Source of the DNA: Anaeromyxobacter dehalogenans 2CP-C
Lineage (GTDB): Bacteria; Myxococcota; Myxococcia; Myxococcales; Anaeromyxobacteraceae
Direction of reading: 5' to 3'
DNA length: 64,000 nucleotides
Assembly (NCBI RefSeq): GCF_000013385.1
Contig: NC_007760.1
Span: 4,004,001-4,068,000 of the forward strand
Shown here: piece after piece, positions 1 through 64,000 of the stretch
Layout: the number at the start of each line of letters is the position of its first letter
How positions within the stretch are numbered: position 1 is the first letter of the stretch
Notes under the pieces: model-generated
Told to the model about the DNA's origin: nothing
Databases searched by the model: none
What the model saw: only the letters and a program-made list of their open reading frames with translations
Made by a program: the position numbers and the translations under genes

Positions 1-243
1 CACGTCGGCGCCGGGCACGCGCGCGCGGCACGCCTCCACGAACGGCTCCGAGGGATCGACCGCCGCCACCTGCGCGGGCCCGAGCCGCTCGGCCAGCGCG
101 GCGGCGAGGTTGCCCGGCCCGCAGCCCACGTCGAGCGCAGGCCCCTTCCCCACGCCGGCGAAGTCGAGGAAGCGCGGCGCGAGCGGTCGCGAGTAACGGC
201 CCATGAAGCGGTCGTAGGCCGCGGCGGGGACGGCGAAGGTCAT
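1..243 (-). CDS. Class I SAM-dependent methyltransferase, 3'-truncated by window edge
   Basis: The reading frame opens at an ATG (complement of 241-243) and runs off the left edge after 81 codons. The translation begins MTFAVPAAAYDRFMGRYSRP and contains the SAM-binding motif I as DVGCGPGN near residues 39-46, followed by an acidic motif II region (AAVDPS). This is the N-terminal Rossmann half of a class I methyltransferase of the Methyltransf_11/25 type. The YDRFMGRYS opening is common in small-molecule methyltransferases. The substrate cannot be inferred. Confidence 0.8.
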   Translation of the reverse strand, partial: MTFAVPAAAYDRFMGRYSRPLAPRFLDFAGVGKGPALDVGCGPGNLAAALAERLGPAQVAAVDPSEPFVEACRARVPGADV

Positions 244-330
244 GCGCCGAGGGAGCGCACGCGGCGGGTCGCCGTCAACCGGCCTCCCCGGCCGAGCCGG
301 GCAGCGGGCGCAGCGCGAACGGGAGGCGCC

Positions 331-678
331 TCACTCCTCGTCGTCGGCCGCGACGCGGGTCCAGGGCACCGCCGCCAGCCGCTCGTAGGCGATGGGCTCG
401 CCGGTGCGCTCGCTCACGCCGTACGTGCCGGCGTCCAGCTTCGCCAGCGCGCGATCGATGTCGGCGAGCAGCGCGCGCTCGCGCTCCGCCACGCCGAGGT
501 GGTGGGCGGCCTCGGTGGAGCGCTGCGCGACCTCCTCGGGCTCGGTGCGCTCGCCCTCCGCCGGCACCGTCTCGACCGGCGTCGCCAGCAGGCGCTGCAC
601 GCGCCTGCGCTCCGCCTCGAGCTTCCCGCGGAGCGTCTCGAGCTGCGCCGCGGTGAGCCTCCCTGCGCTGCGCACCAT
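331..678 (-). CDS. TraR/DksA-like protein lacking zinc-finger cysteines
   Basis: 115 residues preceded by a strong GGAGAGGAGG ribosome binding site. An N-terminal coiled coil (about residues 8-75, rich in E, R, L) is followed by DAGTYGVSERTGEPIAYERL, the usual position of the DksA C4 zinc finger (YGxCxxCGExI). The two cysteines of that first knuckle are replaced by Ser and Thr, and the second cysteine pair is missing because the chain ends in an acidic tail (DDEE). DksA family members bind the secondary channel of RNA polymerase through the coiled coil. Cysteine-less members are known, so binding to RNA polymerase is possible but inferred. Confidence 0.8.
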   Translation of the reverse strand: MVRSAGRLTAAQLETLRGKLEAERRRVQRLLATPVETVPAEGERTEPEEVAQRSTEAAHHLGVAERERALLADIDRALAKLDAGTYGVSERTGEPIAYERLAAVPWTRVAADDEE

Positions 679-792
679 GACCGTCCTCCTCTCCGGCTCC
701 CCTCGCGCGGGGGAACATCCCCAGCATAGCCCCCATCGCCGCTTCCGCCGCGTCCCCCACAGGCCTGCGGCATCGCGCGCCCCAGCGTGCCG

Positions 793-1722
793 TCAGCGGA
801 TGCGCATGCCCGGCGGCCGCTCCGGGAGCGGGACGGGGTCCCGCTCACCGGGGATGGACCGGAACCGCCCGGCCCGCCAGTCGGCCGCCGCCTGCTCGAT
901 CCGCTCGCGCGAGCTGGAGACGAAGTTCCACCAGACGTGGCGCTCGCCGTCCATGGGCTCGCCCCCGAGGAGCAGGACGCGCGCCGCCGACGGCGCGCGC
1001 AGCACCACCGGCGCTCCCCGGCGCAGCACCAGGAGCTGCCCGGACGGGAAGCGGGCGCCGTCCACCTCGAGCTCGCCGCTCGCCACCAGCGCCGCCCGCT
1101 CCTCCTGGTCCGCCGGGACCTCGAGCCGCGCGCCCGCCGCGAGCGCGGCGTCCACGTAGAGCGTCTCGGACAGGACCCGCACCGGCGAGCGCGCGCCGGC
1201 GAACGTCCCGGCGATCACCCGCACCCTCACCCCGCCCGCCTCCAGCGCCGGGAGCGCCTCGGCCGCCACGTGCGCGAACGAGGGCTCGTCCTCCTCGTGC
1301 GCGCGCGGCAGCGCCACCCAGCTCTGGATCCCGGACAGCGTGCCGCCGGCGGCCCGCGCCGCGGGCGGCGTCCGCTCGGAGTGCGCGATCCCGCGCCCGG
1401 CCGTCATCCAGTTCACCGCGCCCGGCGCGATCACCTGCACCGACCCTAGGCTGTCGCGGTGCAGCAGCTCGCCCTCGAAGAGGTACGTGACGGTGGCGAG
1501 CCCGACGTGCGGGTGCGGGGCGACGTCGAGCCCGTCCCCGCCGCGGAACAGCACCGGCCCCAGCTCGTCGAGGAACACGAACGGCCCCACCATCCGCCGC
1601 TGCATGGCCGGCAGCACGCGCCCCACCCGCACCCCGCCGAGATCGCGCGTGCGCGGGACCAGCACCGTCTCGATCGCCGGCCCGGGCCGGGCCCCCTCCG
1701 CCGCATCTTCACGCATGGTCAT
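793..1722 (-). CDS. Pirin family protein
   Basis: 309 residues of bicupin pirin type. The N-terminal cupin carries PHPHVG and GRGIAHSE, giving the metal ligands H70, H72, H114 and E116, as in human pirin and E. coli YhhW (a quercetin 2,3-dioxygenase). The second cupin is the shorter C-terminal domain of the family. Two ATGs lie close together at the start (1722 and 1716). A GGAG sits 3 and 9 nt upstream of them, so the second is equally plausible. The gene is divergent from the DUF748 gene, with only about 76 nt between them. The natural substrate is unknown. Confidence 0.9.
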
Positions 1723-1798
1723 CGTCTCCGGCCCGGGCGCCCCGGTCCCGGAATCCCCGGCTTGCGCGCCGCGCCATGGGGGGGTTTAAGGGGCGACC

Positions 1799-4660
1799 AT
1801 GTCCGACACCACCCCGAAGCCGCCGCGCCGGCGCCGCTGGCTCCGCGCCGGCGCCGTCCTCGGCGCGCTCCTGGTCCTCTACACCGCCTTCGGCTTCCTC
1901 GCCGCGCCGTCGCTCGTCCGGCGGATCGCGGTGAAGCAGGCGTCGGCAGCGCTCCACCGGCCGGTGGAGATAAACCGCGTGCGGGTCAACCCGCTCGCGC
2001 TCTCGGTCACGGTGGAAGGGCTGCGGGTGAAGCACGCGGACGGCGCGCCGTTCGCGGCATGGGACTCGCTCCACGTCCGGCTCGCCCCGCTCCGCCTGCT
2101 CGCCGGCGATCTCGGCTTCGCCGAGATCCGCCTGGTGCGCCCGGCGCTGCACGTCGGCCTCGACCCGCGCGGCGCGCTCACCTTCGAGGACCTGCTGGCC
2201 GGCGACCCGGAGGCGGCGGAGCCGGGCGCCCCCGCGGCCCCGGAGAAGGAGGGTCGGCTGGGGCTCTCCATCGGGCGGCTCGCCGTGGAGGAGGCGCGGG
2301 TGGTCTTCCGCGACGCCACCCGCAAGCCGGCGTTCGAGACCACCCTCGGCCCGCTCACCGTCCGCCTGGAGTCCTTCCGGACCCGCGGCGGCGGCGACAG
2401 CCCCTACTCGTTCGCCGGCACGACCGAGTCGGGCGAGACGTTCCGCTGGACCGGCACGGTCCGCAGCGCGCCGCTCCGCTCCTCGGGCACGCTCGCGTTC
2501 GAGCGGATCCAGCTGCCCAAGTACGCGCCCTACATCCACGACCAGGCGCCGGTGGACCTCGCCGAGGGCGTGCTCGACCTCGAGACCGGCTACGAGCTGG
2601 CCTGGGGCGCGGACGCCCGCGTGCTGCGCACCTCCGGCGGCAAGCTGACCGTGGAGCGCCTCGCGCTCGCGCCGCGCGGCGAGAGGGACGCGCCGGTGCG
2701 GCTGCCGCGGGTGGAGGTCTCCGGGATCCGGGTGGACGCGCTCGCGAAGGAGGCGTCGGTCGCGACGGTCGCGATCCGCGGCGGAGCGGTGCGGGCCCGC
2801 CTGGAGGAGGACGGGAAGCTCGAGCTGGCGCGGATGGCGCCGCCGCCCTCCCCTGCGTCGCCGGAGCCCTGGCGGTGGTCGGTGGGCGCGCTGGCGGTCT
2901 CCGGCCTGGCGGTGGACGTGGAGGATCGCTCGACGGCGCGCCCGGTGCGGCTCCCGCTCACCGACGTGGCGGTGACGCTGGAGGGGATCCGCCCCGGCCC
3001 GGAGACGGCCTGCCCGCTCACCGCCTCGCTCGCCTGGAACGGGCGCGGCCGGCTCGCGGTCAAGGGCGAGGTCCGCCCGTTCGGCGATCGGGGCACGCTC
3101 GCGCTCGAGGCGGAGGAGCTCGACGTCGTGCCGCTCGCGCCGTACCTCGACGCGTCGCTGGTGGCGCGGCTCACCGGCGGGCGCGCCGGCGCCAAGGCCA
3201 CCATCGGCTACGAGCTCGGCGGCAAGGCGCCGCGCTGGACGTTCGCCGGCGACGTGCGGCTCGACGCGCTCGCGGTGGCGGAGGCGGGCAACGAGGACCT
3301 GCTCCGGTGGAGGGCGCTGGAGGTGACCGGCATCGACGCCGCCTCCACCCCGCCGCGCGCCACGGTGCGCCGGGTGCGGCTCCTCGAGCCGAGGGTCAAG
3401 GCCTACGTCTGGGAGGACGGCGCCACCAGCGTGGCGCGCGCGCTCCCCCCGGCCCCGGCGGCGCCCGCGCCCGCCGGCCCGGCCTGGCGGACCGCCATCG
3501 GCAGCGTCGAGGTGGTGGGCGGGCGGGTCGCGCTGGTGGACCGCTCGGTCACGCCGGCGGCGGTGGTCAACCTCACCGGCGCGCAGGCCACGGTGACGCG
3601 CCTGTCCTCGGATCCGAAGGTCCGGTCGAGCGTGGACGTGCGGCTCCAGGTGGAGGGCGCCTCGCCGGTGCGCGTCACCGGCACGCTCAACCCGCTGCAG
3701 CAGGACGCGTACACGGAGCTGGTGGTCGCGTCCGAGGGCGTGGACCTCTCGCCGCTCGGCCCGTACGCCGGCAAGTTCCTCGGCTACGGGCTGCAGAAGG
3801 GGAAGCTCGACCTCGATCTCAAGTACACCGTGGTGAACCGCGCGCTCACCTCCACCAACGTGGTCCGCGTGAACCAGCTCACCCTGGGCGAGAAGACCGA
3901 CAGCCCGGACGCGACCAAGGTCCCGGTGCGGCTGGCGCTGGCGCTCCTGCAGGATCGCGAGGGCGTGATCCTGCTCGACGTGCCGGTGGAGGGGAACCTC
4001 GACGACCCCGAGTTCCGCCTCGGCAAGGTGATCTGGCGCACCATCCTGAACGTGCTCGTGAAGGTGGCCACCTCGCCGTTCACCGCGCTCTCGTCGCTGG
4101 TGGGCGGGGACCAGGCCGACCTGTCGCTGGTGGAGTTCGCCCCGGGCACCGCCGAGCCGCTGCCGGCCGCGAAGGAGCGGATCGCGCTGCTGGCGCGGTC
4201 GCTCGGGCAGCGGCCCGCGCTCGGCCTCGAGCTGGAGGGCTCCGCCGACGCGACGCAGGACGGCCCCGCGCTGCGGCGCGCCGCGCTGGAGCGCGCGCTC
4301 CGCCGGGCCAAGGCCGAGACGCTCCGCTCGGCCCCGGCGAGCCTGGACGAGGTCACGCTCGGCGCCGAGGAGCGCGCGCGCCTCGTGAAGGCCGCGTACC
4401 ACGCGGCGTTCCCCGCCCCGCCGACCGCGACGAAGGGCGAGGCCGCGCCGGCGCCCACGCCGCAGGAGATGGAGGAGCGGCTCGCGGCGGCCGCCCAGGT
4501 GCCGGAGGACGCGTACCGGGCGCTCGCGGCCGAGCGGGCGCAGCGCGCGCGGGAGGCGCTCGTCGCCGCCGGCCTGGACCAGGCGCGGCTGTTCCTCGCG
4601 CAGGGCGGCGAGCGGGCCCGGAAGGAAGCCGGCGCGCGCGTCTACTTCAGCGTGCGCTGA
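1799..4660 (+). CDS. DUF748 domain-containing AsmA-like envelope protein
   Basis: 953 residues with one N-terminal membrane anchor (about residues 18-36) followed by a long beta-rich periplasmic region. The text of the repeats (VEINRVRVNPLALSVTVEGL, DLSPLGPYAGKFLGYGLQKGKLDLDLKYTV) is typical of DUF748 proteins, relatives of AsmA/TamB-type bridge proteins implicated in lipid transport between the membranes. The last 150 residues carry an OmpA-like stretch (ALGLELEGSADATQDGPALRRAALERAL) and a charged helix. Lipid transport is inferred from the fold family only. The gene is followed 17 nt downstream by the convergent DUF3943 gene. Confidence 0.85.
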   Translation: MSDTTPKPPRRRRWLRAGAVLGALLVLYTAFGFLAAPSLVRRIAVKQASAALHRPVEINRVRVNPLALSVTVEGLRVKHADGAPFAAWDSLHVRLAPLRLLAGDLGFAEIRLVRPALHVGLDPRGALTFEDLLAGDPEAAEPGAPAAPEKEGRLGLSIGRLAVEEARVVFRDATRKPAFETTLGPLTVRLESFRTRGGGDSPYSFAGTTESGETFRWTGTVRSAPLRSSGTLAFERIQLPKYAPYIHDQAPVDLAEGVLDLETGYELAWGADARVLRTSGGKLTVERLALAPRGERDAPVRLPRVEVSGIRVDALAKEASVATVAIRGGAVRARLEEDGKLELARMAPPPSPASPEPWRWSVGALAVSGLAVDVEDRSTARPVRLPLTDVAVTLEGIRPGPETACPLTASLAWNGRGRLAVKGEVRPFGDRGTLALEAEELDVVPLAPYLDASLVARLTGGRAGAKATIGYELGGKAPRWTFAGDVRLDALAVAEAGNEDLLRWRALEVTGIDAASTPPRATVRRVRLLEPRVKAYVWEDGATSVARALPPAPAAPAPAGPAWRTAIGSVEVVGGRVALVDRSVTPAAVVNLTGAQATVTRLSSDPKVRSSVDVRLQVEGASPVRVTGTLNPLQQDAYTELVVASEGVDLSPLGPYAGKFLGYGLQKGKLDLDLKYTVVNRALTSTNVVRVNQLTLGEKTDSPDATKVPVRLALALLQDREGVILLDVPVEGNLDDPEFRLGKVIWRTILNVLVKVATSPFTALSSLVGGDQADLSLVEFAPGTAEPLPAAKERIALLARSLGQRPALGLELEGSADATQDGPALRRAALERALRRAKAETLRSAPASLDEVTLGAEERARLVKAAYHAAFPAPPTATKGEAAPAPTPQEMEERLAAAAQVPEDAYRALAAERAQRAREALVAAGLDQARLFLAQGGERARKEAGARVYFSVR

Positions 4661-4677
4661 TCCCGGCCCGCGGGACG

Positions 4678-6348
4678 CTACAGCTCGACCGCCCAGTCCG
4701 CGGCGCGCGGGGCGACGCCGCCCTGGATCACCCAGGAGACCTGGAACGCCCAGCCGGCCTCGCGCACCGGGCCGCTCGCGTCGGCGGTGGCGTGGCGGAG
4801 GTGGCGGCTCACGTCCACCGCCACCGCGTGGGCGCCGAGGACGCGCAGCGACCCGCGCGCGCCCAGCTCGGCGATGCGCTCGTCGCCGGCCACCTCGCCC
4901 TCGCCGAAGATCAGGTACTGGCGCGCGACCACGCCCAGGCGGGCGCGCGTCCCGGCCACGAGGTCGAGCCCCGCCAGCCCCTGCGCGCCGGGGCCGATCC
5001 GGTAGTCGCGGCCCTTGCCGTCGTCGCCGCGGTCCACCGTGCCGGCCGCGCCGAGGATCACGGCCGCGCCGACGAGGTCGCCCTCCAGCGCGAGGCCGCC
5101 GCCCAGGTCGGCGCGCGCGCTCGCGCCCGCCCCGAGCGCGCTGGTGGAGACGCGGAAGCGCTGCGGCGTGTCGAAGTCGAACAGCAGGAACAGGCCGTAC
5201 AGCCCGCGCGCCGGCGCCGCCTCGAAGCTGCGGCCGGCGAGCAGGCCGCGCGCCCGCACGGTGGCGTCCGGGTCGCGCGCGAAGCCGTAGCGGGCCTCCA
5301 GCACGAAGTGGTCGAACGGCTTCTCGAGCGCGAGGTCGGGATCTCCGGGCAGCCCCCAGGCGAAGTCGAGCCCGACGCCGCCGCCCCAGGTGCCGCGGTC
5401 GCCGGTGGCGTCGCCGGTCGCGCCGCCCATGGCGAGCGCCCAGCGCGACGAGGAGGCGCGCTCCGGGCGCGTCGTCCCGAGCAGGCGCCGGTTCACCGCG
5501 CCCATGGGCGAGAGCACCGCCGCGGCCATCCCGTTCCAGGTGCCGCCCTCCGCGCGCAGCGCGTCGGAGAAGCGGCCCAGGATCTCGCCGAGCACCATGC
5601 CGGCCACCGTGGTCGTGACCTGGTCGTTGCGCGAGGGCCGCTCGGTCTCGCCGGCGATCTCCCACAGCCCGCTCGCCGCGAACGCGTACGCCGACGAGAC
5701 CCAGAAGCCCTGGCCGGCCGAGCGCGCCGCCGAGAAGGCCCAGGTGCCCTGGTACGGGTGGCCGAACTGGTTCACCCAGAACTGGTCGTCGTCGAGCACC
5801 CAGCGGCTGCGCAGGTTGCGGCCGATCGAGTCGCCGGAGATGTCCGCCCACGGGGCCTCGCCCACCCAGCGGTTCCAGCCCATCATCGCGAGGTTCACCG
5901 AGAGCGACTCGACCGCCGGCACCGTCCAGCGCGAGGCCGAGCCGCGGCGCGCGAGCGGGTCGTGCCAGGAGTCCTCGGGCAGCGTGCCCACGCCGGGCCC
6001 GTCCTCCCGCGGCGGGATGCGCAGGTCGGGGAGCGCGGGCGCGAAGCCCTCGCGCGCCGGTGCCGCCCCGGCCATCCCCGCCACCCCGGCCGCCGCGACA
6101 CCGCGGGCTCGCCCGGGCGCCGGCGGGGACGGCTTCAGCCCCGCCGCCCGGCCCTGCACGGCCGGCGGCGCGGCCGCGGACGCCTCCGCCGCCGCGGCGA
6201 CGAGCGGGGCGGCCAGGCAGGCGAGGGTGGCGAGGACGGCGGCGACGCTGTGGCGGCGGCTCTGCACGCCCGCGCCATGTGCAAGCGGGCTGCCGCGCGC
6301 AAAGCCGCGTGATCCCTGCGCTGTCGCCCGGAGATGTCGGAATTCCAC
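4678..6348 (-). CDS. DUF3943 domain-containing outer-envelope protein
   Basis: Up to 556 residues. A DUF3943-like core begins near residue 130 with VESLSVNLAMMGWNRWVG and continues through NQFGHPYQGTWAFSAARSAG. A C-terminal region with alternating polar/nonpolar residues looks like an outer-membrane beta-barrel. A signal peptide (HSVAAVLATLACLAAPLVAAAA) starts only at residue 35, so the real start is probably the GTG at 6267 rather than the ATG at 6348. Neither has a clear ribosome binding site. A proline/alanine-rich linker separates signal and domain. The function of DUF3943 is unknown. Confidence 0.8.
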   Translation of the reverse strand: MEFRHLRATAQGSRGFARGSPLAHGAGVQSRRHSVAAVLATLACLAAPLVAAAAEASAAAPPAVQGRAAGLKPSPPAPGRARGVAAAGVAGMAGAAPAREGFAPALPDLRIPPREDGPGVGTLPEDSWHDPLARRGSASRWTVPAVESLSVNLAMMGWNRWVGEAPWADISGDSIGRNLRSRWVLDDDQFWVNQFGHPYQGTWAFSAARSAGQGFWVSSAYAFAASGLWEIAGETERPSRNDQVTTTVAGMVLGEILGRFSDALRAEGGTWNGMAAAVLSPMGAVNRRLLGTTRPERASSSRWALAMGGATGDATGDRGTWGGGVGLDFAWGLPGDPDLALEKPFDHFVLEARYGFARDPDATVRARGLLAGRSFEAAPARGLYGLFLLFDFDTPQRFRVSTSALGAGASARADLGGGLALEGDLVGAAVILGAAGTVDRGDDGKGRDYRIGPGAQGLAGLDLVAGTRARLGVVARQYLIFGEGEVAGDERIAELGARGSLRVLGAHAVAVDVSRHLRHATADASGPVREAGWAFQVSWVIQGGVAPRAADWAVEL

Positions 6349-6423
6349 CAGCGCCCGTGATCACCCGTGTCGCCGCGCCGGCGGTCGCGCTTGCGCGCCA
6401 TCAAGCGCGCGGCGGGGCCCTGC

Positions 6424-6879
6424 TCAGGCGAGCGGGGACTCGACGAAGTCGCCGCCGTGGAAGCGAAAGCGCCTCGCCTCGGTGACCTTCCCGCCCCGGA
6501 CGCCGAACACCAGGTACTCCGCGCCCGGCAGCAGCGGCACGCCGTCGGCGAGCGCGTCGGCGCGGTCCTTGGCGGAGAAGGACGCGCCCACCTCGACGTG
6601 CGAGTGCCACACCGCCACCACCTCGCCGCCCTCGGCATCGAGCGCCTGGAGGAGCTGGAGGTGCGCGCGCGGGTCCATGAGGTAGCCGTCGCGGCTGGTC
6701 CGCGGGAAGCCGAGCGGATCGTGGGCGTGGTAGCGGTCGGCCGCGTTCGGGATGGGCTCGACCTCCAGCAGGCCGCGGCGCCGCACCACGAACCCGCACA
6801 CCTCCCGCTCCGGGTCCGCCTCGCACAGCGCGGAGATGCGCGCGAGCAGCGGCGCACCGTAGGAGAGCTCGACGCTCAC
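6424..6879 (-). CDS. M67 (JAMM/MPN+) family metallopeptidase
   Basis: 151 residues with a GTG start. The JAMM zinc site is complete: E26 in REVCGF, H92 and H94 in WHSHVEVGASFSAKD, S102 and D105 (HxH-x7-S-x2-D). Bacterial stand-alone JAMM proteases of this size, such as Mec+ of Mycobacterium, cleave the C-terminal adduct of a ubiquitin-like sulfur carrier. The gene is the last of an operon with a MoaD/ThiS-like modifier and an E1-like enzyme, 13 nt after the latter's stop codon, so it likely processes that modifier. The actual substrate (cysteine adduct, protein conjugate or precursor) is not shown by sequence. Confidence 0.9.
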   Translation of the reverse strand: MSVELSYGAPLLARISALCEADPEREVCGFVVRRRGLLEVEPIPNAADRYHAHDPLGFPRTSRDGYLMDPRAHLQLLQALDAEGGEVVAVWHSHVEVGASFSAKDRADALADGVPLLPGAEYLVFGVRGGKVTEARRFRFHGGDFVESPLA

Positions 6880-6892
6880 GGGGGGCCGCCGG

Positions 6893-8065
6893 CTAGTAGC
6901 GCGGGACGGTCGGGTCGATCTCCTCCGACCAGCGGAGGATCCCGCCCTCGAGGTTCCACACGCGCCGGAAGCCGGCCTCCTGGAGCTGGCGGACCGCCTT
7001 CGCGCTGCGCTGCCCGCTCCTGCAGTAGAGGACGAGGTCGCGCGCGCTGTCGAAGGTGCGGAGCGCCTCGGCGAACGTCGAGAGCGGCGCCAGGCGCGCG
7101 CCCTCGATGCGGCCGATCTCCCATTCGTGCGGCTCGCGCACGTCGATCAGGTCGAAGTCGTCCTGGCGCCGGCGGCGCGCGTCCAGCTCGCCGGCCGTGA
7201 TGGTGGGGACGCCGTCCATCGCCTGCTCCGCCTCGCCCCCGCGGATCCCGCAGAACTGCTGGTAGTCGATGAGCGCCTGGAGCTCGTGCGTGCCGCAGGC
7301 GGGGCAGCGGGGGTCCTTCCGCAGCTTCACGGTGCGGAACTCCATGCCGAGCGCGTCCACCAGCAGGAGCCGCCCGACCAGCGGCTCGCCCACGCCGGTG
7401 ATGAGCTTCACCGCCTCGGTCGCCTGGATGAGCCCGACCAGGCCCGGGAGGATCCCCAGCACCCCGCCCTCGGCGCAGGACGGCACCATGCCCGGCGGCG
7501 GCGGCTCGGGGTAGAGGCAGCGGTAGCAGGGCCCGCCGGCGGTGCAGAACACCGTGGACTGCCCCTCGAAGCGGAAGATCGACCCGTAGACGTTGGGCTT
7601 GCCGAGCAGCACGCAGGCGTCGTTCACGAGGTAGCGCGTGGCGAAGTTGTCGGTGCCGTCCACCACCAGGTCGTAGCCCGAGAGGATCTCGAGCGCGTTC
7701 TCGGAGGTGAGCCAGGCGTCGTGCGCGATCACCTTCACGTGCGGGTTCACGTCGCGGATGCGCTCGCGCGCCGACTCGAGCTTCTTGCGGCCGACGTCCT
7801 TCGTGCCGTGCAGCACCTGCCGCTGCAGGTTCGTGAGGTCCACCACGTCGGCCTCGACGATGCCGAGCGTGCCCACGCCGGCGGCGGCCAGGTACAGCGC
7901 GTTGGGCGAGCCGAGCCCCCCCGCGCCCACCAGGAGCACGCGCGCGGCCTTGAGGCGCTTCTGCCCCTCCACCCCGACCTCCGGGATGATGAGGTGGCGG
8001 CTGTAGCGGAGGATCTCCTCCTTCGAGAGCTCGGGCAGCTCGGAGGCGGGGCGGCCGATGGACAT
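6893..8065 (-). CDS. moeB: MoeB/ThiF-type E1-like adenylyltransferase with C-terminal rhodanese domain
   Basis: 390 residues. The ThiF/MoeB domain (about 1-260) has the ATP-binding GAGGLGSPNALYLAAAGVG and the ADVVDLTNLQRQ segment. The zinc-binding cysteines lie in CYRCLYPEPPP and CPACGTHEL, and the likely catalytic cysteine in SCAEGGVLG. A rhodanese domain (about 285-390) ends with the active-site loop LYCRSGQRS. The architecture adenylates the C-terminal glycine of a ubiquitin-like protein and can transfer sulfur from the rhodanese cysteine. It starts 2 nt after the modifier's stop codon. It could serve molybdopterin, thiamine or cysteine synthesis; linkage to a JAMM protease favours a CysO-like or conjugation route. 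Confidence 0.92.
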   Translation of the reverse strand: MSIGRPASELPELSKEEILRYSRHLIIPEVGVEGQKRLKAARVLLVGAGGLGSPNALYLAAAGVGTLGIVEADVVDLTNLQRQVLHGTKDVGRKKLESARERIRDVNPHVKVIAHDAWLTSENALEILSGYDLVVDGTDNFATRYLVNDACVLLGKPNVYGSIFRFEGQSTVFCTAGGPCYRCLYPEPPPPGMVPSCAEGGVLGILPGLVGLIQATEAVKLITGVGEPLVGRLLLVDALGMEFRTVKLRKDPRCPACGTHELQALIDYQQFCGIRGGEAEQAMDGVPTITAGELDARRRRQDDFDLIDVREPHEWEIGRIEGARLAPLSTFAEALRTFDSARDLVLYCRSGQRSAKAVRQLQEAGFRRVWNLEGGILRWSEEIDPTVPRY

Positions 8066-8067
8066 GG

Positions 8068-8343
8068 CTACCCTCCGGCGATCGCGGGGACGACCACGAT
8101 CTCGGCGCCGTCCGGCACCGGCGTGGCGAAGCCCTGCTGGAAGCGGATGTCCTCGTCGTCAAGGTAGAACATCACGTAGGGATACGGCTCGCCGCGGGCG
8201 TCGCGCAGCCGGGTGCCGAGCGCGGGGAAGCGGCCGGCCACCTCGGCGACGACGTCGCCCACGGTGGCGCCGCGCACCTCGTGGACGGTGGTGCCGCCGG
8301 CGGCCTCGGCGAGGACCGTGGGCAGCCTCAGGGTTGCGGACAT
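8068..8343 (-). CDS. MoaD/ThiS-family ubiquitin-like small modifier protein
   Basis: 91 residues with the beta-grasp fold pattern and a C-terminal VVPAIAGG. The terminal GG is the residue pair adenylated by E1-like enzymes. The central YPYVMFYLDDEDIRFQQGF resembles CysO and small archaeal modifier proteins more than classical MoaD. It is the first gene of the modifier-E1-JAMM operon. By analogy with CysO it may carry sulfur as a thiocarboxylate or be attached to proteins. Which of these applies is unresolved. Confidence 0.9.
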   Translation of the reverse strand: MSATLRLPTVLAEAAGGTTVHEVRGATVGDVVAEVAGRFPALGTRLRDARGEPYPYVMFYLDDEDIRFQQGFATPVPDGAEIVVVPAIAGG

Positions 8344-8469
8344 TCGTTCGTTCCTCTCACGCCCTCGGAGGTGCCGCGGGCACCCGCCGCGGACCGTACA
8401 CCAACGTCCCCGATCTTGCCGACCTCGACGCGGCCGGGCACGAAGATCCGCGCGCCGCGGCCGGCGGCC

Positions 8470-8835
8470 TCAGCGGACCTGGCGGTACATGAGGTCGAGC
8501 AGCTCGTCGTACATCGCGTCGGCCTCGGGGCCGCCTGCCTGGATGGCGCTCGTGGCGCAGTGCTTCAGGTGGTTGCGCATCAGCTCGCGACCGACCGACC
8601 GCAGCGCCTCGTGCACCGAGGCGATCTGGGTGAGGACGTCGGCGCAGTAGCGCCCCTCCTCCACCATCCGCTGCAGCCCGCGCACCTGACCCTCGATGCG
8701 GCGCAGGCGCTTGAGGTTCGCCTCCTTGCCGCCCGCGTCCACCGCCACGGCCCGCCCGCCCGGCCCGACGTGCTCGCCGGTGGCGCACGCGCAGGCGGCG
8801 AGCGCCGCGGTCCCCTTGCTCTCCTTCGTCGCCAT
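8470..8835 (-). CDS. csoR: CsoR-type copper-sensing transcriptional repressor
   Basis: 121 residues of the CsoR/FrmR (DUF156) all-helical family, which represses in the apo form and releases DNA on Cu(I) binding. The ligands are C64, H89 and C93 with exactly the C-x24-H-x3-C spacing of Mycobacterium CsoR. A 36-residue N-terminal extension with CAC and H residues is unusual for the family. The gene lies 10 nt after the copper ATPase gene on the same strand, so it is probably autoregulated as the last gene of the copper operon. Confidence 0.9.
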   Translation of the reverse strand: MATKESKGTAALAACACATGEHVGPGGRAVAVDAGGKEANLKRLRRIEGQVRGLQRMVEEGRYCADVLTQIASVHEALRSVGRELMRNHLKHCATSAIQAGGPEADAMYDELLDLMYRQVR

Positions 8836-8845
8836 CGCGTCCTCC

Positions 8846-11263
8846 TCAGGCCCCGCGGAACCGCCGCAGCCGCAGGCTGTTCGTGACCACGCTCACGCTG
8901 CTGAACGCCATCGCCGCGCTCGCCAGCACCGGCGAGAGCATCAGCCCGAACGCCGGGAACAGCACGCCCGCGGCCACCGGGATCCCGACCACGTTGTACG
9001 CGAACGCCCAGAACAGGTTCTGGCGCATGGTCCGCATGGTGCGCCGGGAGAGCGCGATCGCGTCGGCCACCGCGCGCAGGTCCGGCCGCATCAGCGTCAC
9101 GTCGGCGGCCTCGAGCGCCACGTCGGTGCCGCTGCCCATGGCGATGCCGATCTCCGCCCGCGCCAGCGCCGGCGCGTCGTTGATGCCGTCGCCCACCATG
9201 GCCACCACGCGGCCCTCCGCCTGCAGCCGCTCCACCTCGGCCACCTTGCCCTCCGGCAGCACGCCCGCCACCACCCGCTCCACGCCCGCGGCCTTCGCCA
9301 CCGCCTCGGCGCTGCGGCGCACGTCGCCGGTGAGCATGACGACCTCGAGGCCCATGCGGCGCAGCCGCGCCACCGCGTCCCGCGAGGTCGGCCGCAGCTC
9401 GTCCGCGACGGCGAGCAGGCCGGCCAGCTTCCCGTCCACCGCCGCGAACACCGCGGTGCGTGCCTTCGCGGCGAGCGCGCCCGCCTCGGCCTCCAGCGGC
9501 GCGGTCGAGACGCCCTCCGACTCGAGCAGCGCCGCGTTGCCCACCACCACGCGCCGCCCCCCGGCGAGGCCCCGCGCGCCGCGGCCGGTGATCGACTCGA
9601 ACGCCTCCACCTGCGGCACCGCCGCGCCCCGCGCCGTCGCGTGCGCCGCGATGGCGGCCGCGAGCGGGTGCTCGCTGGCGCGCTCCACCGCCGCGACCAG
9701 GCCCACCAGCGCGTCCTCGTCCACCGGCGCGCCGGGCGCGAGCCGCACCTCGGTCACCGCCGGCTTGCCCAGCGTGAGCGTGCCGGTCTTGTCGAGCACC
9801 ACCGTGTCCACCGCGTGCGCCCGCTCCAGCGCCTCGCCGCCCTTCAGCAGCACGCCCAGCTCGGCCCCCTTGCCGGTGGCGACCATGACCGCGGTCGGGA
9901 CCGCGAGGCCCATCGCGCAGGGGCAGGCGATGACCAGCACGGCGACCGCGGCCACCAGCGCCCGCACCGCGGGCGCGGCGTCGGCGGCCACGAACCAGAC
10001 CACGAAGGTGGCGATGGAGAGGGAGAGCACCACCGGCACGAAGATGCCGCTGATGCGGTCGGCCAGCTTCTGGATGGGGGCGCGCGAGCCCTGCGCCTCG
10101 CGCATGAGCTTCACCACGTGCGCGAGCACCGTGTCCGCGCCCACGCCGGTGGCCCGGTAGCGGAACGACCCGGTGCCGTTGACGGTCGCGCCGATGACGC
10201 GATCGCCGGCGCGCTTCTGCACCGGCAGCGGCTCGCCGGTGAGCATCGACTCGTCCACCGCGCTCGTCCCGGAGACGATCTCGCCGTCCACCGGCAGCCG
10301 CTCGCCCGGGCGCACCACCACCACGTCGCCCTCGCGCACGTCCTCCACCGGCACGTCCACCTCCGCGCCGCCGCGCACCACGCGCGCGGTGCGGGGCTGG
10401 AGCTGCATGAGCTTGCGGAGCGCGACCGAGGTCTGGCGCTTCGCGCGCGCCTCCATGGTGTTGCCCACCAGGATGAGCGCGATGATGAGGACGACCGCCT
10501 CGTAGTACACGTCGGGCGGGACGCCGCGCGACACGAAGAAGCCGGGCGCGACGGTGGCGGCGAGCGAGAGCAGGTACGCCGCGCCGGTGCCGACCGCCAC
10601 GAGCGTGTTCATGTCGGCCGAGTGGTGGCGGAACGCCGCCCAGGCGCGGGTGTAGAAGTGCCGCCCGGCCCAGGCCATCACCGCGGTGGTGAGCGCGAGC
10701 AGCCCGTAGGAGAGCACCTGCTCCGGGATCGCGTAGAGCCAGGGCAGCGCGCGCTCCAGCACCGGGTCGAGCACGCGCATGCTCCAGCTCATGAACGGGT
10801 CGGTGGGCGCGCCGAGCCCGTGGTGCGCGTGCGCCGCCATGAGCGGCATCGACGCGATCATCGCCACCACGCCGGCGGCGAGCGCCACCAGGGCGCGGGC
10901 GCGCAGCTCGCGGAACTCCTTCGCGCGGGCCGCGTCCTGCTGCTCCAGCGCGTCGGCGCCCGGCTCGGACAGCGCGGCGCCGTAGCCGGTCGAGCGCACC
11001 CGCTCGATCAGCGCCTCGGGCGCGGCCACCGCCGGATCGTAGGAGATGGCCGCCTCGGCGGTCATGAGGTTGACGCTGGCGTCGAGCACGCCCGGCGCGC
11101 CGGAGAGCGCCTTCTGCACGCGCGCCTGGCACGCGGCGCAGGTCATGCCCGAGACGTTGATGGTGACGCGCGCGCGGCGGTCTTCGGGGCTCGCCTCGAC
11201 GGCGGCGGCGCGCGCGGCGGCGGGCTCGCGCCCGCGGACGGTGGTCTCGACCCGGTCGCTCAT
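8846..11263 (-). CDS. copA: Cu(I)-exporting P1B-type ATPase
   Basis: 805 residues from the ATG at 11263, chosen because it overlaps the cupredoxin stop (ATGA). One N-terminal heavy-metal domain has GMTCAAC (C42, C45). The actuator domain follows TM helices 1-4. The membrane CPC motif is in [16 protein letters not shown], the phosphorylated aspartate in [11 protein letters not shown], the HP motif in [12 protein letters not shown], and the hinge is [14 protein letters not shown] together with CsoR and a cupredoxin points to Cu+/Ag+ export into the periplasm. The frame stays open upstream to 11797, but that extension overlaps the cupredoxin gene and is not coding. Confidence 0.95.
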
Positions 11264-11676
11264 CGCGCGTCCTCCACCACCAGGCTGCCGCGGAGCATGC
11301 TCATGCCGCAGGTGAACTCGTAGGTGCCGGCCTTCGTCGGCGGCAGGTCGATGGTCGTCCGCTGGTGCGCGGGGAGGAACCGGCGGACCCCGAACTCGGG
11401 GATCACCACCTCCTCGGAGCAGCTCGAGTCCTCGCGCCGGTCGAACACCAGCCGCGCCGGCTGCCCGGCGCGCAGCCGGACGCGCGACGGCGTGTAGCCG
11501 CCCTCCACCCGGATCACGGCCTGCTGCACGCCGGCCGCCCCGACCTTGGCCTCCGAGGCGCCCTTCCGCTTCTCGGCCAGGAAGAAGTACCAGTTCACCC
11601 ACGCGATGGCGGCCACGCCGCCTGCGACCACCAGGATTTCCACGAGGTCCACGATTCGCTCCCGGGACGGCATCAT
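11260..11676 (-). CDS. Membrane-anchored cupredoxin-domain protein
   Basis: 138 residues. An N-terminal membrane segment (about residues 11-32, [20 protein letters not shown]) is followed by a cupredoxin_1-type domain. The likely copper ligands are in SSCSEEVV and [13 protein letters not shown] near the C-terminus. It is the first gene of the copper operon and overlaps copA by 4 nt. It probably binds periplasmic copper or hands it to or from the ATPase. Two consecutive ATG codons are possible starts. The G-rich arm of the operator-like repeat lies immediately upstream and doubles as the ribosome binding region. Confidence 0.85.
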
Positions 11677-11729
11677 ACCCCCGCCCCCTATCCTTCGACG
11701 CCCGGAACATAGATAGGGGGAGGGGGTAT
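11675..11729. promoter_or_regulatory. Inverted repeat of C/G tracts, probable CsoR operator
   Basis: Two 18-nt arms, ATACCCCCGCCCCCTATC at 11675-11692 and GATAGGGGGAGGGGGTAT at 11712-11729, are inverted copies with one mismatch and a 19-nt spacer. G/C tracts flanked by ATA/TAT are the hallmark of CsoR operators. The position just upstream of and touching the cupredoxin start is right for repressing cupredoxin-copA-csoR. Each arm could be a site, or the repeat could act as an RNA hairpin that hides the G-rich Shine-Dalgarno. Protein binding is inferred. Confidence 0.6.
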
Positions 11730-11873
11730 GTCAAGCCGAGCGGCCGGCGCCCCCGCCCGGGGCCGCGGATCCGCCCCCCGGCGGCGCCCCGATCCACTCC
11801 GGCGGGCGCCCGCCCGCCCGCGTATCACCGCACCCGCCGCCCGCCATGCCGGCGGCGGCGCCGGAGGCTGGTC

Positions 11874-12395
11874 ATGACGTCTCGAGCTGCTCGCGTGCTG
11901 TCCTTGCTGCTCGCCCTCCCCGCGCTCGCCGCGCACGCGGAGGATGCGACGCTCCCACCCGATCTCGAGAAGACCGTCCGCGAGTTCGAGGCCGCCTTCG
12001 GCGCGCAGGACGCGGACCGCGTCGGGGCGCTGTTCGATCCCGAGGGCACGTTCATCAACCCGATGGGCCAGCGAGCCGTCGGGCGCGAGCAGGTCACCGC
12101 CCAGTTCCGCAACGACTTCGAGAAGGTGCTGAAGGGCGTCCACAACGAGCTCGCGGTCGAGCGGGTCCGGCTCCTCGGCGACCTCGCCCTCCTCGACGTG
12201 CGCCAGACGCTCTCCGGCGGCCATCCGCCGCCGGGCGCGCCGCGGCCGTGGGTGGCGCACGCCGTGGTGCTGGCGCGCCGAGCCGAGGGCGCGTGGCGAC
12301 TCCTCGACGTCCGCCCGTACTTCTTCCTTCACGGCCGCGGCCCGGGCGGAAAGACCGGCCCCGCTCCGCAGCCCAAGGCACCGCCGCGCCCGTGA
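11874..12395 (+). CDS. Secreted NTF2-like (SgcJ/EcaC or DUF4440 type) protein
   Basis: 173 residues with a signal peptide (about 1-22, LSLLLALPALAAHA). An NTF2/SnoaL-like domain follows: LEKTVREFEAAFGAQDADRVGALFDPEGTFINPMGQRAVGREQVT, then a buried beta sheet ending LLDVRPYFF. This pattern matches the SgcJ/EcaC family of small alpha+beta proteins, many without known activity. A proline-rich tail ends the protein. No catalytic function can be assigned. It stands alone and is divergent from the copper operon. Confidence 0.8.
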   Translation: MTSRAARVLSLLLALPALAAHAEDATLPPDLEKTVREFEAAFGAQDADRVGALFDPEGTFINPMGQRAVGREQVTAQFRNDFEKVLKGVHNELAVERVRLLGDLALLDVRQTLSGGHPPPGAPRPWVAHAVVLARRAEGAWRLLDVRPYFFLHGRGPGGKTGPAPQPKAPPRP

Positions 12396-13089
12396 GCGGG
12401 TGGCGCCGCCCTCCGTGCGCGGCGCCGCCTCCAGCGGGCCCTGTCCTGGAGCGGGCCGCTAGGTCGGCGGTCCGGGCATTCGCGGCGGTGCTCGCTCCGC
12501 AAGGCCCGGGACGTGGATGGATGGCCGGAACCGGGGCCGCGGGATCGATCAAGCCGACGCACCGTGCGGGCCAGCCGCGTGATCGGAGCCGACGCCGGCT
12601 GCGCCGGTCCCTTCGCAGCGGCTGTCCCCGGCGGTGCAGGTCCAGGATCCTGGAGACGCGGCGAGGGCTCGCTCCGCTCCGCTCCGGCGCGAACGCCCGG
12701 ATCGCCTCCGTGGCGGCCTGACGTGGATGGGAGGCGTGGGGCAGGGAATTTCGCCCCCCCGAACACCTCGAAGCCGCCAGTACTGCCCCCGTCCGCCAAG
12801 CGGACGCCCTCGCCCGCGACCGCGACTGTCAGCGCAGGCGCAGCCCGCGACGATCACCTCCCGCGCGCGTATCCAGCCGGCGTGCGCGGCGAGCATGTCT
12901 GAGGCCGCGCGCAGCGCGGCCGAGTTTGCGAGCCGCGCCCAAGAACATCGAACGCGATCCGCGCGCGTCCTGCGACCGAAGTCCCGCGCCGAGCATTCCT
13001 TCTCCACGTCGCGCGAGCGGGCGAGGGCGGGAGCGCCCATCAGGACCCGCCCCCACGCCCCCCCGGCTTCGAGTCTACGCGCCCATCAC
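12396..13089. other. 694-nt stretch with no supported gene
   Basis: Several frames stay open on both strands, but none shows a family motif, a good ribosome binding site or the third-position GC bias of neighbouring genes. GACGTGGATGG recurs near 12509 and 12720. No RNA structure or mobile-element end was recognised. It may be decayed coding sequence. Confidence 0.5.
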
Positions 13090-14373
13090 TCACCCGATTC
13101 GCGACGACCCCCGCCCGCACGCCGCCGCGCGCTCGAGGAGGAGCGCGCGCTCGCGGGCGTTGCGGGTCATGCCGGCGGCGCGCTCCAGCTCGGCGCGGGC
13201 CTCCGCGTGGCGACCGAGGCGGAAGAGCAGGTCGCCGCGCACGCTGGGCAGCAGGTGGTAGCGACGGAGCGACGGCTCGTCCGCGATCGCGTCCACCAGC
13301 TCGAGCCCAGCCGCCGGGCCGAACGCCATCGCCACCGCCACCGCCCGGTTCAGCTCGACCACCGGCGACGGGGTCAGCTCCGCCAGCGCGTCGTAGAGGG
13401 CCGCGATGCGCCGCCAGTCGGTCGCGGCCGCGGTGCGGGCGTGGGCGTGGCAGGCCGCGATGGCCGCCTGCAGCGCGTAGGGGCCGAGCGCGCCGCCGAG
13501 CGCCTCCGCGCGCTCCAGCGCCGCCAGCCCGCGCTGGATCAGCAGCCGATCCCACCGGCCCCGGTCCTGCTCCAGCAGCAGCACCGGCTCACCCGACGGC
13601 CCCACCCGCGCCGCGGCGCGCGAGGCCTGCAGCTCCATGAGCGCCGCCAGCCCGTGGACCTCCGCCGCGTCCGGCACCAGCGCCTGCAGCATGCGGCCGA
13701 GGCGGAGCGCGTCCTCGCACAGCGCCGGGCGCATCCAGTCGTCGCCCGCCGTGGCGGTGTAGCCCTCGTTGAACACGAGGTACACGACCTCGAGCACCGA
13801 CCCCAGCCGCGCCTGCAGGTCCGCGCCGCGCGGCACCTCGAACGGCACCCGCGCCTCGGCCAGCGTGCGCTTCGCCCGCACGATGCGCTGCGCCACCGTG
13901 GGCTCCGGCTGCAGGAACGCGCGCGCGATCTCCTCGGTGGTGAGGCCGCCCAGCAGCCGGAGCGTGAGCGCGGTGCGCGCCTCGCGCGAGAGCACCGGGT
14001 GGCAGGCGATGAACACCAGCCGCAGCAGGTCGTCGCGCACCGGCTCGTCCACCGCCGCGTCGGGCGAGGGCGGCGCGGCGGGCCCGAGCGCCTCCGGATC
14101 CGGCCCGAGCGCCTCGTGCTTGCGCTCCACCATGCGCTTCCGGCGCAGCTCGTCCACCGCGCGGCGCTTCGCGGTGGCCATGAGCCAGGCGCCCGGGTTC
14201 TCCGGGACGCCCGACTCCGGCCACCGCTCCAGCGCCGCGACCAGCGCGTCCTGCGCCAGCTCCTCCGCCAGCCCGACGTCGCGCACCATCCGCGCCAGCC
14301 CGGCGATGAGCCGGGGCGCCTCGATGCGGAACACCGCGTGCACCGCGCGGTGCGCGTCCGCGCGAGCCGTCAC
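13090..14373 (-). CDS. ECF42-group RNA polymerase sigma factor (DUF6596/TPR C-terminus)
   Basis: 427 residues. Sigma region 2 (IEAPRLIAGLARMVRDVGLAEELAQDALVAALERWPESG) and region 4 (LTLRLLGGLTTEEIARAFLQ) are followed by a long C-terminal domain with DDWMRPALCEDALRLGRMLQ and VHGLAALMELQASR, the signature of the ECF42 group. ECF42 factors lack an anti-sigma partner, need the C-terminal TPR-like domain for activity and typically control an adjacent DGPF/YCII gene. That gene is present immediately upstream on the same strand (28 nt), so co-transcription and autoregulation are likely. Confidence 0.93.
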   Translation of the reverse strand: MTARADAHRAVHAVFRIEAPRLIAGLARMVRDVGLAEELAQDALVAALERWPESGVPENPGAWLMATAKRRAVDELRRKRMVERKHEALGPDPEALGPAAPPSPDAAVDEPVRDDLLRLVFIACHPVLSREARTALTLRLLGGLTTEEIARAFLQPEPTVAQRIVRAKRTLAEARVPFEVPRGADLQARLGSVLEVVYLVFNEGYTATAGDDWMRPALCEDALRLGRMLQALVPDAAEVHGLAALMELQASRAAARVGPSGEPVLLLEQDRGRWDRLLIQRGLAALERAEALGGALGPYALQAAIAACHAHARTAAATDWRRIAALYDALAELTPSPVVELNRAVAVAMAFGPAAGLELVDAIADEPSLRRYHLLPSVRGDLLFRLGRHAEARAELERAAGMTRNARERALLLERAAACGRGSSRIG

Positions 14374-14401
14374 CCGGCGCGCCTCCGCGCCACCTCGATC
14401 G

Positions 14402-14845
14402 TCACCGGTTCGCCGCGTTGCGCTTGGCGCGCTCGAAGATCTCGACCTCCTTGGCGGCGTCCTCCGGCGTGAGCACCTCCGGCGGGAAGTCCGCCGCCTC
14501 CGCGACCTGCCGCAGCTCCAGCACGCCCTCGGCGCCCTCGCCCATCGGGTTCGGGCAGCGCCGCGCCCAGGCGATGGCCTCCTCCTTCGACTTCACCTGG
14601 ATCATCCAGAAGCCGGCCACCAGCTCCTTCGTCTCCGCGAACGGGCCGTCCACCACCTCGACCTTGCCCTTCGAGAACTTCACCCGGGCGCCCTTCGACG
14701 ACGGGAGCAGGCCGTCCCCCGCGAGCAGCACGCCCGCGTTCACCAGCTCCTCGTTGTACCGGGTCATCGCCTGGATGAGCTCGCGGCTGGGCGGCGCTCC
14801 CGACTCGCTCTCCGGGCTGGCCTTCACGATCATCATGAACCGCAT
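14402..14845 (-). CDS. YciI/DGPF-family protein, ECF42 partner
   Basis: 147 residues of the YCII-related (DGPF) fold: MRFMMIVKASPESESG, the VVDGPFAETKELVAGFWMI segment containing the DGPF motif (about residues 84-88), and RRCPNPMGEGAEGVLELRQV. Family members are small ferredoxin-like-fold proteins found next to ECF sigma factors. Their biochemical role is not established. It is the promoter-proximal gene of the pair with the ECF42 factor. Confidence 0.92.
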   Translation of the reverse strand: MRFMMIVKASPESESGAPPSRELIQAMTRYNEELVNAGVLLAGDGLLPSSKGARVKFSKGKVEVVDGPFAETKELVAGFWMIQVKSKEEAIAWARRCPNPMGEGAEGVLELRQVAEAADFPPEVLTPEDAAKEVEIFERAKRNAANR

Positions 14846-14921
14846 GGTGTCTCTCCCTGGTCCGGGTTGGTGGTACGGGCCGGGCGGCCCGAGCCGCCGC
14901 GTTCCGTGCGTCTAGCCGTGC

Positions 14922-14948
14922 GACGATCACGGAGCCGCCGGATCGACG
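14922..14948 (-). promoter_or_regulatory. Candidate ECF42-dependent promoter
   Basis: On the minus strand CGTCGA (14948-14943) is followed after 17 nt by CGTC (14925-14922). The ECF42 consensus as I recall it is TGTCGA at -35 and CG(A/T)C at -10, so this differs at one position and has ECF-like spacing. It would give a leader of roughly 70 nt before the YciI start codon at 14845. The match is short and GC-rich background makes chance hits common. Confidence 0.4.
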
Positions 14949-15076
14949 CGCGCGACCGTCCCAGAGGGGGCCGTCGGGCGGTCCGGCGAGGCGCGGCTTC
15001 ACCGCGCGGCGTTCCCGTGCGGGCATCCCGTGCAGGCAGCGTTGCGCGCCGCCGCCGCGGCCCAGAGTAAACGTCC

Positions 15077-16084
15077 GTGAACACCCCCACCTCCCGGAGC
15101 GCGCCCCGGACGGCGCTCCACCGCTCCGCCGTGCGTCCCGCGCTGCTCGCCACCCTCCTCCCGCTCGCCCTCGCCTGCTCGCCGGTCCGCGACACCAGCC
15201 ACGACGCCTGCCCGCCCGAGCCGCCGGCGCTCGCCACCGGCGGCGCGCCGCACGCGCTCAAGACCGTGTTCGTGATCGTGATGGAGAACGAGGACTGGTC
15301 GAACATCGCCGGCAGCCCCTCGGCCCCGTACATCAACGGCACCCTGCTGCCCGCGTTCGCGCACGCGGTGGACTACCGGACCGGCGGCCTCCACCCCAGC
15401 CTCGGCAACTACGTCTGGCTCGAGGCCGGCGATCCGCTCGGCATCCACTTCGACGCGCCGCCCGCGGACGTGCCGCTGCCGGTGACCTGCCACCTCGCGA
15501 CCTACCTCGAGGACGTCGGCCTCACGTGGAAGGCGTACGCGGAGGGCATCAGCGGCGACACCTGCCCGCTCGTGAACGAGGGCAAGTACGCGGTCCGGCA
15601 CGATCCGTTCGTCTACTTCGAGGACGTCTCCGGCCACCCGTTCGACCCGCACGGCGCCCGCTGCATCGCGCACGTGCGGCCGTTCGAGGAGCTGGCCTCG
15701 GACCTCGCCGGCGGGACCGTGCCGCGGTACGCGTTCATCATCCCGGACGTCTGCGACGACGGCCACGACGCCTGCCCGCCGCTGAACGATCCCGTCGGGC
15801 AGCAGGACGCGTTCCTGGCGCGCGAGCTGCCGGCCATCATGGACAGCGCCGCGTACCGCGACGGCGGCGTGATCCTGGTCGTGTGGGACGAGGGCCACCG
15901 GGGCGACCACCCCATCGGCCTCATCGCCGTGTCGCCGCTCGCGAAGCCCGGCTACGCCGCGCCCGGCGCGTACACGCACGGCTCCACCGTGCGCACCGTG
16001 CAGGAGATCCTGGGCGTCACGCCGCTGCTGCGGACGGCGGCCACCTCGGCCAGCCTGTCCGACCTGTTCACGGCGTACCCGTAG
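15077..16084 (+). CDS. Phosphoesterase-family (PF04185) lipoprotein
   Basis: 335 residues from a GTG start. The lipoprotein signal is LLPLALACSPV, with the acylated cysteine near residue 34. The mature part matches the phosphoesterase family of acid phosphatases and phospholipases C: VFVIVMENEDWSNIAGSPSAPYINGTLLP, then YAFIIPDVCDDGHDACP and ILVVWDEGHRGDHPIGLIAVSP. E and N in MENEDW and the D/H residues near the C-terminus correspond to the metal site. It probably hydrolyses phosphomonoesters or phospholipids at the cell surface. Its 3' end overlaps the convergent hydrolase by 17 nt. Confidence 0.88.
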   Translation: MNTPTSRSAPRTALHRSAVRPALLATLLPLALACSPVRDTSHDACPPEPPALATGGAPHALKTVFVIVMENEDWSNIAGSPSAPYINGTLLPAFAHAVDYRTGGLHPSLGNYVWLEAGDPLGIHFDAPPADVPLPVTCHLATYLEDVGLTWKAYAEGISGDTCPLVNEGKYAVRHDPFVYFEDVSGHPFDPHGARCIAHVRPFEELASDLAGGTVPRYAFIIPDVCDDGHDACPPLNDPVGQQDAFLARELPAIMDSAAYRDGGVILVVWDEGHRGDHPIGLIAVSPLAKPGYAAPGAYTHGSTVRTVQEILGVTPLLRTAATSASLSDLFTAYP

Positions 16085-17015
16085 CCGCGCCCGTGGGCGC
16101 GGCGGCGAGCGGTCCGCCGGCGCGCGGCGCCGCGCCGGCCGGCGCCCGCGCCGTCTGCGCCCGCAACCTGCGATCCAGGAACCCGCCGACGCGCCGCTCG
16201 TACTCGGCCGGCGCGAACGCGTGCAGGTCCACGTGCCCGGCGCCGGGCACCTCCCAGAGCGCCTTCGGACCGCGGGCGTTCCGGTAGAGCGCCCTCGACT
16301 CCGAGAGCGGCGTGTACGGATCGGCGGCGCCCGCGAGCACGAGGAGCGGCGCGACCTGGTCGCCGATGCGATCCACCGGGCGGAGATCGGTCGCGCGGAC
16401 CCCCTGGCGCGGGAGCATCAGCCGCTCGACGAGCGGCGCGAGGAGCGCGCCGAGCGGCCCGAGCCAGGCCCGCGCCCGGTTGCGGATCGCGGCGTCGATG
16501 GTGGGGTAGACCGACTCGAGCACCAGCGCGTCCACCTTCAGCGGGACCGCGCCGAGCAGCGCCGCCGCGCCGCCCATGGAGATGCCGATCACCCCGATCC
16601 GCTCGCCCGGCAGCGCCGCGCGCAGCCACTCCACCGCGGCGCGCGCGTCGCGGCTCTCCAGCGCTCCGTAGGTCGTCTGCGCCGACCCGCTCGCGCCGTG
16701 CCCGCGAAAGTCGATGGCGAGCACCGAGTAGCCCGCCCCGGCGAGGAAGCGGGCGCGCCCGGCCATCTCGGCGGCGCTCGCGCCGATGCCGTGCAGCAGC
16801 AGGACGGCGCCCGCGCCCGGGTGCCCGCGCGCGAGCCAGCCGCGGATCGTGCTCCCGGAGCCGCTCCGCAGCTCGACCGGCCGCGCGTCGAGGTCCGCCG
16901 GCGGCGCGCGCCCGGCGCGGGCAGGGGCGCACATGGCGAGCGCGGCCGCGATCGAGAGCAGGACGCCGAGGCGGCGGAGGCGGGTGGGCCGGAGGGTGGA
17001 GCGCGTCGGGGTCAA
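16068..17015 (-). CDS. Alpha/beta hydrolase, exported
   Basis: 315 residues with a hydrophobic N-terminal segment (LGVLLSIAAALAMCAPARA) consistent with a signal peptide. Core motifs: oxyanion-hole region LLLHGIGASAAEM, FRGHGASG, nucleophile elbow GISMGG with the catalytic serine, acid region GAADPYTPLS and the histidine in GAGHVDLHAF. This is the full Ser-Asp-His arrangement of the DUF1749/BAAT-like hydrolases. An alanine-rich tail follows. The start is TTG at 17015, with no strong alternative. Substrate unknown. Confidence 0.85.
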   Translation of the reverse strand: MTPTRSTLRPTRLRRLGVLLSIAAALAMCAPARAGRAPPADLDARPVELRSGSGSTIRGWLARGHPGAGAVLLLHGIGASAAEMAGRARFLAGAGYSVLAIDFRGHGASGSAQTTYGALESRDARAAVEWLRAALPGERIGVIGISMGGAAALLGAVPLKVDALVLESVYPTIDAAIRNRARAWLGPLGALLAPLVERLMLPRQGVRATDLRPVDRIGDQVAPLLVLAGAADPYTPLSESRALYRNARGPKALWEVPGAGHVDLHAFAPAEYERRVGGFLDRRLRAQTARAPAGAAPRAGGPLAAAPTGAATGTP

Positions 17016-17068
17016 TCGGGCGTCGGGAGCGTCCGGAGCAGCCGCTCCGGGCGGCGCCGTCGGCGCCG

Positions 17069-18292
17069 CTACAGCTCATCTCTAGCCAGCGGGACCGTCC
17101 CGCGCACGGCGGGCCGGTGTCGCGGACGGAGGCCGAACACCAGGCGGAGGGGCTCCCACGCGGAGATCACCCAGCACAGGCCCAGGCTGACCGCGAGCGA
17201 CGCGACGGCGAGCCCCACGAACGCGGCGGGCACGCCGGCCGCGTCGGCGCCCTGGCGCACCATCACCGCGGCGAGCACCACGATGACCCCGTGGTGGACC
17301 ACGTAGAAGGGGTAGACGAGCCCGCTCGCGCGCTGGAGCGCCTCGCCGTCGCGCGCGAGGTGCCGCCGCGCGCCGCCGAGCAGCGCCACCAGCCAGCACC
17401 ACGACGCGCAGCCGTACCCGCCCCACAGCAGCACGCCGCCGGCCGAGCGGGCGGCCGGCAGCCGCGCGAGCACGTCGCCCGGCCACGCCCACGCGCAGAG
17501 CCCCACCGACGCGGCGACCGCGATCGCGAGCGCCGGCCGCCAGTGGCGATCCAGCGCCGCGGCGAAGCCGGGCTCGGCCGCCACGGCGAATCCCCACAGG
17601 AACGCGGGGAGCAGCAGCCCGCGGTTCGACCAGTCGTAGGCGAGCGGCGCGAAGCGCGGCGCGGCGGTCGCGGTGGCGATCCGGATCGCCACCGCCGGCA
17701 GCACCAGCCAGGCGAGGCCGGCGCGGCCCTGGCACGGCGCGGCCAGGCGCGCGAGCAGCCGGCGGCCGGCGGGGCGGCGCAACCCGGCGAAAAGCGGCGC
17801 GGTCGCGAGCGAGAACGCGAGCAGGAACACCAGGAACCAGAGGTTGTGCCAGGCGAAGTTCCCGTCCGGATAGATGCCGTCGAAGAAGTGCGGGTAGAAC
17901 GAGAGCAGCGAGCCGTCGAACCGGCCCTCCAGGCGCCGCTCCACCCAGACCTGCGGGGGCACGAGCACGAGGATCCCGAGCGCGAGCGGCAGCCCGAGGC
18001 GAAGCAGGCGCTCGCGCACGTAGCGGGCGGGCGAGCGGCGGCGGAGCGCGAGCCAGGCGGCCTCGCCGGCGAGCGCCATGAACAGCGGCATGATCCAGGG
18101 TGCCGGGAAGAACACGACCTCTCCCAGCCACTTGCTGCGCAGCACGCTCTGCACGTGCCAGGTGTCCCAAGGGTTGAACGGCTCGGCGGCGTGCACCAGG
18201 AACACCGCCAGCATCCCGAGCACGCGCAGCCAGTCGAGGTCCGCGCGCCGCGGCTCGCTCCGGTACCCCGTCGGCGTCACCTCGGTCGGCAT
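17069..18292 (-). CDS. Acyltransferase 3 family integral membrane protein
   Basis: 407 residues from the ATG at 18292. RRADLDWLRVLGMLAVFLVHAAEPFN carries the conserved Arg and His of family 3 acyltransferases at the first membrane helix. About ten transmembrane helices follow, with FNPWDTWHVQS and YVVHHGVIVVLAAVMV near the end. Such proteins O-acetylate surface polysaccharides or act as OpgC-like succinyl transferases. The adjoining glycosyltransferase (33 nt upstream, same strand) supports a role in surface glycan decoration. The frame remains open to 19105, but that upstream part is antisense shadow of the glycosyltransferase. Confidence 0.88.
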   Translation of the reverse strand: MPTEVTPTGYRSEPRRADLDWLRVLGMLAVFLVHAAEPFNPWDTWHVQSVLRSKWLGEVVFFPAPWIMPLFMALAGEAAWLALRRRSPARYVRERLLRLGLPLALGILVLVPPQVWVERRLEGRFDGSLLSFYPHFFDGIYPDGNFAWHNLWFLVFLLAFSLATAPLFAGLRRPAGRRLLARLAAPCQGRAGLAWLVLPAVAIRIATATAAPRFAPLAYDWSNRGLLLPAFLWGFAVAAEPGFAAALDRHWRPALAIAVAASVGLCAWAWPGDVLARLPAARSAGGVLLWGGYGCASWCWLVALLGGARRHLARDGEALQRASGLVYPFYVVHHGVIVVLAAVMVRQGADAAGVPAAFVGLAVASLAVSLGLCWVISAWEPLRLVFGLRPRHRPAVRGTVPLARDEL

Positions 18293-18324
18293 CGCCGGGA
18301 CCGCTCCTCGGGCCCCCCGCTGCT

Positions 18325-19428
18325 TCAGACCACCTGCTGATACAGGTCGAGCACGCGCCGCGCCACGATCGGCCACGCGTACCGTGCGGCGGTGGCGCGC
18401 CCCCTCGTGCCGAGCGCGGCGGCGCCCGCCGGATCGCGCGCGAGCGCCTCGAGCGCGGCGGCCCACGCGTCGGCGTCGTCCGGGGGGAGCAGGCGTCCCT
18501 CCTCCCCGTCGTGCAGCACCTCGCGGAACCCGTCGATGTCGGAGGCGAGCACCGGGCGCCCGGCCGCCATGGCCTCGAGCAGCGTCACGCCGAACGAGGC
18601 GACGCTGGTGGGGGCGCAGTACACGTGCGCGGCGGCGTACCAGTCCGCCCGCCCCTCGATCACCGCCCCGGCGAACACCACGTCGTCGGCGAGGTCGCGC
18701 GGCACCATCCCCTCGTACCGGCGGCGGAGCGGCCCGTCGCCGAGCACCAGCAGCCGCGCCGGGACGCGGGCCCGCAGGCGTGCGAACGCGCGCAGCATGC
18801 GGTCGAGCCCGTTGCGCGGCTCGAGGCGGCCGACCCAGAGCACGTTGAAGCGGCCGTCGTCGAAGCGCGCGGGGCGACTTCCCCGCCCGAAGCCCTCCGC
18901 GTCCACGCCGTTCGGGACGATCTGCACGTCGTCGCGGATGCCGGTGGCGAGCGACGCCGCCGCGTGCGACACGGCCAGCACGAGATCGAGCCGGCCGAGG
19001 TAGCGCCGCTCGAGGCCGCCCGCCAGCCGCGAGCCGAGTCCGGGGGTGTAGTGCGTGTGGAGGGTGCCGGCGACCGGGCCGCGGGCGTGCTGGAGCGCCA
19101 GCCACGGCAGCACCGGGGTGATGGGGCAGTGGACGTGCACGAGATCGAAGCGCTCGCGGTCGAGCGCGTCGCGCATGGCCCGCGACAGGCCGAGGCCGAC
19201 CGAGACGCGGCCGAAGCCGCCGTTCAGGTAGAACGGGCGGCTGCGCGCGAGCCGCAGCACGTCCGGGCCGCTCGCGTCCGGCGAGGGCGGCGGCAGGTCG
19301 GGCATCTCGCTGGTGAGGATCTTCACGGCGTGCCCGAGCCGCCGCGCCTCGCGGGCGAAGTGGTGGACGTGCTCCTGCACCCCGCCGATGCTCGGGTAGT
19401 AGTACTCGGTGACGATCCCGATCTTCAC
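18325..19428 (-). CDS. Glycosyltransferase family 4 (PimA/PimB-like)
   Basis: 367 residues from the GTG at 19428, chosen because GGGGGAG lies just upstream and the protein then starts VKIGIVTEYYYPSIGGVQEHV, the usual GT4 opening. The C-terminal Rossmann domain has NVLWVGRLEPRNGLDRMLRAF and the nucleotide-sugar E-x7-E element in SVASFGVTLLEAMAAGRPVLASD. The family uses NDP-sugars or GDP-mannose as donors, as in mannosyl transfer to phosphatidylinositol; the acceptor here is unknown. It lies upstream of the acyltransferase on the same strand. Confidence 0.92.
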   Translation of the reverse strand: MKIGIVTEYYYPSIGGVQEHVHHFAREARRLGHAVKILTSEMPDLPPPSPDASGPDVLRLARSRPFYLNGGFGRVSVGLGLSRAMRDALDRERFDLVHVHCPITPVLPWLALQHARGPVAGTLHTHYTPGLGSRLAGGLERRYLGRLDLVLAVSHAAASLATGIRDDVQIVPNGVDAEGFGRGSRPARFDDGRFNVLWVGRLEPRNGLDRMLRAFARLRARVPARLLVLGDGPLRRRYEGMVPRDLADDVVFAGAVIEGRADWYAAAHVYCAPTSVASFGVTLLEAMAAGRPVLASDIDGFREVLHDGEEGRLLPPDDADAWAAALEALARDPAGAAALGTRGRATAARYAWPIVARRVLDLYQQVV

Positions 19429-19450
19429 GCCCGCTCCCCCCGGCCGGCGC

Positions 19451-19639
19451 TCACGACGACGTGGCGCTGCGCCGGTCCGGCTCGGCGTCGGGCAGCGGGG
19501 CGCCGGCGCCCTCGTCACGCGGCTTGCGCCCGCGGGCCCCGGCGGGCCGCCGCAAGAGGATCGGAAGCATGGCGAACGCGGCGCCCGGGAGCGCGCGCAG
19601 GTTCAGCCACGCCACTTGGACCAGCGACCGCGCCTTCAT
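19451..19639 (-). CDS. Small hypothetical protein with hydrophobic N-terminus
   Basis: 62 residues starting at an ATG with a G-rich ribosome binding region (GGGGGG about 5 nt upstream). Residues 5-30 (SLVQVAWLNLRALPGAAFAMLPILL) are hydrophobic enough for membrane association. The rest is charged and low in complexity. It ends 22 nt before the glycosyltransferase start on the same strand, so it may be an operon member. No family is recognised and it could be spurious. Confidence 0.45.
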   Translation of the reverse strand: MKARSLVQVAWLNLRALPGAAFAMLPILLRRPAGARGRKPRDEGAGAPLPDAEPDRRSATSS

Positions 19640-19742
19640 GGGACCCCCCGCCCGCGCTGCCCCGCCAGTGTTTCATCGAAGGCGGCGCGAGGCAGCAGCC
19701 CCGAAGGAGCCGCGCCCAAACGCGCACGGGCAGGCCTGTCCC

Positions 19743-20777
19743 TCAGACGGACGGCGGGGAGAGCCGCGCGAAGCCAGCCTGCCGCCGGTAGGGCCAGTAC
19801 GGATAGGGAGCCGGCACCGCGCTCGCGGTGTCGAGCGCCGCGACCTGGTCCGGCGTGAGGGCCCAGCCCACCGCGCCCAGGTTGTCGCGCAGCTGCTCCT
19901 CGGTCCGCGCGCCGATCACCACCGTCGAGACGGTCGGACGGCGAAGCAGCCAGTTGAGCGCGACCTGCGGCACGGTGCGGCCCGTCTCCGCGGCCACCGC
20001 CTCGAGCGCGTCCACCACGCGGTACAGCAGCGCCTCGTCCACGGGCGGCCCGTAGTCGGCGGTCTGGTGCAGCCGGCTCACCGCGGGCAGCGGCTGGCCG
20101 CGGCGGAGCTTCCCGGTGAGCCGGCCCCAGCCGAGCGGGCTCCAGACCACCGCGCCCACGCCCTGGTCCTGCGCGAGCGGCATGAGCTCCCACTCGTAGT
20201 CCCGTCCGACGAGCGAGTAGTACACCTGGTGCGCGACGTGGCGCGGCCACCCGTGGCGGTCCGCGGCGGCGAGGGACTTCATCAGCTGCCAGCCCGAGAA
20301 GTTGGACGCTCCCACGTAGCGGACCTTCCCGGCGCGGACCAGCTCGTCGAGCGTGGAGAGCACCTCGTCCACCGGGGTGCGGGCGTCGAACGCATGGAGC
20401 TGCAGCAGGTCGATCCGATCGGTGCGGAGCCGCCGCAGCGCCGCCTCGCACGCGCGGACGAGGCGCAGCCGCGAGGTGCCCGCGTCGTTCGGGCCGTCGC
20501 CGGTGGGCAGCCCGGTCTTGGTGGAGATGAGCGCGCGCTCGCGCCGGCCCTCCAGCGCCGCGCCCAGCACCTCCTCCGACGCTCCCGACGAGTAGACGTC
20601 CGCGGTGTCGAACAGGGTGACGCCCGCGTCCAGGCACATGTCCACCATGCGCCGGGCGCCCGCGACGTCGATGGTCCCCCAGGCGCCGAACAGCGGCCCC
20701 GTCCCGCCGAACGTCCCGGCGCCGAAGCTCAGCGCCGGGACCTCCAGCCCCGATGTCCCCAGTCTCCTGTGCTCCAT
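19743..20777 (-). CDS. Aldo/keto reductase
   Basis: 344 residues of the AKR TIM-barrel family. The catalytic tetrad is D57, Y62 (FDTADVYSSG), K87 (ISTKTG) and H128 (LLQLHAFD). NADPH-binding elements are near the C-terminus (STVVIGARTEEQLRDNLGAVGW). It resembles YajO/YhdN-like members that reduce aldehydes and ketones. It is transcribed divergently from a LysR regulator whose start lies 135 nt away, the usual layout of a regulator and its target. Confidence 0.93.
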   Translation of the reverse strand: MEHRRLGTSGLEVPALSFGAGTFGGTGPLFGAWGTIDVAGARRMVDMCLDAGVTLFDTADVYSSGASEEVLGAALEGRRERALISTKTGLPTGDGPNDAGTSRLRLVRACEAALRRLRTDRIDLLQLHAFDARTPVDEVLSTLDELVRAGKVRYVGASNFSGWQLMKSLAAADRHGWPRHVAHQVYYSLVGRDYEWELMPLAQDQGVGAVVWSPLGWGRLTGKLRRGQPLPAVSRLHQTADYGPPVDEALLYRVVDALEAVAAETGRTVPQVALNWLLRRPTVSTVVIGARTEEQLRDNLGAVGWALTPDQVAALDTASAVPAPYPYWPYRRQAGFARLSPPSV

Positions 20778-20912
20778 GGTGATCCCTCCTCCCCCGGGTC
20801 GTGCTCCCTGCGACGCGGGCGTCGGCTCGCCCGCGCGCCCGGAATGGATGCGCGGCGCCCCCCGCCCGCGCTACCACTCCGCAGGCACAACACCTGTGAA
20901 CGGGATTCACCC

Positions 20913-21872
20913 ATGCCGAACGGCGAGGGCAACCGGCTGTACGAGATGGAGGCGTTCGCGACCGTCGCGGAGCTGGGCGGCTTCTCCGCCGCGGCCCGCG
21001 CGCTCGGGAGGACCCCCTCCGCGCTGAACAAGCTGGTCACGCGCCTCGAGGCCCGGCTCGGCGCGCGCTTGCTGACGCGCACCACGCGCGCCGTCCGGCT
21101 CACCGCCGAGGGCGAGGCATTTCACCGGCGGGCGATGCGGATCCTGGCGGAGGTGGAGGACGCCGAGGTCGAGGCCGCAGGCGGCGCGCCGCGCGGCCGC
21201 GTCCGTGTGAACGCGAACCTCCCGTTCGGCGTGCACTGCCTGCTCCCTCGGGTCCCGGCGTTCCTCCAGGCGAACCCCGGGATCACGCTCGACGTGGTGC
21301 TCAGCGACGAGGTGGTGGACCTGGTGGAGCGCCGCGCCGACGTGGCGATCCGGGTGGGCCCGCTGCGCGCATCCCGGCTGCTCGCGCGCAAGCTGGGCGA
21401 GAGCCCGGTGGCCGTGGTCGCGTCGCCCGCGTACCTCGCGCGTCGCGGGACGCCGCGCACGCCCGCCGACCTCGACGCGCACGAGCGGATCGGCTTCACG
21501 TTCGCGCGCGCGCTCGACGACTGGCCGTTCCTCCGGGGCGGCGAGGCGCTGCGCGTGCCGGTGCGCGGCGCGGTGCGCGCGGGCGACGGCGAGACCGCGC
21601 GGCAGCTGGCGCTCGCGGGCGCCGGCCTCGCGCGCCTGGCGCTGTTCCAGGTCGCCGCCGACCTCGAGGCGGGGCGCCTGGTGCGCGTGCTCGAGGCGTT
21701 CGAGCCCGGAGACGTCCTCGAGATCCACGCGCTGTTCCTGGGCCCGGCCGGCTCGGTCCCGGCGCGGGTCCGCGCGTTCGTGGACTTCGTCGCGGCCACC
21801 TTGCGCCGCGGGCGCGGCCCCGGGGCGGCGCCTGGACGGACCGGGCAGGCCGCGGGGGGCGCCCGGGGCTGA
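20913..21872 (+). CDS. LysR family transcriptional regulator
   Basis: 319 residues from the ATG at 20913. The N-terminal winged helix is YEMEAFATVAELGGFSAAARALGRTPSALNKLVTRLEARLGARLL. The effector domain (about 95-300) follows with the typical VDLVERRADVAIRVG. It is divergent to the aldo/keto reductase, so it likely controls that gene and itself. The inducer cannot be deduced. The reading frame is open upstream to 19461, but that part is the shadow of the reductase. Confidence 0.92.
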   Translation: MPNGEGNRLYEMEAFATVAELGGFSAAARALGRTPSALNKLVTRLEARLGARLLTRTTRAVRLTAEGEAFHRRAMRILAEVEDAEVEAAGGAPRGRVRVNANLPFGVHCLLPRVPAFLQANPGITLDVVLSDEVVDLVERRADVAIRVGPLRASRLLARKLGESPVAVVASPAYLARRGTPRTPADLDAHERIGFTFARALDDWPFLRGGEALRVPVRGAVRAGDGETARQLALAGAGLARLALFQVAADLEAGRLVRVLEAFEPGDVLEIHALFLGPAGSVPARVRAFVDFVAATLRRGRGPGAAPGRTGQAAGGARG

Positions 21873-21919
21873 GCGCCGGGGTCGCGCCCCGAGCGCACCG
21901 GGTCGCCGCGAGCGCGGGC

Positions 21920-22573
21920 TCAGGCCTCGTTCTCTGCGTGCGGCGCGTCCACCGGCTTGGACTCCGGGGAGCCGCGCTGGCGGAGCCACACGCCCAGCAG
22001 CACCAGCATCCCCACCGACAGGAACTCGCTCTGCCAGTTCTGGAAGGACTCGAACCAGAACCGGCTCGTACCGAGGTAGGCGAGCGCGCCCACCGGCGCG
22101 CCGCCGTGGCGCAACGCCTCCTCGCTGTACGCCCGCGCGCCCGCCGCCGCGTGGACGGCGAAGGACACCAGGAACAGCCCGAACAGCGCGAGGAACAGCG
22201 AGCGCTGGTACACGCGCAGCGCCACGCCCCCCCGGCGCACCGGCCACGGCGCGCCCGGCCGCGGGCTCGGGTCGCGGTCGAGGTCCGGATCGCCGTCCGG
22301 CGGCTTCGACTCCGGCGAGCCCTTCTGCTTCAGGAAGACGGTGAGCAGGACGAACGCGGCCATCTGCAGGAACTCGCTCTCCCAGTTCTCGGCGCTCGCC
22401 TCCCAGAAGTCGCCGGACGCCAGGTACTCGGACAGCGGCTCGGCCGGCGCGCCGTGCTCCCGGCGCTCCTCGCCGGCCTGGCGCCAGCCGGTCAACGCCT
22501 GGCCCACCCAGAACGCGAGGAACAGCGCGAGCAGCACGATCGAGAGGCTGTTGTCCTTCCAGAACCGTCCCAT
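21920..22573 (-). CDS. DUF6766-family membrane protein with internal duplication
   Basis: 217 residues from the ATG at 22573 (MGRFWKDNSLSIVLLALFLA). Four membrane helices occur in two repeated halves. Both halves have a helix, a YL-x-x-x-x-FW-x-x-x-x-x-NW-x-SEFL element, a second helix and the identical GSPESKP motif (about residues 87-93 and 206-212). The first linker is Asp/Pro-rich. The function of the family is unknown. The ORF extends upstream to 22825, but the extension lacks coding signs and overlaps the divergent thioredoxin gene. Confidence 0.85.
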   Translation of the reverse strand: MGRFWKDNSLSIVLLALFLAFWVGQALTGWRQAGEERREHGAPAEPLSEYLASGDFWEASAENWESEFLQMAAFVLLTVFLKQKGSPESKPPDGDPDLDRDPSPRPGAPWPVRRGGVALRVYQRSLFLALFGLFLVSFAVHAAAGARAYSEEALRHGGAPVGALAYLGTSRFWFESFQNWQSEFLSVGMLVLLGVWLRQRGSPESKPVDAPHAENEA

Positions 22574-22693
22574 GGCCGGCCTCCCGGGCGCGGGCGTCGC
22601 GCCCGCCGTCTCGAAAGGTGGTGACCGGACGTCTCGTCCGCTGGCGGCCCGGGGTGCGTTTGACAGCGTCCGCCGCGGATCCATGTTCCGGCC

Positions 22694-23146
22694 ATGGCCG
22701 CGCCCCTCATCTACCGATGCGCCCGCTGCGGCGCGATGAACCGCCTCGCGCTGCTCACCCCTGGGCGCCAGCCCGTCTGCGGCAAGTGCAAGGCGGACCT
22801 CGACACCTCCGGCGCCCCGGGCCACGCCGACCTCGCGGCGCTGGAGCGCGCGGTCGGGAGCAGCCCGGCGCCCGTGCTGGTGGACTTCTGGGCGCCGTGG
22901 TGCGCCCCGTGCCGCGCCTTCGCGCCGGTGCTCGAGCGGCTCGCGCGCGAGCAGGCCGGGCGGCTGGTGGTGCTGAAGGTGGACACCGAGGCGAGCCCGG
23001 CGGCCGGCGCGCGCTTCGGGATCCAGGCCATCCCCACGCTCGTCGTGTTCCGCGACGGCAAGGAGGTGGACCGGGTCTCGGGCGCGCTGCCGTACGAGGA
23101 GCTGCGCCGGTTCACCACGGCCGCCACGCTCGGCGTGGCGGGCTGA
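22694..23146 (+). CDS. trxC: Zinc-ribbon thioredoxin (Trx2/TrxC-like)
   Basis: 150 residues. The N-terminal zinc ribbon has two CxxC pairs (C9/C12 and C29/C32), as in E. coli thioredoxin 2, followed by the thioredoxin fold with the active site WAPWCAPC (C70, C73) and the cis-proline in AIPTLVVF. The protein reduces disulfides in the cytoplasm and the zinc ribbon is associated with oxidative-stress response in TrxC. It stands alone, convergent with the L,D-transpeptidase 3 nt downstream. Confidence 0.92.
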   Translation: MAAPLIYRCARCGAMNRLALLTPGRQPVCGKCKADLDTSGAPGHADLAALERAVGSSPAPVLVDFWAPWCAPCRAFAPVLERLAREQAGRLVVLKVDTEASPAAGARFGIQAIPTLVVFRDGKEVDRVSGALPYEELRRFTTAATLGVAG

Positions 23147-23149
23147 GCC

Positions 23150-23665
23150 TCAGCGCAGCACCACGCCCGGCCGGCGTCGCTCCACGAAGGCGGCCACCGC
23201 CGCGACCTCGGGGTCGGACCCGAGCGCCACGCAGCCGGCGGTCCAGTCCGCCCAGGTGTTGAGCCGTCCCGCCCAGCGCATCGCCCGCGCCGGCCCGTGG
23301 ATGCCGACGTTGCTGCCGGTGCGCCCGGCGCGCCGCTGCTCCGCCGTCGGGTAGCCGATGGGGATGAAGGTGCCGAAGCCGGCGGAGGGCCGCGGCGTAC
23401 CCAGCGCGTACGCGCCGAGCGGCGTCCGGCGATCGCCCTCGGCGCGCTTCTCCGTCCCGGCGCTGCCGAGCGCCACCGGGAAGACCGCGGCCGCGGCGCC
23501 GGCCTCGCAGAGCGCCAGGCGATGCTCGGCGGTGTCCACGAGGATCAGCGCGTCCACCGGCGGGCAGCCGGGCGGCGCGGGGCGGTGCGCGCACGCGAGC
23601 AGGAACGCGAGCGGCGGGACGAGGAGGAGCGACGCCACGGCGGTGCGCAGGGCGAGCGGGGTCAT
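23150..23665 (-). CDS. L,D-transpeptidase (YkuD) lipoprotein
   Basis: 171 residues with a lipoprotein signal ending in FLLAC (C25). The YkuD catalytic segment is present: H123 in VGIHGPAR and C145 in WTAGCVAL, the H...G-C nucleophile signature. The family makes 3-3 cross-links in peptidoglycan or attaches lipoproteins. The short length and the DTAEHRLALCEAG opening resemble the small periplasmic type. The substrate is inferred from the family. Confidence 0.88.
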   Translation of the reverse strand: MTPLALRTAVASLLLVPPLAFLLACAHRPAPPGCPPVDALILVDTAEHRLALCEAGAAAAVFPVALGSAGTEKRAEGDRRTPLGAYALGTPRPSAGFGTFIPIGYPTAEQRRAGRTGSNVGIHGPARAMRWAGRLNTWADWTAGCVALGSDPEVAAVAAFVERRRPGVVLR

Positions 23666-23803
23666 GGCGCAGGTGGCATCGCAAGCCCCGGGCCGCCCCC
23701 GCCCGGCGGCCAGGGTCGAGGGAACACGGGAGAACCGGCGGAGCGTGTCCCCTCGACCACACGTTGCGTGTACCGCGGGACGCAGCGGCGCGGCGTCGCG
23801 TCC

Positions 23804-24748
23804 CTACGGCGCGAGCACCGCGAGCTGCCCGGGTGCCACCCGGAACTCGGCCGGCGTGGACCCGGCCAGCTCGCCGTCCGCGTCGATCTCGAGCGGCGGG
23901 TCGGTCCAGAGCGCGGCGCGCGTCGCGCGGACGTGGAGCACGCCCGGGTGCTCGAGGTGGCGGCCGCGCAGGAGCAGCAGCGCGTAGCGCGCGAGGCCGG
24001 CGAGGTCGCGCAGGCGGTCGCGCAGGCGCGGCGCGCCCGGGGAGGACGCCGCGGTGAGCACGTACACGTCGAGCAGGTGGTCGTCGGCGCGCGCGCGCGG
24101 CGCGATGAGCCGGCCGCCGCCGTGGTACCTGCCGTTCCCCACCACCACCTGCAGCGCGTCGAGGTCCTCGGTTCGCCCGTCCACCTCGAGCCGCGCCCGG
24201 AACGGCGGCTGGCCCGCGGCGGCGGCGCCCGCCACCGGGTACGCGAGCGTCCCGGCGCGCCGCTTGAGGCCGTCGTCGAGCCGCCGCGTCAGCTCGGACG
24301 ACGCGCCCACGCTGGCCGCGTTCAGGAACGCGCGCCCGCCGGCCCAGCCCACGTCCACCCGGCGCACCCGCCCGCGCGCGATCACCCGCGCCGCGCCCGC
24401 GAGGTCGTCCGGGATGCGCAGCGTGCGCGCGAAGTCGTTCGCGGTCCCGAGCGGGAGCACCCCGAGCGCCGCGCCGGTGCCGGCGAGCGCGGACGCCGCC
24501 GCGGCGAGCGACCCGTCCCCGCCGCCCACGATGACGCGCGCCGCCCCCGCCGCGACCGCCGCCTCGACCGCCTCCCTCAGCGCTCCCGGCTCGATCGCGC
24601 GCGCCTCGGCGAGGACCACGCCGGCCCCCTCCAGCGCGGCGCGCGCGGCGGCCGGCGAGGACTCACCCTTCCGCGCGGAGGCGTTCACGAGCAGCACCGC
24701 CCGGCCGCCGGCGCTCAGCCCCGGGGGCGCCGGCGCTCGGCGAGCCAC
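23804..24748 (-). CDS. Diacylglycerol/lipid kinase family protein (YegS/BmrU-like)
   Basis: Up to 314 residues. The catalytic domain has the GGGDGS nucleotide-binding motif (75-80), GVLPLGTANDFARTL and GWAGGRAFLNAASVG. A C-terminal beta domain follows. Such enzymes phosphorylate diacylglycerol, sphingosine-like lipids or phosphatidylglycerol at the inner membrane. The ATG at 24748 gives a 34-nt overlap with the upstream gene. An internal GTG at 24697 (VLLVNASARKG) is the main alternative start. Confidence 0.88.
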   Translation of the reverse strand: MARRAPAPPGLSAGGRAVLLVNASARKGESSPAAARAALEGAGVVLAEARAIEPGALREAVEAAVAAGAARVIVGGGDGSLAAAASALAGTGAALGVLPLGTANDFARTLRIPDDLAGAARVIARGRVRRVDVGWAGGRAFLNAASVGASSELTRRLDDGLKRRAGTLAYPVAGAAAAGQPPFRARLEVDGRTEDLDALQVVVGNGRYHGGGRLIAPRARADDHLLDVYVLTAASSPGAPRLRDRLRDLAGLARYALLLLRGRHLEHPGVLHVRATRAALWTDPPLEIDADGELAGSTPAEFRVAPGQLAVLAP

Positions 24749-24990
24749 AGGAACAGCTCCTCCAGCTCGGTGTCGCTCGTGCCCGGCTCGGCCGCGCGCG
24801 CCACCTCGTCGAGCAGCCCGCGCTCGCGCGCTCGATCGAGGAGCGGGCGATCGATCTCTGCGCCGGCGGCGAACACCACCAGCCCGGCCGCATCGCGCAC
24901 GTCCGCGGCGAGCCTGCGCCCGACCAGCGTGCGCGAGAGCAGCGCCTCCTCCGCCCGCGTGAACGCCCTCTCCAGCACGGAGCCGTCCAT
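24715..24990 (-). CDS. Hypothetical protein upstream of lipid kinase
   Basis: 91 residues, mostly alpha-helical by composition, with no recognised family. It reads MDGSVLERAFTRAEEALLSR and ends ELFLWLAERRRPRG, with no signal or membrane segment. Strong third-position GC bias and the overlap with the lipid kinase gene suggest it is real and co-transcribed. No Shine-Dalgarno is obvious. No function is proposed. Confidence 0.6.
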   Translation of the reverse strand: MDGSVLERAFTRAEEALLSRTLVGRRLAADVRDAAGLVVFAAGAEIDRPLLDRARERGLLDEVARAAEPGTSDTELEELFLWLAERRRPRG

Positions 24991-25215
24991 CCGCGCAATC
25001 TGGGGCCGGCCGGCACGCCGGGCAGGGAGCGGCTTGCGTTCCAGTTCGAGACGCCGTGGAACACGTCCCGCTCCCGCTGGGGGCGGAGCCGGCTGCCCTC
25101 TCGCCGACGAAACGCCTGGCGCTCAGCGGTTCCAGGCCGGGCGCCCCGGGTCCACGAGGGGCACGGCCCGTGCAGTCCGGGCTTCCGTCCCCGCATTTCG
25201 ACAGGAGCGAACCCG

Positions 25216-25938
25216 ATGCCCCAGCAGCCCCGCGTGATCGACCTCCGAGCCCTCCCGCCGCAGGTGCGGCACGGCCTCGTGTTCCAGTGCTTCGACGCCC
25301 TGCCCACCGGCGAGTCGATGGTGATCGTGAACGACCACGACCCCATGCCGCTCCTGCAGCAGTTCCGGTTCGTCCGGCCCGGCGAGGCGCAGCACGAGTA
25401 CGTCGAGCAGGGCCCCACCGCCTGGCAGGTCCGGATCGTGCGCAAGGCGCCGGGGCGGCAGGCGGCCGCGCCCTCGGGCGGCGCGCCCGACACCGTGACC
25501 GGCTACCTCGAGGCCGATCACCGACGGCTCGACGCGATCCTGCCCGAGGTGGAGCGGCTCGCCGCGGTGGGCGAGTACCGGGACGCGGGGCGGCGCTTCG
25601 CCGAGTTCGCGTCCGGGCTCGACCGCCACATCGAAGCCGAGGAGCAGGTCCTGTTCCCGACGTTCGAGGGCGCCACCGGCATGACCTCCGGCCCGACGCA
25701 GGTGATGCGCATGGAGCACGTGCAGATCCGCGAGCGGATGCGCGAGGCCACCGAGTCGCTGCACCGCGAGGACGCCGGCGGCCTGGCCGCGGCGGTCGGC
25801 GGGCTCACGCAGGTCCTGTCGGTCCACAACATGAAGGAGGAGCACATGCTCTACCCGATGTCCGATCGCGCCGTGCAGGGCGACGCCCACCGGCAGCTCG
25901 TGGACCGCCTGCGGGCGTTCACGGAGGCCGCGCCATGA
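25216..25938 (+). CDS. DUF2249 plus hemerythrin-domain protein
   Basis: 240 residues. Residues 1-75 are a DUF2249 domain (VIDLRALPPQVRHGLVFQCF, MVIVNDHDPMPLLQQF), a TusA-like fold often found in nitrogen-oxide respiration loci. Residues about 95-235 are a hemerythrin HHE domain: the helices carry H in EADHRRLD, H and E in LDRHIEAEEQVLFP, H in RMEHVQIRERM and H in VHNMKEEHMLYP, the di-iron ligand set. Relatives handle O2, NO or iron-sulfur repair (RIC/YtfE-like). The exact role is inferred. Confidence 0.9.
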   Translation: MPQQPRVIDLRALPPQVRHGLVFQCFDALPTGESMVIVNDHDPMPLLQQFRFVRPGEAQHEYVEQGPTAWQVRIVRKAPGRQAAAPSGGAPDTVTGYLEADHRRLDAILPEVERLAAVGEYRDAGRRFAEFASGLDRHIEAEEQVLFPTFEGATGMTSGPTQVMRMEHVQIRERMREATESLHREDAGGLAAAVGGLTQVLSVHNMKEEHMLYPMSDRAVQGDAHRQLVDRLRAFTEAAP

Positions 25939-26138
25939 CCGGCCGGCGCTGGAATCCGGCGGAGGGCCACGCGGTGGCCCCCGAGCAGCTGCCGCCGCGC
26001 CACGCCCTCCACCCGGACGGCAGCGAGGAGCGGCCACTGTGGGCGCCGAGCGAGGGCCCCTGCCGCACCGAGGTCGGCGGCGCGGGCGGCGAGCCGGAGG
26101 GGCGCGGGCTGCCCATCCGGAAGGTGAGCTGGGACTGA
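25935..26138 (+). CDS. Small hypothetical protein translationally coupled to hemerythrin gene
   Basis: 67 residues beginning in the ATGA overlap with the upstream stop codon. The sequence is polar and proline-rich (GHAVAPEQLPPRHALHPDGS ... LPIRKVSWD), without membrane segments or a recognised fold. There is one cysteine. The tight coupling and consistent codon bias argue for a real gene that works with the DUF2249-hemerythrin protein. Confidence 0.55.
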   Translation: MTGRRWNPAEGHAVAPEQLPPRHALHPDGSEERPLWAPSEGPCRTEVGGAGGEPEGRGLPIRKVSWD

Positions 26139-26156
26139 CCGCGTCCGCCCGGGGGC

Positions 26157-27686
26157 TCAGCGCGCGCGCGGCCCGGCGTCGCGCACCTGGAAGAAGGCGA
26201 CCAGCTGCAGCAGGGCCTCGGCCTGCGAGGCCAGCTCCTCGGCGGTCCCGGAGAGCTCCTCCGCCGCCGAGGCGTTCCGCTGGGTGACCTGGTCCACCGT
26301 CGCCATGGCCTTCGAGACCTGGGCCACCCCGACCGCCTGCTGCTGCGACGCGGCCGCCACCTCCTGCACCAGGTCGGCGGTCCGCTGGACGGCGGGCACC
26401 AGCTCGGCGATCAGCTCGCCGCTGCGCTCCGCCACCTGCACGCTCGAGCCGGCCACCTCGCCGATCTCCTTCGCGGCGTGCTGCGCGCGCTCCGCGAGCT
26501 TGCGCACCTCGGCGGCCACCACCGCGAAGCCCCGGCCGTGCTCGCCGGCGCGCGCCGCCTCGATGGCCGCGTTCAGCGCGAGCAGGTTGGTCTGGTAGGA
26601 GATCTCCTCGACGATGGAGATCTGCGCGGCGATGGATCGCATGGCCGCGACCGACTCGGCCACCGCCTTGCCGCCCACGTCGGTGTTGCGCGCCCCCAGG
26701 CTCGCCATCTGCCCGGTCTGGCGCGCGTTCTCCGCGCTCTGCGCGATGGACGCGCCCATCTCCTCGAGCGACGCGGTGGCCTCCTCGGCGCTCGCCGCCT
26801 GCTCTCCGGTGCCTTGCGACAGCGACTGCGAGGTGGAGGCCACCTGGGCCGAGGCGGCGGTGAGCGCCTCCGCGCCGCCGCGGACCTCGCCGATCACCTC
26901 GGCCAGCTTCTCGCCCATCCCGCGCATGGCGCGCTGGAGCGCACCGATCTCGTCGCCCGAGGTGACCTGCACCGGGTCGCGCAGGTCCCCGCCCGCGATC
27001 CGCGTCGCCGCGCCGATGACGCCGCGGAGCGGCACGGTGATGCTCCGGGTGATCCCCACCGCCAGCGCCGCCGCCAGGAGCACCGCGAAGAGCCCGAGCG
27101 CCAGCGTCACGGTGCGCGCCGAGACGAAGTCCGCCTCCACGCCCGCCGCGGCGGTCCGCACGTGGACGCCCTCGTGGGCGAAGAACGCGGCCCAGGCCCG
27201 GTGGACGTCGTCGAGCCGCGGCAGGACCTCGGCCCGGGCCAGCGTGCGCGCCTCCTCCATGCGCCCGTCCTCGACGAGACCGTGCGCGCGCTCGAACGCC
27301 GCCGCGAAGGCGCGGCGCGCCGCGGCCACCTGCCCCATCGCCTCGATGCCCGGCGCGCACCGGAGCGAGCGCACCCGCTGCGAGAGCGCGTCCACCAGCG
27401 CGTCCGCGTCGCGATCGGCGGCGTCCGCGGCCGGCACCGCGCCCCGGGCCGACTCCACGTCGGAGGCGAGGAACACCGCCGAGACCAGCGCCGTCTCGCG
27501 GCCGATCTGCTCGAGGCCCTTCACCCCCTGCTCCGTCTCCTCCCAGCGCGGGCCCGCCACCGCGTCGATGGCGTCCTTCTGGCTCGAGAGCCGCTGCACC
27601 CCGACCCAGGCGACGATCCCCAGGATGGCGATCAGCACGGCGAACACGCCCCCAAGACGCTCGCCGATCCCGAAGCTCTTCCTCAC
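26157..27686 (-). CDS. Methyl-accepting chemotaxis protein
   Basis: 509 residues from the GTG at 27686, with AGGAG 9 nt upstream. Topology: TM1 near residues 12-31, a four-helix-bundle periplasmic sensor to about 185, TM2 ([21 protein letters not shown]), a HAMP domain ([20 protein letters not shown]) and the signalling domain with the conserved hairpin [20 protein letters not shown]. It transmits ligand sensing to CheA/CheW. No other chemotaxis genes are nearby, so it is an orphan receptor. The ligand is unknown. Confidence 0.93.
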
Positions 27687-27992
27687 GTTGGCACGCTCCT
27701 CTGGGCAGGGATCGCCCCGGTGGCCGGGGCGAGGCCGGCGGCTCCTGCAACCCACGGTCCGCGGCCGATCACGCTCCGTGAATGTCGCCCGCCAGGAATC
27801 CGGAGCCATCCCCGACGCCTCGGGACGCGCGGGGCCAGCCGCGGCCGGGCGTCGCACGGTCCCCGGGGGACCCCGGGTCGAGCCGCCCCCGTACCAAGCG
27901 GTGAGCGCGCGCCCGCACGCCGCGCCGCCGGCGGCGGCCGCGGTCGTGGCATGATTCGCTCCCACCTCGCCGCCCCCGCCAACGGAGCCACG
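27687..27992. other. 306-nt divergent intergenic region
   Basis: Lies between the chemoreceptor (leftward) and carB (rightward) and must contain both promoters. A 15-nt palindrome, GGTCCCC-G-GGGGACC, occurs at 27859-27873 and could be an operator or part of a hairpin. No pyrimidine-responsive attenuator or leader peptide was recognised. Confidence 0.4.
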
Positions 27993-31196
<3,204 letters not shown>

Positions 31197-31269
31197 GCGG
31201 CGCGCGGCCGGGCGGGGTGGGCCGTCGCGAGCGCCTCGTGAGGCCCGCGCGCCGTGCTAGAGGGAAGGG

Positions 31270-32106
31270 ATGCGCTTCGGCCCGCTCGTCGCCGCCCCGG
31301 CCCTGCTCACCTCGCTCCAGGACGCGCGGCTGCTCGACGCGCGGCCCGGCCCCGACGCCTACGCCGCCGGCCACCTCCAGGGCGCGCTGCACGCCGACCT
31401 GAACGTCCACCTCAGCGCGGCATCGGCGCCGGGCTTCGATCCGGCGCGCGGCGGGCGTCACCCGCTGCCCGAGCCGGCCGCCTGGGCCGCCCAGCTCGGC
31501 GCCTGGGGCATCGGCCCGGACACGCGCGTCGTGGTCTACGACGCGGCCGGCGGACAGAACGCGGCCGCGCGCCTCTGGTGGATGCTGCGGGCGTTCGGGC
31601 ACGCGCAGGTCGCGGTGCTCGACGGCGGCTACCCGGCGGCGCGCGAGGCCGGCGTGCCGGTCACCAGCGCGCCCGGCGCGGTCGCCGCGCTGCCGCCGTA
31701 TCCCGCCCAGGCCTGGTCGCTCCCCACGCTCTCGATCGACGAGGTGGCGCGCCGGCTCGGGGATCCGGCGTGGAAGGTGCTCGACGTCCGCTCGCGCGAG
31801 CGCTGGCGCGGCGAGGTGGAGACGCTCGATCCGGTCGCCGGCCGCATCCCCGGCACCCTGAATCTCCCCTGCGCCGAGAACCTCGGCCCCGACGGCCGCT
31901 TCCTCGCGCCCGAGGCGCTGCGGCGCAACTACCTCGCCCTGCTCGGCGGCACGCCGCCCGAGCACCTCGTCGTCCACTGCGGGTCCGGCGTCACCGCCTG
32001 TCACACGCTGCTCGCGCTGGACGCGGCCGGCCTCGGCGGCGCGGCGCTCTACGTCGGCTCGTTCAGCGAGTGGTGCCGGAGCGGGCGGCCGATCGGGAAG
32101 GGGTGA
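31270..32106 (+). CDS. sseA: Sulfurtransferase, 3-mercaptopyruvate type
   Basis: 278 residues, two rhodanese domains. The N-terminal inactive domain has LLDARPGPDAYAAGHLQGAL. The active domain ends in the loop CGSGVTA with catalytic C237, the form typical of 3-mercaptopyruvate sulfurtransferase rather than thiosulfate rhodanese (CRKGVTA). The linker and LDVRSRERWRGEVE are standard. It transfers sulfane sulfur to thiols or cyanide. The gene stands alone 73 nt after carB. Confidence 0.9.
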   Translation: MRFGPLVAAPALLTSLQDARLLDARPGPDAYAAGHLQGALHADLNVHLSAASAPGFDPARGGRHPLPEPAAWAAQLGAWGIGPDTRVVVYDAAGGQNAAARLWWMLRAFGHAQVAVLDGGYPAAREAGVPVTSAPGAVAALPPYPAQAWSLPTLSIDEVARRLGDPAWKVLDVRSRERWRGEVETLDPVAGRIPGTLNLPCAENLGPDGRFLAPEALRRNYLALLGGTPPEHLVVHCGSGVTACHTLLALDAAGLGGAALYVGSFSEWCRSGRPIGKG

Positions 32107-32145
32107 GCGCGCGGCGGACCACGCGGCACGCGCGCGAACGACGAC

Positions 32146-32178
32146 GGCCCGGGAGCCCGCGCTGCGGGGTCCCGGGCC
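32146..32178. terminator. Bidirectional hairpin terminator
   Basis: A near-perfect hairpin between convergent genes: GGCCCGGGA (32146-32154) pairs with TCCCGGGCC (32170-32178), then one G-G mismatch and an inner CCCGC/GCGGG stem with a 3-nt loop. No U-tract follows on either side, which is common in very GC-rich genomes. It likely ends transcripts from both the sulfurtransferase and the beta-helix lipoprotein gene. Confidence 0.65.
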
Positions 32179-32208
32179 GGCCGGACGGCGGCGATGCCGC
32201 GCCCGCGA

Positions 32209-34194
32209 CTACGGGTTGGCGTCGGAGCGCGCCTTCGCGGGCAGCGTGCCGATCATCGGCGACAGGTCGGGACCGGTCCACGGCCACGGCGTGCCCGCGG
32301 GCCACCAGCCCGGACGCGCCGTCAGGTACAGCGACGCCGGCAGCGTCCGGTCGGTCCTCGCCGGATCCCACACGGTCGCGTTGTTCACCGTGTCGAAGTT
32401 GCCGTGGCGGTACAGCGTGGTCGTGGCCACGTCGGAGGCCCCTGCGCCGTTCGCCCCGAGCTGGAACACGTTGTACAGGTTGATGTTGTACCCCTCGTAC
32501 GTGGTGCTGACGCCGGCGGTGCCGAGGACGTTGCCCACCGCGTTCATGCCGATGTCGCCGCCGTCGAACTGCAGCGACGCCACGTTCTGCCACTGCGTGG
32601 CGGTCGAGCCGTACACGGCCGGCGGCGCGAACACGCTCGACGCGTAGTTGCGGAAGTAGGTGAGGTAGCCGGCGTTGCCGTGCGTGGTGGACGCGCCCAT
32701 GTGCGGCGCGTAGTTGCCTTCCATCAGCTCCATGTGCGGGAAGGCGCAGTGGCTGTCGATGTTCACCTCCTGGTACGCCGCCGGGCTCGACCAGGAGTTG
32801 TCCGCGTAGTTGTAGCCGATGACGTTCCCGCCGCCGGACGCGTTGAACAGGATGGGCTTGTTCATCCAGCGGACGATGTTGTTCTCGACCAGGTTGTCGG
32901 CCGTCCCGCAGCGCAGCACGATCCCGTAGCAGTCGGCGCCGAAGCCGTAGTTCGCGGAGTGGTGCAGGTAGCTGTCGCGCACCACGCAGCGGTAGGCGCC
33001 GGTCAGCGCGACGTGCATGCCTCCGACGGTCCCGTCGGTCTGGACGTCCTTCACCCAGCAGTAGGCGGCGTTGGAGATGTCGATGCCGCCCGCCATCTGG
33101 CCGTTGTACCCGGTGTTCGTGCCGCCCTGGATGCGGAGGTGCTCGACGCCCGCCCACTTCACCGTGGTCCTCGGCGCGCGCGTGACCTGGGCCACGTACG
33201 GGCTCGTGGCGCGGAACGTCCAGTGCAGCGGCGTCGTCAGCGTGAGCGTCCCGGCGGCGGCGTCCACGGCCTTCACCTCGACCCGCTGGCTCGCGGAGCG
33301 GCCGCTGACGCGCTTGTAGTAGCTGCAGTCACCCTGGTGCACCGTGCTGTCGTCCGCCACGTCCACGAGCGCGAGGTCGCCCGGCGCGAAGTTCGCGGCC
33401 GCGCTCCCCACCGACAGCGTGGTCGAGCCCTTGGCGGCGTCGCGGGTCAGGCCGTACGCCGTCCCGCCGTAGCAGGTCGAGTCGCGACCGGTGCCGATCG
33501 CGATCGCGGTGCCGCCGCCGGTCTTCACGATGGTCGTGCCCGCCGGCGCCCCCTGGTAGCCGGCGCCGCGCAGCACCACGCCCTTCGTCAGCGTGACGGT
33601 GGCGGAGACCGTGAACGTGCCCGCGTTGAGCTGGACCACCTGCCCCGCGGGACACGCGTCGATCGCCGCCTGGATGTTCGCGCCCGGCGAGAGCGTGGCG
33701 CACACCGTGGTCCGCTGGGGGAGGCGGTCCGCGCCGAGCGGCAGGCCGAGCTGGTCGTCGGCGAGGATGCCCGGCCGCCAGTCGGTGATGCGATCGGCCG
33801 AGATGACGCCCGCCCCCCCGCCTCCTCCGCCCGGAGGCGGCGCCGTCGCCACGGTCACGGTCGCGCTGCCGCTCTTGCTCGGATCCGCGGCGCTCGTCGC
33901 GACCACGTGGAAGGTCCCGGTGGAGGCCGGCGCCGTGTAGTTTCCGGAGCCGTCGATCGTCCCACCGCCCGTCTCCTGCACCGCCCAGGTCACCGCCACG
34001 TTGGCGCTGCCGGTGACGGTCGCCGCGAAGCCGACCGGCTCGCCCGGCGCGACCTCGACCGCAGCGGGGGTGACCGTCACGCCCGGCAGCTGGGCGTCCG
34101 GGCCGTCCGCACCCGAGCCGCCGCAGGCGGTGAGGGCGGCGGCGAGGCCGAGCGCAGTGAGGGCGCGAAGGCCATTGGCGGTGGATCTGTTCAT
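32209..34194 (-). CDS. Right-handed beta-helix lipoprotein with Ig-like domain
   Basis: 661 residues from the ATG at 34194 (GGAGAG 8 nt upstream), not the upstream in-frame codon at 34284. The lipobox is AAALTAC (C near residue 20). Residues about 38-115 form a bacterial Ig-like domain (GVTVTPAAVEVAPGEPVGFAATVTG), followed by a glycine linker. The rest is a parallel beta-helix of the pectate-lyase superfamily: NIQAAIDACPAGQVVQLNAG, GVVLRGAGYQG, VRDSYLHHSANYGFGADCYG, NLVENNIVRWMNKP. It resembles surface polysaccharide lyases or adhesins. No lyase catalytic residues can be assigned confidently. Confidence 0.82.
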   Translation of the reverse strand: MNRSTANGLRALTALGLAAALTACGGSGADGPDAQLPGVTVTPAAVEVAPGEPVGFAATVTGSANVAVTWAVQETGGGTIDGSGNYTAPASTGTFHVVATSAADPSKSGSATVTVATAPPPGGGGGGAGVISADRITDWRPGILADDQLGLPLGADRLPQRTTVCATLSPGANIQAAIDACPAGQVVQLNAGTFTVSATVTLTKGVVLRGAGYQGAPAGTTIVKTGGGTAIAIGTGRDSTCYGGTAYGLTRDAAKGSTTLSVGSAAANFAPGDLALVDVADDSTVHQGDCSYYKRVSGRSASQRVEVKAVDAAAGTLTLTTPLHWTFRATSPYVAQVTRAPRTTVKWAGVEHLRIQGGTNTGYNGQMAGGIDISNAAYCWVKDVQTDGTVGGMHVALTGAYRCVVRDSYLHHSANYGFGADCYGIVLRCGTADNLVENNIVRWMNKPILFNASGGGNVIGYNYADNSWSSPAAYQEVNIDSHCAFPHMELMEGNYAPHMGASTTHGNAGYLTYFRNYASSVFAPPAVYGSTATQWQNVASLQFDGGDIGMNAVGNVLGTAGVSTTYEGYNINLYNVFQLGANGAGASDVATTTLYRHGNFDTVNNATVWDPARTDRTLPASLYLTARPGWWPAGTPWPWTGPDLSPMIGTLPAKARSDANP

Positions 34195-34562
34195 GAGCGG
34201 TCTCTCCGGGGCCGTTGGAGCAGCGTGGCTGACGGGGGCTTCCGGGACGTCCGGACCGGCAAACGTCCCTACTTCACGGGACACGGTTCAAACACGAAAG
34301 ACGCGGCGCGTCCAGGCCACGGTGTCGCAAAAACCCTCACAATCCGAGGGGCTACACCGCTTGGGGGCCGTGTAGGTGCAGCCTCCCGGGCCATCCGGAC
34401 AGGGGTGCGCGCGCCGGTGGGGAGGTACGTTCCTGACGCGCCCGCTCGCCCCACGCCGACCGCGCGACTTCACCAGGGCCGCCGGCGCCGGGATCACTAA
34501 GCGTGCATGGTTTCGGCAACCTTCGAAGGTCGCTCCTTGGGACGATGCGTCTGAAGGATCGC
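34195..34562. other. 368-nt intergenic stretch
   Basis: Separates two leftward genes and holds the promoter of the beta-helix lipoprotein. GTCCC and GGGAC near 34266-34281 can form a small hairpin, and a perfect 12-nt palindrome ACCTTCGAAGGT lies at 34519-34530 just after the upstream gene. Composition is less GC-rich than surrounding coding DNA. A c-di-GMP riboswitch was looked for and not found. Confidence 0.4.
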
Positions 34563-36380
34563 TTACCTCACAACCGAGAACTGCACCGAGCGCTCGACGC
34601 CGTCGTCCATGAGGATGTGCGCAATCCAAGTACCCGCGCCAACGGGTGCGTTGACCACATATTGCCGGGCCTCGGAGTCGTACCTGAACACATCGCTGGG
34701 CATGCGTGCGGCGGTCGTCGCGGACCCCTCCGTCGGCCTGACGCCGGCGTCCGGAAGACTCTCGAGCACCAGGCGGGCGGGCACGTCTGTGATGCCGGCG
34801 CTCGCGGCGATCAGCCGGAACTTCACTGGCAGCATCCGGCCCGACCTGAAGATCGCGGAGCCATCCGCGCTAAGCGGCGCGAGCACGCCGCTCCATGCGA
34901 ACGTCACGGTCACGTCGAAGGACGCGATGCCCACGTTGCCGGCTACGTCCGTCCCCATGCAACTTACTCGCGTCGTCCCAGGCGGGAACCGGGAACCGGA
35001 TGACGGAAGACACGTCGTCGTGAGCGCACCAGCATAGTCGTCCTGGGCGCTCGCGGAGAAATCGACGATGGCACCGTCCCTAGTTGTCGCAGTTGCTGCA
35101 ATAGGCGCGGGCACCGTGATTACCGGCGCCGTGTTGTCGGTGAGTAGCAGGCGGCCGCGAAGCTCGTTCGTTTCGGGATCCGCAGTGGAGGGCACCGTGT
35201 ACACCAGGATGCTCGAACCCCTGCCGCTCGAGGCCAGCGCGAGGGTGCTGAGACTTCCCTCGAAGAGGAACTCCTTCACGGGAGGGGCGAGCCGGCCATC
35301 CAATGGCAGGACTGCGCCGAAGACGTCACCCGCGGCGCTCGACCAAACGGCCGCGAACTGCCGGCCGTCGTACGCCGTGGCGTTCTCGAGCGGCGCGCAG
35401 AACCAGGGGCACCCTGAATCGAGCGGAATGCTATCCGCGCCACCTGGAAGGTTGCTGCCATAGCGCATCCCGGTCGCCACGTCCGCGCTCGAGATACGCA
35501 CCACCTTCAACCCGCCTGGCACAGGCGGATCGGGACGCATCCCGCCGCCGTTGAACACCACTAGGAAGCTACCCTCGCCTGATGCGACGGACACCGGGCT
35601 CCCCCACATGAACCAGACGACGCCGAAGAGACTCAACGCCCCAGGCGCGGCGCCACTCAGCCACGCTTCATCCTCACTCGATCCACCACCCTGTGACGCG
35701 ACCAGCAGGAAACGGCTTCCGTTCCACGCGGTCGCCCACCGGCCATATGTGGGCTCGAACACGATCGGAACGAATCGGCCGAGACCTTCGGTAACGTGTC
35801 CGTCACCTCCGGAGACGCGCACCGTGTCTACCCATCCCCAACTCTGCGCCTGGAAGAAGCGGTAGCTGACGAGGTAGTCGCGGCCGTCGCTCGTCACCTG
35901 CGGATCCAAGTGAAAGATCCCTTGCAGCCGGTCGTACGGAGGTGGGCTGTTGTTCAAGTGCCCCGGGGCGATTGACAGTGGCACCTCGTCGAGCAAAGAG
36001 CCATCCAGCGCGAAGCGGACACCCAGGACACCGAGCGTCTCGGGGGCGTACCAGACTACAAGGCAGTTGCTGCCATTCGACGCAATCGAAGGCGAGGCAC
36101 CCCTGTCCGCTAGCTTAAGTGGCGAGGTGTCCAAGAGTTCGCCGCCGAGGGTCACCCACGCAGCGCGCACGCTGCCATCGTTCCCCCCCCATGCGAGCAA
36201 GTATCGCTCACCGCAGAGCGCGGCCGAGAAGCGACTGGGATAGTTCGCTGCGGGCTCGCCGAGTGAGCCGAGCGAGCCGCCCGGGATCATGAACTCCGGC
36301 CCAACGTCGATTGCGAGCGTGGGAAGACTAAAGAAGAGCCCCGCGATCGCGGACACAATGACAGAGCAGGAACACTGCAT
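34563..36380 (-). CDS. Secreted HYR-domain protein of unknown function
   Basis: 605 residues from the ATG at 36380, which has GGGGGG 5 nt upstream; an ATG at 36401 is also in frame. A signal peptide (SVIVSAIAGLFFSLPTLA) is followed by repeated beta-propeller-like motifs (RYLLAWGGNDGSVRAAW, GRDYLVSYRFF, NGSRFLLVASQGG, DGRQFAAVWSSAAGDVFG). A HYR/Ig-like domain covers about residues 415-500 (APVITVPAPIAATATT, RFPPGTTRVSCMGTDVAGNVGIASFDVTV). Base and codon use are visibly more A/T-rich than neighbours, suggesting transfer or relaxed selection. Function unknown. Confidence 0.8.
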   Translation of the reverse strand: MQCSCSVIVSAIAGLFFSLPTLAIDVGPEFMIPGGSLGSLGEPAANYPSRFSAALCGERYLLAWGGNDGSVRAAWVTLGGELLDTSPLKLADRGASPSIASNGSNCLVVWYAPETLGVLGVRFALDGSLLDEVPLSIAPGHLNNSPPPYDRLQGIFHLDPQVTSDGRDYLVSYRFFQAQSWGWVDTVRVSGGDGHVTEGLGRFVPIVFEPTYGRWATAWNGSRFLLVASQGGGSSEDEAWLSGAAPGALSLFGVVWFMWGSPVSVASGEGSFLVVFNGGGMRPDPPVPGGLKVVRISSADVATGMRYGSNLPGGADSIPLDSGCPWFCAPLENATAYDGRQFAAVWSSAAGDVFGAVLPLDGRLAPPVKEFLFEGSLSTLALASSGRGSSILVYTVPSTADPETNELRGRLLLTDNTAPVITVPAPIAATATTRDGAIVDFSASAQDDYAGALTTTCLPSSGSRFPPGTTRVSCMGTDVAGNVGIASFDVTVTFAWSGVLAPLSADGSAIFRSGRMLPVKFRLIAASAGITDVPARLVLESLPDAGVRPTEGSATTAARMPSDVFRYDSEARQYVVNAPVGAGTWIAHILMDDGVERSVQFSVVR

Positions 36381-36752
36381 GACGCCCCCCAGCGTAAACA
36401 TGCACGGCCGCCGGACACCATACTACACCAACAGTGGACAGGATCAGGCGCGGGAAGGGTCGCGATCGCCAGCCACACCCGGACGCATCAACCCTCGGAC
36501 ATCGAATCGTGCAGTCGCGGTGGCCAGCAGATCGGCTCGATCCGAACGCGCCGACCGTGCCGGGTTCGAGACCGGCGCGGCCAGACTCGTCGCCCTCAGG
36601 CGGCGAGAGTGCGCTGACAGTTGGCGTCGAACTCGAACGTTACGCGCCCGGATTCGCTGGTTCCGATTCCTGCTCGATGTGGGCACTCACCCACATCGCA
36701 CCCCACGACCACGCGATACCCCGGCGGTCGCGCTGCGGGCAGAGTCCTCGCC
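36381..36752. other. 372-nt stretch without a gene
   Basis: Divergent region between the HYR protein and the response-regulator operon. It has mixed composition, with short open frames on both strands but no motif or ribosome binding site. It must contain promoters for both directions. No sigma70-like element was convincing. Confidence 0.4.
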
Positions 36753-37142
36753 GTGGACACGCGCGCGGGACACCGCCCTCCCCGCCGGATCACGGTGGTC
36801 GAGGACGACGAGAACATCGCCGGGCTGCTGGCGTTCCTGCTCGAGCGCGAGGGGTTCGCGCCCGAGATCGTGGGCGACGGCCGGGCCGCGCTGGAGCACG
36901 CGGCGCGCTGCGAGCCGCCGAGCGCCATGGTGCTCGATCAGCTGCTCCCCTGCCGCAACGGCCTCGCGGTCGCCACCGCGCTCCGCGCGGATCCGCGCTG
37001 GGGCGAGGTGCCGATCCTGCTGCTCGGCGCGACGCGCTCCGCCGGCGGCGCCGGGGCGCGGGTGGACGCCTGGCTCGAGAAGCCGTTCGACCCGGGCGCG
37101 CTGATCACCGAGCTGAAGCGGCTCGCGAAGGAGCGGCCGTGA
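36753..37142 (+). CDS. Single-domain response regulator
   Basis: 129 residues from the GTG at 36753; an ATG at 36621 would add a tail without conserved features. The receiver fold is complete: acidic pocket E17-D18-D19 (VVEDDENI), phosphoacceptor D62 (MVLDQLLPCRNG), T94 in LLGATRS and K110 in LEKPFDP. No output domain is present. The gene begins a four-gene operon and overlaps the next start codon (GTGA), so it probably relays a phosphorylation signal to the membrane proteins encoded downstream. Confidence 0.85.
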   Translation: MDTRAGHRPPRRITVVEDDENIAGLLAFLLEREGFAPEIVGDGRAALEHAARCEPPSAMVLDQLLPCRNGLAVATALRADPRWGEVPILLLGATRSAGGAGARVDAWLEKPFDPGALITELKRLAKERP

Positions 37143-37891
37143 GGCGCGTGCTCGCGACGCTCGCGCTGCTCCTCCCGCTCGCCGTCCCCGCTGCCTCCAC
37201 CGTCGAGCTGAGCCAGGGCGCCGAGGCGCTCTCCGGCGATCGCCCGGCCTGGCGCACCTCCGCCCTCGACCTCGCCTGGACCGGCGACCGCGACCGCGCG
37301 CTCGCGGCCGGCGGCAGCCTGCGCGAGGCCTCGCGGTTCCGCCAGGACGACGTGGAGGGGGCGCTCTGGGCCCAGGCGGCGGTGGCCGGGGTCGTGCTCG
37401 GCGTCGAGGGCTCCGCCAGCCCGACCTGGGAGTTCCTCCCGCGCTGGTCGGCGGGCGCGCGCGCGGAGCGCGGCCTCGGCGCCGGCTGGATCGCCTCGCT
37501 GGGCGGGCGCCTGCTCCGCTACGACGGCGAGCTGGGGGCGAGCACCGTCGCGCTGGCCACGCTCGGCCTGGAGCGGTACTTCGGGCGCTGGCGCGCGGCC
37601 GCGTCCGGCACCGCCGCCGGGTTGCACGGAGCGTGGAGCGGCAGCGGGCGGCTCGCGCTCGACCTCTACTACGGCGAGCGCGCCCGGGTGGGCGTGTCCG
37701 TCGCCGCCGGGCGCGAGCTGGAGTCGCTGGGCGCGGGCGAGGTGCTCCGGACGGACGTGCTCGGCGCCGCGGTCACCGGCGTCCACCCGTTCTCGGCGCG
37801 GTGGGCGCTCACCTGGGACCTGACCGCGCAGCGGCAGGGGGAGCTCTACACGCGGGTGGGAGGGCGCCTTGGCGTTCGCCGGAGCTTTTGA
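37139..37891 (+). CDS. YaiO-family outer-membrane beta-barrel protein
   Basis: 250 residues from a GTG that overlaps the regulator's stop. A signal peptide (VLATLALLLPLAVPAAS) is followed by amphipathic strands (STVELSQGAEALSGDRPAWRTSALDLAW, GSASPTWEFLPRWSAGARAERGLG) ending in the C-terminal strand GGRLGVRRSF with a terminal Phe, an outer-membrane insertion signal. The pattern matches YaiO-like barrels. It could form the outer-membrane pore for a polymer made by the downstream glycosyltransferase. That role is inferred. Confidence 0.75.
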   Translation: MRRVLATLALLLPLAVPAASTVELSQGAEALSGDRPAWRTSALDLAWTGDRDRALAAGGSLREASRFRQDDVEGALWAQAAVAGVVLGVEGSASPTWEFLPRWSAGARAERGLGAGWIASLGGRLLRYDGELGASTVALATLGLERYFGRWRAAASGTAAGLHGAWSGSGRLALDLYYGERARVGVSVAAGRELESLGAGEVLRTDVLGAAVTGVHPFSARWALTWDLTAQRQGELYTRVGGRLGVRRSF

Positions 37892-38921
37892 GCCGGTGGT
37901 CCGGGCCGCGTGGGCGACCGGCCTGCTCACCGTCCTGGTGAGCGCGGCGCTCGTCGCGCGCGTGCTCGGCATGCGCCGCCGGCTGGCGCGCGCGGAGGCG
38001 CGGCGGCAGGCCGTCGTCGCGCGCTGGCGGCCCATCCTGTTCGAGGCGGTCGCGGGCGGCAGCCCGCGCCTGCCCGACCTCCCGCCCGAGGACGAGGACG
38101 CGTTCCTGCTGCTCTGGGTCCAGCTCCTCGACGGCATCCGCGGCGAGCCGCTCGAGCGGCTGGCCCGCGTCGGCGAGGCGCTCGGCGCGCGCGCGCTCGC
38201 CGGCGCCCGCCTGCGCCGCGACGACGCGCTCGGGCGCGTGCTGGCGCTCCGCACCCTCGGCTACCTCGGCCGCGGCGAGGACCGCGCCGAGGTGCTGCGC
38301 TGGCTCGACGATCCGCGCTCCTATCTCTCCCTCGCGGCCGCCCGCGCGCTGGTGCGGATCGACCCCGAGGGCGCGCCCGCCGAGCTGCTGCCGCGCCTGG
38401 CCCGGCGCGGCGACTGGCCCGTGCCGCTGTTCGCGACGGTCCTCGGGGAGGCGAGCGCACCCCGCGTGTCGGAGGGCTTCGCCGCGCTCTGGCGCGAGCT
38501 CCCCGCGCCCGCCCTGGTGCGCCTGCTCCCGCTCGCGTCCATCGTGGACGCGCGCAGGGTCGAGCCCATCGTGGCCGCGCTGCTCGACCGCGCGGACGAG
38601 CCCGAGGTGCTCGCCGCGGCGCTGCGCCAGGTGCGGAGCCCTGCGCTCCTCGAGCCCGTCCGGCGCGCCGCACGGCACGCCTCGTGGTCGGTCCGGGTGC
38701 AGGCGGCCGCCGCGCTGGGACGGGTGGGCGAGCCGGCCGATCGCGAGCTGCTCGCCACCCTCCTGCGCGATCCCGAGTGGTGGGTTCGCTACCGCGCCGC
38801 GCAGGCCCTCGCCGCCCGGCCGTACGGCAGCGCCCAGGAGGTGCTCGCGCTCGCCGAGGCCTCCGGCGACCGGTTCGCGCGGGACATCGTGCGGCAAGCG
38901 CTCGCGGAGGTGCGGCCGTGA
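37869..38921 (+). CDS. Membrane-anchored HEAT-repeat protein
   Basis: 350 residues starting at TTG (GGGAGG 5 nt upstream) and overlapping the YaiO gene by 23 nt. One N-terminal membrane helix (WATGLLTVLVSAALVARVLG) is followed by a basic coiled-coil stretch and then about six HEAT repeats, such as ALGRVLALRTLGYLGRGEDR, SYLSLAAARALVRIDPEG, WSVRVQAAAALGRVGEPADR and WWVRYRAAQALAARPYG. HEAT solenoids are protein scaffolds. Placement between a barrel and a glycosyltransferase suggests it organises the synthesis complex at the inner membrane. Confidence 0.85.
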   Translation: MAFAGAFEPVVRAAWATGLLTVLVSAALVARVLGMRRRLARAEARRQAVVARWRPILFEAVAGGSPRLPDLPPEDEDAFLLLWVQLLDGIRGEPLERLARVGEALGARALAGARLRRDDALGRVLALRTLGYLGRGEDRAEVLRWLDDPRSYLSLAAARALVRIDPEGAPAELLPRLARRGDWPVPLFATVLGEASAPRVSEGFAALWRELPAPALVRLLPLASIVDARRVEPIVAALLDRADEPEVLAAALRQVRSPALLEPVRRAARHASWSVRVQAAAALGRVGEPADRELLATLLRDPEWWVRYRAAQALAARPYGSAQEVLALAEASGDRFARDIVRQALAEVRP

Positions 38922-40357
38922 CGCTGCTCCGGCTCATCGAGGTCGTCCAGTGGGCGTTCCTCGCCTACTTCATCGCGCTCACGGTCTCGTACCTCGCGCT
39001 CAACCTCGTCTCGCTGCGGGTCATCGCGCGCGACGCGGACGCGCGCGCCTCGCTCCTCCTGCCGCGGTTCTTCTCCCGGCTCGAGCCGCCGGTGAGCATC
39101 ATCGTCCCGGCGTTCAACGAGGAGGAGACCATCGCCGGCACCATCCGGTGCCTGCTCCAGCTCGAGTACCCCGAGCTCGAGATCGTGGTGGTGAACGACG
39201 GCTCCACCGACCGGACGCTCGAGGTCCTGTCCCGCGAGTTCGAGCTGGTCCCCTTCCCGGAGGCGTACCGCATCTCGGTCCCCTCCACGCCGGTCCGGCG
39301 CGTGTACCGCTCGCTGCGCCACCGCAACGTGCGCGTGCTCGACAAGTCGAACGGCGGCAAGGCCGACGCCATGAACGCCGGCATCAACGCCGCCCGCTAC
39401 CCGCTGTTCTGCGCGGTGGACGGCGACTCGGTGCTGCAGCGCGACAGCGTCGCGCGGGTGGTCCGGCCGTTCCTGGAGGACCCGACCACCATCGCCTGCG
39501 GCGGCACCATCCGCGTCCTGAACGGCTGCCGGGTGGTGGACGGGTTCGTCGAGGAGATCGGGATGCCGCGCGGCTGGATCGCCCGCGTACAGGTGCTCGA
39601 GTACCTGCGGGCGTTCCTGTTCGGGCGGCTCGGCTGGGCGCCGGTGAACGCGCTCCCCAACGTCTCCGGCGCGTTCGGGATGTTCCGCCGCACCGCCGTC
39701 ATCGAGGCGGGCGGCTACCGCACCGACACGGTCGGCGAGGACATGGAGCTCGTGCTGCGGCTGCACCGCCTCTACCGCCTGTCCGGCCGCCCGTACCGCA
39801 TCTCGTTCGTGCCCGACCCCATCTGCTGGACCGAGGTCCCCGACACGCTCGCCGCGCTCCGCAGGCAGCGCGTGCGCTGGCACCGCGGGCTGCTCGAGGC
39901 CATCGCCGGCAACCGGCAGCTCCTGTTCCACCGCCGCGGCGGCGCCGCCGCCTGGCTCACCGTGCCGAACCTGCTCTTCTTCGAGGCGTTCGGCCCCGTC
40001 GTCGAGGTGGCCGGGTACGTGGTGATCGGCGCGGCCTGGGCGCTCGGCGTCATCTCCTGGAGCTCGTTCGCCGCGTTCTTCGCCGCCGCGCTCGGCGTCG
40101 CGACGCTGCTCTCCGCGAACGCGCTGCTCCTCGAGGAGAAGTCCTTCCACGTGTACCAGCGCCCGAAGCAGCTCGCGGTGCTCATCGGCGCGGTCCTGGT
40201 CGAGAACCTCGGCCTGCGCCAGCTCACCGCGTTCTGGCGCATCTCGGGGATGCTGAGCTGGCTGTTCCGCCGCCCCATCGCCTGGGGCTCGCCGGCGACC
40301 GCGGCCGCGGCCGACGCGGGGGCGCGCGACGACGAGGACGCAGGGCGGGCGGCCTAG
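38918..40357 (+). CDS. Processive family-2 glycosyltransferase (NodC/PgaC/HasA-like)
   Basis: 479 residues from a GTG overlapping the HEAT gene's stop (GTGA). One N-terminal helix, then a GT2 domain with D94 (VVNDGSTDRT), DGD 168-170 (AVDGDS), the acid pair E274-D275 (TVGEDMEL) and QxxRW at 317-321 (QRVRW), the four-part signature of processive beta-glycan synthases. Three to four C-terminal membrane helices follow. It likely polymerises a UDP-sugar into an exopolysaccharide while passing it through the membrane. Sugar identity is unknown. Confidence 0.92.
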   Translation: MTLLRLIEVVQWAFLAYFIALTVSYLALNLVSLRVIARDADARASLLLPRFFSRLEPPVSIIVPAFNEEETIAGTIRCLLQLEYPELEIVVVNDGSTDRTLEVLSREFELVPFPEAYRISVPSTPVRRVYRSLRHRNVRVLDKSNGGKADAMNAGINAARYPLFCAVDGDSVLQRDSVARVVRPFLEDPTTIACGGTIRVLNGCRVVDGFVEEIGMPRGWIARVQVLEYLRAFLFGRLGWAPVNALPNVSGAFGMFRRTAVIEAGGYRTDTVGEDMELVLRLHRLYRLSGRPYRISFVPDPICWTEVPDTLAALRRQRVRWHRGLLEAIAGNRQLLFHRRGGAAAWLTVPNLLFFEAFGPVVEVAGYVVIGAAWALGVISWSSFAAFFAAALGVATLLSANALLLEEKSFHVYQRPKQLAVLIGAVLVENLGLRQLTAFWRISGMLSWLFRRPIAWGSPATAAAADAGARDDEDAGRAA

Positions 40358-40479
40358 CCGAGGCTGCAGGGGAGGCCCGGGGAGGCTCGCCCACCGTGAA
40401 CTCCGGCGGCCTCCCCCGCCTCACGGAACGTGCGCCGTCGCGCCTTGCATTTTGGCGGGAATCGGGCCAAGCCAGATGG

Positions 40480-41532
40480 ATGGAATCGACCCCTCACGTC
40501 GTGGGTGGACCGCCGAAGCCGAAGCCGGGTGACTTCTGGCGCCGGGCATGGAGCGGGCTCGACGGGCGGCTGCCGCTCGTGGTCGCGGCGCTCGTCGTGC
40601 TCGTCGGCGTGACGACGTCCTACGTCCAGATAGAGCCGGACGAGGTCGGCGTCATCCTCCGCCTCGGCCGCTTCATCGGGACCGTCGAGCCCGGGCCGCA
40701 CTTCCGCATCCCGTTCGGCATCGACCGCATCACGAAGGTCCCGGTCCAGCGCCAGCTCAAGGCCGAGTTCGGCTTCCGCACCGAGCACGTGGACGGACCG
40801 ACCACCTACCAGCCGGACAAGCCCGATCTGGCGCGCGAGTCGCTCATGCTGACCGGCGACCTCAACGTCGCGGTGGTGGAGTGGATCGTCCAGTACAAGA
40901 TCAAGGATCCCTACCAGTACCTGTTCAAGGTGAAGAACGTCGAGGCGATGCTGCGGGACATCTCCGAGGCGTCGATGCGCGCGGTGGTCGGCGACCACTC
41001 GGTGAACGAGGTGCTCACCACCGGCCGCCAGCGCGTCGCGAGCGAGGCGAAGGCCCTGCTGCAGGGGCTGGCGGATCGCTACGAGACCGGCGTGGACATC
41101 CAGCAGGTGGTGCTGCAGGACGTGAACCCGCCGGATCCGGTGAAGCCGTCGTTCAACGAGGTGAACCAGGCGTTCCAGGAGAAGGAGCGCGCCATCAACG
41201 AGGCGTACGCCGAGCTGAACCGCGAGATCCCGCGCGCGCGCGGCGAGGCGGAGGAGACGCTGCGCGCCGCCGAGGGCTACGCGATCGAGCGCGTGAACCG
41301 CGCGAGGGGCGAGGCCGACCGCTTCGTCCGCATCCACGAGGAGTACCGCAAGGCGCCCGACGTGACGCGCCGGCGGATGTACCTCGAGACGCTCGCGGAG
41401 GTCCTCCAGCGCACGCGGCAGAAGGTGGTGGTGGACGAGTCGCACAAGGGCGTCACGCCCATGCTGTGGATGGACGGCGCCGGCGCGCCGCCCGCGGCGG
41501 GCGCCGCCGCGAAGGCGAAGGAGCAGCCATGA
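40480..41532 (+). CDS. hflK: FtsH protease modulator HflK
   Basis: 350 residues. A short cytoplasmic N-terminus is followed by one membrane helix (RLPLVVAALVVLVGVTTSYV) and a band-7/SPFH domain (GVILRLGRFIGTVEPGPHFRIPFGIDRITKVPVQRQ) with long coiled coil (NQAFQEKERAINEAYAELNR). HflK and HflC form a large periplasmic-facing ring around FtsH and restrain its degradation of membrane proteins. The stop codon overlaps the hflC start (ATGA). The start lacks a strong ribosome binding site, so a nearby alternative is possible. Confidence 0.95.
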   Translation: MESTPHVVGGPPKPKPGDFWRRAWSGLDGRLPLVVAALVVLVGVTTSYVQIEPDEVGVILRLGRFIGTVEPGPHFRIPFGIDRITKVPVQRQLKAEFGFRTEHVDGPTTYQPDKPDLARESLMLTGDLNVAVVEWIVQYKIKDPYQYLFKVKNVEAMLRDISEASMRAVVGDHSVNEVLTTGRQRVASEAKALLQGLADRYETGVDIQQVVLQDVNPPDPVKPSFNEVNQAFQEKERAINEAYAELNREIPRARGEAEETLRAAEGYAIERVNRARGEADRFVRIHEEYRKAPDVTRRRMYLETLAEVLQRTRQKVVVDESHKGVTPMLWMDGAGAPPAAGAAAKAKEQP

Positions 41533-42470
41533 GCCGAACGCCCGTCGCGGTGGCCGTCCTCGCGCTCCTCTGCGTCCTCGTCGCGAGCGCGAGCGCGTAC
41601 ACCCTCGGCGAGAACGAGCAGGCGGTCATCACGCGCTTCGGCGAGCCGCGCGGCGAGCCCATCAGCGAGCCCGGCCTGCACTTCAAGCTCCCGTTCGCCG
41701 ACACCGTGAACCGGTTCGACAAGCGGTGGCTGGACTGGCGGGGAGATCCGAACCAGATCCCGACCAAGGACAAGAAGTACATCTGGGTGGACACGTTCGG
41801 CCGGTGGCGCATCGTGGACCCGCTGCGCTTCTTCCAGCGGCTCCGGGACGAGCGCAACGCGCAGTCGCGGCTCGACGACATCATCGACGGCGAGACGCGC
41901 AACGCCATCGCCTCCTTCGCGCTGATCGAGGCCGTGCGCACCACCGATCGCTCGTTCGAGGACGACGAGTACTCCGCCGAGCTCGGCGGCGCCGAGGCGC
42001 TCGAGGACGTGAAGGTCGGGCGCGACCGGCTCACCCGCCAGATCCGCGACCGCGCCGCCGAGGTGGTGAAGGAGTTCGGCGTCGAGCTGGTGGACGTGCA
42101 GATCCGCCGGATCAACTACGTGAACGAGGTGCAGGTGAAGGTGTTCGACCGGATGATCTCCGAGCGGCGCCGCATCGCCGAGCGCTCGCGCTCGGAGGGC
42201 ATGGGCCGGGCGGCCGAGATCCGGGGCCAGCGCGAGCGCGATCTGAAGGCGATCCGCTCCGAGGCGTACCGGAAGGCCCAGGAGGTCTCCGGCAAGGCCG
42301 ACGCGGAGGCGACCCGCATCTACGCGGCGGCGTTCGGCCGCGACCCCGAGTTCTTCCAGTTCCTCCGGACGCTCGAGGCGTACCCGCGCACGATGGACGG
42401 CTCCACCTCGCTCTTCCTCGGCACCGACTCCGAGTTCTACCGGTACCTCCGCAGCTCGAAGAAGCAGTGA
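41529..42470 (+). CDS. hflC: FtsH protease modulator HflC
   Basis: 313 residues with an N-terminal membrane anchor (VAVAVLALLCVLVASASA) and an SPFH domain: NEQAVITRFGEPRGEPISEPGLHFKLPFADTVNRFDKR, FGVELVDVQIRRINYVNEVQ, then the coiled coil ERRRIAERSRSEGMGRAAEI. The C-terminus EFYRYLRSSKKQ is the standard HflC ending. Co-translated with hflK. Confidence 0.96.
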   Translation: MSRTPVAVAVLALLCVLVASASAYTLGENEQAVITRFGEPRGEPISEPGLHFKLPFADTVNRFDKRWLDWRGDPNQIPTKDKKYIWVDTFGRWRIVDPLRFFQRLRDERNAQSRLDDIIDGETRNAIASFALIEAVRTTDRSFEDDEYSAELGGAEALEDVKVGRDRLTRQIRDRAAEVVKEFGVELVDVQIRRINYVNEVQVKVFDRMISERRRIAERSRSEGMGRAAEIRGQRERDLKAIRSEAYRKAQEVSGKADAEATRIYAAAFGRDPEFFQFLRTLEAYPRTMDGSTSLFLGTDSEFYRYLRSSKKQ

Positions 42471-43254
42471 GGTGGCCCTCGCCCCCGTCGGCGCTGGCGT
42501 GACCTCGCACTCCGGGGCCGCGCGCGCCCGGGTGAACGCTCGCGCCGGGGTTTGCGACGGCCGCTCCCGGTGTGCTTCGCCACGCGGGCGGTTCGAGGCG
42601 AACGGGCGTGAGGCCGCCGCCGGGGGGCGCGGGAGGAGGGGCGGAACACGCACGACGCGCCTCCCCCTTCCGGCCCTGAAGGACCCGCGGGTACGGTACG
42701 AACGCGCGAGGCACAAGGCGTTTCGGCCGCGCCGGCGCGCGTTCCCGTGGCGCACCCTCACTGGCGGATCCCGATCCGCCTCCGCCGGCCGCTCCCGGAT
42801 CACGAGCGGCGCCCGGAGTCGGATCGGACAGCGACGGGCCGGCACGAGCATCACGGTCCGTGAATTGCTCGTGACGCGCGTCGTCAGCACACAAGCTCTC
42901 GAAACGGCTCCGGAAGACACGGTGGGATCCGCGCAGCGAGTGCGCGTCGCCGAGCGAGTTCCAACAGCACGGCAGCACACCGCGCCGCCGCGATATCGGT
43001 GCCCGGCAGTCCGCCCACCCCGTGCCGAACCGGTCTGGCGTCCGCAGCCGGCGGATTAGACGCACTCTCCGTCAATCACGAGCGCGGGGGAGATCGCTCT
43101 CACTTCCAAGGGGACCAGGGCGCTACGTTCGCCGCCACCGGGGAGCGTGAATCCCGGAGGAGGGCGGCGATTCGCCTTCGCCGGGGCTCGACGCGAGGCG
43201 CAGCATCTCTCCCAGAGGCTTCGATGCTGCGACCGTCGCTCTGGGAGGCCGGTC
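42471..43254. other. 784-nt stretch with no supported gene
   Basis: Between hflC and the subtilase. A frame open from 42472 to 43059 has no recognisable domain or ribosome binding site and poor codon bias, so it is not called. Composition is mixed, with AT-richer parts near 42840-43100. The last 100 nt must hold the promoter of the subtilase gene. No RNA element was recognised. Confidence 0.45.
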
Positions 43255-46200
43255 ATGAGATCGCCGGGTTGCGTCCTCGCGCTCGCAGGTGCTGTCCTCT
43301 TCTGTGCGCCCTCCACTGAACGAAATGAAGCGACGCGCCAGCCGGCGGCGCCGCTCGTGATGGTGAACGGGTACCTCATCGACGTCGCCGGCGGCCGGGA
43401 GCCGGCGGTGCCTGCGGAGCTGGAGCCCGCGGTGTCTCCGGGACGCGACGCGCAGGCCGGTGCCCGGATCACCGCCCAGTCGGCGGTCAGCGTGGGACCG
43501 GTGACGCGCGCCAGCGCCGGCTCGCCCCGCCCGACCCCGGGTGCGGGCCGCGCGAAGTGGATCGTCCAGCTCTCCGGTCCCGTGCGCGAGACGCACAAGG
43601 CGGAGCTCGCGGCGGCCGGCGCGCGCCTCGGCGACTACCTGCCCGAGTTCGCGTTCGTGGCCTCGATGGACGAGGCGACCCGAGCGAAGGTCGCGATGCT
43701 CCCGTTCGTGCGCGGCGCCGTCAAGCTGAAGCCGGTCTACAAGATGGCGCGGCAGCTCGCCGACACGTCGGGCGCGATCGAGCTCGAGCCGGGCAGGAGC
43801 GTGAGGCTCCTCGTCCGCGTGGACGATCACGATGGCCTCGCCCCCCTGGTTTCGCTCGTACGCGAGCGAAAGGGCAAGATGCTGCACGTTGCGCGGGATG
43901 CGGCTTCCATCGAGATCCTGGACGCAGACATCGCCAGCCTGGCCCACCTCGAGGAGGTCCTCTGGGTCGAGCCGGCCCTGCCTGCATATGTCCTGAACGA
44001 TACGTCTCGCTGGACCATCCAGACGTACGGACCGAGCGACACCTCCATCTCCGACCGCGGCCTCGACGGCCGCGGCCAGATCGTCGCGATCGGCGACACG
44101 GGCCTCGACCACGACGCGTGCTGGTTCCGCGATCCGATCGGCGCGGCGGCAGGACCGATGCACCGCAAGGTGGCCGCATACCTGACGGTCGGCGGCGATG
44201 ACTACGACGGCAATCTCGGCCACGGCACGCACGTGGCCGGCACCGTGGCGGGGGACCAGACCCCCATCACCGGCGGCGCAGCAGCGAACGGCATGGCGCC
44301 CGGGGCCCGAGTCGTGGTCACCGACCTGTTCCTCGGAGAGAACAACTGGTTCTCGCCTCCGGCGGATCTCGCTGAGATCTTCACGACGCCGTACGCCCTC
44401 GGCGCGCGCATCCACACGAACAGCTGGGGGTCCAGCTCGAACGCGTACGACGCGCTCGCGCGGAGCGCCGACCGGTTCATGTGGGAGCACCCGGACTTTC
44501 TCGTGCTGTTCGCGAACGGCAACGCGGGGCCCGACGTGGGCTCGGTGGGAGCGCCCGCGACGGCGAAGAACGTGGTCAGCGTGGGTGCGACGGGGAACGG
44601 CCTCGCCGCCGAGGACGTGGCGTCGTTCAGCAGCCACGGCCCGGCCGCCGACGGCCGCACGAAGCCGACGCTCACGGCGCCCGGGGTGGGGATCGTCTCG
44701 GCCGATTCGGACGGCACGCCTGCTTCGAACAACTGCAGCACCGTCGCGTTCAGCGGAACGTCCATGGCCACGCCGGCGGCCGCGGGCGCCGCCGCGCTCG
44801 TGCGCCAGTACTTCGAGGGCGGCTTCTGGCCGTCCGGCCTCGGGAGCCCCGCCGATGCGCGCTCGCCGTCCGCCGCGCTCGTGAAGGCGACGCTCGTGAA
44901 CAGCGCCCAGAACGTCGCCGGGGAGAACGGGAACGGCCCGATCCCGTCCACGGGCCAGGGCTGGGGGCGGATCAACCTCTCGAACGCGCTCCGGTTCGCT
45001 GCGGACGCAGCGTACCTGGACGTGGTGGAGGTCGCGGCCGGGCTCGAGACCGGCGGCTCCTTCACGAGGCAGGTCTTCTCGACCGGCGCGCAGCCCCTGA
45101 AGCTGACCCTGGTCTGGACCGATGCACCCGGCTCGCAGCTCGCTGACCGGAGCCTCGTGAACGATCTGGATCTCGCGGTGACCGTTCCGGGGGGAGCGAC
45201 CACCTACCTCGGCAACGTGTTCGCCTTGGGCGAATCCGTCGCGGGAGGGGCACCGGACCGGCTGAACGTGGAGGAGCAGGTGCTCCTGGCCGCGCCGACC
45301 GTGGGCACCTACACGGTACGGGTGACCGGGTACAACGTGCCCGTCGGGCCACAGCCGTTCGCGCTGGTGATCACGGGCGCCGGAGGCGTGAGCTCCGCGG
45401 GCCAGCTCAGCCTGGACCGCACGCGCTACAACGCTGCGACGACGCTGGAGGTCAAGGTCACGGACCTCGACCTGGACGCGGATCCGTCCGCAGCGGATGA
45501 GGCGCTCGTGCTGGTGAAGAGCGAGTCGGAAGCCGCGGGGGAGTCCGTTCGCCTCGTCGAGGTCGGCGTGCATTCCGGCATCTTTCTCGGCGCCTTGCCC
45601 ACCGGACCCGCTCCCGGCGAGCCCGGCGACGGGGTCCTGGCGGTCTCCGACGGCTGCGCCATCGTCGCCACGTACCAGGACGCGGACGATGGGACGGGTG
45701 TCCCCACCACGGTGACCGTGACGGCCGCAGGGGATCTCGTTCCACCTTCCATCTCCGCCGTGACCGTCGGGCCCGTCGAGCAGGACGGGGCCATCATCCG
45801 CTGGAGCACGAGCGAGCCGGCGCGCGCGAGCGTTCGCTACGGAACGACGGCAGCGCTGGGCGCGGTCCAGTCGAACCCGCTGCTCGAGATCCATCACGCG
45901 GTGAAGCTCGCCGGGCTCGCGGAGGCCACGCGATACGCCTTCACCGCCGTCGCGGCCGACGAGGCAGGAAACGAGGCGGCCGACGGCGCCAGCGGCGCGC
46001 CCCACTCCTTCACCACGTCGCTGCTCCCACCCGTGCTGGATGTGCAGTCTTCGCGCGGGGCCGAGACCGCCTCCGTGGACACCGTCCTGTTCGGCACCGC
46101 GCGTGATCCGTCCGGGATCGCGTCCCTGAGCGTGAACGCTCGGTCCGTCGCACCGCGCGCAACGGACGGGTACTTCGAGCTGATGGTCCCGCTCGCGCTC

Positions 46201-48501
46201 GGCCCGAACACCTTCTCGGTCACGGCGACCGACGGGCTCGGGCAGTCCCGCAGCAGTGACATCACCGTGACGCGGTTCTCGCTGCCGGACCTGGTCGTGA
46301 CGAGCGTCACGGGGCCGGCTCAGGCGGGCATCGGGACGCCGTTCACGATGACGGCCGAAATCTGCAACGTCGGCCCCGGCGACACCGACCCGGCGCTCGA
46401 CTACTTCCACATCGGCTGGTTCCTGTGGGAGGCGGACGTCCCGGGCCCCGAGGTCGTGTTCCTCCACTGGCAGACCAAGCAGTGGACAGGCTTCGCCGCC
46501 GGGACGTGCCACACGTTCTCGGAGTCGGTGCAGGCGTCCAGTCCGGCGCTGCTGAACCGGCGCTGGTACCTCGGGGCGGCCGCGGACATGACCGACGTCT
46601 TCTGGGAGGAGGACGAAGGAAACAACGATGCGATCTCGACGACCTCGTTCACGCTCGGGGCGCCCGACCTCGTCGCCATCGGCATCGCGGCCCCGCCCAG
46701 CGTCGGCACCGGGGTCAGCTTCGACGTGGCGACGGCCGTCTCGAACGTCGGGTTGGGCGCGGCAATCGGCGCCGTCGCGGACGTCTACCTGTCCAGGGAC
46801 GACCTGATCACGACGGCCGATCGCAAGATCGCCTCCTACGGCCTGGGCGTCCTGGACGGCGGCGCGACCTCGAGCACGACGACGCGCATCACGCTGCCCG
46901 CCGACGTGGCTGCCGCCACGTATCGCATGGGACTGATCCTCGACGTCTCGAACGACATCGCCGAGTCGAGCGAGGGGAACAACAGCCTGCTCGGGCCGGC
47001 GCTCACGGTCCTTGGGCCCGACCTCGTGATGGTGTCCGTGGTCGGTCCCGCGAACGTCCTCACGGGCGACACCGCGGTCGTCCATGACACGGTGACGGCG
47101 GGGGCCGGCGGAGCCTCGACCGCGTTCACGGTCCGGCTCTACCTCTCGGCGGACGAGGTCATCGACCCCACGGACCTGCTGCTCGGAGAACGTCGGGTGC
47201 CGGGGCTCGCGGCCGGCGGGTCGTCCACGGGCACCACCACGGTGACGATCCCATCGACCACCTCGGGCGGCACGTACCATCTCGGTGCGATCGCGGACGC
47301 GCGTGCCGAGGTGCTCGAGACCGACGAGACGAACAATGCCACGACCGGAGGAACGGTCCGGATCGTCGGTCCTGATCTCATCGCGGTGGATGTCACCGCA
47401 CCGTCGTCCGCGTTCGCGGGCGCGAGCCTCGTGATCCAGGACACGGTCGCCGCCGCTGCCAGCGGCGGGGCTGCACCCGAGTTCGACGTCGCGTTCTATC
47501 TCTCCCCTGACCCGACCATCACGACGTCTGACACGTTCGTCGGATGGCGGCACTCGAGCGACCTCGCGCCCGGTGCCTCGAGCAGCGCGTCCACTGCCAT
47601 CACGCTCCCGACCGGTCTTCCCCAGGGGACCTACTATCTCGGGATCGTGGCGGACGACTTCCTCGTCTGCTGGGAGGACGAGTGGGAGGCTGAGCTGTGC
47701 GCAGGCGGTGATGGTGCCCGAGAGCCGGACGGATCCAACAACGCGCGCAGCAGCGGCCCCATCGAGCTCCTGGGTCCGGACCTCGTCGTGGTGGAGGTGA
47801 GCGCGCCCGCAGCGGCGGCCACCGGGACGTCGCTGACGGTTCACGACACGGTCACCGCGAGCGGCGGCGGTACGAGCGGCTTCTACGTGGCGTACTACCT
47901 CTCGCCGGACGCGGTGATCACGAGCGCGGACGTGTACCTGGGCGGTCGCTTCGTCGGTTGGCTCGCGGCCGGTGCCTCGACCACCGCCGATACGGTCGTC
48001 ACGGTACCCATCGCGCTCGCACCCGGGAGCTACCGGATCGGCGCCATCGCCGACTACCAGAACGGGATTCGGGAACGGATCGAGACCAACAACGCGTGCG
48101 CCGGCAACCCGGTGACCGTCGGCGGGGCGGACCTCTACGTGGCCGCATTCGCCGCGCCGGCCTCGATCCAGCCGGGCGCGCCGCTCTCGATCACGGTGAC
48201 GGTCGCGAACTCCGGGCCAGGCGTGGCCGGTAGCTTCGCCGTCGGGCTCTTCCTGTCCACCGACCCGAACATCACCACGTCGGATCGCAACCTCGCGAAC
48301 TGGACCATCGCCGGGCTCGCAGCCCGGACTTCGACCACGATCGCCAGGACCGTGACGCTGCCCACCGGCAGCGCCGGCACGGTGTACCTCGGCGTGATCG
48401 CCGATCGATACAGCCGGGTGAAGGAGGGAAACGAAGCCAACAACGCCCTCGCCGGCGAGCCGTCGCGTGTCGGGCCCCCCGTCCTCGCCACGACCCAGTG
48501 A
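43255..48501 (+). CDS. Secreted S8 subtilase with FN3/Ig-like and six CARDB repeats
   Basis: 1748 residues from the ATG at 43255 with GGGAGG 6 nt upstream. A signal peptide and an inhibitor-like propeptide (about 95-200, WIVQLSGPVRETHKAELAAAG) precede the subtilase domain: D281 (AIGDTGLDHD), H323 (GHGTHVAGT) and S503 (FSGTSMATPAA). A KP-43-like beta-barrel domain follows (LTLVWTDAPGSQLADRSLVN), then an FN3 domain and an Ig-like domain. Six CARDB repeats begin near residue 1010, each opening with PDLVVTSV-type text. It is likely an extracellular or cell-surface protease for predation or nutrient release (inferred). Confidence 0.95.
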   Translation: MRSPGCVLALAGAVLFCAPSTERNEATRQPAAPLVMVNGYLIDVAGGREPAVPAELEPAVSPGRDAQAGARITAQSAVSVGPVTRASAGSPRPTPGAGRAKWIVQLSGPVRETHKAELAAAGARLGDYLPEFAFVASMDEATRAKVAMLPFVRGAVKLKPVYKMARQLADTSGAIELEPGRSVRLLVRVDDHDGLAPLVSLVRERKGKMLHVARDAASIEILDADIASLAHLEEVLWVEPALPAYVLNDTSRWTIQTYGPSDTSISDRGLDGRGQIVAIGDTGLDHDACWFRDPIGAAAGPMHRKVAAYLTVGGDDYDGNLGHGTHVAGTVAGDQTPITGGAAANGMAPGARVVVTDLFLGENNWFSPPADLAEIFTTPYALGARIHTNSWGSSSNAYDALARSADRFMWEHPDFLVLFANGNAGPDVGSVGAPATAKNVVSVGATGNGLAAEDVASFSSHGPAADGRTKPTLTAPGVGIVSADSDGTPASNNCSTVAFSGTSMATPAAAGAAALVRQYFEGGFWPSGLGSPADARSPSAALVKATLVNSAQNVAGENGNGPIPSTGQGWGRINLSNALRFAADAAYLDVVEVAAGLETGGSFTRQVFSTGAQPLKLTLVWTDAPGSQLADRSLVNDLDLAVTVPGGATTYLGNVFALGESVAGGAPDRLNVEEQVLLAAPTVGTYTVRVTGYNVPVGPQPFALVITGAGGVSSAGQLSLDRTRYNAATTLEVKVTDLDLDADPSAADEALVLVKSESEAAGESVRLVEVGVHSGIFLGALPTGPAPGEPGDGVLAVSDGCAIVATYQDADDGTGVPTTVTVTAAGDLVPPSISAVTVGPVEQDGAIIRWSTSEPARASVRYGTTAALGAVQSNPLLEIHHAVKLAGLAEATRYAFTAVAADEAGNEAADGASGAPHSFTTSLLPPVLDVQSSRGAETASVDTVLFGTARDPSGIASLSVNARSVAPRATDGYFELMVPLALGPNTFSVTATDGLGQSRSSDITVTRFSLPDLVVTSVTGPAQAGIGTPFTMTAEICNVGPGDTDPALDYFHIGWFLWEADVPGPEVVFLHWQTKQWTGFAAGTCHTFSESVQASSPALLNRRWYLGAAADMTDVFWEEDEGNNDAISTTSFTLGAPDLVAIGIAAPPSVGTGVSFDVATAVSNVGLGAAIGAVADVYLSRDDLITTADRKIASYGLGVLDGGATSSTTTRITLPADVAAATYRMGLILDVSNDIAESSEGNNSLLGPALTVLGPDLVMVSVVGPANVLTGDTAVVHDTVTAGAGGASTAFTVRLYLSADEVIDPTDLLLGERRVPGLAAGGSSTGTTTVTIPSTTSGGTYHLGAIADARAEVLETDETNNATTGGTVRIVGPDLIAVDVTAPSSAFAGASLVIQDTVAAAASGGAAPEFDVAFYLSPDPTITTSDTFVGWRHSSDLAPGASSSASTAITLPTGLPQGTYYLGIVADDFLVCWEDEWEAELCAGGDGAREPDGSNNARSSGPIELLGPDLVVVEVSAPAAAATGTSLTVHDTVTASGGGTSGFYVAYYLSPDAVITSADVYLGGRFVGWLAAGASTTADTVVTVPIALAPGSYRIGAIADYQNGIRERIETNNACAGNPVTVGGADLYVAAFAAPASIQPGAPLSITVTVANSGPGVAGSFAVGLFLSTDPNITTSDRNLANWTIAGLAARTSTTIARTVTLPTGSAGTVYLGVIADRYSRVKEGNEANNALAGEPSRVGPPVLATTQ

Positions 48502-48580
48502 ATGACTGGGGCGTGGGCCGCGCGGCTCGGCGCTGACGCGTCCGAGCCGCGCCGTCCCGGAGTGGCCACTCTTCGCCTGA

Positions 48581-49390
48581 TTGCGCCTCGCCCTCGCGCT
48601 CGCCCTCGCGCTGCTCGCACCGCCCGCCGGGGCGGTCGAGGTGCGCTCGCCGCCCGGCGCGCTGCACGGCTTCCCGTCGATGAGCGACGCCTCCGGCGCG
48701 GTCGTCGCCGACGGCGAGCTGGTGCAGGAACGGCGCGGCGAGAAGCTCTTCGTGCGCGCGCGCTGGGTGTTCCCCGGCGATCGCGTCGCCGAGGAGACGG
48801 CGGAGTTCTCGCTCTCCCCGGAGCTCGCCCAGGAGCGCTTCGCGTGGGTGGAGACCGACCAGGAGGGTGAGCGGCGGCGGTTCGAGGTGGACTTCGCGGC
48901 CGGCCGCGCCCGCTCCGCCGTGCGCGGGAAGCACGGCGTCGCGCGCGAGGACGAGGCCGTGGAGGTGCCGCGCGGCCGCGCGTTCGCCGGCTACGGGGTC
49001 GCGCTCGCCGCGAGCCAGCTCGCGATCGCCGAGAGGGCATCCGCCCGCATCACCTTCGTCGCCTTCACGCCGAAGCCGCGCACCGTGACGCTCGAGATCC
49101 GGAACGACGGCGGCGCGCCGGTCGAGGCGGCAGGACGGACCATCCCCTGCGTCCGCTACACGCTCCACCCGAGGCTGCCGTTCCCGCTCTCCGTGTTCGC
49201 GAAGGCGCCCGACGCGCACCTGTGGCTCACGCGCGCGGAGCCGAGGGCGCTCGTCCGGGCGGAGCAGAACCTCGCGGCGAAGGACGACCCGCGCGTCACC
49301 ATCGACGTCATCCCGAGGGGGCGCGCGCGGGCTCACCCGCCCGTCCAGGCGCACAGGGCGCCGCGTGACCGACGGGGACGAACACGATGA
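48581..49390 (+). CDS. Secreted protein of unknown function (DUF3108/DUF6134-like pattern)
   Basis: 269 residues from a TTG start. The signal peptide MRLALALALALLAPPAGA is encoded partly by two perfect 12-nt repeats (48587-48610). The mature part is beta-rich (GEKLFVRARWVFPGDRVAEETAEF, ARITFVAFTPKPRTVTLEIRND, IPCVRYTLHPRLPFPLSVFAKAP, DAHLWLTRAEPRALVRAEQ). The order of elements recalls periplasmic DUF3108/DUF6134-type lipid-binding-like proteins, but identity is uncertain. The C-terminal 25 residues are low in complexity. Confidence 0.65.
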   Translation: MRLALALALALLAPPAGAVEVRSPPGALHGFPSMSDASGAVVADGELVQERRGEKLFVRARWVFPGDRVAEETAEFSLSPELAQERFAWVETDQEGERRRFEVDFAAGRARSAVRGKHGVAREDEAVEVPRGRAFAGYGVALAASQLAIAERASARITFVAFTPKPRTVTLEIRNDGGAPVEAAGRTIPCVRYTLHPRLPFPLSVFAKAPDAHLWLTRAEPRALVRAEQNLAAKDDPRVTIDVIPRGRARAHPPVQAHRAPRDRRGRTR

Positions 49391-49482
49391 CCTGCTCGCG
49401 CCCGCCCAGCGCGTGCGCTGGCACCCCCCGGCGACTTCACGATACCTCGGCGGGAATCGAACCGGCGCGCGATCGAGGTTAG

Positions 49483-50289
49483 GTGTCGGCGGTGCCCATC
49501 GCGCTCCCTGCCACGGCGACGTCCTTCCCCGGCGCCCTGCGCCGCTGGCGAAGAGTTCGGAGTCTGTCCCAGCTCGAGCTGGCGCTCCGCGCCGGCACGA
49601 CGCAGCGCCACCTCTCGTTCATCGAGCAGGGCCGCTCTCACCCTGGCCGCGAGATGGTGATCCGGCTGGCCGAGACGCTGGGGCTCACCTTGCGCGAGCG
49701 CAACGCGCTCCTGCTCGCGGCGGGGTACGCGCCGGCGTTCCCGGAGTCGCGCCTGGACGGTCCCGAGCTGCGAGCGACGCTGGCCGCGCTGCGGCGCGTG
49801 CTGGACGGGCATCTTCCCTCGCCGGCGATCGTGGTGCGGCCCACCGGCGAGCTGGTCGCCGCCAACGCCGCGTTCGACGTGCTCGCGGAGGGCGCAGCCC
49901 CGCGGCTCGTGACGCCGCCCGTGAACGCGCTTCGCCTCGCCCTTCACCCGGAGGGCATGGCGCGCCGGGTGGCCAACCTGCCGGACTGGGGGCGCCACGT
50001 GGTCGAGGCGGTCCGGGCCCGGAGCCTGCGGAGCCCGGACCCGCACCTCGACGCGCTCCTGGCCGAGCTGGAGGGGTACCTGCCCGCGGCCCGCCCCGGC
50101 CCCGGGCACCTGGGGTTCGCCGTGCCGCTCCAGCTGCGCGTGCCGGAGGGCGAGCTGCGCCTGATCACCACCCTGACCTCGTTCGCGACCGCGGTGGACG
50201 TGACGCTGGCCGAGCTGCAGCTCGAGGCCTTCCTGCCCGCGGACGACCGCACGGCCGCGCTGCTGCGGCGGAGGAGGAGCACGCCGTGA
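49483..50289 (+). CDS. XRE-family regulator with MmyB-like ligand-binding domain
   Basis: 268 residues from a GTG. N-terminal helix-turn-helix: LRRWRRVRSLSQLELALRAGTTQRHLSFIEQGRSHPGREMVIRLAETL. The C-terminal half (about 100-260) is an MmyB-like PAS-fold domain (VVRPTGELVAANAAFDVLAEG, HPEGMARRVANLPDWGRHVVEAVR) which in relatives binds fatty acid or small ligands. The last codons overlap the dehydrogenase start (GTGA), so the pair is co-translated and the regulator probably controls this operon. Confidence 0.9.
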   Translation: MSAVPIALPATATSFPGALRRWRRVRSLSQLELALRAGTTQRHLSFIEQGRSHPGREMVIRLAETLGLTLRERNALLLAAGYAPAFPESRLDGPELRATLAALRRVLDGHLPSPAIVVRPTGELVAANAAFDVLAEGAAPRLVTPPVNALRLALHPEGMARRVANLPDWGRHVVEAVRARSLRSPDPHLDALLAELEGYLPAARPGPGHLGFAVPLQLRVPEGELRLITTLTSFATAVDVTLAELQLEAFLPADDRTAALLRRRRSTP

Positions 50290-51296
50290 GGAGCTGGCAC
50301 CTGGACATGGGGGCCGGGCTCTCCGGGCTCCGGCTGGAGGAGCACGCGGAACCGCGGCCTGGCCCGGGCGAGGTCGTGGTGCGCGTGCGGGCGGCCTCGA
50401 TCAACGCCCGCGAGCTGAGCATCCTGTTCCAGGGGCGCTATCCGCTGCCGGTGAAACCGGGGGTCGTCGCCGCCTCGGACGGTGCCGGCGAGGTGGTGGA
50501 GATCGGCCCTGGGGTCACCGGAGCCGCCGTCGGCGAAAGGGTGATCGCCTCGATCTTCCCGCGCTGGCGGGATGGGCCCTTCCGGCGGGAGACGGCGGCG
50601 CAGCTCGGCGGATCGCTCGACGGCATGCTCACCGAGTACGCCGTCCTCCCCGCGGAGGCCCTGGTCCGGATCCCGCCCCATCTCTCGTTCGAGGAGGCGG
50701 CGGCGCTCCCCTGCGCCGGCGCCACCGCGTGGAACGCGCTCACCGGTGGACGGCCGCTCTCCGCCGGCGAGACGGTGCTCACGCTGGGATCGGGGGGCGT
50801 CTCGCTCCTCGCCCTCCAGCTCGCCCGCTCCGCTGGCGCACGAACCCTGGTCACCACCTCGGGCGCCGCTCGCGCGGCTCGGCTGAGCGCGCTGGGAGCC
50901 GACGAGGTGATCGACCGCGAGGCCACCCCGGACTGGGCCGCCGAGGTGCGGCGGCGCACGGGCGATGCCGGCGCGGACCACATCGTCGAGGTGGGCGGGC
51001 CCGGCACGCTGGAGCGCTCGGCCCGCGCGGTGGCGCTGGGCGGCGAGATCGCGTGGGTAGGGGCGCTCGCCCGCGCCGCGTCCCCGCCAGACCTGACTCC
51101 ACTCTGGATGGCCGCCGCCACGCTCCGGTGCATCGCCGCCGGGAGCACGGCCCAGCTCGCGGCCATGACGCGCGCGGTGGCCGCGCATCGCATCCGCCCC
51201 GTGATCGCCCAGGTGTTCCCCTTCGCCGAGGCGCTCGCCGCCTTCGCCTGCTACGCCGCGGGCGCAGCGCTGGGGAAGATCCTGGTTCGAGTCTGA
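50286..51296 (+). CDS. Zinc-type NAD(P)-dependent alcohol dehydrogenase / quinone oxidoreductase family
   Basis: 336 residues of the MDR superfamily. GroES-like domain: PGPGEVVVRVRAASINARELSILFQGRYPLPVKPGVVAASDGAGEVVEIG. Cofactor domain: GETVLTLGSGGVSLLALQLARSAGA, GADEVIDR. The catalytic zinc cysteine of classical alcohol dehydrogenases (GxxxCGxC) is absent, so it is nearer to zinc-independent quinone-oxidoreductase members. GTG start in a GTGA overlap with the XRE regulator. Confidence 0.9.
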   Translation: MRSWHLDMGAGLSGLRLEEHAEPRPGPGEVVVRVRAASINARELSILFQGRYPLPVKPGVVAASDGAGEVVEIGPGVTGAAVGERVIASIFPRWRDGPFRRETAAQLGGSLDGMLTEYAVLPAEALVRIPPHLSFEEAAALPCAGATAWNALTGGRPLSAGETVLTLGSGGVSLLALQLARSAGARTLVTTSGAARAARLSALGADEVIDREATPDWAAEVRRRTGDAGADHIVEVGGPGTLERSARAVALGGEIAWVGALARAASPPDLTPLWMAAATLRCIAAGSTAQLAAMTRAVAAHRIRPVIAQVFPFAEALAAFACYAAGAALGKILVRV

Positions 51297-51423
51297 CCCC
51301 CGACGGCGCAGCGTGAACCCCGCCGCTCGGCGGATGTGTCGAAGTGTTTCACCCGTTGAACCGGCGCTGACCCGTGCCCACCCTCCCCTCGTCCGCGAAC
51401 GAGGCGCGGACGAGGAGGACGCG

Positions 51424-51798
51424 ATGGCGCGCGTGGCCCGGTGGTTCCTGGCGGTGGAGACGGTCGCGTTCCTCGGGGCGGCGGGCGTGCACGCGGGCGT
51501 GCTCTGGCGCGGCCACGAGCACGCCAGGGCGGCGACGGCCGAGACGGTGATCGGCGTCGTGCTCGGGCTGGCGCTGCTCGCGGCGGCGGCGCGGCCGCGC
51601 TGGAGCCGGCGCGCGGCGATCGGCGCGCAGGCGTTCGCGCTGCTCGGCACGGCGGTGGGCCTGTTCACCATCGCGATCGGCGTCGGCCCGCGCACCGCGC
51701 CCGACCTGGCGTTCCACGTCGCCATCGTGGCGACGCTCGTCGTGGGCCTGCTCCGGCTCGCCAGGCCGACCGCCGGCCTGCGGGAGGCGACGCCGTGA
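51424..51798 (+). CDS. Small four-helix integral membrane protein
   Basis: 124 residues with four hydrophobic segments (WFLAVETVAFLGAAGVHAGVL, TVIGVVLGLALLAAAA, IGAQAFALLGTAVGLFTIAIGV, LAFHVAIVATLVVGLLRLA). Histidines in AAGVHAGVL and HVAIVATL sit within the membrane. Many bacteria carry such small proteins, sometimes annotated as DoxX-like or hypothetical. No function can be assigned. Alone, convergent with the PAS kinase. Confidence 0.75.
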   Translation: MARVARWFLAVETVAFLGAAGVHAGVLWRGHEHARAATAETVIGVVLGLALLAAAARPRWSRRAAIGAQAFALLGTAVGLFTIAIGVGPRTAPDLAFHVAIVATLVVGLLRLARPTAGLREATP

Positions 51799-51859
51799 CG
51801 GGCAGGCGCGGGCCGATGCCGCGGGCAGGGCGCAGCCGGCCGCGCTCGGCGCGCGGACG

Positions 51860-54800
51860 CTAGGAGACCAGCCGCTCGAGGTGCGCCGGGTCGGGGGGCT
51901 TCGCGATGTGCGCGTCGAAGCCGGCCTCGGTCGCGCGCGCGATGTCCTCCGGCTGGGCGTAGCCGCTCAACGCCACGAGGCGGACGTGACGGCCGGCGGT
52001 CAGCGCGCGGAACTGGCGCGCGAACTCGTAGCCGTCCATCCCGGGCAGGCCGATGTCGCAGAGCACGACGTCCGGAACCCGCTCGCGCACCTTCGCGAGC
52101 GCGTCGAACGCGTCGTAGGCGACCTCGACCTGGTGCCCGAGCATGGCGAGGAGCTCCGCGACCGTGTCGGCCGCGTCGCGGTTGTCGTCGATCACCAGGA
52201 CCCGGTGCACCTGCGCGGCCGCGGCGCCCGCGGCGGCGCGTTCCTCTCCGGGCGCCGGCAGGCCCCGCCCCGCGAGCGGGACGGTGACGACGAACTCCGT
52301 GCCCTGCCCCTGCCCCGCGCTGTACGCGTGCACCTCGCCGCCGTGCAACGCGACGAGACCCTTCACCAGCGCGAGCCCGAGCCCGAGCCCACCCTCGCTC
52401 CGGGCCAGCGTCTGCTTCGCCTGGAAGAACGGCTCGAAGATCGTCGGGAGGACGTCGGGCGCGATGCCCGGCCCGGTGTCGCGGACGCGAAGCGCCGCGC
52501 GATCGCCCTCGGCCCTGACGCTCAGGGTGACGCGCCCGCCCGGAGGGGTGAACTTCGCCGCGTTGTTGAGGAGGTTCCCCAGGACCTGCGTGAGCCGCGC
52601 GGGGTCGCCGTTCACGGTGAGCGCCCCCGGGAGGAGGTCGATCGTGAGCTCCACCCCGCGGCCCTGCATGAGGGACCGGTGATCCTCCGCCACGCGCCGC
52701 GCCAGGCCGACCACGTCGAGGTCCTCGCGGCGCAGCTCGATCTTCCCGCGGGCGATCCGGGTGACGTCGAGGAGGTCGTCCACGAGGCGCGTCAGGTGCT
52801 CCACCTGCCGCGCCACGATGTCCTTCGCGCGGCGGGCCTGCTGCCCGGCCGGCTCGGCGTGATCGAGGATGTAGAGCGAGTTGCGGATGGGCGCGAGCGG
52901 GTTCCGGAGCTCGTGCGAGAGCATCCCCAGGAACTCGTCCTTGCGCCGGTCCACCTCCCGCAGCTTCTCGTTCGCGTCGCGCAGGGCGCTCTCCGCCCGG
53001 GCCTGCTCGGTGATCTCCTCGATGGTGAGGAAGCCGTACGCGAGCTTGCCCCCGGCGTCGTGGACCGGCGACCCGCTGTAGATGCCGACGAAGCTGCGCC
53101 CCGGATCCTCCACGCAGTCCACGAAGAAGCGCTCGTTCTGGACGCGCTCGCCGCGCAGCACGCGAGGGATCGCCCAGTCCCGAGGCGGGACCTCGATGCC
53201 CTCCGGATATCGCCGCACGCGCCAGTTCAGGACCAGCTGGTCGAGCCTGCGCCGCTCCCCCGCCAGGCGCCGGTCGTGGATCGAGACCGAGGCCGGGTTC
53301 TGGTAGGTGATGTTGCCGCTCGGGTCGAAGATGACGAGCCCCTCGGCCATGTGCTCCATCACCGCGCGGAGGCGCTCCTCGTGCTCCCGGAGCGCCGTCT
53401 CCGCCCGCTTCCGGTCGCCGATGTCCTCGATGATGGCGATCTCGTAGTCGGGCCTGCCCCGCGCATCGCGCACGAGGGAGAGCGTCAGCTTCGCCCAGAC
53501 CTCGTGACCGTCGGCGTGGAGGAAGCGCTTCTCGATCGTGTACGAGTCGAGCTCGCCTGCAGACATCCGGCGGAACGGCCCGAGGTCGAGCTCGAGGTCC
53601 TCCGGGTGCGTCATCGCGGGCCAGGGCGTCGAGAGCATGTCCTCCCGGGAGCGGCCCAGCATCCGGCAGAAGGCGTCGTTCACGTCGATCCACCGGCCGT
53701 CGTCGAACCGGACCCGGCCCATGCCGACGGCCGCCTGCTCGAAGACGGAGCGGAACCGCGCCTCGCTGGCGCGCGCCGCCTCCTCGGCGCGGCGGAGCGC
53801 GTCCTCCACGCGCCGCTGCTCGGTCACGTCCACCTCGGCGAGGACGGCGCCGACGATGGTGCCCTCGGCGTTCCGGATCGGGGCCGCCGCGTTGATGATG
53901 GTCGCCCTCCCGGAGCCGTCGAACTTCTCGATGTCCACGATGTCGCCGGGGACGATGACGTCGCCGGTCGAGAGCGCGCGGGACAGCGCCCACTCGCGGG
54001 TCTCGACGGGCCGCCCGTCGGGCCACCAGCCGCGCCACGCCGCGTACTCCGACATGCGCTGCGGGTTGGGCGGCGTGCCCCAGATGCGCTTGAACTCGGC
54101 GTTCACCTCGGTGAAGCCGCCCTCCGCGTCGGTGATCACGACGCCCGCCGGCAAGGCCTCGAGCACCGCCGCGAGCCGCCGGCGCTCCTCCTGCGCCCGG
54201 CCCAGCGCGGCGGCGAGGACCGCCTCCGAGCGCTTCTGCTCCGAGATGTCGCGCACGATCTTCGACGCGCCGACGAGGCGGCCCTCCTCGTCGCGGACCG
54301 GCGAGACCGTCACCGAGACGTCGAGGCGCGTTCCGTCCTTCCGGACTCGCTGCGTCTCGAAGTGCTCGACCCGGCGGCCGGCGCGCAGCTCCGCCAGGAT
54401 CTCGGCCTCCTCGTGGCGCCGGTCCGGCGGGATCAGGAGCGTGACGGAGCGGCCGACGACCTCGTCCGCCGCGTATCCGAAAAGGCGCTCCGCCGCCCGG
54501 TTCCAGGTGAGGATGACGCCGTCCAGGTCCTTGGCGACGATGGCGTCGTCGGTGCTCTCGACGATCGCGGCCAGGCGCGTCTGCTCCTGCTCCGCGCGCT
54601 TGATCCGCGTGATGTCGCGGAAGAAGACCGCGATGCCGCCCGCGCTGACCGGGTACGCGGTGACGCCCGTCCAGAGATCGAGCGGCGCGTAGTACGCCTG
54701 GAACTGCACCGGCACCCGCTCCCGCATGCAGCGGTCGTACTCCCGCCGGTACCGCGACTCCGGCCCCGCGAGCTCCGGCCAGACCTCCGCGAGCGTGCGG

Positions 54801-54961
54801 CCGACGGTCTCGCTCCTCGGCTTGCGGGAGAGCTCCTCCTGCCGCCGGTTCACGCGGACGATGCGCCACTGCGCGTCCAGCTCGAAGAAGGCGTCGCCGA
54901 ACTCGAGCAGCTCGAGCGCGTGCGCTGCCTCCTCGTGCGTGTGTCCGGGGTCGCGGTCCAT
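51860..54961 (-). CDS. Multi-PAS hybrid histidine kinase
   Basis: 1033 residues from the ATG at 54961. Five PAS domains occupy about residues 15-665, for example FELDAQWRIVRVNRRQEELS, AKDLDGVILTWNRAAERLFGY, ITDAEGGFTEVNAEFKRIWG, RFDDGRWIDVNDAFCRMLGR and IFDPSGNITYQNPASVSIHD. HisKA has H683 (SHELRNPLAP), then HATPase_c (VLGNLLNNAAKFTPPGG, DTGPGIAPDVL, GGLGLGLALVKGLV) and a C-terminal receiver with D969 (VLCDIGLPGMDGYEF). No membrane segment, so it is cytosolic. The partner regulator is not adjacent. Confidence 0.95.
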   Translation of the reverse strand: MDRDPGHTHEEAAHALELLEFGDAFFELDAQWRIVRVNRRQEELSRKPRSETVGRTLAEVWPELAGPESRYRREYDRCMRERVPVQFQAYYAPLDLWTGVTAYPVSAGGIAVFFRDITRIKRAEQEQTRLAAIVESTDDAIVAKDLDGVILTWNRAAERLFGYAADEVVGRSVTLLIPPDRRHEEAEILAELRAGRRVEHFETQRVRKDGTRLDVSVTVSPVRDEEGRLVGASKIVRDISEQKRSEAVLAAALGRAQEERRRLAAVLEALPAGVVITDAEGGFTEVNAEFKRIWGTPPNPQRMSEYAAWRGWWPDGRPVETREWALSRALSTGDVIVPGDIVDIEKFDGSGRATIINAAAPIRNAEGTIVGAVLAEVDVTEQRRVEDALRRAEEAARASEARFRSVFEQAAVGMGRVRFDDGRWIDVNDAFCRMLGRSREDMLSTPWPAMTHPEDLELDLGPFRRMSAGELDSYTIEKRFLHADGHEVWAKLTLSLVRDARGRPDYEIAIIEDIGDRKRAETALREHEERLRAVMEHMAEGLVIFDPSGNITYQNPASVSIHDRRLAGERRRLDQLVLNWRVRRYPEGIEVPPRDWAIPRVLRGERVQNERFFVDCVEDPGRSFVGIYSGSPVHDAGGKLAYGFLTIEEITEQARAESALRDANEKLREVDRRKDEFLGMLSHELRNPLAPIRNSLYILDHAEPAGQQARRAKDIVARQVEHLTRLVDDLLDVTRIARGKIELRREDLDVVGLARRVAEDHRSLMQGRGVELTIDLLPGALTVNGDPARLTQVLGNLLNNAAKFTPPGGRVTLSVRAEGDRAALRVRDTGPGIAPDVLPTIFEPFFQAKQTLARSEGGLGLGLALVKGLVALHGGEVHAYSAGQGQGTEFVVTVPLAGRGLPAPGEERAAAGAAAAQVHRVLVIDDNRDAADTVAELLAMLGHQVEVAYDAFDALAKVRERVPDVVLCDIGLPGMDGYEFARQFRALTAGRHVRLVALSGYAQPEDIARATEAGFDAHIAKPPDPAHLERLVS

Positions 54962-55124
54962 GCAATCGGCGTTCGAGGACCAAGATACACACGTGGGTAC
55001 ATGTCGTATTCCGCCGCACCCGGGGACGGGCGAACGAGGGGGGCCCCGACAGGCCGGCCGATCACGGCATCGACCTGGAAGCGAGGCGCGCCGTCCAGGC
55101 GATGATGCACCGAGCGAACCCGCC

Positions 55125-55717
55125 ATGACCCGCGTCCTCGTCACCGGTGGGACCGGCACCCTCGGCCGCCAGGCGGTCGCCGCGCTCGAGCGGGGCGGAG
55201 CCTCGACGGTGCGCTTGCTGACGCGGCGCGAGCGGCCCGCGGACGCACCGCCGCAGCGCGAGTGGTGCGTCGCCGACCTGCGCTCGGATCCGCTCGACGC
55301 CGCGGTGCGGGACGTGGACGCCGTGCTGCACCTCGCGAGCGCCAAGGGCGAGGAGGACGTGCCGGCTGCGCAGCGCCTGCTCTGCGCTTCCAGCCCGTGG
55401 ACGAGGGCGAGGCCGCGGCACGCCTGGCCGAGATCGCGCTCGGGCCGCCGCTGGGCGTCGCGCCGGAGATCGCGGGCCCCGAGGTGTTGACGCTCGGCGC
55501 CGCCGCCGAGGCGTGGGGCTCGGCCACGGGCCGCCGCGCGACCACCGTCGCGGTGCCGCTCGACGCGATCGGCGCGGAGGCTTTCCTGGCCGCGGAGCCC
55601 TGGGCGCGCGCGGTGCTCGAGGGCTATCGGGCCGCGTGGAACACGCCACACGGCGCGCGGACGCTCGGGAGCATCCGCTTCGTGGACTGGCTGCGGGCGC
55701 GGCCGCCGGGCGGGTAG
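55125..55717 (+). pseudogene. NAD(P)-binding NmrA/epimerase-like gene with internal deletion and frameshift
   Basis: The first frame (from ATG 55125) reads MTRVLVTGGTGTLGRQAVAALERGG and continues to AAQRLL near 55377, a normal Rossmann start. Then another frame resumes with FQPVDEGEAAARLAEIALGPP and LTLGAAAEAWGSATGRRA to a stop at 55717, the usual C-terminal half. About 60-80 residues between the halves, normally including the catalytic/substrate region, are missing and the reading frame changes. The protein is almost certainly non-functional unless the assembly is wrong here. Confidence 0.85.
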
Positions 55718-55752
55718 CGCGCGCGAGCGCCGGCCGGGGCGCCGCCGGGCCG

Positions 55753-56118
55753 CTACTTCCCGAGGACCTGCTCGACCTCGCTCACGTGCAGCACGACCGC
55801 GGCGCGCGCCCACGGGAAGCGCTGCCGGATCAGCGCGTGATGGGGCGTATCCACCTCGAGCTCGGCGCGGCCGGTGAGGCGGAACCCGACGCCCTCCGGG
55901 ACGTGCCCGCCGATGATCATCTGCACCCGGCTGCCGCTGCGGACGTTCGTCTCCGTCTCGCGGTACCCGCCGGCCGGGAACACCAGCGTCGCGTCGTCCA
56001 CGACGTGGATGTAGCTGTTCCACGTGGCGACGAGGTGAGGGCCTCGCGGCCCCTCCGTCAGGAACGCGGCCGACCCCTCCTCCCGGAGCGCAGCCTTCAA
56101 CCGATCGGTGATCATCAT
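55753..56118 (-). CDS. Pyridoxamine 5'-phosphate oxidase-like FMN-binding protein
   Basis: 121 residues of the split-barrel PNPOx-like fold: LREEGSAAFLTEGPRGPHLVATWNSYIHVVDDATLVFPAGG, QMIIGGHVPEGVGFRLTGRAELEVD. The motif order matches small flavin-binding proteins that reduce F420 or heme breakdown products in other bacteria. No catalytic identification is possible. Upstream on the same strand is the GAF kinase, 16 nt away, so they may share an operon. Confidence 0.8.
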   Translation of the reverse strand: MMITDRLKAALREEGSAAFLTEGPRGPHLVATWNSYIHVVDDATLVFPAGGYRETETNVRSGSRVQMIIGGHVPEGVGFRLTGRAELEVDTPHHALIRQRFPWARAAVVLHVSEVEQVLGK

Positions 56119-56134
56119 TGCTCCTCTGACCGGC

Positions 56135-57340
56135 TCACCCCGCGAGCGGCAGCTCGACGGTGAAGCGCGTGCCGGCTCCCGGGCGGCTCTCGACGTGGAT
56201 CTCCCCGCCGTGCGCCTCGACGTTCTGCCGGACGATCCAGAGCCCGAGCCCGAGCCCGCCGACGCCCCGGGCCGCCGCGCCGCGCTCGAAGCGCCGGAAC
56301 AGGCGCGGCCGCTCCTCCTCCGCGATCCCGGCGCCCTGGTCCGCGACCACCAGCCGGGCGAGGCCGCCGTGCGAGGAGACGGAGACGTCCACCGGCTTCC
56401 CGTCGCCGAACTTGAGCGCGTTCCCCACCAGGTTCGCGACGATCTGCTCGAGGCGGGCGCGATCCCACTCGCCCACCACCCCGGGCTCCGCCGCGATGCG
56501 GGCGCGGTCGGCGCTCGGGAGGCTGGCGACCACCCGCGCGACGAGCCCGCCCAGCTCGACCCGCTCCCGCACCAGCGGGATCTCCAGCTGTGCGAGGCGC
56601 GTCGAGTCGAGCAGCATCTCGATGAGGCGCGCGAGCCGCGCCGTGCCCCGCTGGAGGCGCTCGCCCGCCCGGCGCGCGCCCTCGACGTCGGCCGCCGCGA
56701 GCGCGCGCGTCACGCCGTTCACGGCCAGGTTGAGGACCGTGAGCGGCGTCCTGAGCTCGTGCGCCGCGAGGCCGAGCAGCTCGTCCCGGAGCGCGACCGC
56801 GGAGCGGAGCTCGCGCTCGAGCTTCGCGCGCTCGAGGGCCGCCGCGGCGAACCCGGCGATCGCCTCGAGCAGGGCGGACTCGCGCGGCGTCGCGGCGTGG
56901 CGCTCCGCCCAGTAGGCGCCGATGGCCGCGACCGGCTGCCCGGTCAGCACCGGCACCATCAGCATGCTCTTCACGAAGGTGGGCCGGTACGCGTCGTGGG
57001 GGACGCGGGCGTCCGCGTACACGTCCTCGATCACCACCGTCTCCCGGTGGTCCATCGCCCAGCCCGAGACGCAGGAGCTGGCCGGGAACGCGGTGCCCTT
57101 CCAGAGGGGAGAGATGGCGTCCTCGTCCGCGTAGCGGACCAGGTCACCCTCGCGCAGGACGAACGTCACCCCGTCGGCGCCGAGCAGCCTCCGGGCCGCG
57201 ATCTTCACGACGTGGCCGACGCCCTCGACGTCCGGGGCGATCGCGAGCTCCCGGGCCACGTCGATGAGGTCGAGGACCTTGTCGGCGCGGGCGGGAGCCG
57301 GCCGAGCCTGCGCTCGGGCGGAGAGGGCCATGTGCGTCAT
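56135..57340 (-). CDS. GAF-domain sensor histidine kinase
   Basis: 401 residues from the ATG at 57340 (an ATG at 57331 is also possible). The GAF domain spans about residues 20-165 (VVKIAARRLLGADGVTFVLREG, SSCVSGWAMDHRETVVIEDVYAD). HisKA has H194 (LAAHELRTPLTVLN) and the HATPase domain shows the N box (IVANLVGNALKFGDG), G1 (DQGAGIAEEE) and G2 (GGLGLGLWIV). It is soluble with no receiver. It likely phosphorylates an unlinked response regulator and, with the downstream PNPOx-like gene, may sense a flavin or redox cue. Confidence 0.93.
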   Translation of the reverse strand: MTHMALSARAQARPAPARADKVLDLIDVARELAIAPDVEGVGHVVKIAARRLLGADGVTFVLREGDLVRYADEDAISPLWKGTAFPASSCVSGWAMDHRETVVIEDVYADARVPHDAYRPTFVKSMLMVPVLTGQPVAAIGAYWAERHAATPRESALLEAIAGFAAAALERAKLERELRSAVALRDELLGLAAHELRTPLTVLNLAVNGVTRALAAADVEGARRAGERLQRGTARLARLIEMLLDSTRLAQLEIPLVRERVELGGLVARVVASLPSADRARIAAEPGVVGEWDRARLEQIVANLVGNALKFGDGKPVDVSVSSHGGLARLVVADQGAGIAEEERPRLFRRFERGAAARGVGGLGLGLWIVRQNVEAHGGEIHVESRPGAGTRFTVELPLAG

Positions 57341-57650
57341 CGTAACGCGGTCCCTCGTGCCCCGCCGAGGACGGCCTGAATGAGGATGCCTTCCCTGCGC
57401 CTCGGACCCGCCAAAGGAGCAGGCGTTCGAGGTGCTCGGCGACCCCCGCGCGCGGGTGTCATCCATGCACCTCCTCCGGCGCCCCGCTCACGACGTCGGC
57501 GGCGATCCACCGCAACCGGCACGAGAAGCACACCTCGGCGCGTGTGCGCTCAGTGAAGTTCGCCGTAGGCTTCGTCCCACTCTCCGTGCTAGCGGTCTGG
57601 GGTCCGCGCCGGCGGCCGCCCCGGCCCGCGGCGGATCGAGGGGACCACCG
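57341..57650. other. 310-nt divergent intergenic region
   Basis: Separates the GAF kinase and the DUF898 gene and must carry both promoters. No clear operator, repeat or RNA element is visible. Short open frames at 57432-57480 are extensions of the flanking genes without coding signs. Confidence 0.4.
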
Positions 57651-58844
57651 ATGACCGAGTTCGCCGCGTCGACCTCCGCAGCGCCGGCCGATGCCTTCCC
57701 GGCCGCACCTGCAACGCCGCCCCAGCCGCAGCCGCTGCCGATCCGGTTCACCGGATCGGGCGGAGAGTACTTCCGGATCTGGATCGTCAACCTGCTCCTC
57801 ACGCTCGTGACCCTCGGCATCTGGTCCGCGTGGGCGAAGGTCCGCAAGACGCGTTACTTCTGGAGCAACACGCAGCTCGCCGGCGCCGCGTTCCAGTACC
57901 ACGGGAACCCCGTCGCGATCCTTCGCGGGCGACTGCTCGCCGGTGCCGTCTTCGTCGCGTACTCGGTCGCCGGGCGCATCTCGCTCACCGCGGGACTGGT
58001 GGCCGGCGCGGTGCTCATGCTGCTCGGCCCCTGGTTCTTCCACGCGTCCATGCGCTTCAAGCTCGCGAACACGAGCTGGCGGGGGCTGCGGTTCGGGTTC
58101 GACTCCACCGCCGGGCGGGCGTACGCGGTCCTCGCGCCGGGCGTGGTGCTCGGGGCCCTCTTCATCGGCTCGCTCGCGACGATCCAGCGGACAACGCCCG
58201 GCGAGCAGGCGAACCCCCTGCCGATCGTCCTCGCGGAGCTCGCGGTCTTCGCCTGCTGGCCCTGGCTGCACGCGCGGCTGAAGGCGTACCAGCACGGCCG
58301 CGCGCAGTACGGAGACCTCGCGTTCGAGTTCGAGCCGTCCACCCGCGCGTTCTACGGCGTCTACGGCAAGGCCTTTCTCTCCGCGCTGCCCTTCTTCGTG
58401 CTGATGGGGATCGCCATCGCCGGCGTGGCCGCCGCCACGCGCGGGACGAAGGATCCGGAGGCGATGACGCGCGTGTTCGTCCCGATCGCGGTCGTCACCT
58501 ACGCGGTGTTCGCCCTCGCGTACGCCGTCGTCGGCGCGCTCTTCACCGCACGCCTGCAGCGGCTGGTCTGGACCCGGACGCACGCGGGCCCGGTGCGCTT
58601 CGCGACGAGCATCACGGCGCGCGGCCTCATGCGCGTCTGGATCGGCAACGGGATCCTGACGCTCCTCACGCTGGGCATCTACTGGCCGTGGGCCGCGGTG
58701 GCGATCGCGCGCTACCGGCTCGAGTGCATGACGCTCGAGGCCGGGGCGCCGCTCGAGACCATCGCGGCGGGGAGGCTGCCCGCGGAAGGCTCCGCGACGG
58801 GCGAGGGCGCGGTCGATCTGTTCGGGTGGGACATCGGCCTGTGA
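57651..58844 (+). CDS. DUF898 (YjgN-family) membrane protein
   Basis: 397 residues with about eight membrane helices in two similar halves. The recurring motif is FTGSGGEYFRIWIVNLLLTLVTLGIWSAWAKVRKTRYFWSNT and, near the C-terminus, RVWIGNGILTLLTLGIYWPWAAVAIARYR. This is the YjgN/DUF898 family, whose function is unknown. The gene is coupled by GTGA overlap to a membrane M48 peptidase, a recurrent bacterial pairing. Confidence 0.9.
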   Translation: MTEFAASTSAAPADAFPAAPATPPQPQPLPIRFTGSGGEYFRIWIVNLLLTLVTLGIWSAWAKVRKTRYFWSNTQLAGAAFQYHGNPVAILRGRLLAGAVFVAYSVAGRISLTAGLVAGAVLMLLGPWFFHASMRFKLANTSWRGLRFGFDSTAGRAYAVLAPGVVLGALFIGSLATIQRTTPGEQANPLPIVLAELAVFACWPWLHARLKAYQHGRAQYGDLAFEFEPSTRAFYGVYGKAFLSALPFFVLMGIAIAGVAAATRGTKDPEAMTRVFVPIAVVTYAVFALAYAVVGALFTARLQRLVWTRTHAGPVRFATSITARGLMRVWIGNGILTLLTLGIYWPWAAVAIARYRLECMTLEAGAPLETIAAGRLPAEGSATGEGAVDLFGWDIGL

Positions 58845-59992
58845 GCGAGACCGTCCTCGAAGGCCTCCTCTTCGACGGACGAAGCGCCGCCGCGACGCCG
58901 GTCCGGATCGCGATCGCGGGGGGCGTCCTCACGATCACGACGCCCGACGGCGCGCTCCTCTCCGAGCACGGCCTCGCCCGGCTCACCGTGACCGAGGCGT
59001 TCGCCACGGCGCCCCGGCAGATCGGACTGCCCGGTGGAGGGGTGGTCGAGGTGCCGGACGGCGCCGCCCTCGCCGCGGCGCTCAGCGCGGCGGGCCGGCG
59101 CCCTGGCCTCGTGGACTGGCTCGAGGCGCGCTGGCGCACCGCGCTCGCGGCCGTCGTCGTATGCGTCGCGGTCATCGTCGCGGCTTACCTCTACGGGCTC
59201 CCGGCTGCCGCGGGCTGGATCGCCCGGACGCTGCCGGCGAGCGCCGAGCGGCGGCTCGGGGACGGTGTCCTCGAGCTCCTCGACGGCCACGTGCTCCGGC
59301 CCACGGCGCTCTCGGAGGAGGAGCAGCGCGCGGCGCAGGAGCGGATCGACGAGGCGGCGCGGCTCGGGGCGCCCGCGGTGAAGTACCGTCTCCTCTTCCG
59401 GTCCGCCGGGTTCGGGCCGAGCATGAACGCCTTCGCGCTCCCCGGCGGCACGGTGGTCGTGCTCGACGGTCTGGTGCGCGGCACCGCGAGCGACGATCGC
59501 CTCGTCGCGATCGTCGGCCACGAGCTCGGGCACGTGGCCCGGCGCCACTCGGCGCAGGCGCTCCTGAAGAGCGCCGGCGTGGGCGCCGCGGCGAGCCTGC
59601 TCTGGGGCGACTTTTCTGGCCAGGCCGCGGCGATTCCCGCCGCGCTCGCGATGTTCGACTACTCGCGCGACGCCGAGCGCGAGGCCGACGAGGACGCGGT
59701 CCGCTTCCTGCGCGCCGCCGGCCGCTCCGCCCTGCCCATGGCAGAAGCGCTCTGCCTGCTCCAGTGCGTCGAGCGCGAGGCGTCGCTGGGCGCGATGCCG
59801 AGGCTCCTCTCCACGCACCCGAAGCTCGCGGAGCGGATCCAGCACGTGCGCGAGCTCCGGGGCGTGGACCCCTCGTACCGCTGCCCGGAGCCGGCGCCGG
59901 CAGGATCGCCCTGCGGTCCTGACGAGGACGACGGCGACGACGAGCCGGGGACGTGCGGGGCGGGGGAAGCGCCGCGCCCCAGCGGCGACTGA
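58841..59992 (+). CDS. Membrane-associated M48 metallopeptidase
   Basis: 383 residues from a GTG overlapping the DUF898 stop. One membrane helix (TALAAVVVCVAVIVAAYLYGL, about 100-120) precedes the peptidase domain with the zinc site HELGH (H227, E228, H231) and the third ligand E281 in DAEREADEDA. N-terminal 95 residues are a small beta domain. M48 members such as HtpX and LoiP cleave membrane or periplasmic proteins. The acidic C-terminal tail (DEDDGDDE) is unusual. Substrate unknown. Confidence 0.92.
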   Translation: MSETVLEGLLFDGRSAAATPVRIAIAGGVLTITTPDGALLSEHGLARLTVTEAFATAPRQIGLPGGGVVEVPDGAALAAALSAAGRRPGLVDWLEARWRTALAAVVVCVAVIVAAYLYGLPAAAGWIARTLPASAERRLGDGVLELLDGHVLRPTALSEEEQRAAQERIDEAARLGAPAVKYRLLFRSAGFGPSMNAFALPGGTVVVLDGLVRGTASDDRLVAIVGHELGHVARRHSAQALLKSAGVGAAASLLWGDFSGQAAAIPAALAMFDYSRDAEREADEDAVRFLRAAGRSALPMAEALCLLQCVEREASLGAMPRLLSTHPKLAERIQHVRELRGVDPSYRCPEPAPAGSPCGPDEDDGDDEPGTCGAGEAPRPSGD

Positions 59993-60011
59993 GCGCCGCT
60001 CGCTAGCGCGC

Positions 60012-60323
60012 TCACACTCCCCGAAGACGGACCACCTTGCCGTGTACGCGCGCGACGACTTCGAGTTCGCCTCCGAGCCCCTCCACGTACCTCCGCAGCG
60101 TCGAGAGGAGATGATCCTCCCTCCGTTCGGCGCGCGACAGCTCCGACTGCTTCATCTTGGCGGCGCGGGCGACCTGCTCCTGGGTCCTCCCGGCGGCCAG
60201 CCGGAGTTCGCGCAGGTTCATCTCCAGGACCTCGCGCTCGGCGAAGCGCTCCGCCTCGGCGATCTCCTCGCGCGTGAAGAGCTTCTTCTCGATCTGCTTC
60301 CAGCTCTTCGTCTTGCGCTTCAT
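60012..60323 (-). CDS. XRE-family antitoxin (HigA-like)
   Basis: 103 residues. A basic N-terminus (MKRKTKSWKQIEKKLFTREEI) leads into a helix-turn-helix of the Xre type (LRELRLAAGRTQEQVARAAKMKQSELSRAERREDHLLSTLRRYVEGLGGELEVVARV). The start codon overlaps the toxin stop by 4 nt (ATGA). In this family the antitoxin binds the toxin and represses its own promoter. The start is certain, but the partner toxin appears damaged (see the neighbouring entry). Confidence 0.85.
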   Translation of the reverse strand: MKRKTKSWKQIEKKLFTREEIAEAERFAEREVLEMNLRELRLAAGRTQEQVARAAKMKQSELSRAERREDHLLSTLRRYVEGLGGELEVVARVHGKVVRLRGV

Positions 60324-60668
60324 CGGTTGCCTTCCTTCTCCAGATGCTGGAGGTGCGCATCCCAGAGCCGCTCTGCCTTGGGGATCGTCCGCTCGTAGAA
60401 CCGCTTGTCGTTCCCCTTGTCACCGCCGATGAGGAGCAACGCTTCCCGCTTCGGGTCGAACGCGTAGATGATCCGTAGCGGGCTCGCGCCGCGCTTCGGG
60501 CGAAGCTCGCGGAGCGGATGCCTCGTCCCCTTGAGGGCGCTCGAGTACGGCTCGCCGAGCGTGATGCCTACCTGCTCGAGGATCTTTACGCCTTGGAGCA
60601 CGGCCTTCTGCTCCCGAGCCCTCGATCCACCGTTCGAACTCCTCGGTCGCGTTGACGACGACGGGCAT
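60320..60668 (-). pseudogene. RelE/HigB (Gp49-like) toxin, apparently frameshifted
   Basis: The C-terminal reading frame (EQKAVLQGVKILEQVGITLG to the stop at 60320) shows the toxin core RELRPKRGASPLRIIYAFDPKREALLLIGGDKGNDKRFYER. The N-terminal start at 60668 (MPVVVNATEEFERWIEG) is in a different frame. They would join if about 8 nt were restored near 60615. The GTG at 60601 would give only 93 residues, short of the usual 115-120. It is either a broken toxin, an assembly error or a truncated but active form. Confidence 0.75.
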
Positions 60669-60709
60669 GCGGCTCTCTACCGCTCGCGTCGGACATCAAC
60701 CGGATGGTG

Positions 60710-60738
60710 AATATAGGCTCCACCACATATGAGGTCAA
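60710..60738 (-). promoter_or_regulatory. Sigma70-type promoter of the toxin-antitoxin operon
   Basis: On the minus strand TTGACC (60738-60733) is followed after exactly 17 nt by TATATT (60715-60710). This is a near-consensus housekeeping promoter, rare in such GC-rich DNA. The start codon at 60668 would follow a leader of roughly 35 nt. HigA-type antitoxins usually bind across such promoters. Confidence 0.7.
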
Positions 60739-61040
60739 GCTCATCCACGTTCGCCAGCCCAGCGGCCACTTGGCGTCCTCATCGGGTTCGACATCGACGA
60801 GGCGCTGACCGGCGATGCGGGTCTCCCCGTCAGGCGAACCGGCTCGACTCCGGTGCGCTTCGCCACGCCGTCCCCGAGCTCGCGAGCGTCGTCGTGCCCC
60901 ACAGCGGACTCTCCCGCGGCATGGCCGCGATGAGCTCCGGGTGGAGACTCGTCGTCTTTGGCTCGTTCGACGCGAGGAGCAGCGGCGGCCGCGGGCTCAG
61001 CGGTGCCGAGGGCCGTGTCAGCCCGGTTGAGGCGCGAAGC
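60739..61040. other. 302-nt stretch without a gene upstream of the island boundary
   Basis: No open frame here has family motifs, a good ribosome binding site or matching codon bias. It lies between the toxin-antitoxin promoter and the tRNA-Gly fragment with its terminator. It may be decayed sequence. Confidence 0.4.
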
Positions 61041-61076
61041 TAGAAAAGAAAAAACCCCCGGCCGAAGCCGGGGGTT
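61041..61076 (-). terminator. Rho-independent terminator (native to tRNA-Gly)
   Basis: On the minus strand AACCCCCGGC (61076-61067) pairs perfectly with GCCGGGGGTT (61062-61053) across a four-base loop, followed by TTTTTTCTTTTC. It lies 3 nt after the tRNA-Gly 3' fragment, the position expected for the terminator of that tRNA gene before an element was inserted. Confidence 0.85.
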
Positions 61077-61079
61077 AAC

Positions 61080-61102
61080 TGGAGCGGGAAAAGGGATTTG
61101 AA
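61080..61102 (-). other. 3' end of tRNA-Gly gene, probable attachment site of an integrated element
   Basis: The 23 nt read, on the minus strand, as a T-loop TTCAAAT, T-stem half CCCTT, acceptor half TTCCCGC, discriminator T and encoded CCA. Acceptor TTCCCGC with discriminator T matches tRNA-Gly, whose 5' acceptor strand is GCGGGAA. The bases upstream (ending AACGC) do not pair with CCCTT, so the rest of the tRNA is missing. This is the pattern left when an element integrates into a tRNA 3' end. A 1-nt uncertainty in either boundary is possible. Confidence 0.8.
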
Positions 61103-61256
61103 GCGTTGCGTTAGATGACCAAAACCCGAGGCGGGACGCGCGCTTGCCGCACAAGGGCTCGGAACGACTCGAAAAGCAGGTCAGCACGCCAGTACACGGG
61201 AGTGCACGCCGGATCGTGGCGCGGAACGGCCCAACGGCAACCTGACGGCAACGCAT
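61103..61256. other. Left-end flank of the integrated element
   Basis: 154 nt between the tRNA fragment and the first element gene, without an open frame. Short direct repeats such as AACGGC near 61226 and 61234 are visible. It may contain integrase-binding sites. Nothing more can be said from sequence alone. Confidence 0.35.
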
Positions 61257-61688
61257 CTACGGCTTGAAGACGGGCCCACGATCGTTCGCGAGTCGAGCAA
61301 GCTGCGCCTCCTTGCGCTTCTTCTCCGTCCTCGACGCCAAGTGCTCGCGGAAATCGATGATGCCGTGAGCGGGATCAGGGAGCGGATTGACTTCCGGGTC
61401 CTCCCAGACCTTGAGCGCCTCCGTGTAGCACTCGGCGCAGGTGACCGCGTACACGCCGATCGAGGCGAGCTTGAGGCCGTCCGTGTAGTGCTTGAACGCA
61501 GCTTCAGGTGTCGTCTTGCTGGCCATCGACACCGAGAGGAGTCCCTGGTCGCGCTCCTTGACCTCGAACGCGATACGCGCGATGCGGCCCTCGTGCAGGT
61601 GCGCCGGATGCACCTGTCGGAAGAGCTGGTCATCAGAGCTGGGCACCTGCGGGCCGCGCGGCTCCGCGCCTTTCGGGCTGTCACTCAC
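61257..61688 (-). CDS. Uncharacterised island protein A (partner of the upstream gene)
   Basis: 143 residues from the GTG at 61688, overlapping the upstream gene by 8 nt; a GTG at 61703 is the alternative. Characteristic text is DQLFRQVHPAHLHEGRIARIAFEVKERDQGLLSV, then YTDGLKLASIGVYAVTCAECYTEAL and DPAHGIIDF. Similar small proteins occur beside a larger partner in other mobile regions, from memory. No enzymatic motif is visible. A joint function of the two proteins, possibly defence or toxin-antitoxin, is inference. Confidence 0.7.
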   Translation of the reverse strand: MSDSPKGAEPRGPQVPSSDDQLFRQVHPAHLHEGRIARIAFEVKERDQGLLSVSMASKTTPEAAFKHYTDGLKLASIGVYAVTCAECYTEALKVWEDPEVNPLPDPAHGIIDFREHLASRTEKKRKEAQLARLANDRGPVFKP

Positions 61689-62835
61689 GGCCCTGCACCT
61701 CACCTCTTAGCTCGTTCACGAACGTAGACACGCCGATGTCCTCGTCGGGCGCGCCCACGAACGAAACCTGCGCCTCGCGGGAGTCTCCTGACTTCACGTT
61801 CACAGCTTCCATGGACACCAGCTCGGCCGCGAAGTTGAACTCCGCTGAGACCTCCCAGTCGTCGAACGTCCACTCCGCGCGGATGTGTCCTGCTTCCGTC
61901 GCGTAGAGGTGCGGCTGCGGGAGCTCGTCGCGCGCCATGAGGCCGAGGAGCACCTGCCTCGCCCAATCGACGGCGTCTCTGGACGGAGCTTCTCCGTGCT
62001 CGCCGTCGGACCAGCCTTTCTTGAGCGCGAGAAGCTCGTCGAGGCGCCGCTCGATACGCAGGGCTTCTGCGGGGTCAACTACGTCGACGATGTTGAGGTC
62101 CCTGACCTCGTCGATGTTCTTGAGGGCATCGTTCCGATCGTAGGACCCGACTGCGGCGAGCTCAACGCGGGTAAACGCATCGTCGCGGAGCGCGTTCGCG
62201 AGCTGTGTCGTCTGGATCCCGGAGAACTCGACGTCGAAGGCCCCCTCGTCCGTCCGCAACCGGAACTGTCCGCGCTCCTTATCCAACGCGACGACCGTCC
62301 CGACCAGCTCCACATCCTTCTGGTAGGTGTTCGCACGCTGGAGAACGATCCGCTTTCGGACTTCCTGGTTGTACGAGACCTTCCGCTGTCCTCCGGGAGA
62401 GTCGAGGACGAGTTCCTCTCCTGGCCGGAGGTGCTTGCCGAAGTTGCCGAACAGCGGGATCACGTTCTCCGGAAACTCGGGTGGCTTCCTATCGGAGCCG
62501 ATCGCGTCAACGTAGTCCGTCACCAGGTCGCGTGCCGCATCGAACGGATCCCACTCGTGTGCGAGAACGCCTTGCTGCTGCGGCTCCTCCGTCCGCTTGA
62601 GCGCGAGAACGGCCGATCCCGGTCGGATTTCTTGCAGTGCGAGCTGGAAACTCGACTCGAAGCCCTTCGGCACTCTTGCTCGCCCATACCGCTGCTTGAA
62701 GAGCTCCTTCGCGACGCGAAGGACAAGGTCGCGGTACGCGACAAGGTCGGCGAGAACGTCAACGGGAACTTGCGCGTCCGCGAAGCGCGCGCCACGCAGG
62801 ACCGGCTCGACGAATGGCTTTCGCTTGTCGGTCAT
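61681..62835 (-). CDS. Uncharacterised island protein B with GWSDGE motif
   Basis: 384 residues from the ATG at 62835. No family is recognised. The N-terminal half has RGARFADAQVPVDVLADLVAYRD and a beta-rich middle (VVALDKERGQFRLRTDEGAF). The C-terminal third contains LLALKKGWSDGEHGEAPS and PHLYATEAGHIRAEWTFDDWEVSAEFN, a motif pair I have seen in conserved hypothetical proteins of accessory DNA. It is cytosolic by composition. Its stop overlaps gene A, so the two are co-translated. Confidence 0.75.
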   Translation of the reverse strand: MTDKRKPFVEPVLRGARFADAQVPVDVLADLVAYRDLVLRVAKELFKQRYGRARVPKGFESSFQLALQEIRPGSAVLALKRTEEPQQQGVLAHEWDPFDAARDLVTDYVDAIGSDRKPPEFPENVIPLFGNFGKHLRPGEELVLDSPGGQRKVSYNQEVRKRIVLQRANTYQKDVELVGTVVALDKERGQFRLRTDEGAFDVEFSGIQTTQLANALRDDAFTRVELAAVGSYDRNDALKNIDEVRDLNIVDVVDPAEALRIERRLDELLALKKGWSDGEHGEAPSRDAVDWARQVLLGLMARDELPQPHLYATEAGHIRAEWTFDDWEVSAEFNFAAELVSMEAVNVKSGDSREAQVSFVGAPDEDIGVSTFVNELRGEVQGRE

Positions 62836-62988
62836 GCGGCTGAGTCCCGGAATGGCCCCGAGCCTGTTCTACCCCGGATGGCCGGAGCGGTGGCCTTTTC
62901 TGCCACCACAGGCAACTCCAAGCACGGGTGCTCGATCGCTCCCACCTGAACATCTTAGCAGCGGGCCGGACACCGCGGCAACGCTCGG

Positions 62989-64000
62989 TCAGCCCGACTG
63001 TGGTTCTTTCTTCGTCCTTTCGCCTGCCTCCAGGAGCCTCACGACGAAGAAGAAGGGGTCAACCTCCATGTGCTCCCGAAGCTCGCCGGGCCTGAAGAAT
63101 GCCTTGATGAAGTCTGCTCCAAGGATGCCAAAGGCCCAGCCGATAGCATCATACAGCGGCTTGTACGTCGCTCCGAGCAGCAGCCCGACCGCGATCGTGT
63201 TGCCCGAAATCGCGAGTCGTTTGTGTGTCTTCCTAATCTCCGCAAACGTCTGATGGAGCTGCCGAACATGCTCCTCCGCCTCTCCCAGCACTTGCCGAAG
63301 TCGCTCTTCATCGCCGGCTGACCCAAACTGCGAAGCCGTTCGCGCCAGAGCGCGTTGAAAGCGCAGAAAGGCCTCCTCGTAGTCTTCGCGAAGCCGAAGC
63401 ACGGTCGACAGCGGAAGGTGCTTCAGGGAAGGAAGAATGATTCCAATCTTTAGGACATCTGGGTCATCTGCTAGGAGACTCCCTGATGTTGTCGTCCGAA
63501 TGAAATTCGCAGGGAGCTTCTGGCGTCGCGTGGCGAATTCGTTTGCCGTCGCCCAGTTCTCCGCAATGATGTCTTCATCGTCAACTCTCGCGACGACGTG
63601 GTACCGCTCGTCTTCAATGGAGAGTTCTTCAAATCGCGAAGCAAACTCGCTTGGGTCAACCAACTCCACTTCGCGAGGGACCGGAGCGATGATTCCTGAC
63701 TTCACTTCGCGAAGATGTCTGTACGCTGGCTCAAGACAAGGGCGAAGGTTTGGCCCTTCGACGAACTTGACGCCGATCTCAGCCTTGAACTCGAAATCCG
63801 GTGACGTCAGAGGATCGACGAGCAACGCTGCCTGCTTTGCGAACAAAGCTAACCGCTTCTGATGATCTGGGGTGAGTGCGTGCCTTGCTGCGTCCACGGA
63901 GAGAAACAGCCCGTCTGTGCGTCGCGCCAGGTCGGGCAAGTCGGCGATGAGCCTCTGGATATTCGCGGCGAAGCTCCATTCGACGACGCCTAGATCATGC
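62989..64000 (-). CDS. Uncharacterised protein with C-terminal hydrophobic segment, 5'-truncated by window edge
   Basis: At least 337 residues: the frame stays open to the window edge and reads as coding upstream of the TTG at 63939 (HDLGVVEWSFAANIQRLIAD), so the real start lies outside. The middle is a long helix (LREDYEEAFLRFQRALARTASQFG, LRQVLGEAEEHVRQLHQTFAEIRKTHKR). Near residue 265, TIAVGLLLGATYKPLYDAIGWAFGILGADF could insert in a membrane. Base composition is much lower in GC than the core genome. No family recognised. Confidence 0.7.
   Translation of the reverse strand, partial: HDLGVVEWSFAANIQRLIADLPDLARRTDGLFLSVDAARHALTPDHQKRLALFAKQAALLVDPLTSPDFEFKAEIGVKFVEGPNLRPCLEPAYRHLREVKSGIIAPVPREVELVDPSEFASRFEELSIEDERYHVVARVDDEDIIAENWATANEFATRRQKLPANFIRTTTSGSLLADDPDVLKIGIILPSLKHLPLSTVLRLREDYEEAFLRFQRALARTASQFGSAGDEERLRQVLGEAEEHVRQLHQTFAEIRKTHKRLAISGNTIAVGLLLGATYKPLYDAIGWAFGILGADFIKAFFRPGELREHMEVDPFFFVVRLLEAGERTKKEPQSG

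Follow-up and report, generated by a model that had tools for sequence, protein, structure and literature searches.

The window, that is, the whole 64,000-bp stretch of DNA analysed here, comprises the bases 4004001-4068000 of the 5,013,479-bp single-contig genome of Anaeromyxobacter dehalogenans 2CP-C; a window coordinate is the genome coordinate minus 4004000, and the features near its right end and beyond it are collected in Table 1. The minus strand of 61080-61102 reads TTCAAATCCCTTTTCCCGCTCCA, which is exactly the 3' end of tRNA-Gly(GCC), composed of the 7-nt T-loop, 5 nt of the T-stem, the 7-nt acceptor strand, a T and the CCA. The remainder of the tRNA is missing, and no tRNA was reported by ARAGORN in the surrounding 3 kb. 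The fragment is single in the window, with no second match at three or fewer mismatches, while none of 100 shuffles contained even a 3-mismatch match to it. It is separated by 3 nt from an intrinsic terminator, whose hairpin was not equalled in any of 200 shuffles. Thus, the reading of an earlier note made from the sequence alone, namely a T-loop, half T-stem, half acceptor and CCA of an otherwise absent tRNA-Gly with a terminator 3 nt away, was confirmed. A tRNA-Gly(CCC) called by ARAGORN at window 4513-4589 (minus strand) was considered as the partner of the fragment and rejected, its geometry being wrong and the core match absent. The call sits in GC-rich, apparently coding DNA, and is probably spurious, because a CCC gene with a normal 3' end is found at genome 415485.

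The fall of the GC content, which had been placed beyond the fragment, is real (from 0.745 in window 1-59942 to 0.649), but its onset is near 59950 and not at 61080, because the stretch 59943-61079 (GC 67%) is itself foreign-looking. It contains a toxin-antitoxin-like pair, located between the chromosomal backbone and attL, and in two relatives (G007 and G001) homologous pairs stand on the inner side of another tRNA-Gly fragment, within a few hundred bp of it, which suggests that 59943-61079 was probably left behind by an earlier insertion. In a third relative (G004), the homology of the pair stops short. For 60745-61046, a weak tblastn match (E 8.5) had hinted at the decayed tail of an older integrase, but this found no support, the best score of 36 being set against a shuffle mean of about 37; the same shuffle test supported an older integrase tail beside the tRNA fragment of G004 (60 versus at most 55 in 200 shuffles).

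Table 1. Features of the tRNA-Gly(GCC) locus (window coordinates, unless marked as genome).
Feature	Position	Strand	Evidence or remark
Toxin-antitoxin-like pair	60012..60601	-	Gp49/HigB-type toxin 60320-60601, PF05973 E 1e-14; HTH antitoxin 60012-60323, PF13560 E 1e-7
Intrinsic terminator, displaced along with the tRNA fragment	61053..61076	-	hairpin -21.7 kcal/mol, then U-run
attL core, 23-nt tRNA-Gly(GCC) 3' fragment	61080..61102	-	one of just two exact copies genome-wide
Left arm (P arm) of element	61099..61253	+	second copy genome 4072499-4072655, 87% over 158 positions, E 5e-44
Arm repeat CCAACGGCAACCTGACGGCAACG, presumed integrase arm-type site	61231..61253	+	two CGGCAAC units 11 bp apart
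PDC-M32B candidate defence gene, first in island	61257..61703	-	PADLOC E 4e-39; phrog_31579
PDC-M32A candidate defence gene	61681..62835	-	PADLOC E 1e-108; phrog_30544
392-aa gene, left unit	62989..64167 (genome 4066989-4068167; runs past window end)	-	family match none
261-aa gene, left unit, next to 392-aa gene	genome 4068219-4069004	-	family match none
HNH nuclease, left unit	genome 4069310-4070698		
Mrr type IV enzyme, left unit	genome 4070730-4071647		
DUF6979 protein, left unit			
PDC-S54, right unit	genome 4072711-4073982		PADLOC candidate system
NO VEIN C-terminal protein, right unit	genome 4076698-4077801		
DUF932 / Rad52-like / exonuclease module, right unit	genome 4077862-4080904		
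EcsC, right unit	genome 4083913-4084962		
HNH_3 nuclease, right unit	genome 4085155-4086258		
HTH_17 protein of excisionase type, probable excisionase	genome 4087542-4087802		upstream of integrase gene
Tyrosine integrase gene	genome 4087807-4088940		PF00589 E 4e-35; ends 50 bp before tRNA
New terminator behind rebuilt tRNA	genome 4088956-4088986		supplied by element
Intact tRNA-Gly(GCC) gene	genome 4088991-4089065	-	ends in the same 23 nt

The partner tRNA gene and the extent of the island

In a genome-wide search, the second exact copy of the 23-nt core was located at genome 4088991-4089013, on the same strand and 23,911 bp rightward, where an intact tRNA-Gly(GCC) gene in the same orientation terminates in these 23 nt. 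This gene is apparently single-copy in the genome, and the corresponding stretch of the other tRNA-Gly genes (TCC, CCC) differs in 2-3 nt. An intact tRNA-Gly with an identical 3' end and a tyrosine integrase, predicted to lie to the right of 64000 (the integrase only as probable), are therefore present there, and with the partner core, the tRNA and the integrase all located to the right of the window, the fragment is recognised as the left end of an integrated island, as had been proposed. The island is 23,911 bp long and reaches genome 4088990 (window coordinate 84990), most of it being beyond the window, with a GC content of 64.9% between the cores versus 74.1% and 75.3% in the flanks. The terminator behind the rebuilt tRNA is stronger than the displaced one. 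The use of short and long terminators as chromosome and element markers was abandoned, since integrases of G004 and G003 are likewise followed by the short type.

The tRNA-borne islands of the Islander database (PMC4383910) likewise have a tyrosine integrase, a regenerated intact tRNA and a displaced 3' fragment at the opposite end in the correct orientation. By the same criteria, the intact tRNA-Gly(GCC) gene stands here at one end; the displaced fragment of the same tRNA, in the same orientation (23/23 nt, minus strand, 23,911 bp away), stands at the opposite end; and the integrase gene lies within the island and adjoins the tRNA, but is interrupted by a stop codon. In related genomes, this site is taken by other inserts instead of the island, and no wholly empty site was seen. 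The best explanation, to which the most likely two-element origin considered below is added, is that a 23.9-kb foreign tyrosine-integrase island occupies the 3' terminus of the single tRNA-Gly(GCC) gene, and this we hold to be very nearly certain. The insertion would have proceeded by crossover between an identical tRNA 3' end borne by the element and the chromosomal tRNA-Gly(GCC) gene, whereby the last 23 nt of the old gene and its terminator would have been pushed left (attL, 61053-61102), and a working tRNA with a new terminator rebuilt on the right (attR).

For strain 2CP-C, a genome of 5.01 Mb and 74.9% GC was described, with 15 regions of less than 70% GC, ten of them containing phage- or transposon-like genes (PMC2330069), and the island is likely one of these 15 regions; in the main text of that paper, no islands, integrases or tRNA-Gly boundary are mentioned. 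A literature search found no paper linking Anaeromyxobacter, integrase and tRNA-Gly. The kind of island is ordinary and well known, and its setting unusually clear. Its exact ends are now defined, in a soil bacterium that serves as a model for metal reduction and dehalogenation.

Arm repeats, probable composite structure and mobility

The 23-bp arm repeat of the left end has an exact copy at genome 4088903-4088925, which is 65 bp before the right-end core and inside the end of the integrase gene. Among the 21 genomes searched, the repeat occurs without mismatch only at both ends of the island and beside the tRNA-Gly of one relative (G011). Measured between their first positions, the right-side repeat and the core are 88 bp apart in G000, G011 and G027 and 87 bp apart in G009, so that this spacing is held at 87-88 bp across four genera despite the changed surrounding coding sequence. 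On either arm, the CGGCAAC units stand in direct orientation, one helical turn from each other, and look like arm-type integrase sites; the integrase would probably recognise the core and, via its N-terminal domain, these repeats.

A second copy of the 155-bp left arm, 87% identical, is found 7.4 kb into the island, the homology spanning from the edge of the core to the arm repeat, which has two mismatches in the inner copy. Because of this recurrence, the island is probably composed of two accreted elements, which most likely entered the same site successively: a left unit of 7.4 kb (genome 4065080-4072498), whose integrase end would have been lost, and a right unit of 16.5 kb (genome 4072499-4088990), which would have kept xis and int. 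The inner junction would have been lost by deletion; since the internal arm copy has no recognisable tRNA core (11/23 positions), the tandem insertion and subsequent deletion are what we infer. Tandem island arrays were described in the Islander database paper (PMC4383910), while here the tRNA fragment between the two presumed units is lost, and therefore the Islander rule of a fragment and an integrase for each member does not describe both units: in the left one the fragment is present and no integrase was found, whereas the right one has the integrase and the arm, without a recognisable fragment. The island CGI48 of Shewanella putrefaciens (PMC8978831) is also a single tRNA-borne island built from more than one element, but the elements joined in it differ in their targets (tRNA-Trp and yicC), while the two presumed units here have the arm sequence, and probably the target tRNA as well, in common.

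Alternatively, the island might be a single element, in which the inner copy of this arm is a duplication or a second binding region for the integrase or excisionase. Such a reading agrees with the coreless state of the internal copy, with the Pfam searches, in which no integrase remnant was seen to the left of it, and with the occurrence of a related arm with a lost core in G025. It is nevertheless unlikely, because the homology runs from the core edge to the arm repeat, as an element end would look, several fragments of the same tRNA are found in other genomes of the genus, and elements of this family appear joined in tandem in a related genus (G009). There, the right arm, the core and the left arm follow in succession, as expected of a tandem junction, and the array is either such a junction, formed by this element family outside the genus of the window, or else an assembled circle. 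On the reverse strand of its locus L142 (5620-5830), the core between the arms has 4 mismatches and is close to a contig end; in G027, non-tRNA DNA follows the core. The origin from two elements is thus retained as the probable one.

The frame of the integrase gene is interrupted by an in-frame TAG at genome 4088083-4088085, which may be a sequencing error, and an amino acid occupies this position in three full-length relatives. The stop codon suggests that the island can probably no longer move, unless it is helped in trans by a related integrase. The island would still be mobile if a shortened integrase were made from an internal start, if the stop were read through, or if a resident integrase served in trans, and an ATG ten codons past the stop would indeed open a 275-aa frame retaining the whole catalytic domain. 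The arm-binding domains of such integrases are N-terminal, however, and the 275-aa product would be devoid of this region, which, together with the amino acid found in place of the stop in the relatives, makes continued mobility rather improbable.

Cargo genes

Defence-related family matches were obtained for Mrr, PDC-M32A/B, PDC-S54 and HNH, two PADLOC candidate systems being among them, and the best guess from these matches is that the cargo may serve in phage defence. The neighbouring 392-aa and 261-aa genes, which lie in defence-like surroundings, gave no match in the Pfam, NCBIfam, PHROGs and PADLOC libraries, and a 333-aa uncharacterised gene follows PDC-S54. No capsid, portal, terminase or packaging genes appeared in the Pfam or PHROGs results among the ORFs scanned, in which the phage-type matches were limited to integration and recombination genes. 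Site-specific integration at tRNA-Gly genes is shared with ICEclc and PAGI-2-like elements of Pseudomonas (PMC13393423), but these elements (about 105 kb in ICEclc) are conjugative, whereas no relaxase, type IV secretion or conjugation genes were found here among the scanned ORFs, with the small ORFs covered in part.

The integration site in related genomes

The earlier note had proposed a comparison with related genomes lacking the insertion, and this yielded the same flanks with another insert and the cargo missing from eight species, but no wholly empty site. G004 has the left flank (91%) and the right one (93.5%) in common with the window genome, and its tRNA-Gly(GCC) gene is occupied by a different 8-kb insert, which bears a tRNA fragment and an integrase of its own, the latter only about 34% identical. 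The left part of the island yielded no DNA match in the eight further species of the genus, and the right part only short scattered ones. A wholly empty site was sought in 20 relatives and not found, an insert or decay being present at the tRNA in every relative examined; in G007, the left flank is at another location.

The relatives of the integrase with at least 63% identity are found at the same target, five ending 42-69 bp from tRNA-Gly(GCC) and one at a bare core, in other Anaeromyxobacteraceae, whereas those with at most 52% identity use tRNA genes for Leu, Ser, His, Glu and others, or have none nearby, with one distant exception, a 39%-identical relative at another tRNA-Gly(GCC). The choice of target therefore follows the relationship of the integrases, as for site-specific islands. 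That the 23-nt copy is a chance match or the debris of a duplicated or decayed second tRNA-Gly gene, unrelated to any insertion, is next to impossible, for although tRNA duplicates and pseudogenes do occur in bacteria, such an origin is contradicted by the integrase and the intact tRNA in the exact expected geometry, by the same geometry repeated in other genomes and by the GC shifts at both ends.

Judged from these genome sequences, tRNA-Gly(GCC) is an integration hot spot across the whole family, where elements with matching arm sites appear to accumulate and decay, and the ends of related islands become predictable, while candidate anti-phage genes are highlighted. The hot spot, the conserved arm sites and the probable two-element structure are a useful detail rather than a surprise. 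A tentative and rather doubtful extension would be that tRNA-Gly(GCC) is the main point of anti-phage-gene swapping in Anaeromyxobacteraceae, at which at least three distantly related integrase types stack their elements, and that the uncharacterised cargo, such as the 392-aa, 261-aa and 333-aa genes, includes undescribed defence systems.

Two minor observations concern the sequences adjoining the tRNA in other relatives. At locus L034 of G001 (9365-10750), an integrase-like ORF, belonging to a third type, reads straight across tRNA-Gly in antisense, and its predicted C-terminus is consequently translated tRNA. A similar decayed integrase-like end stands beside a tRNA fragment in G003.
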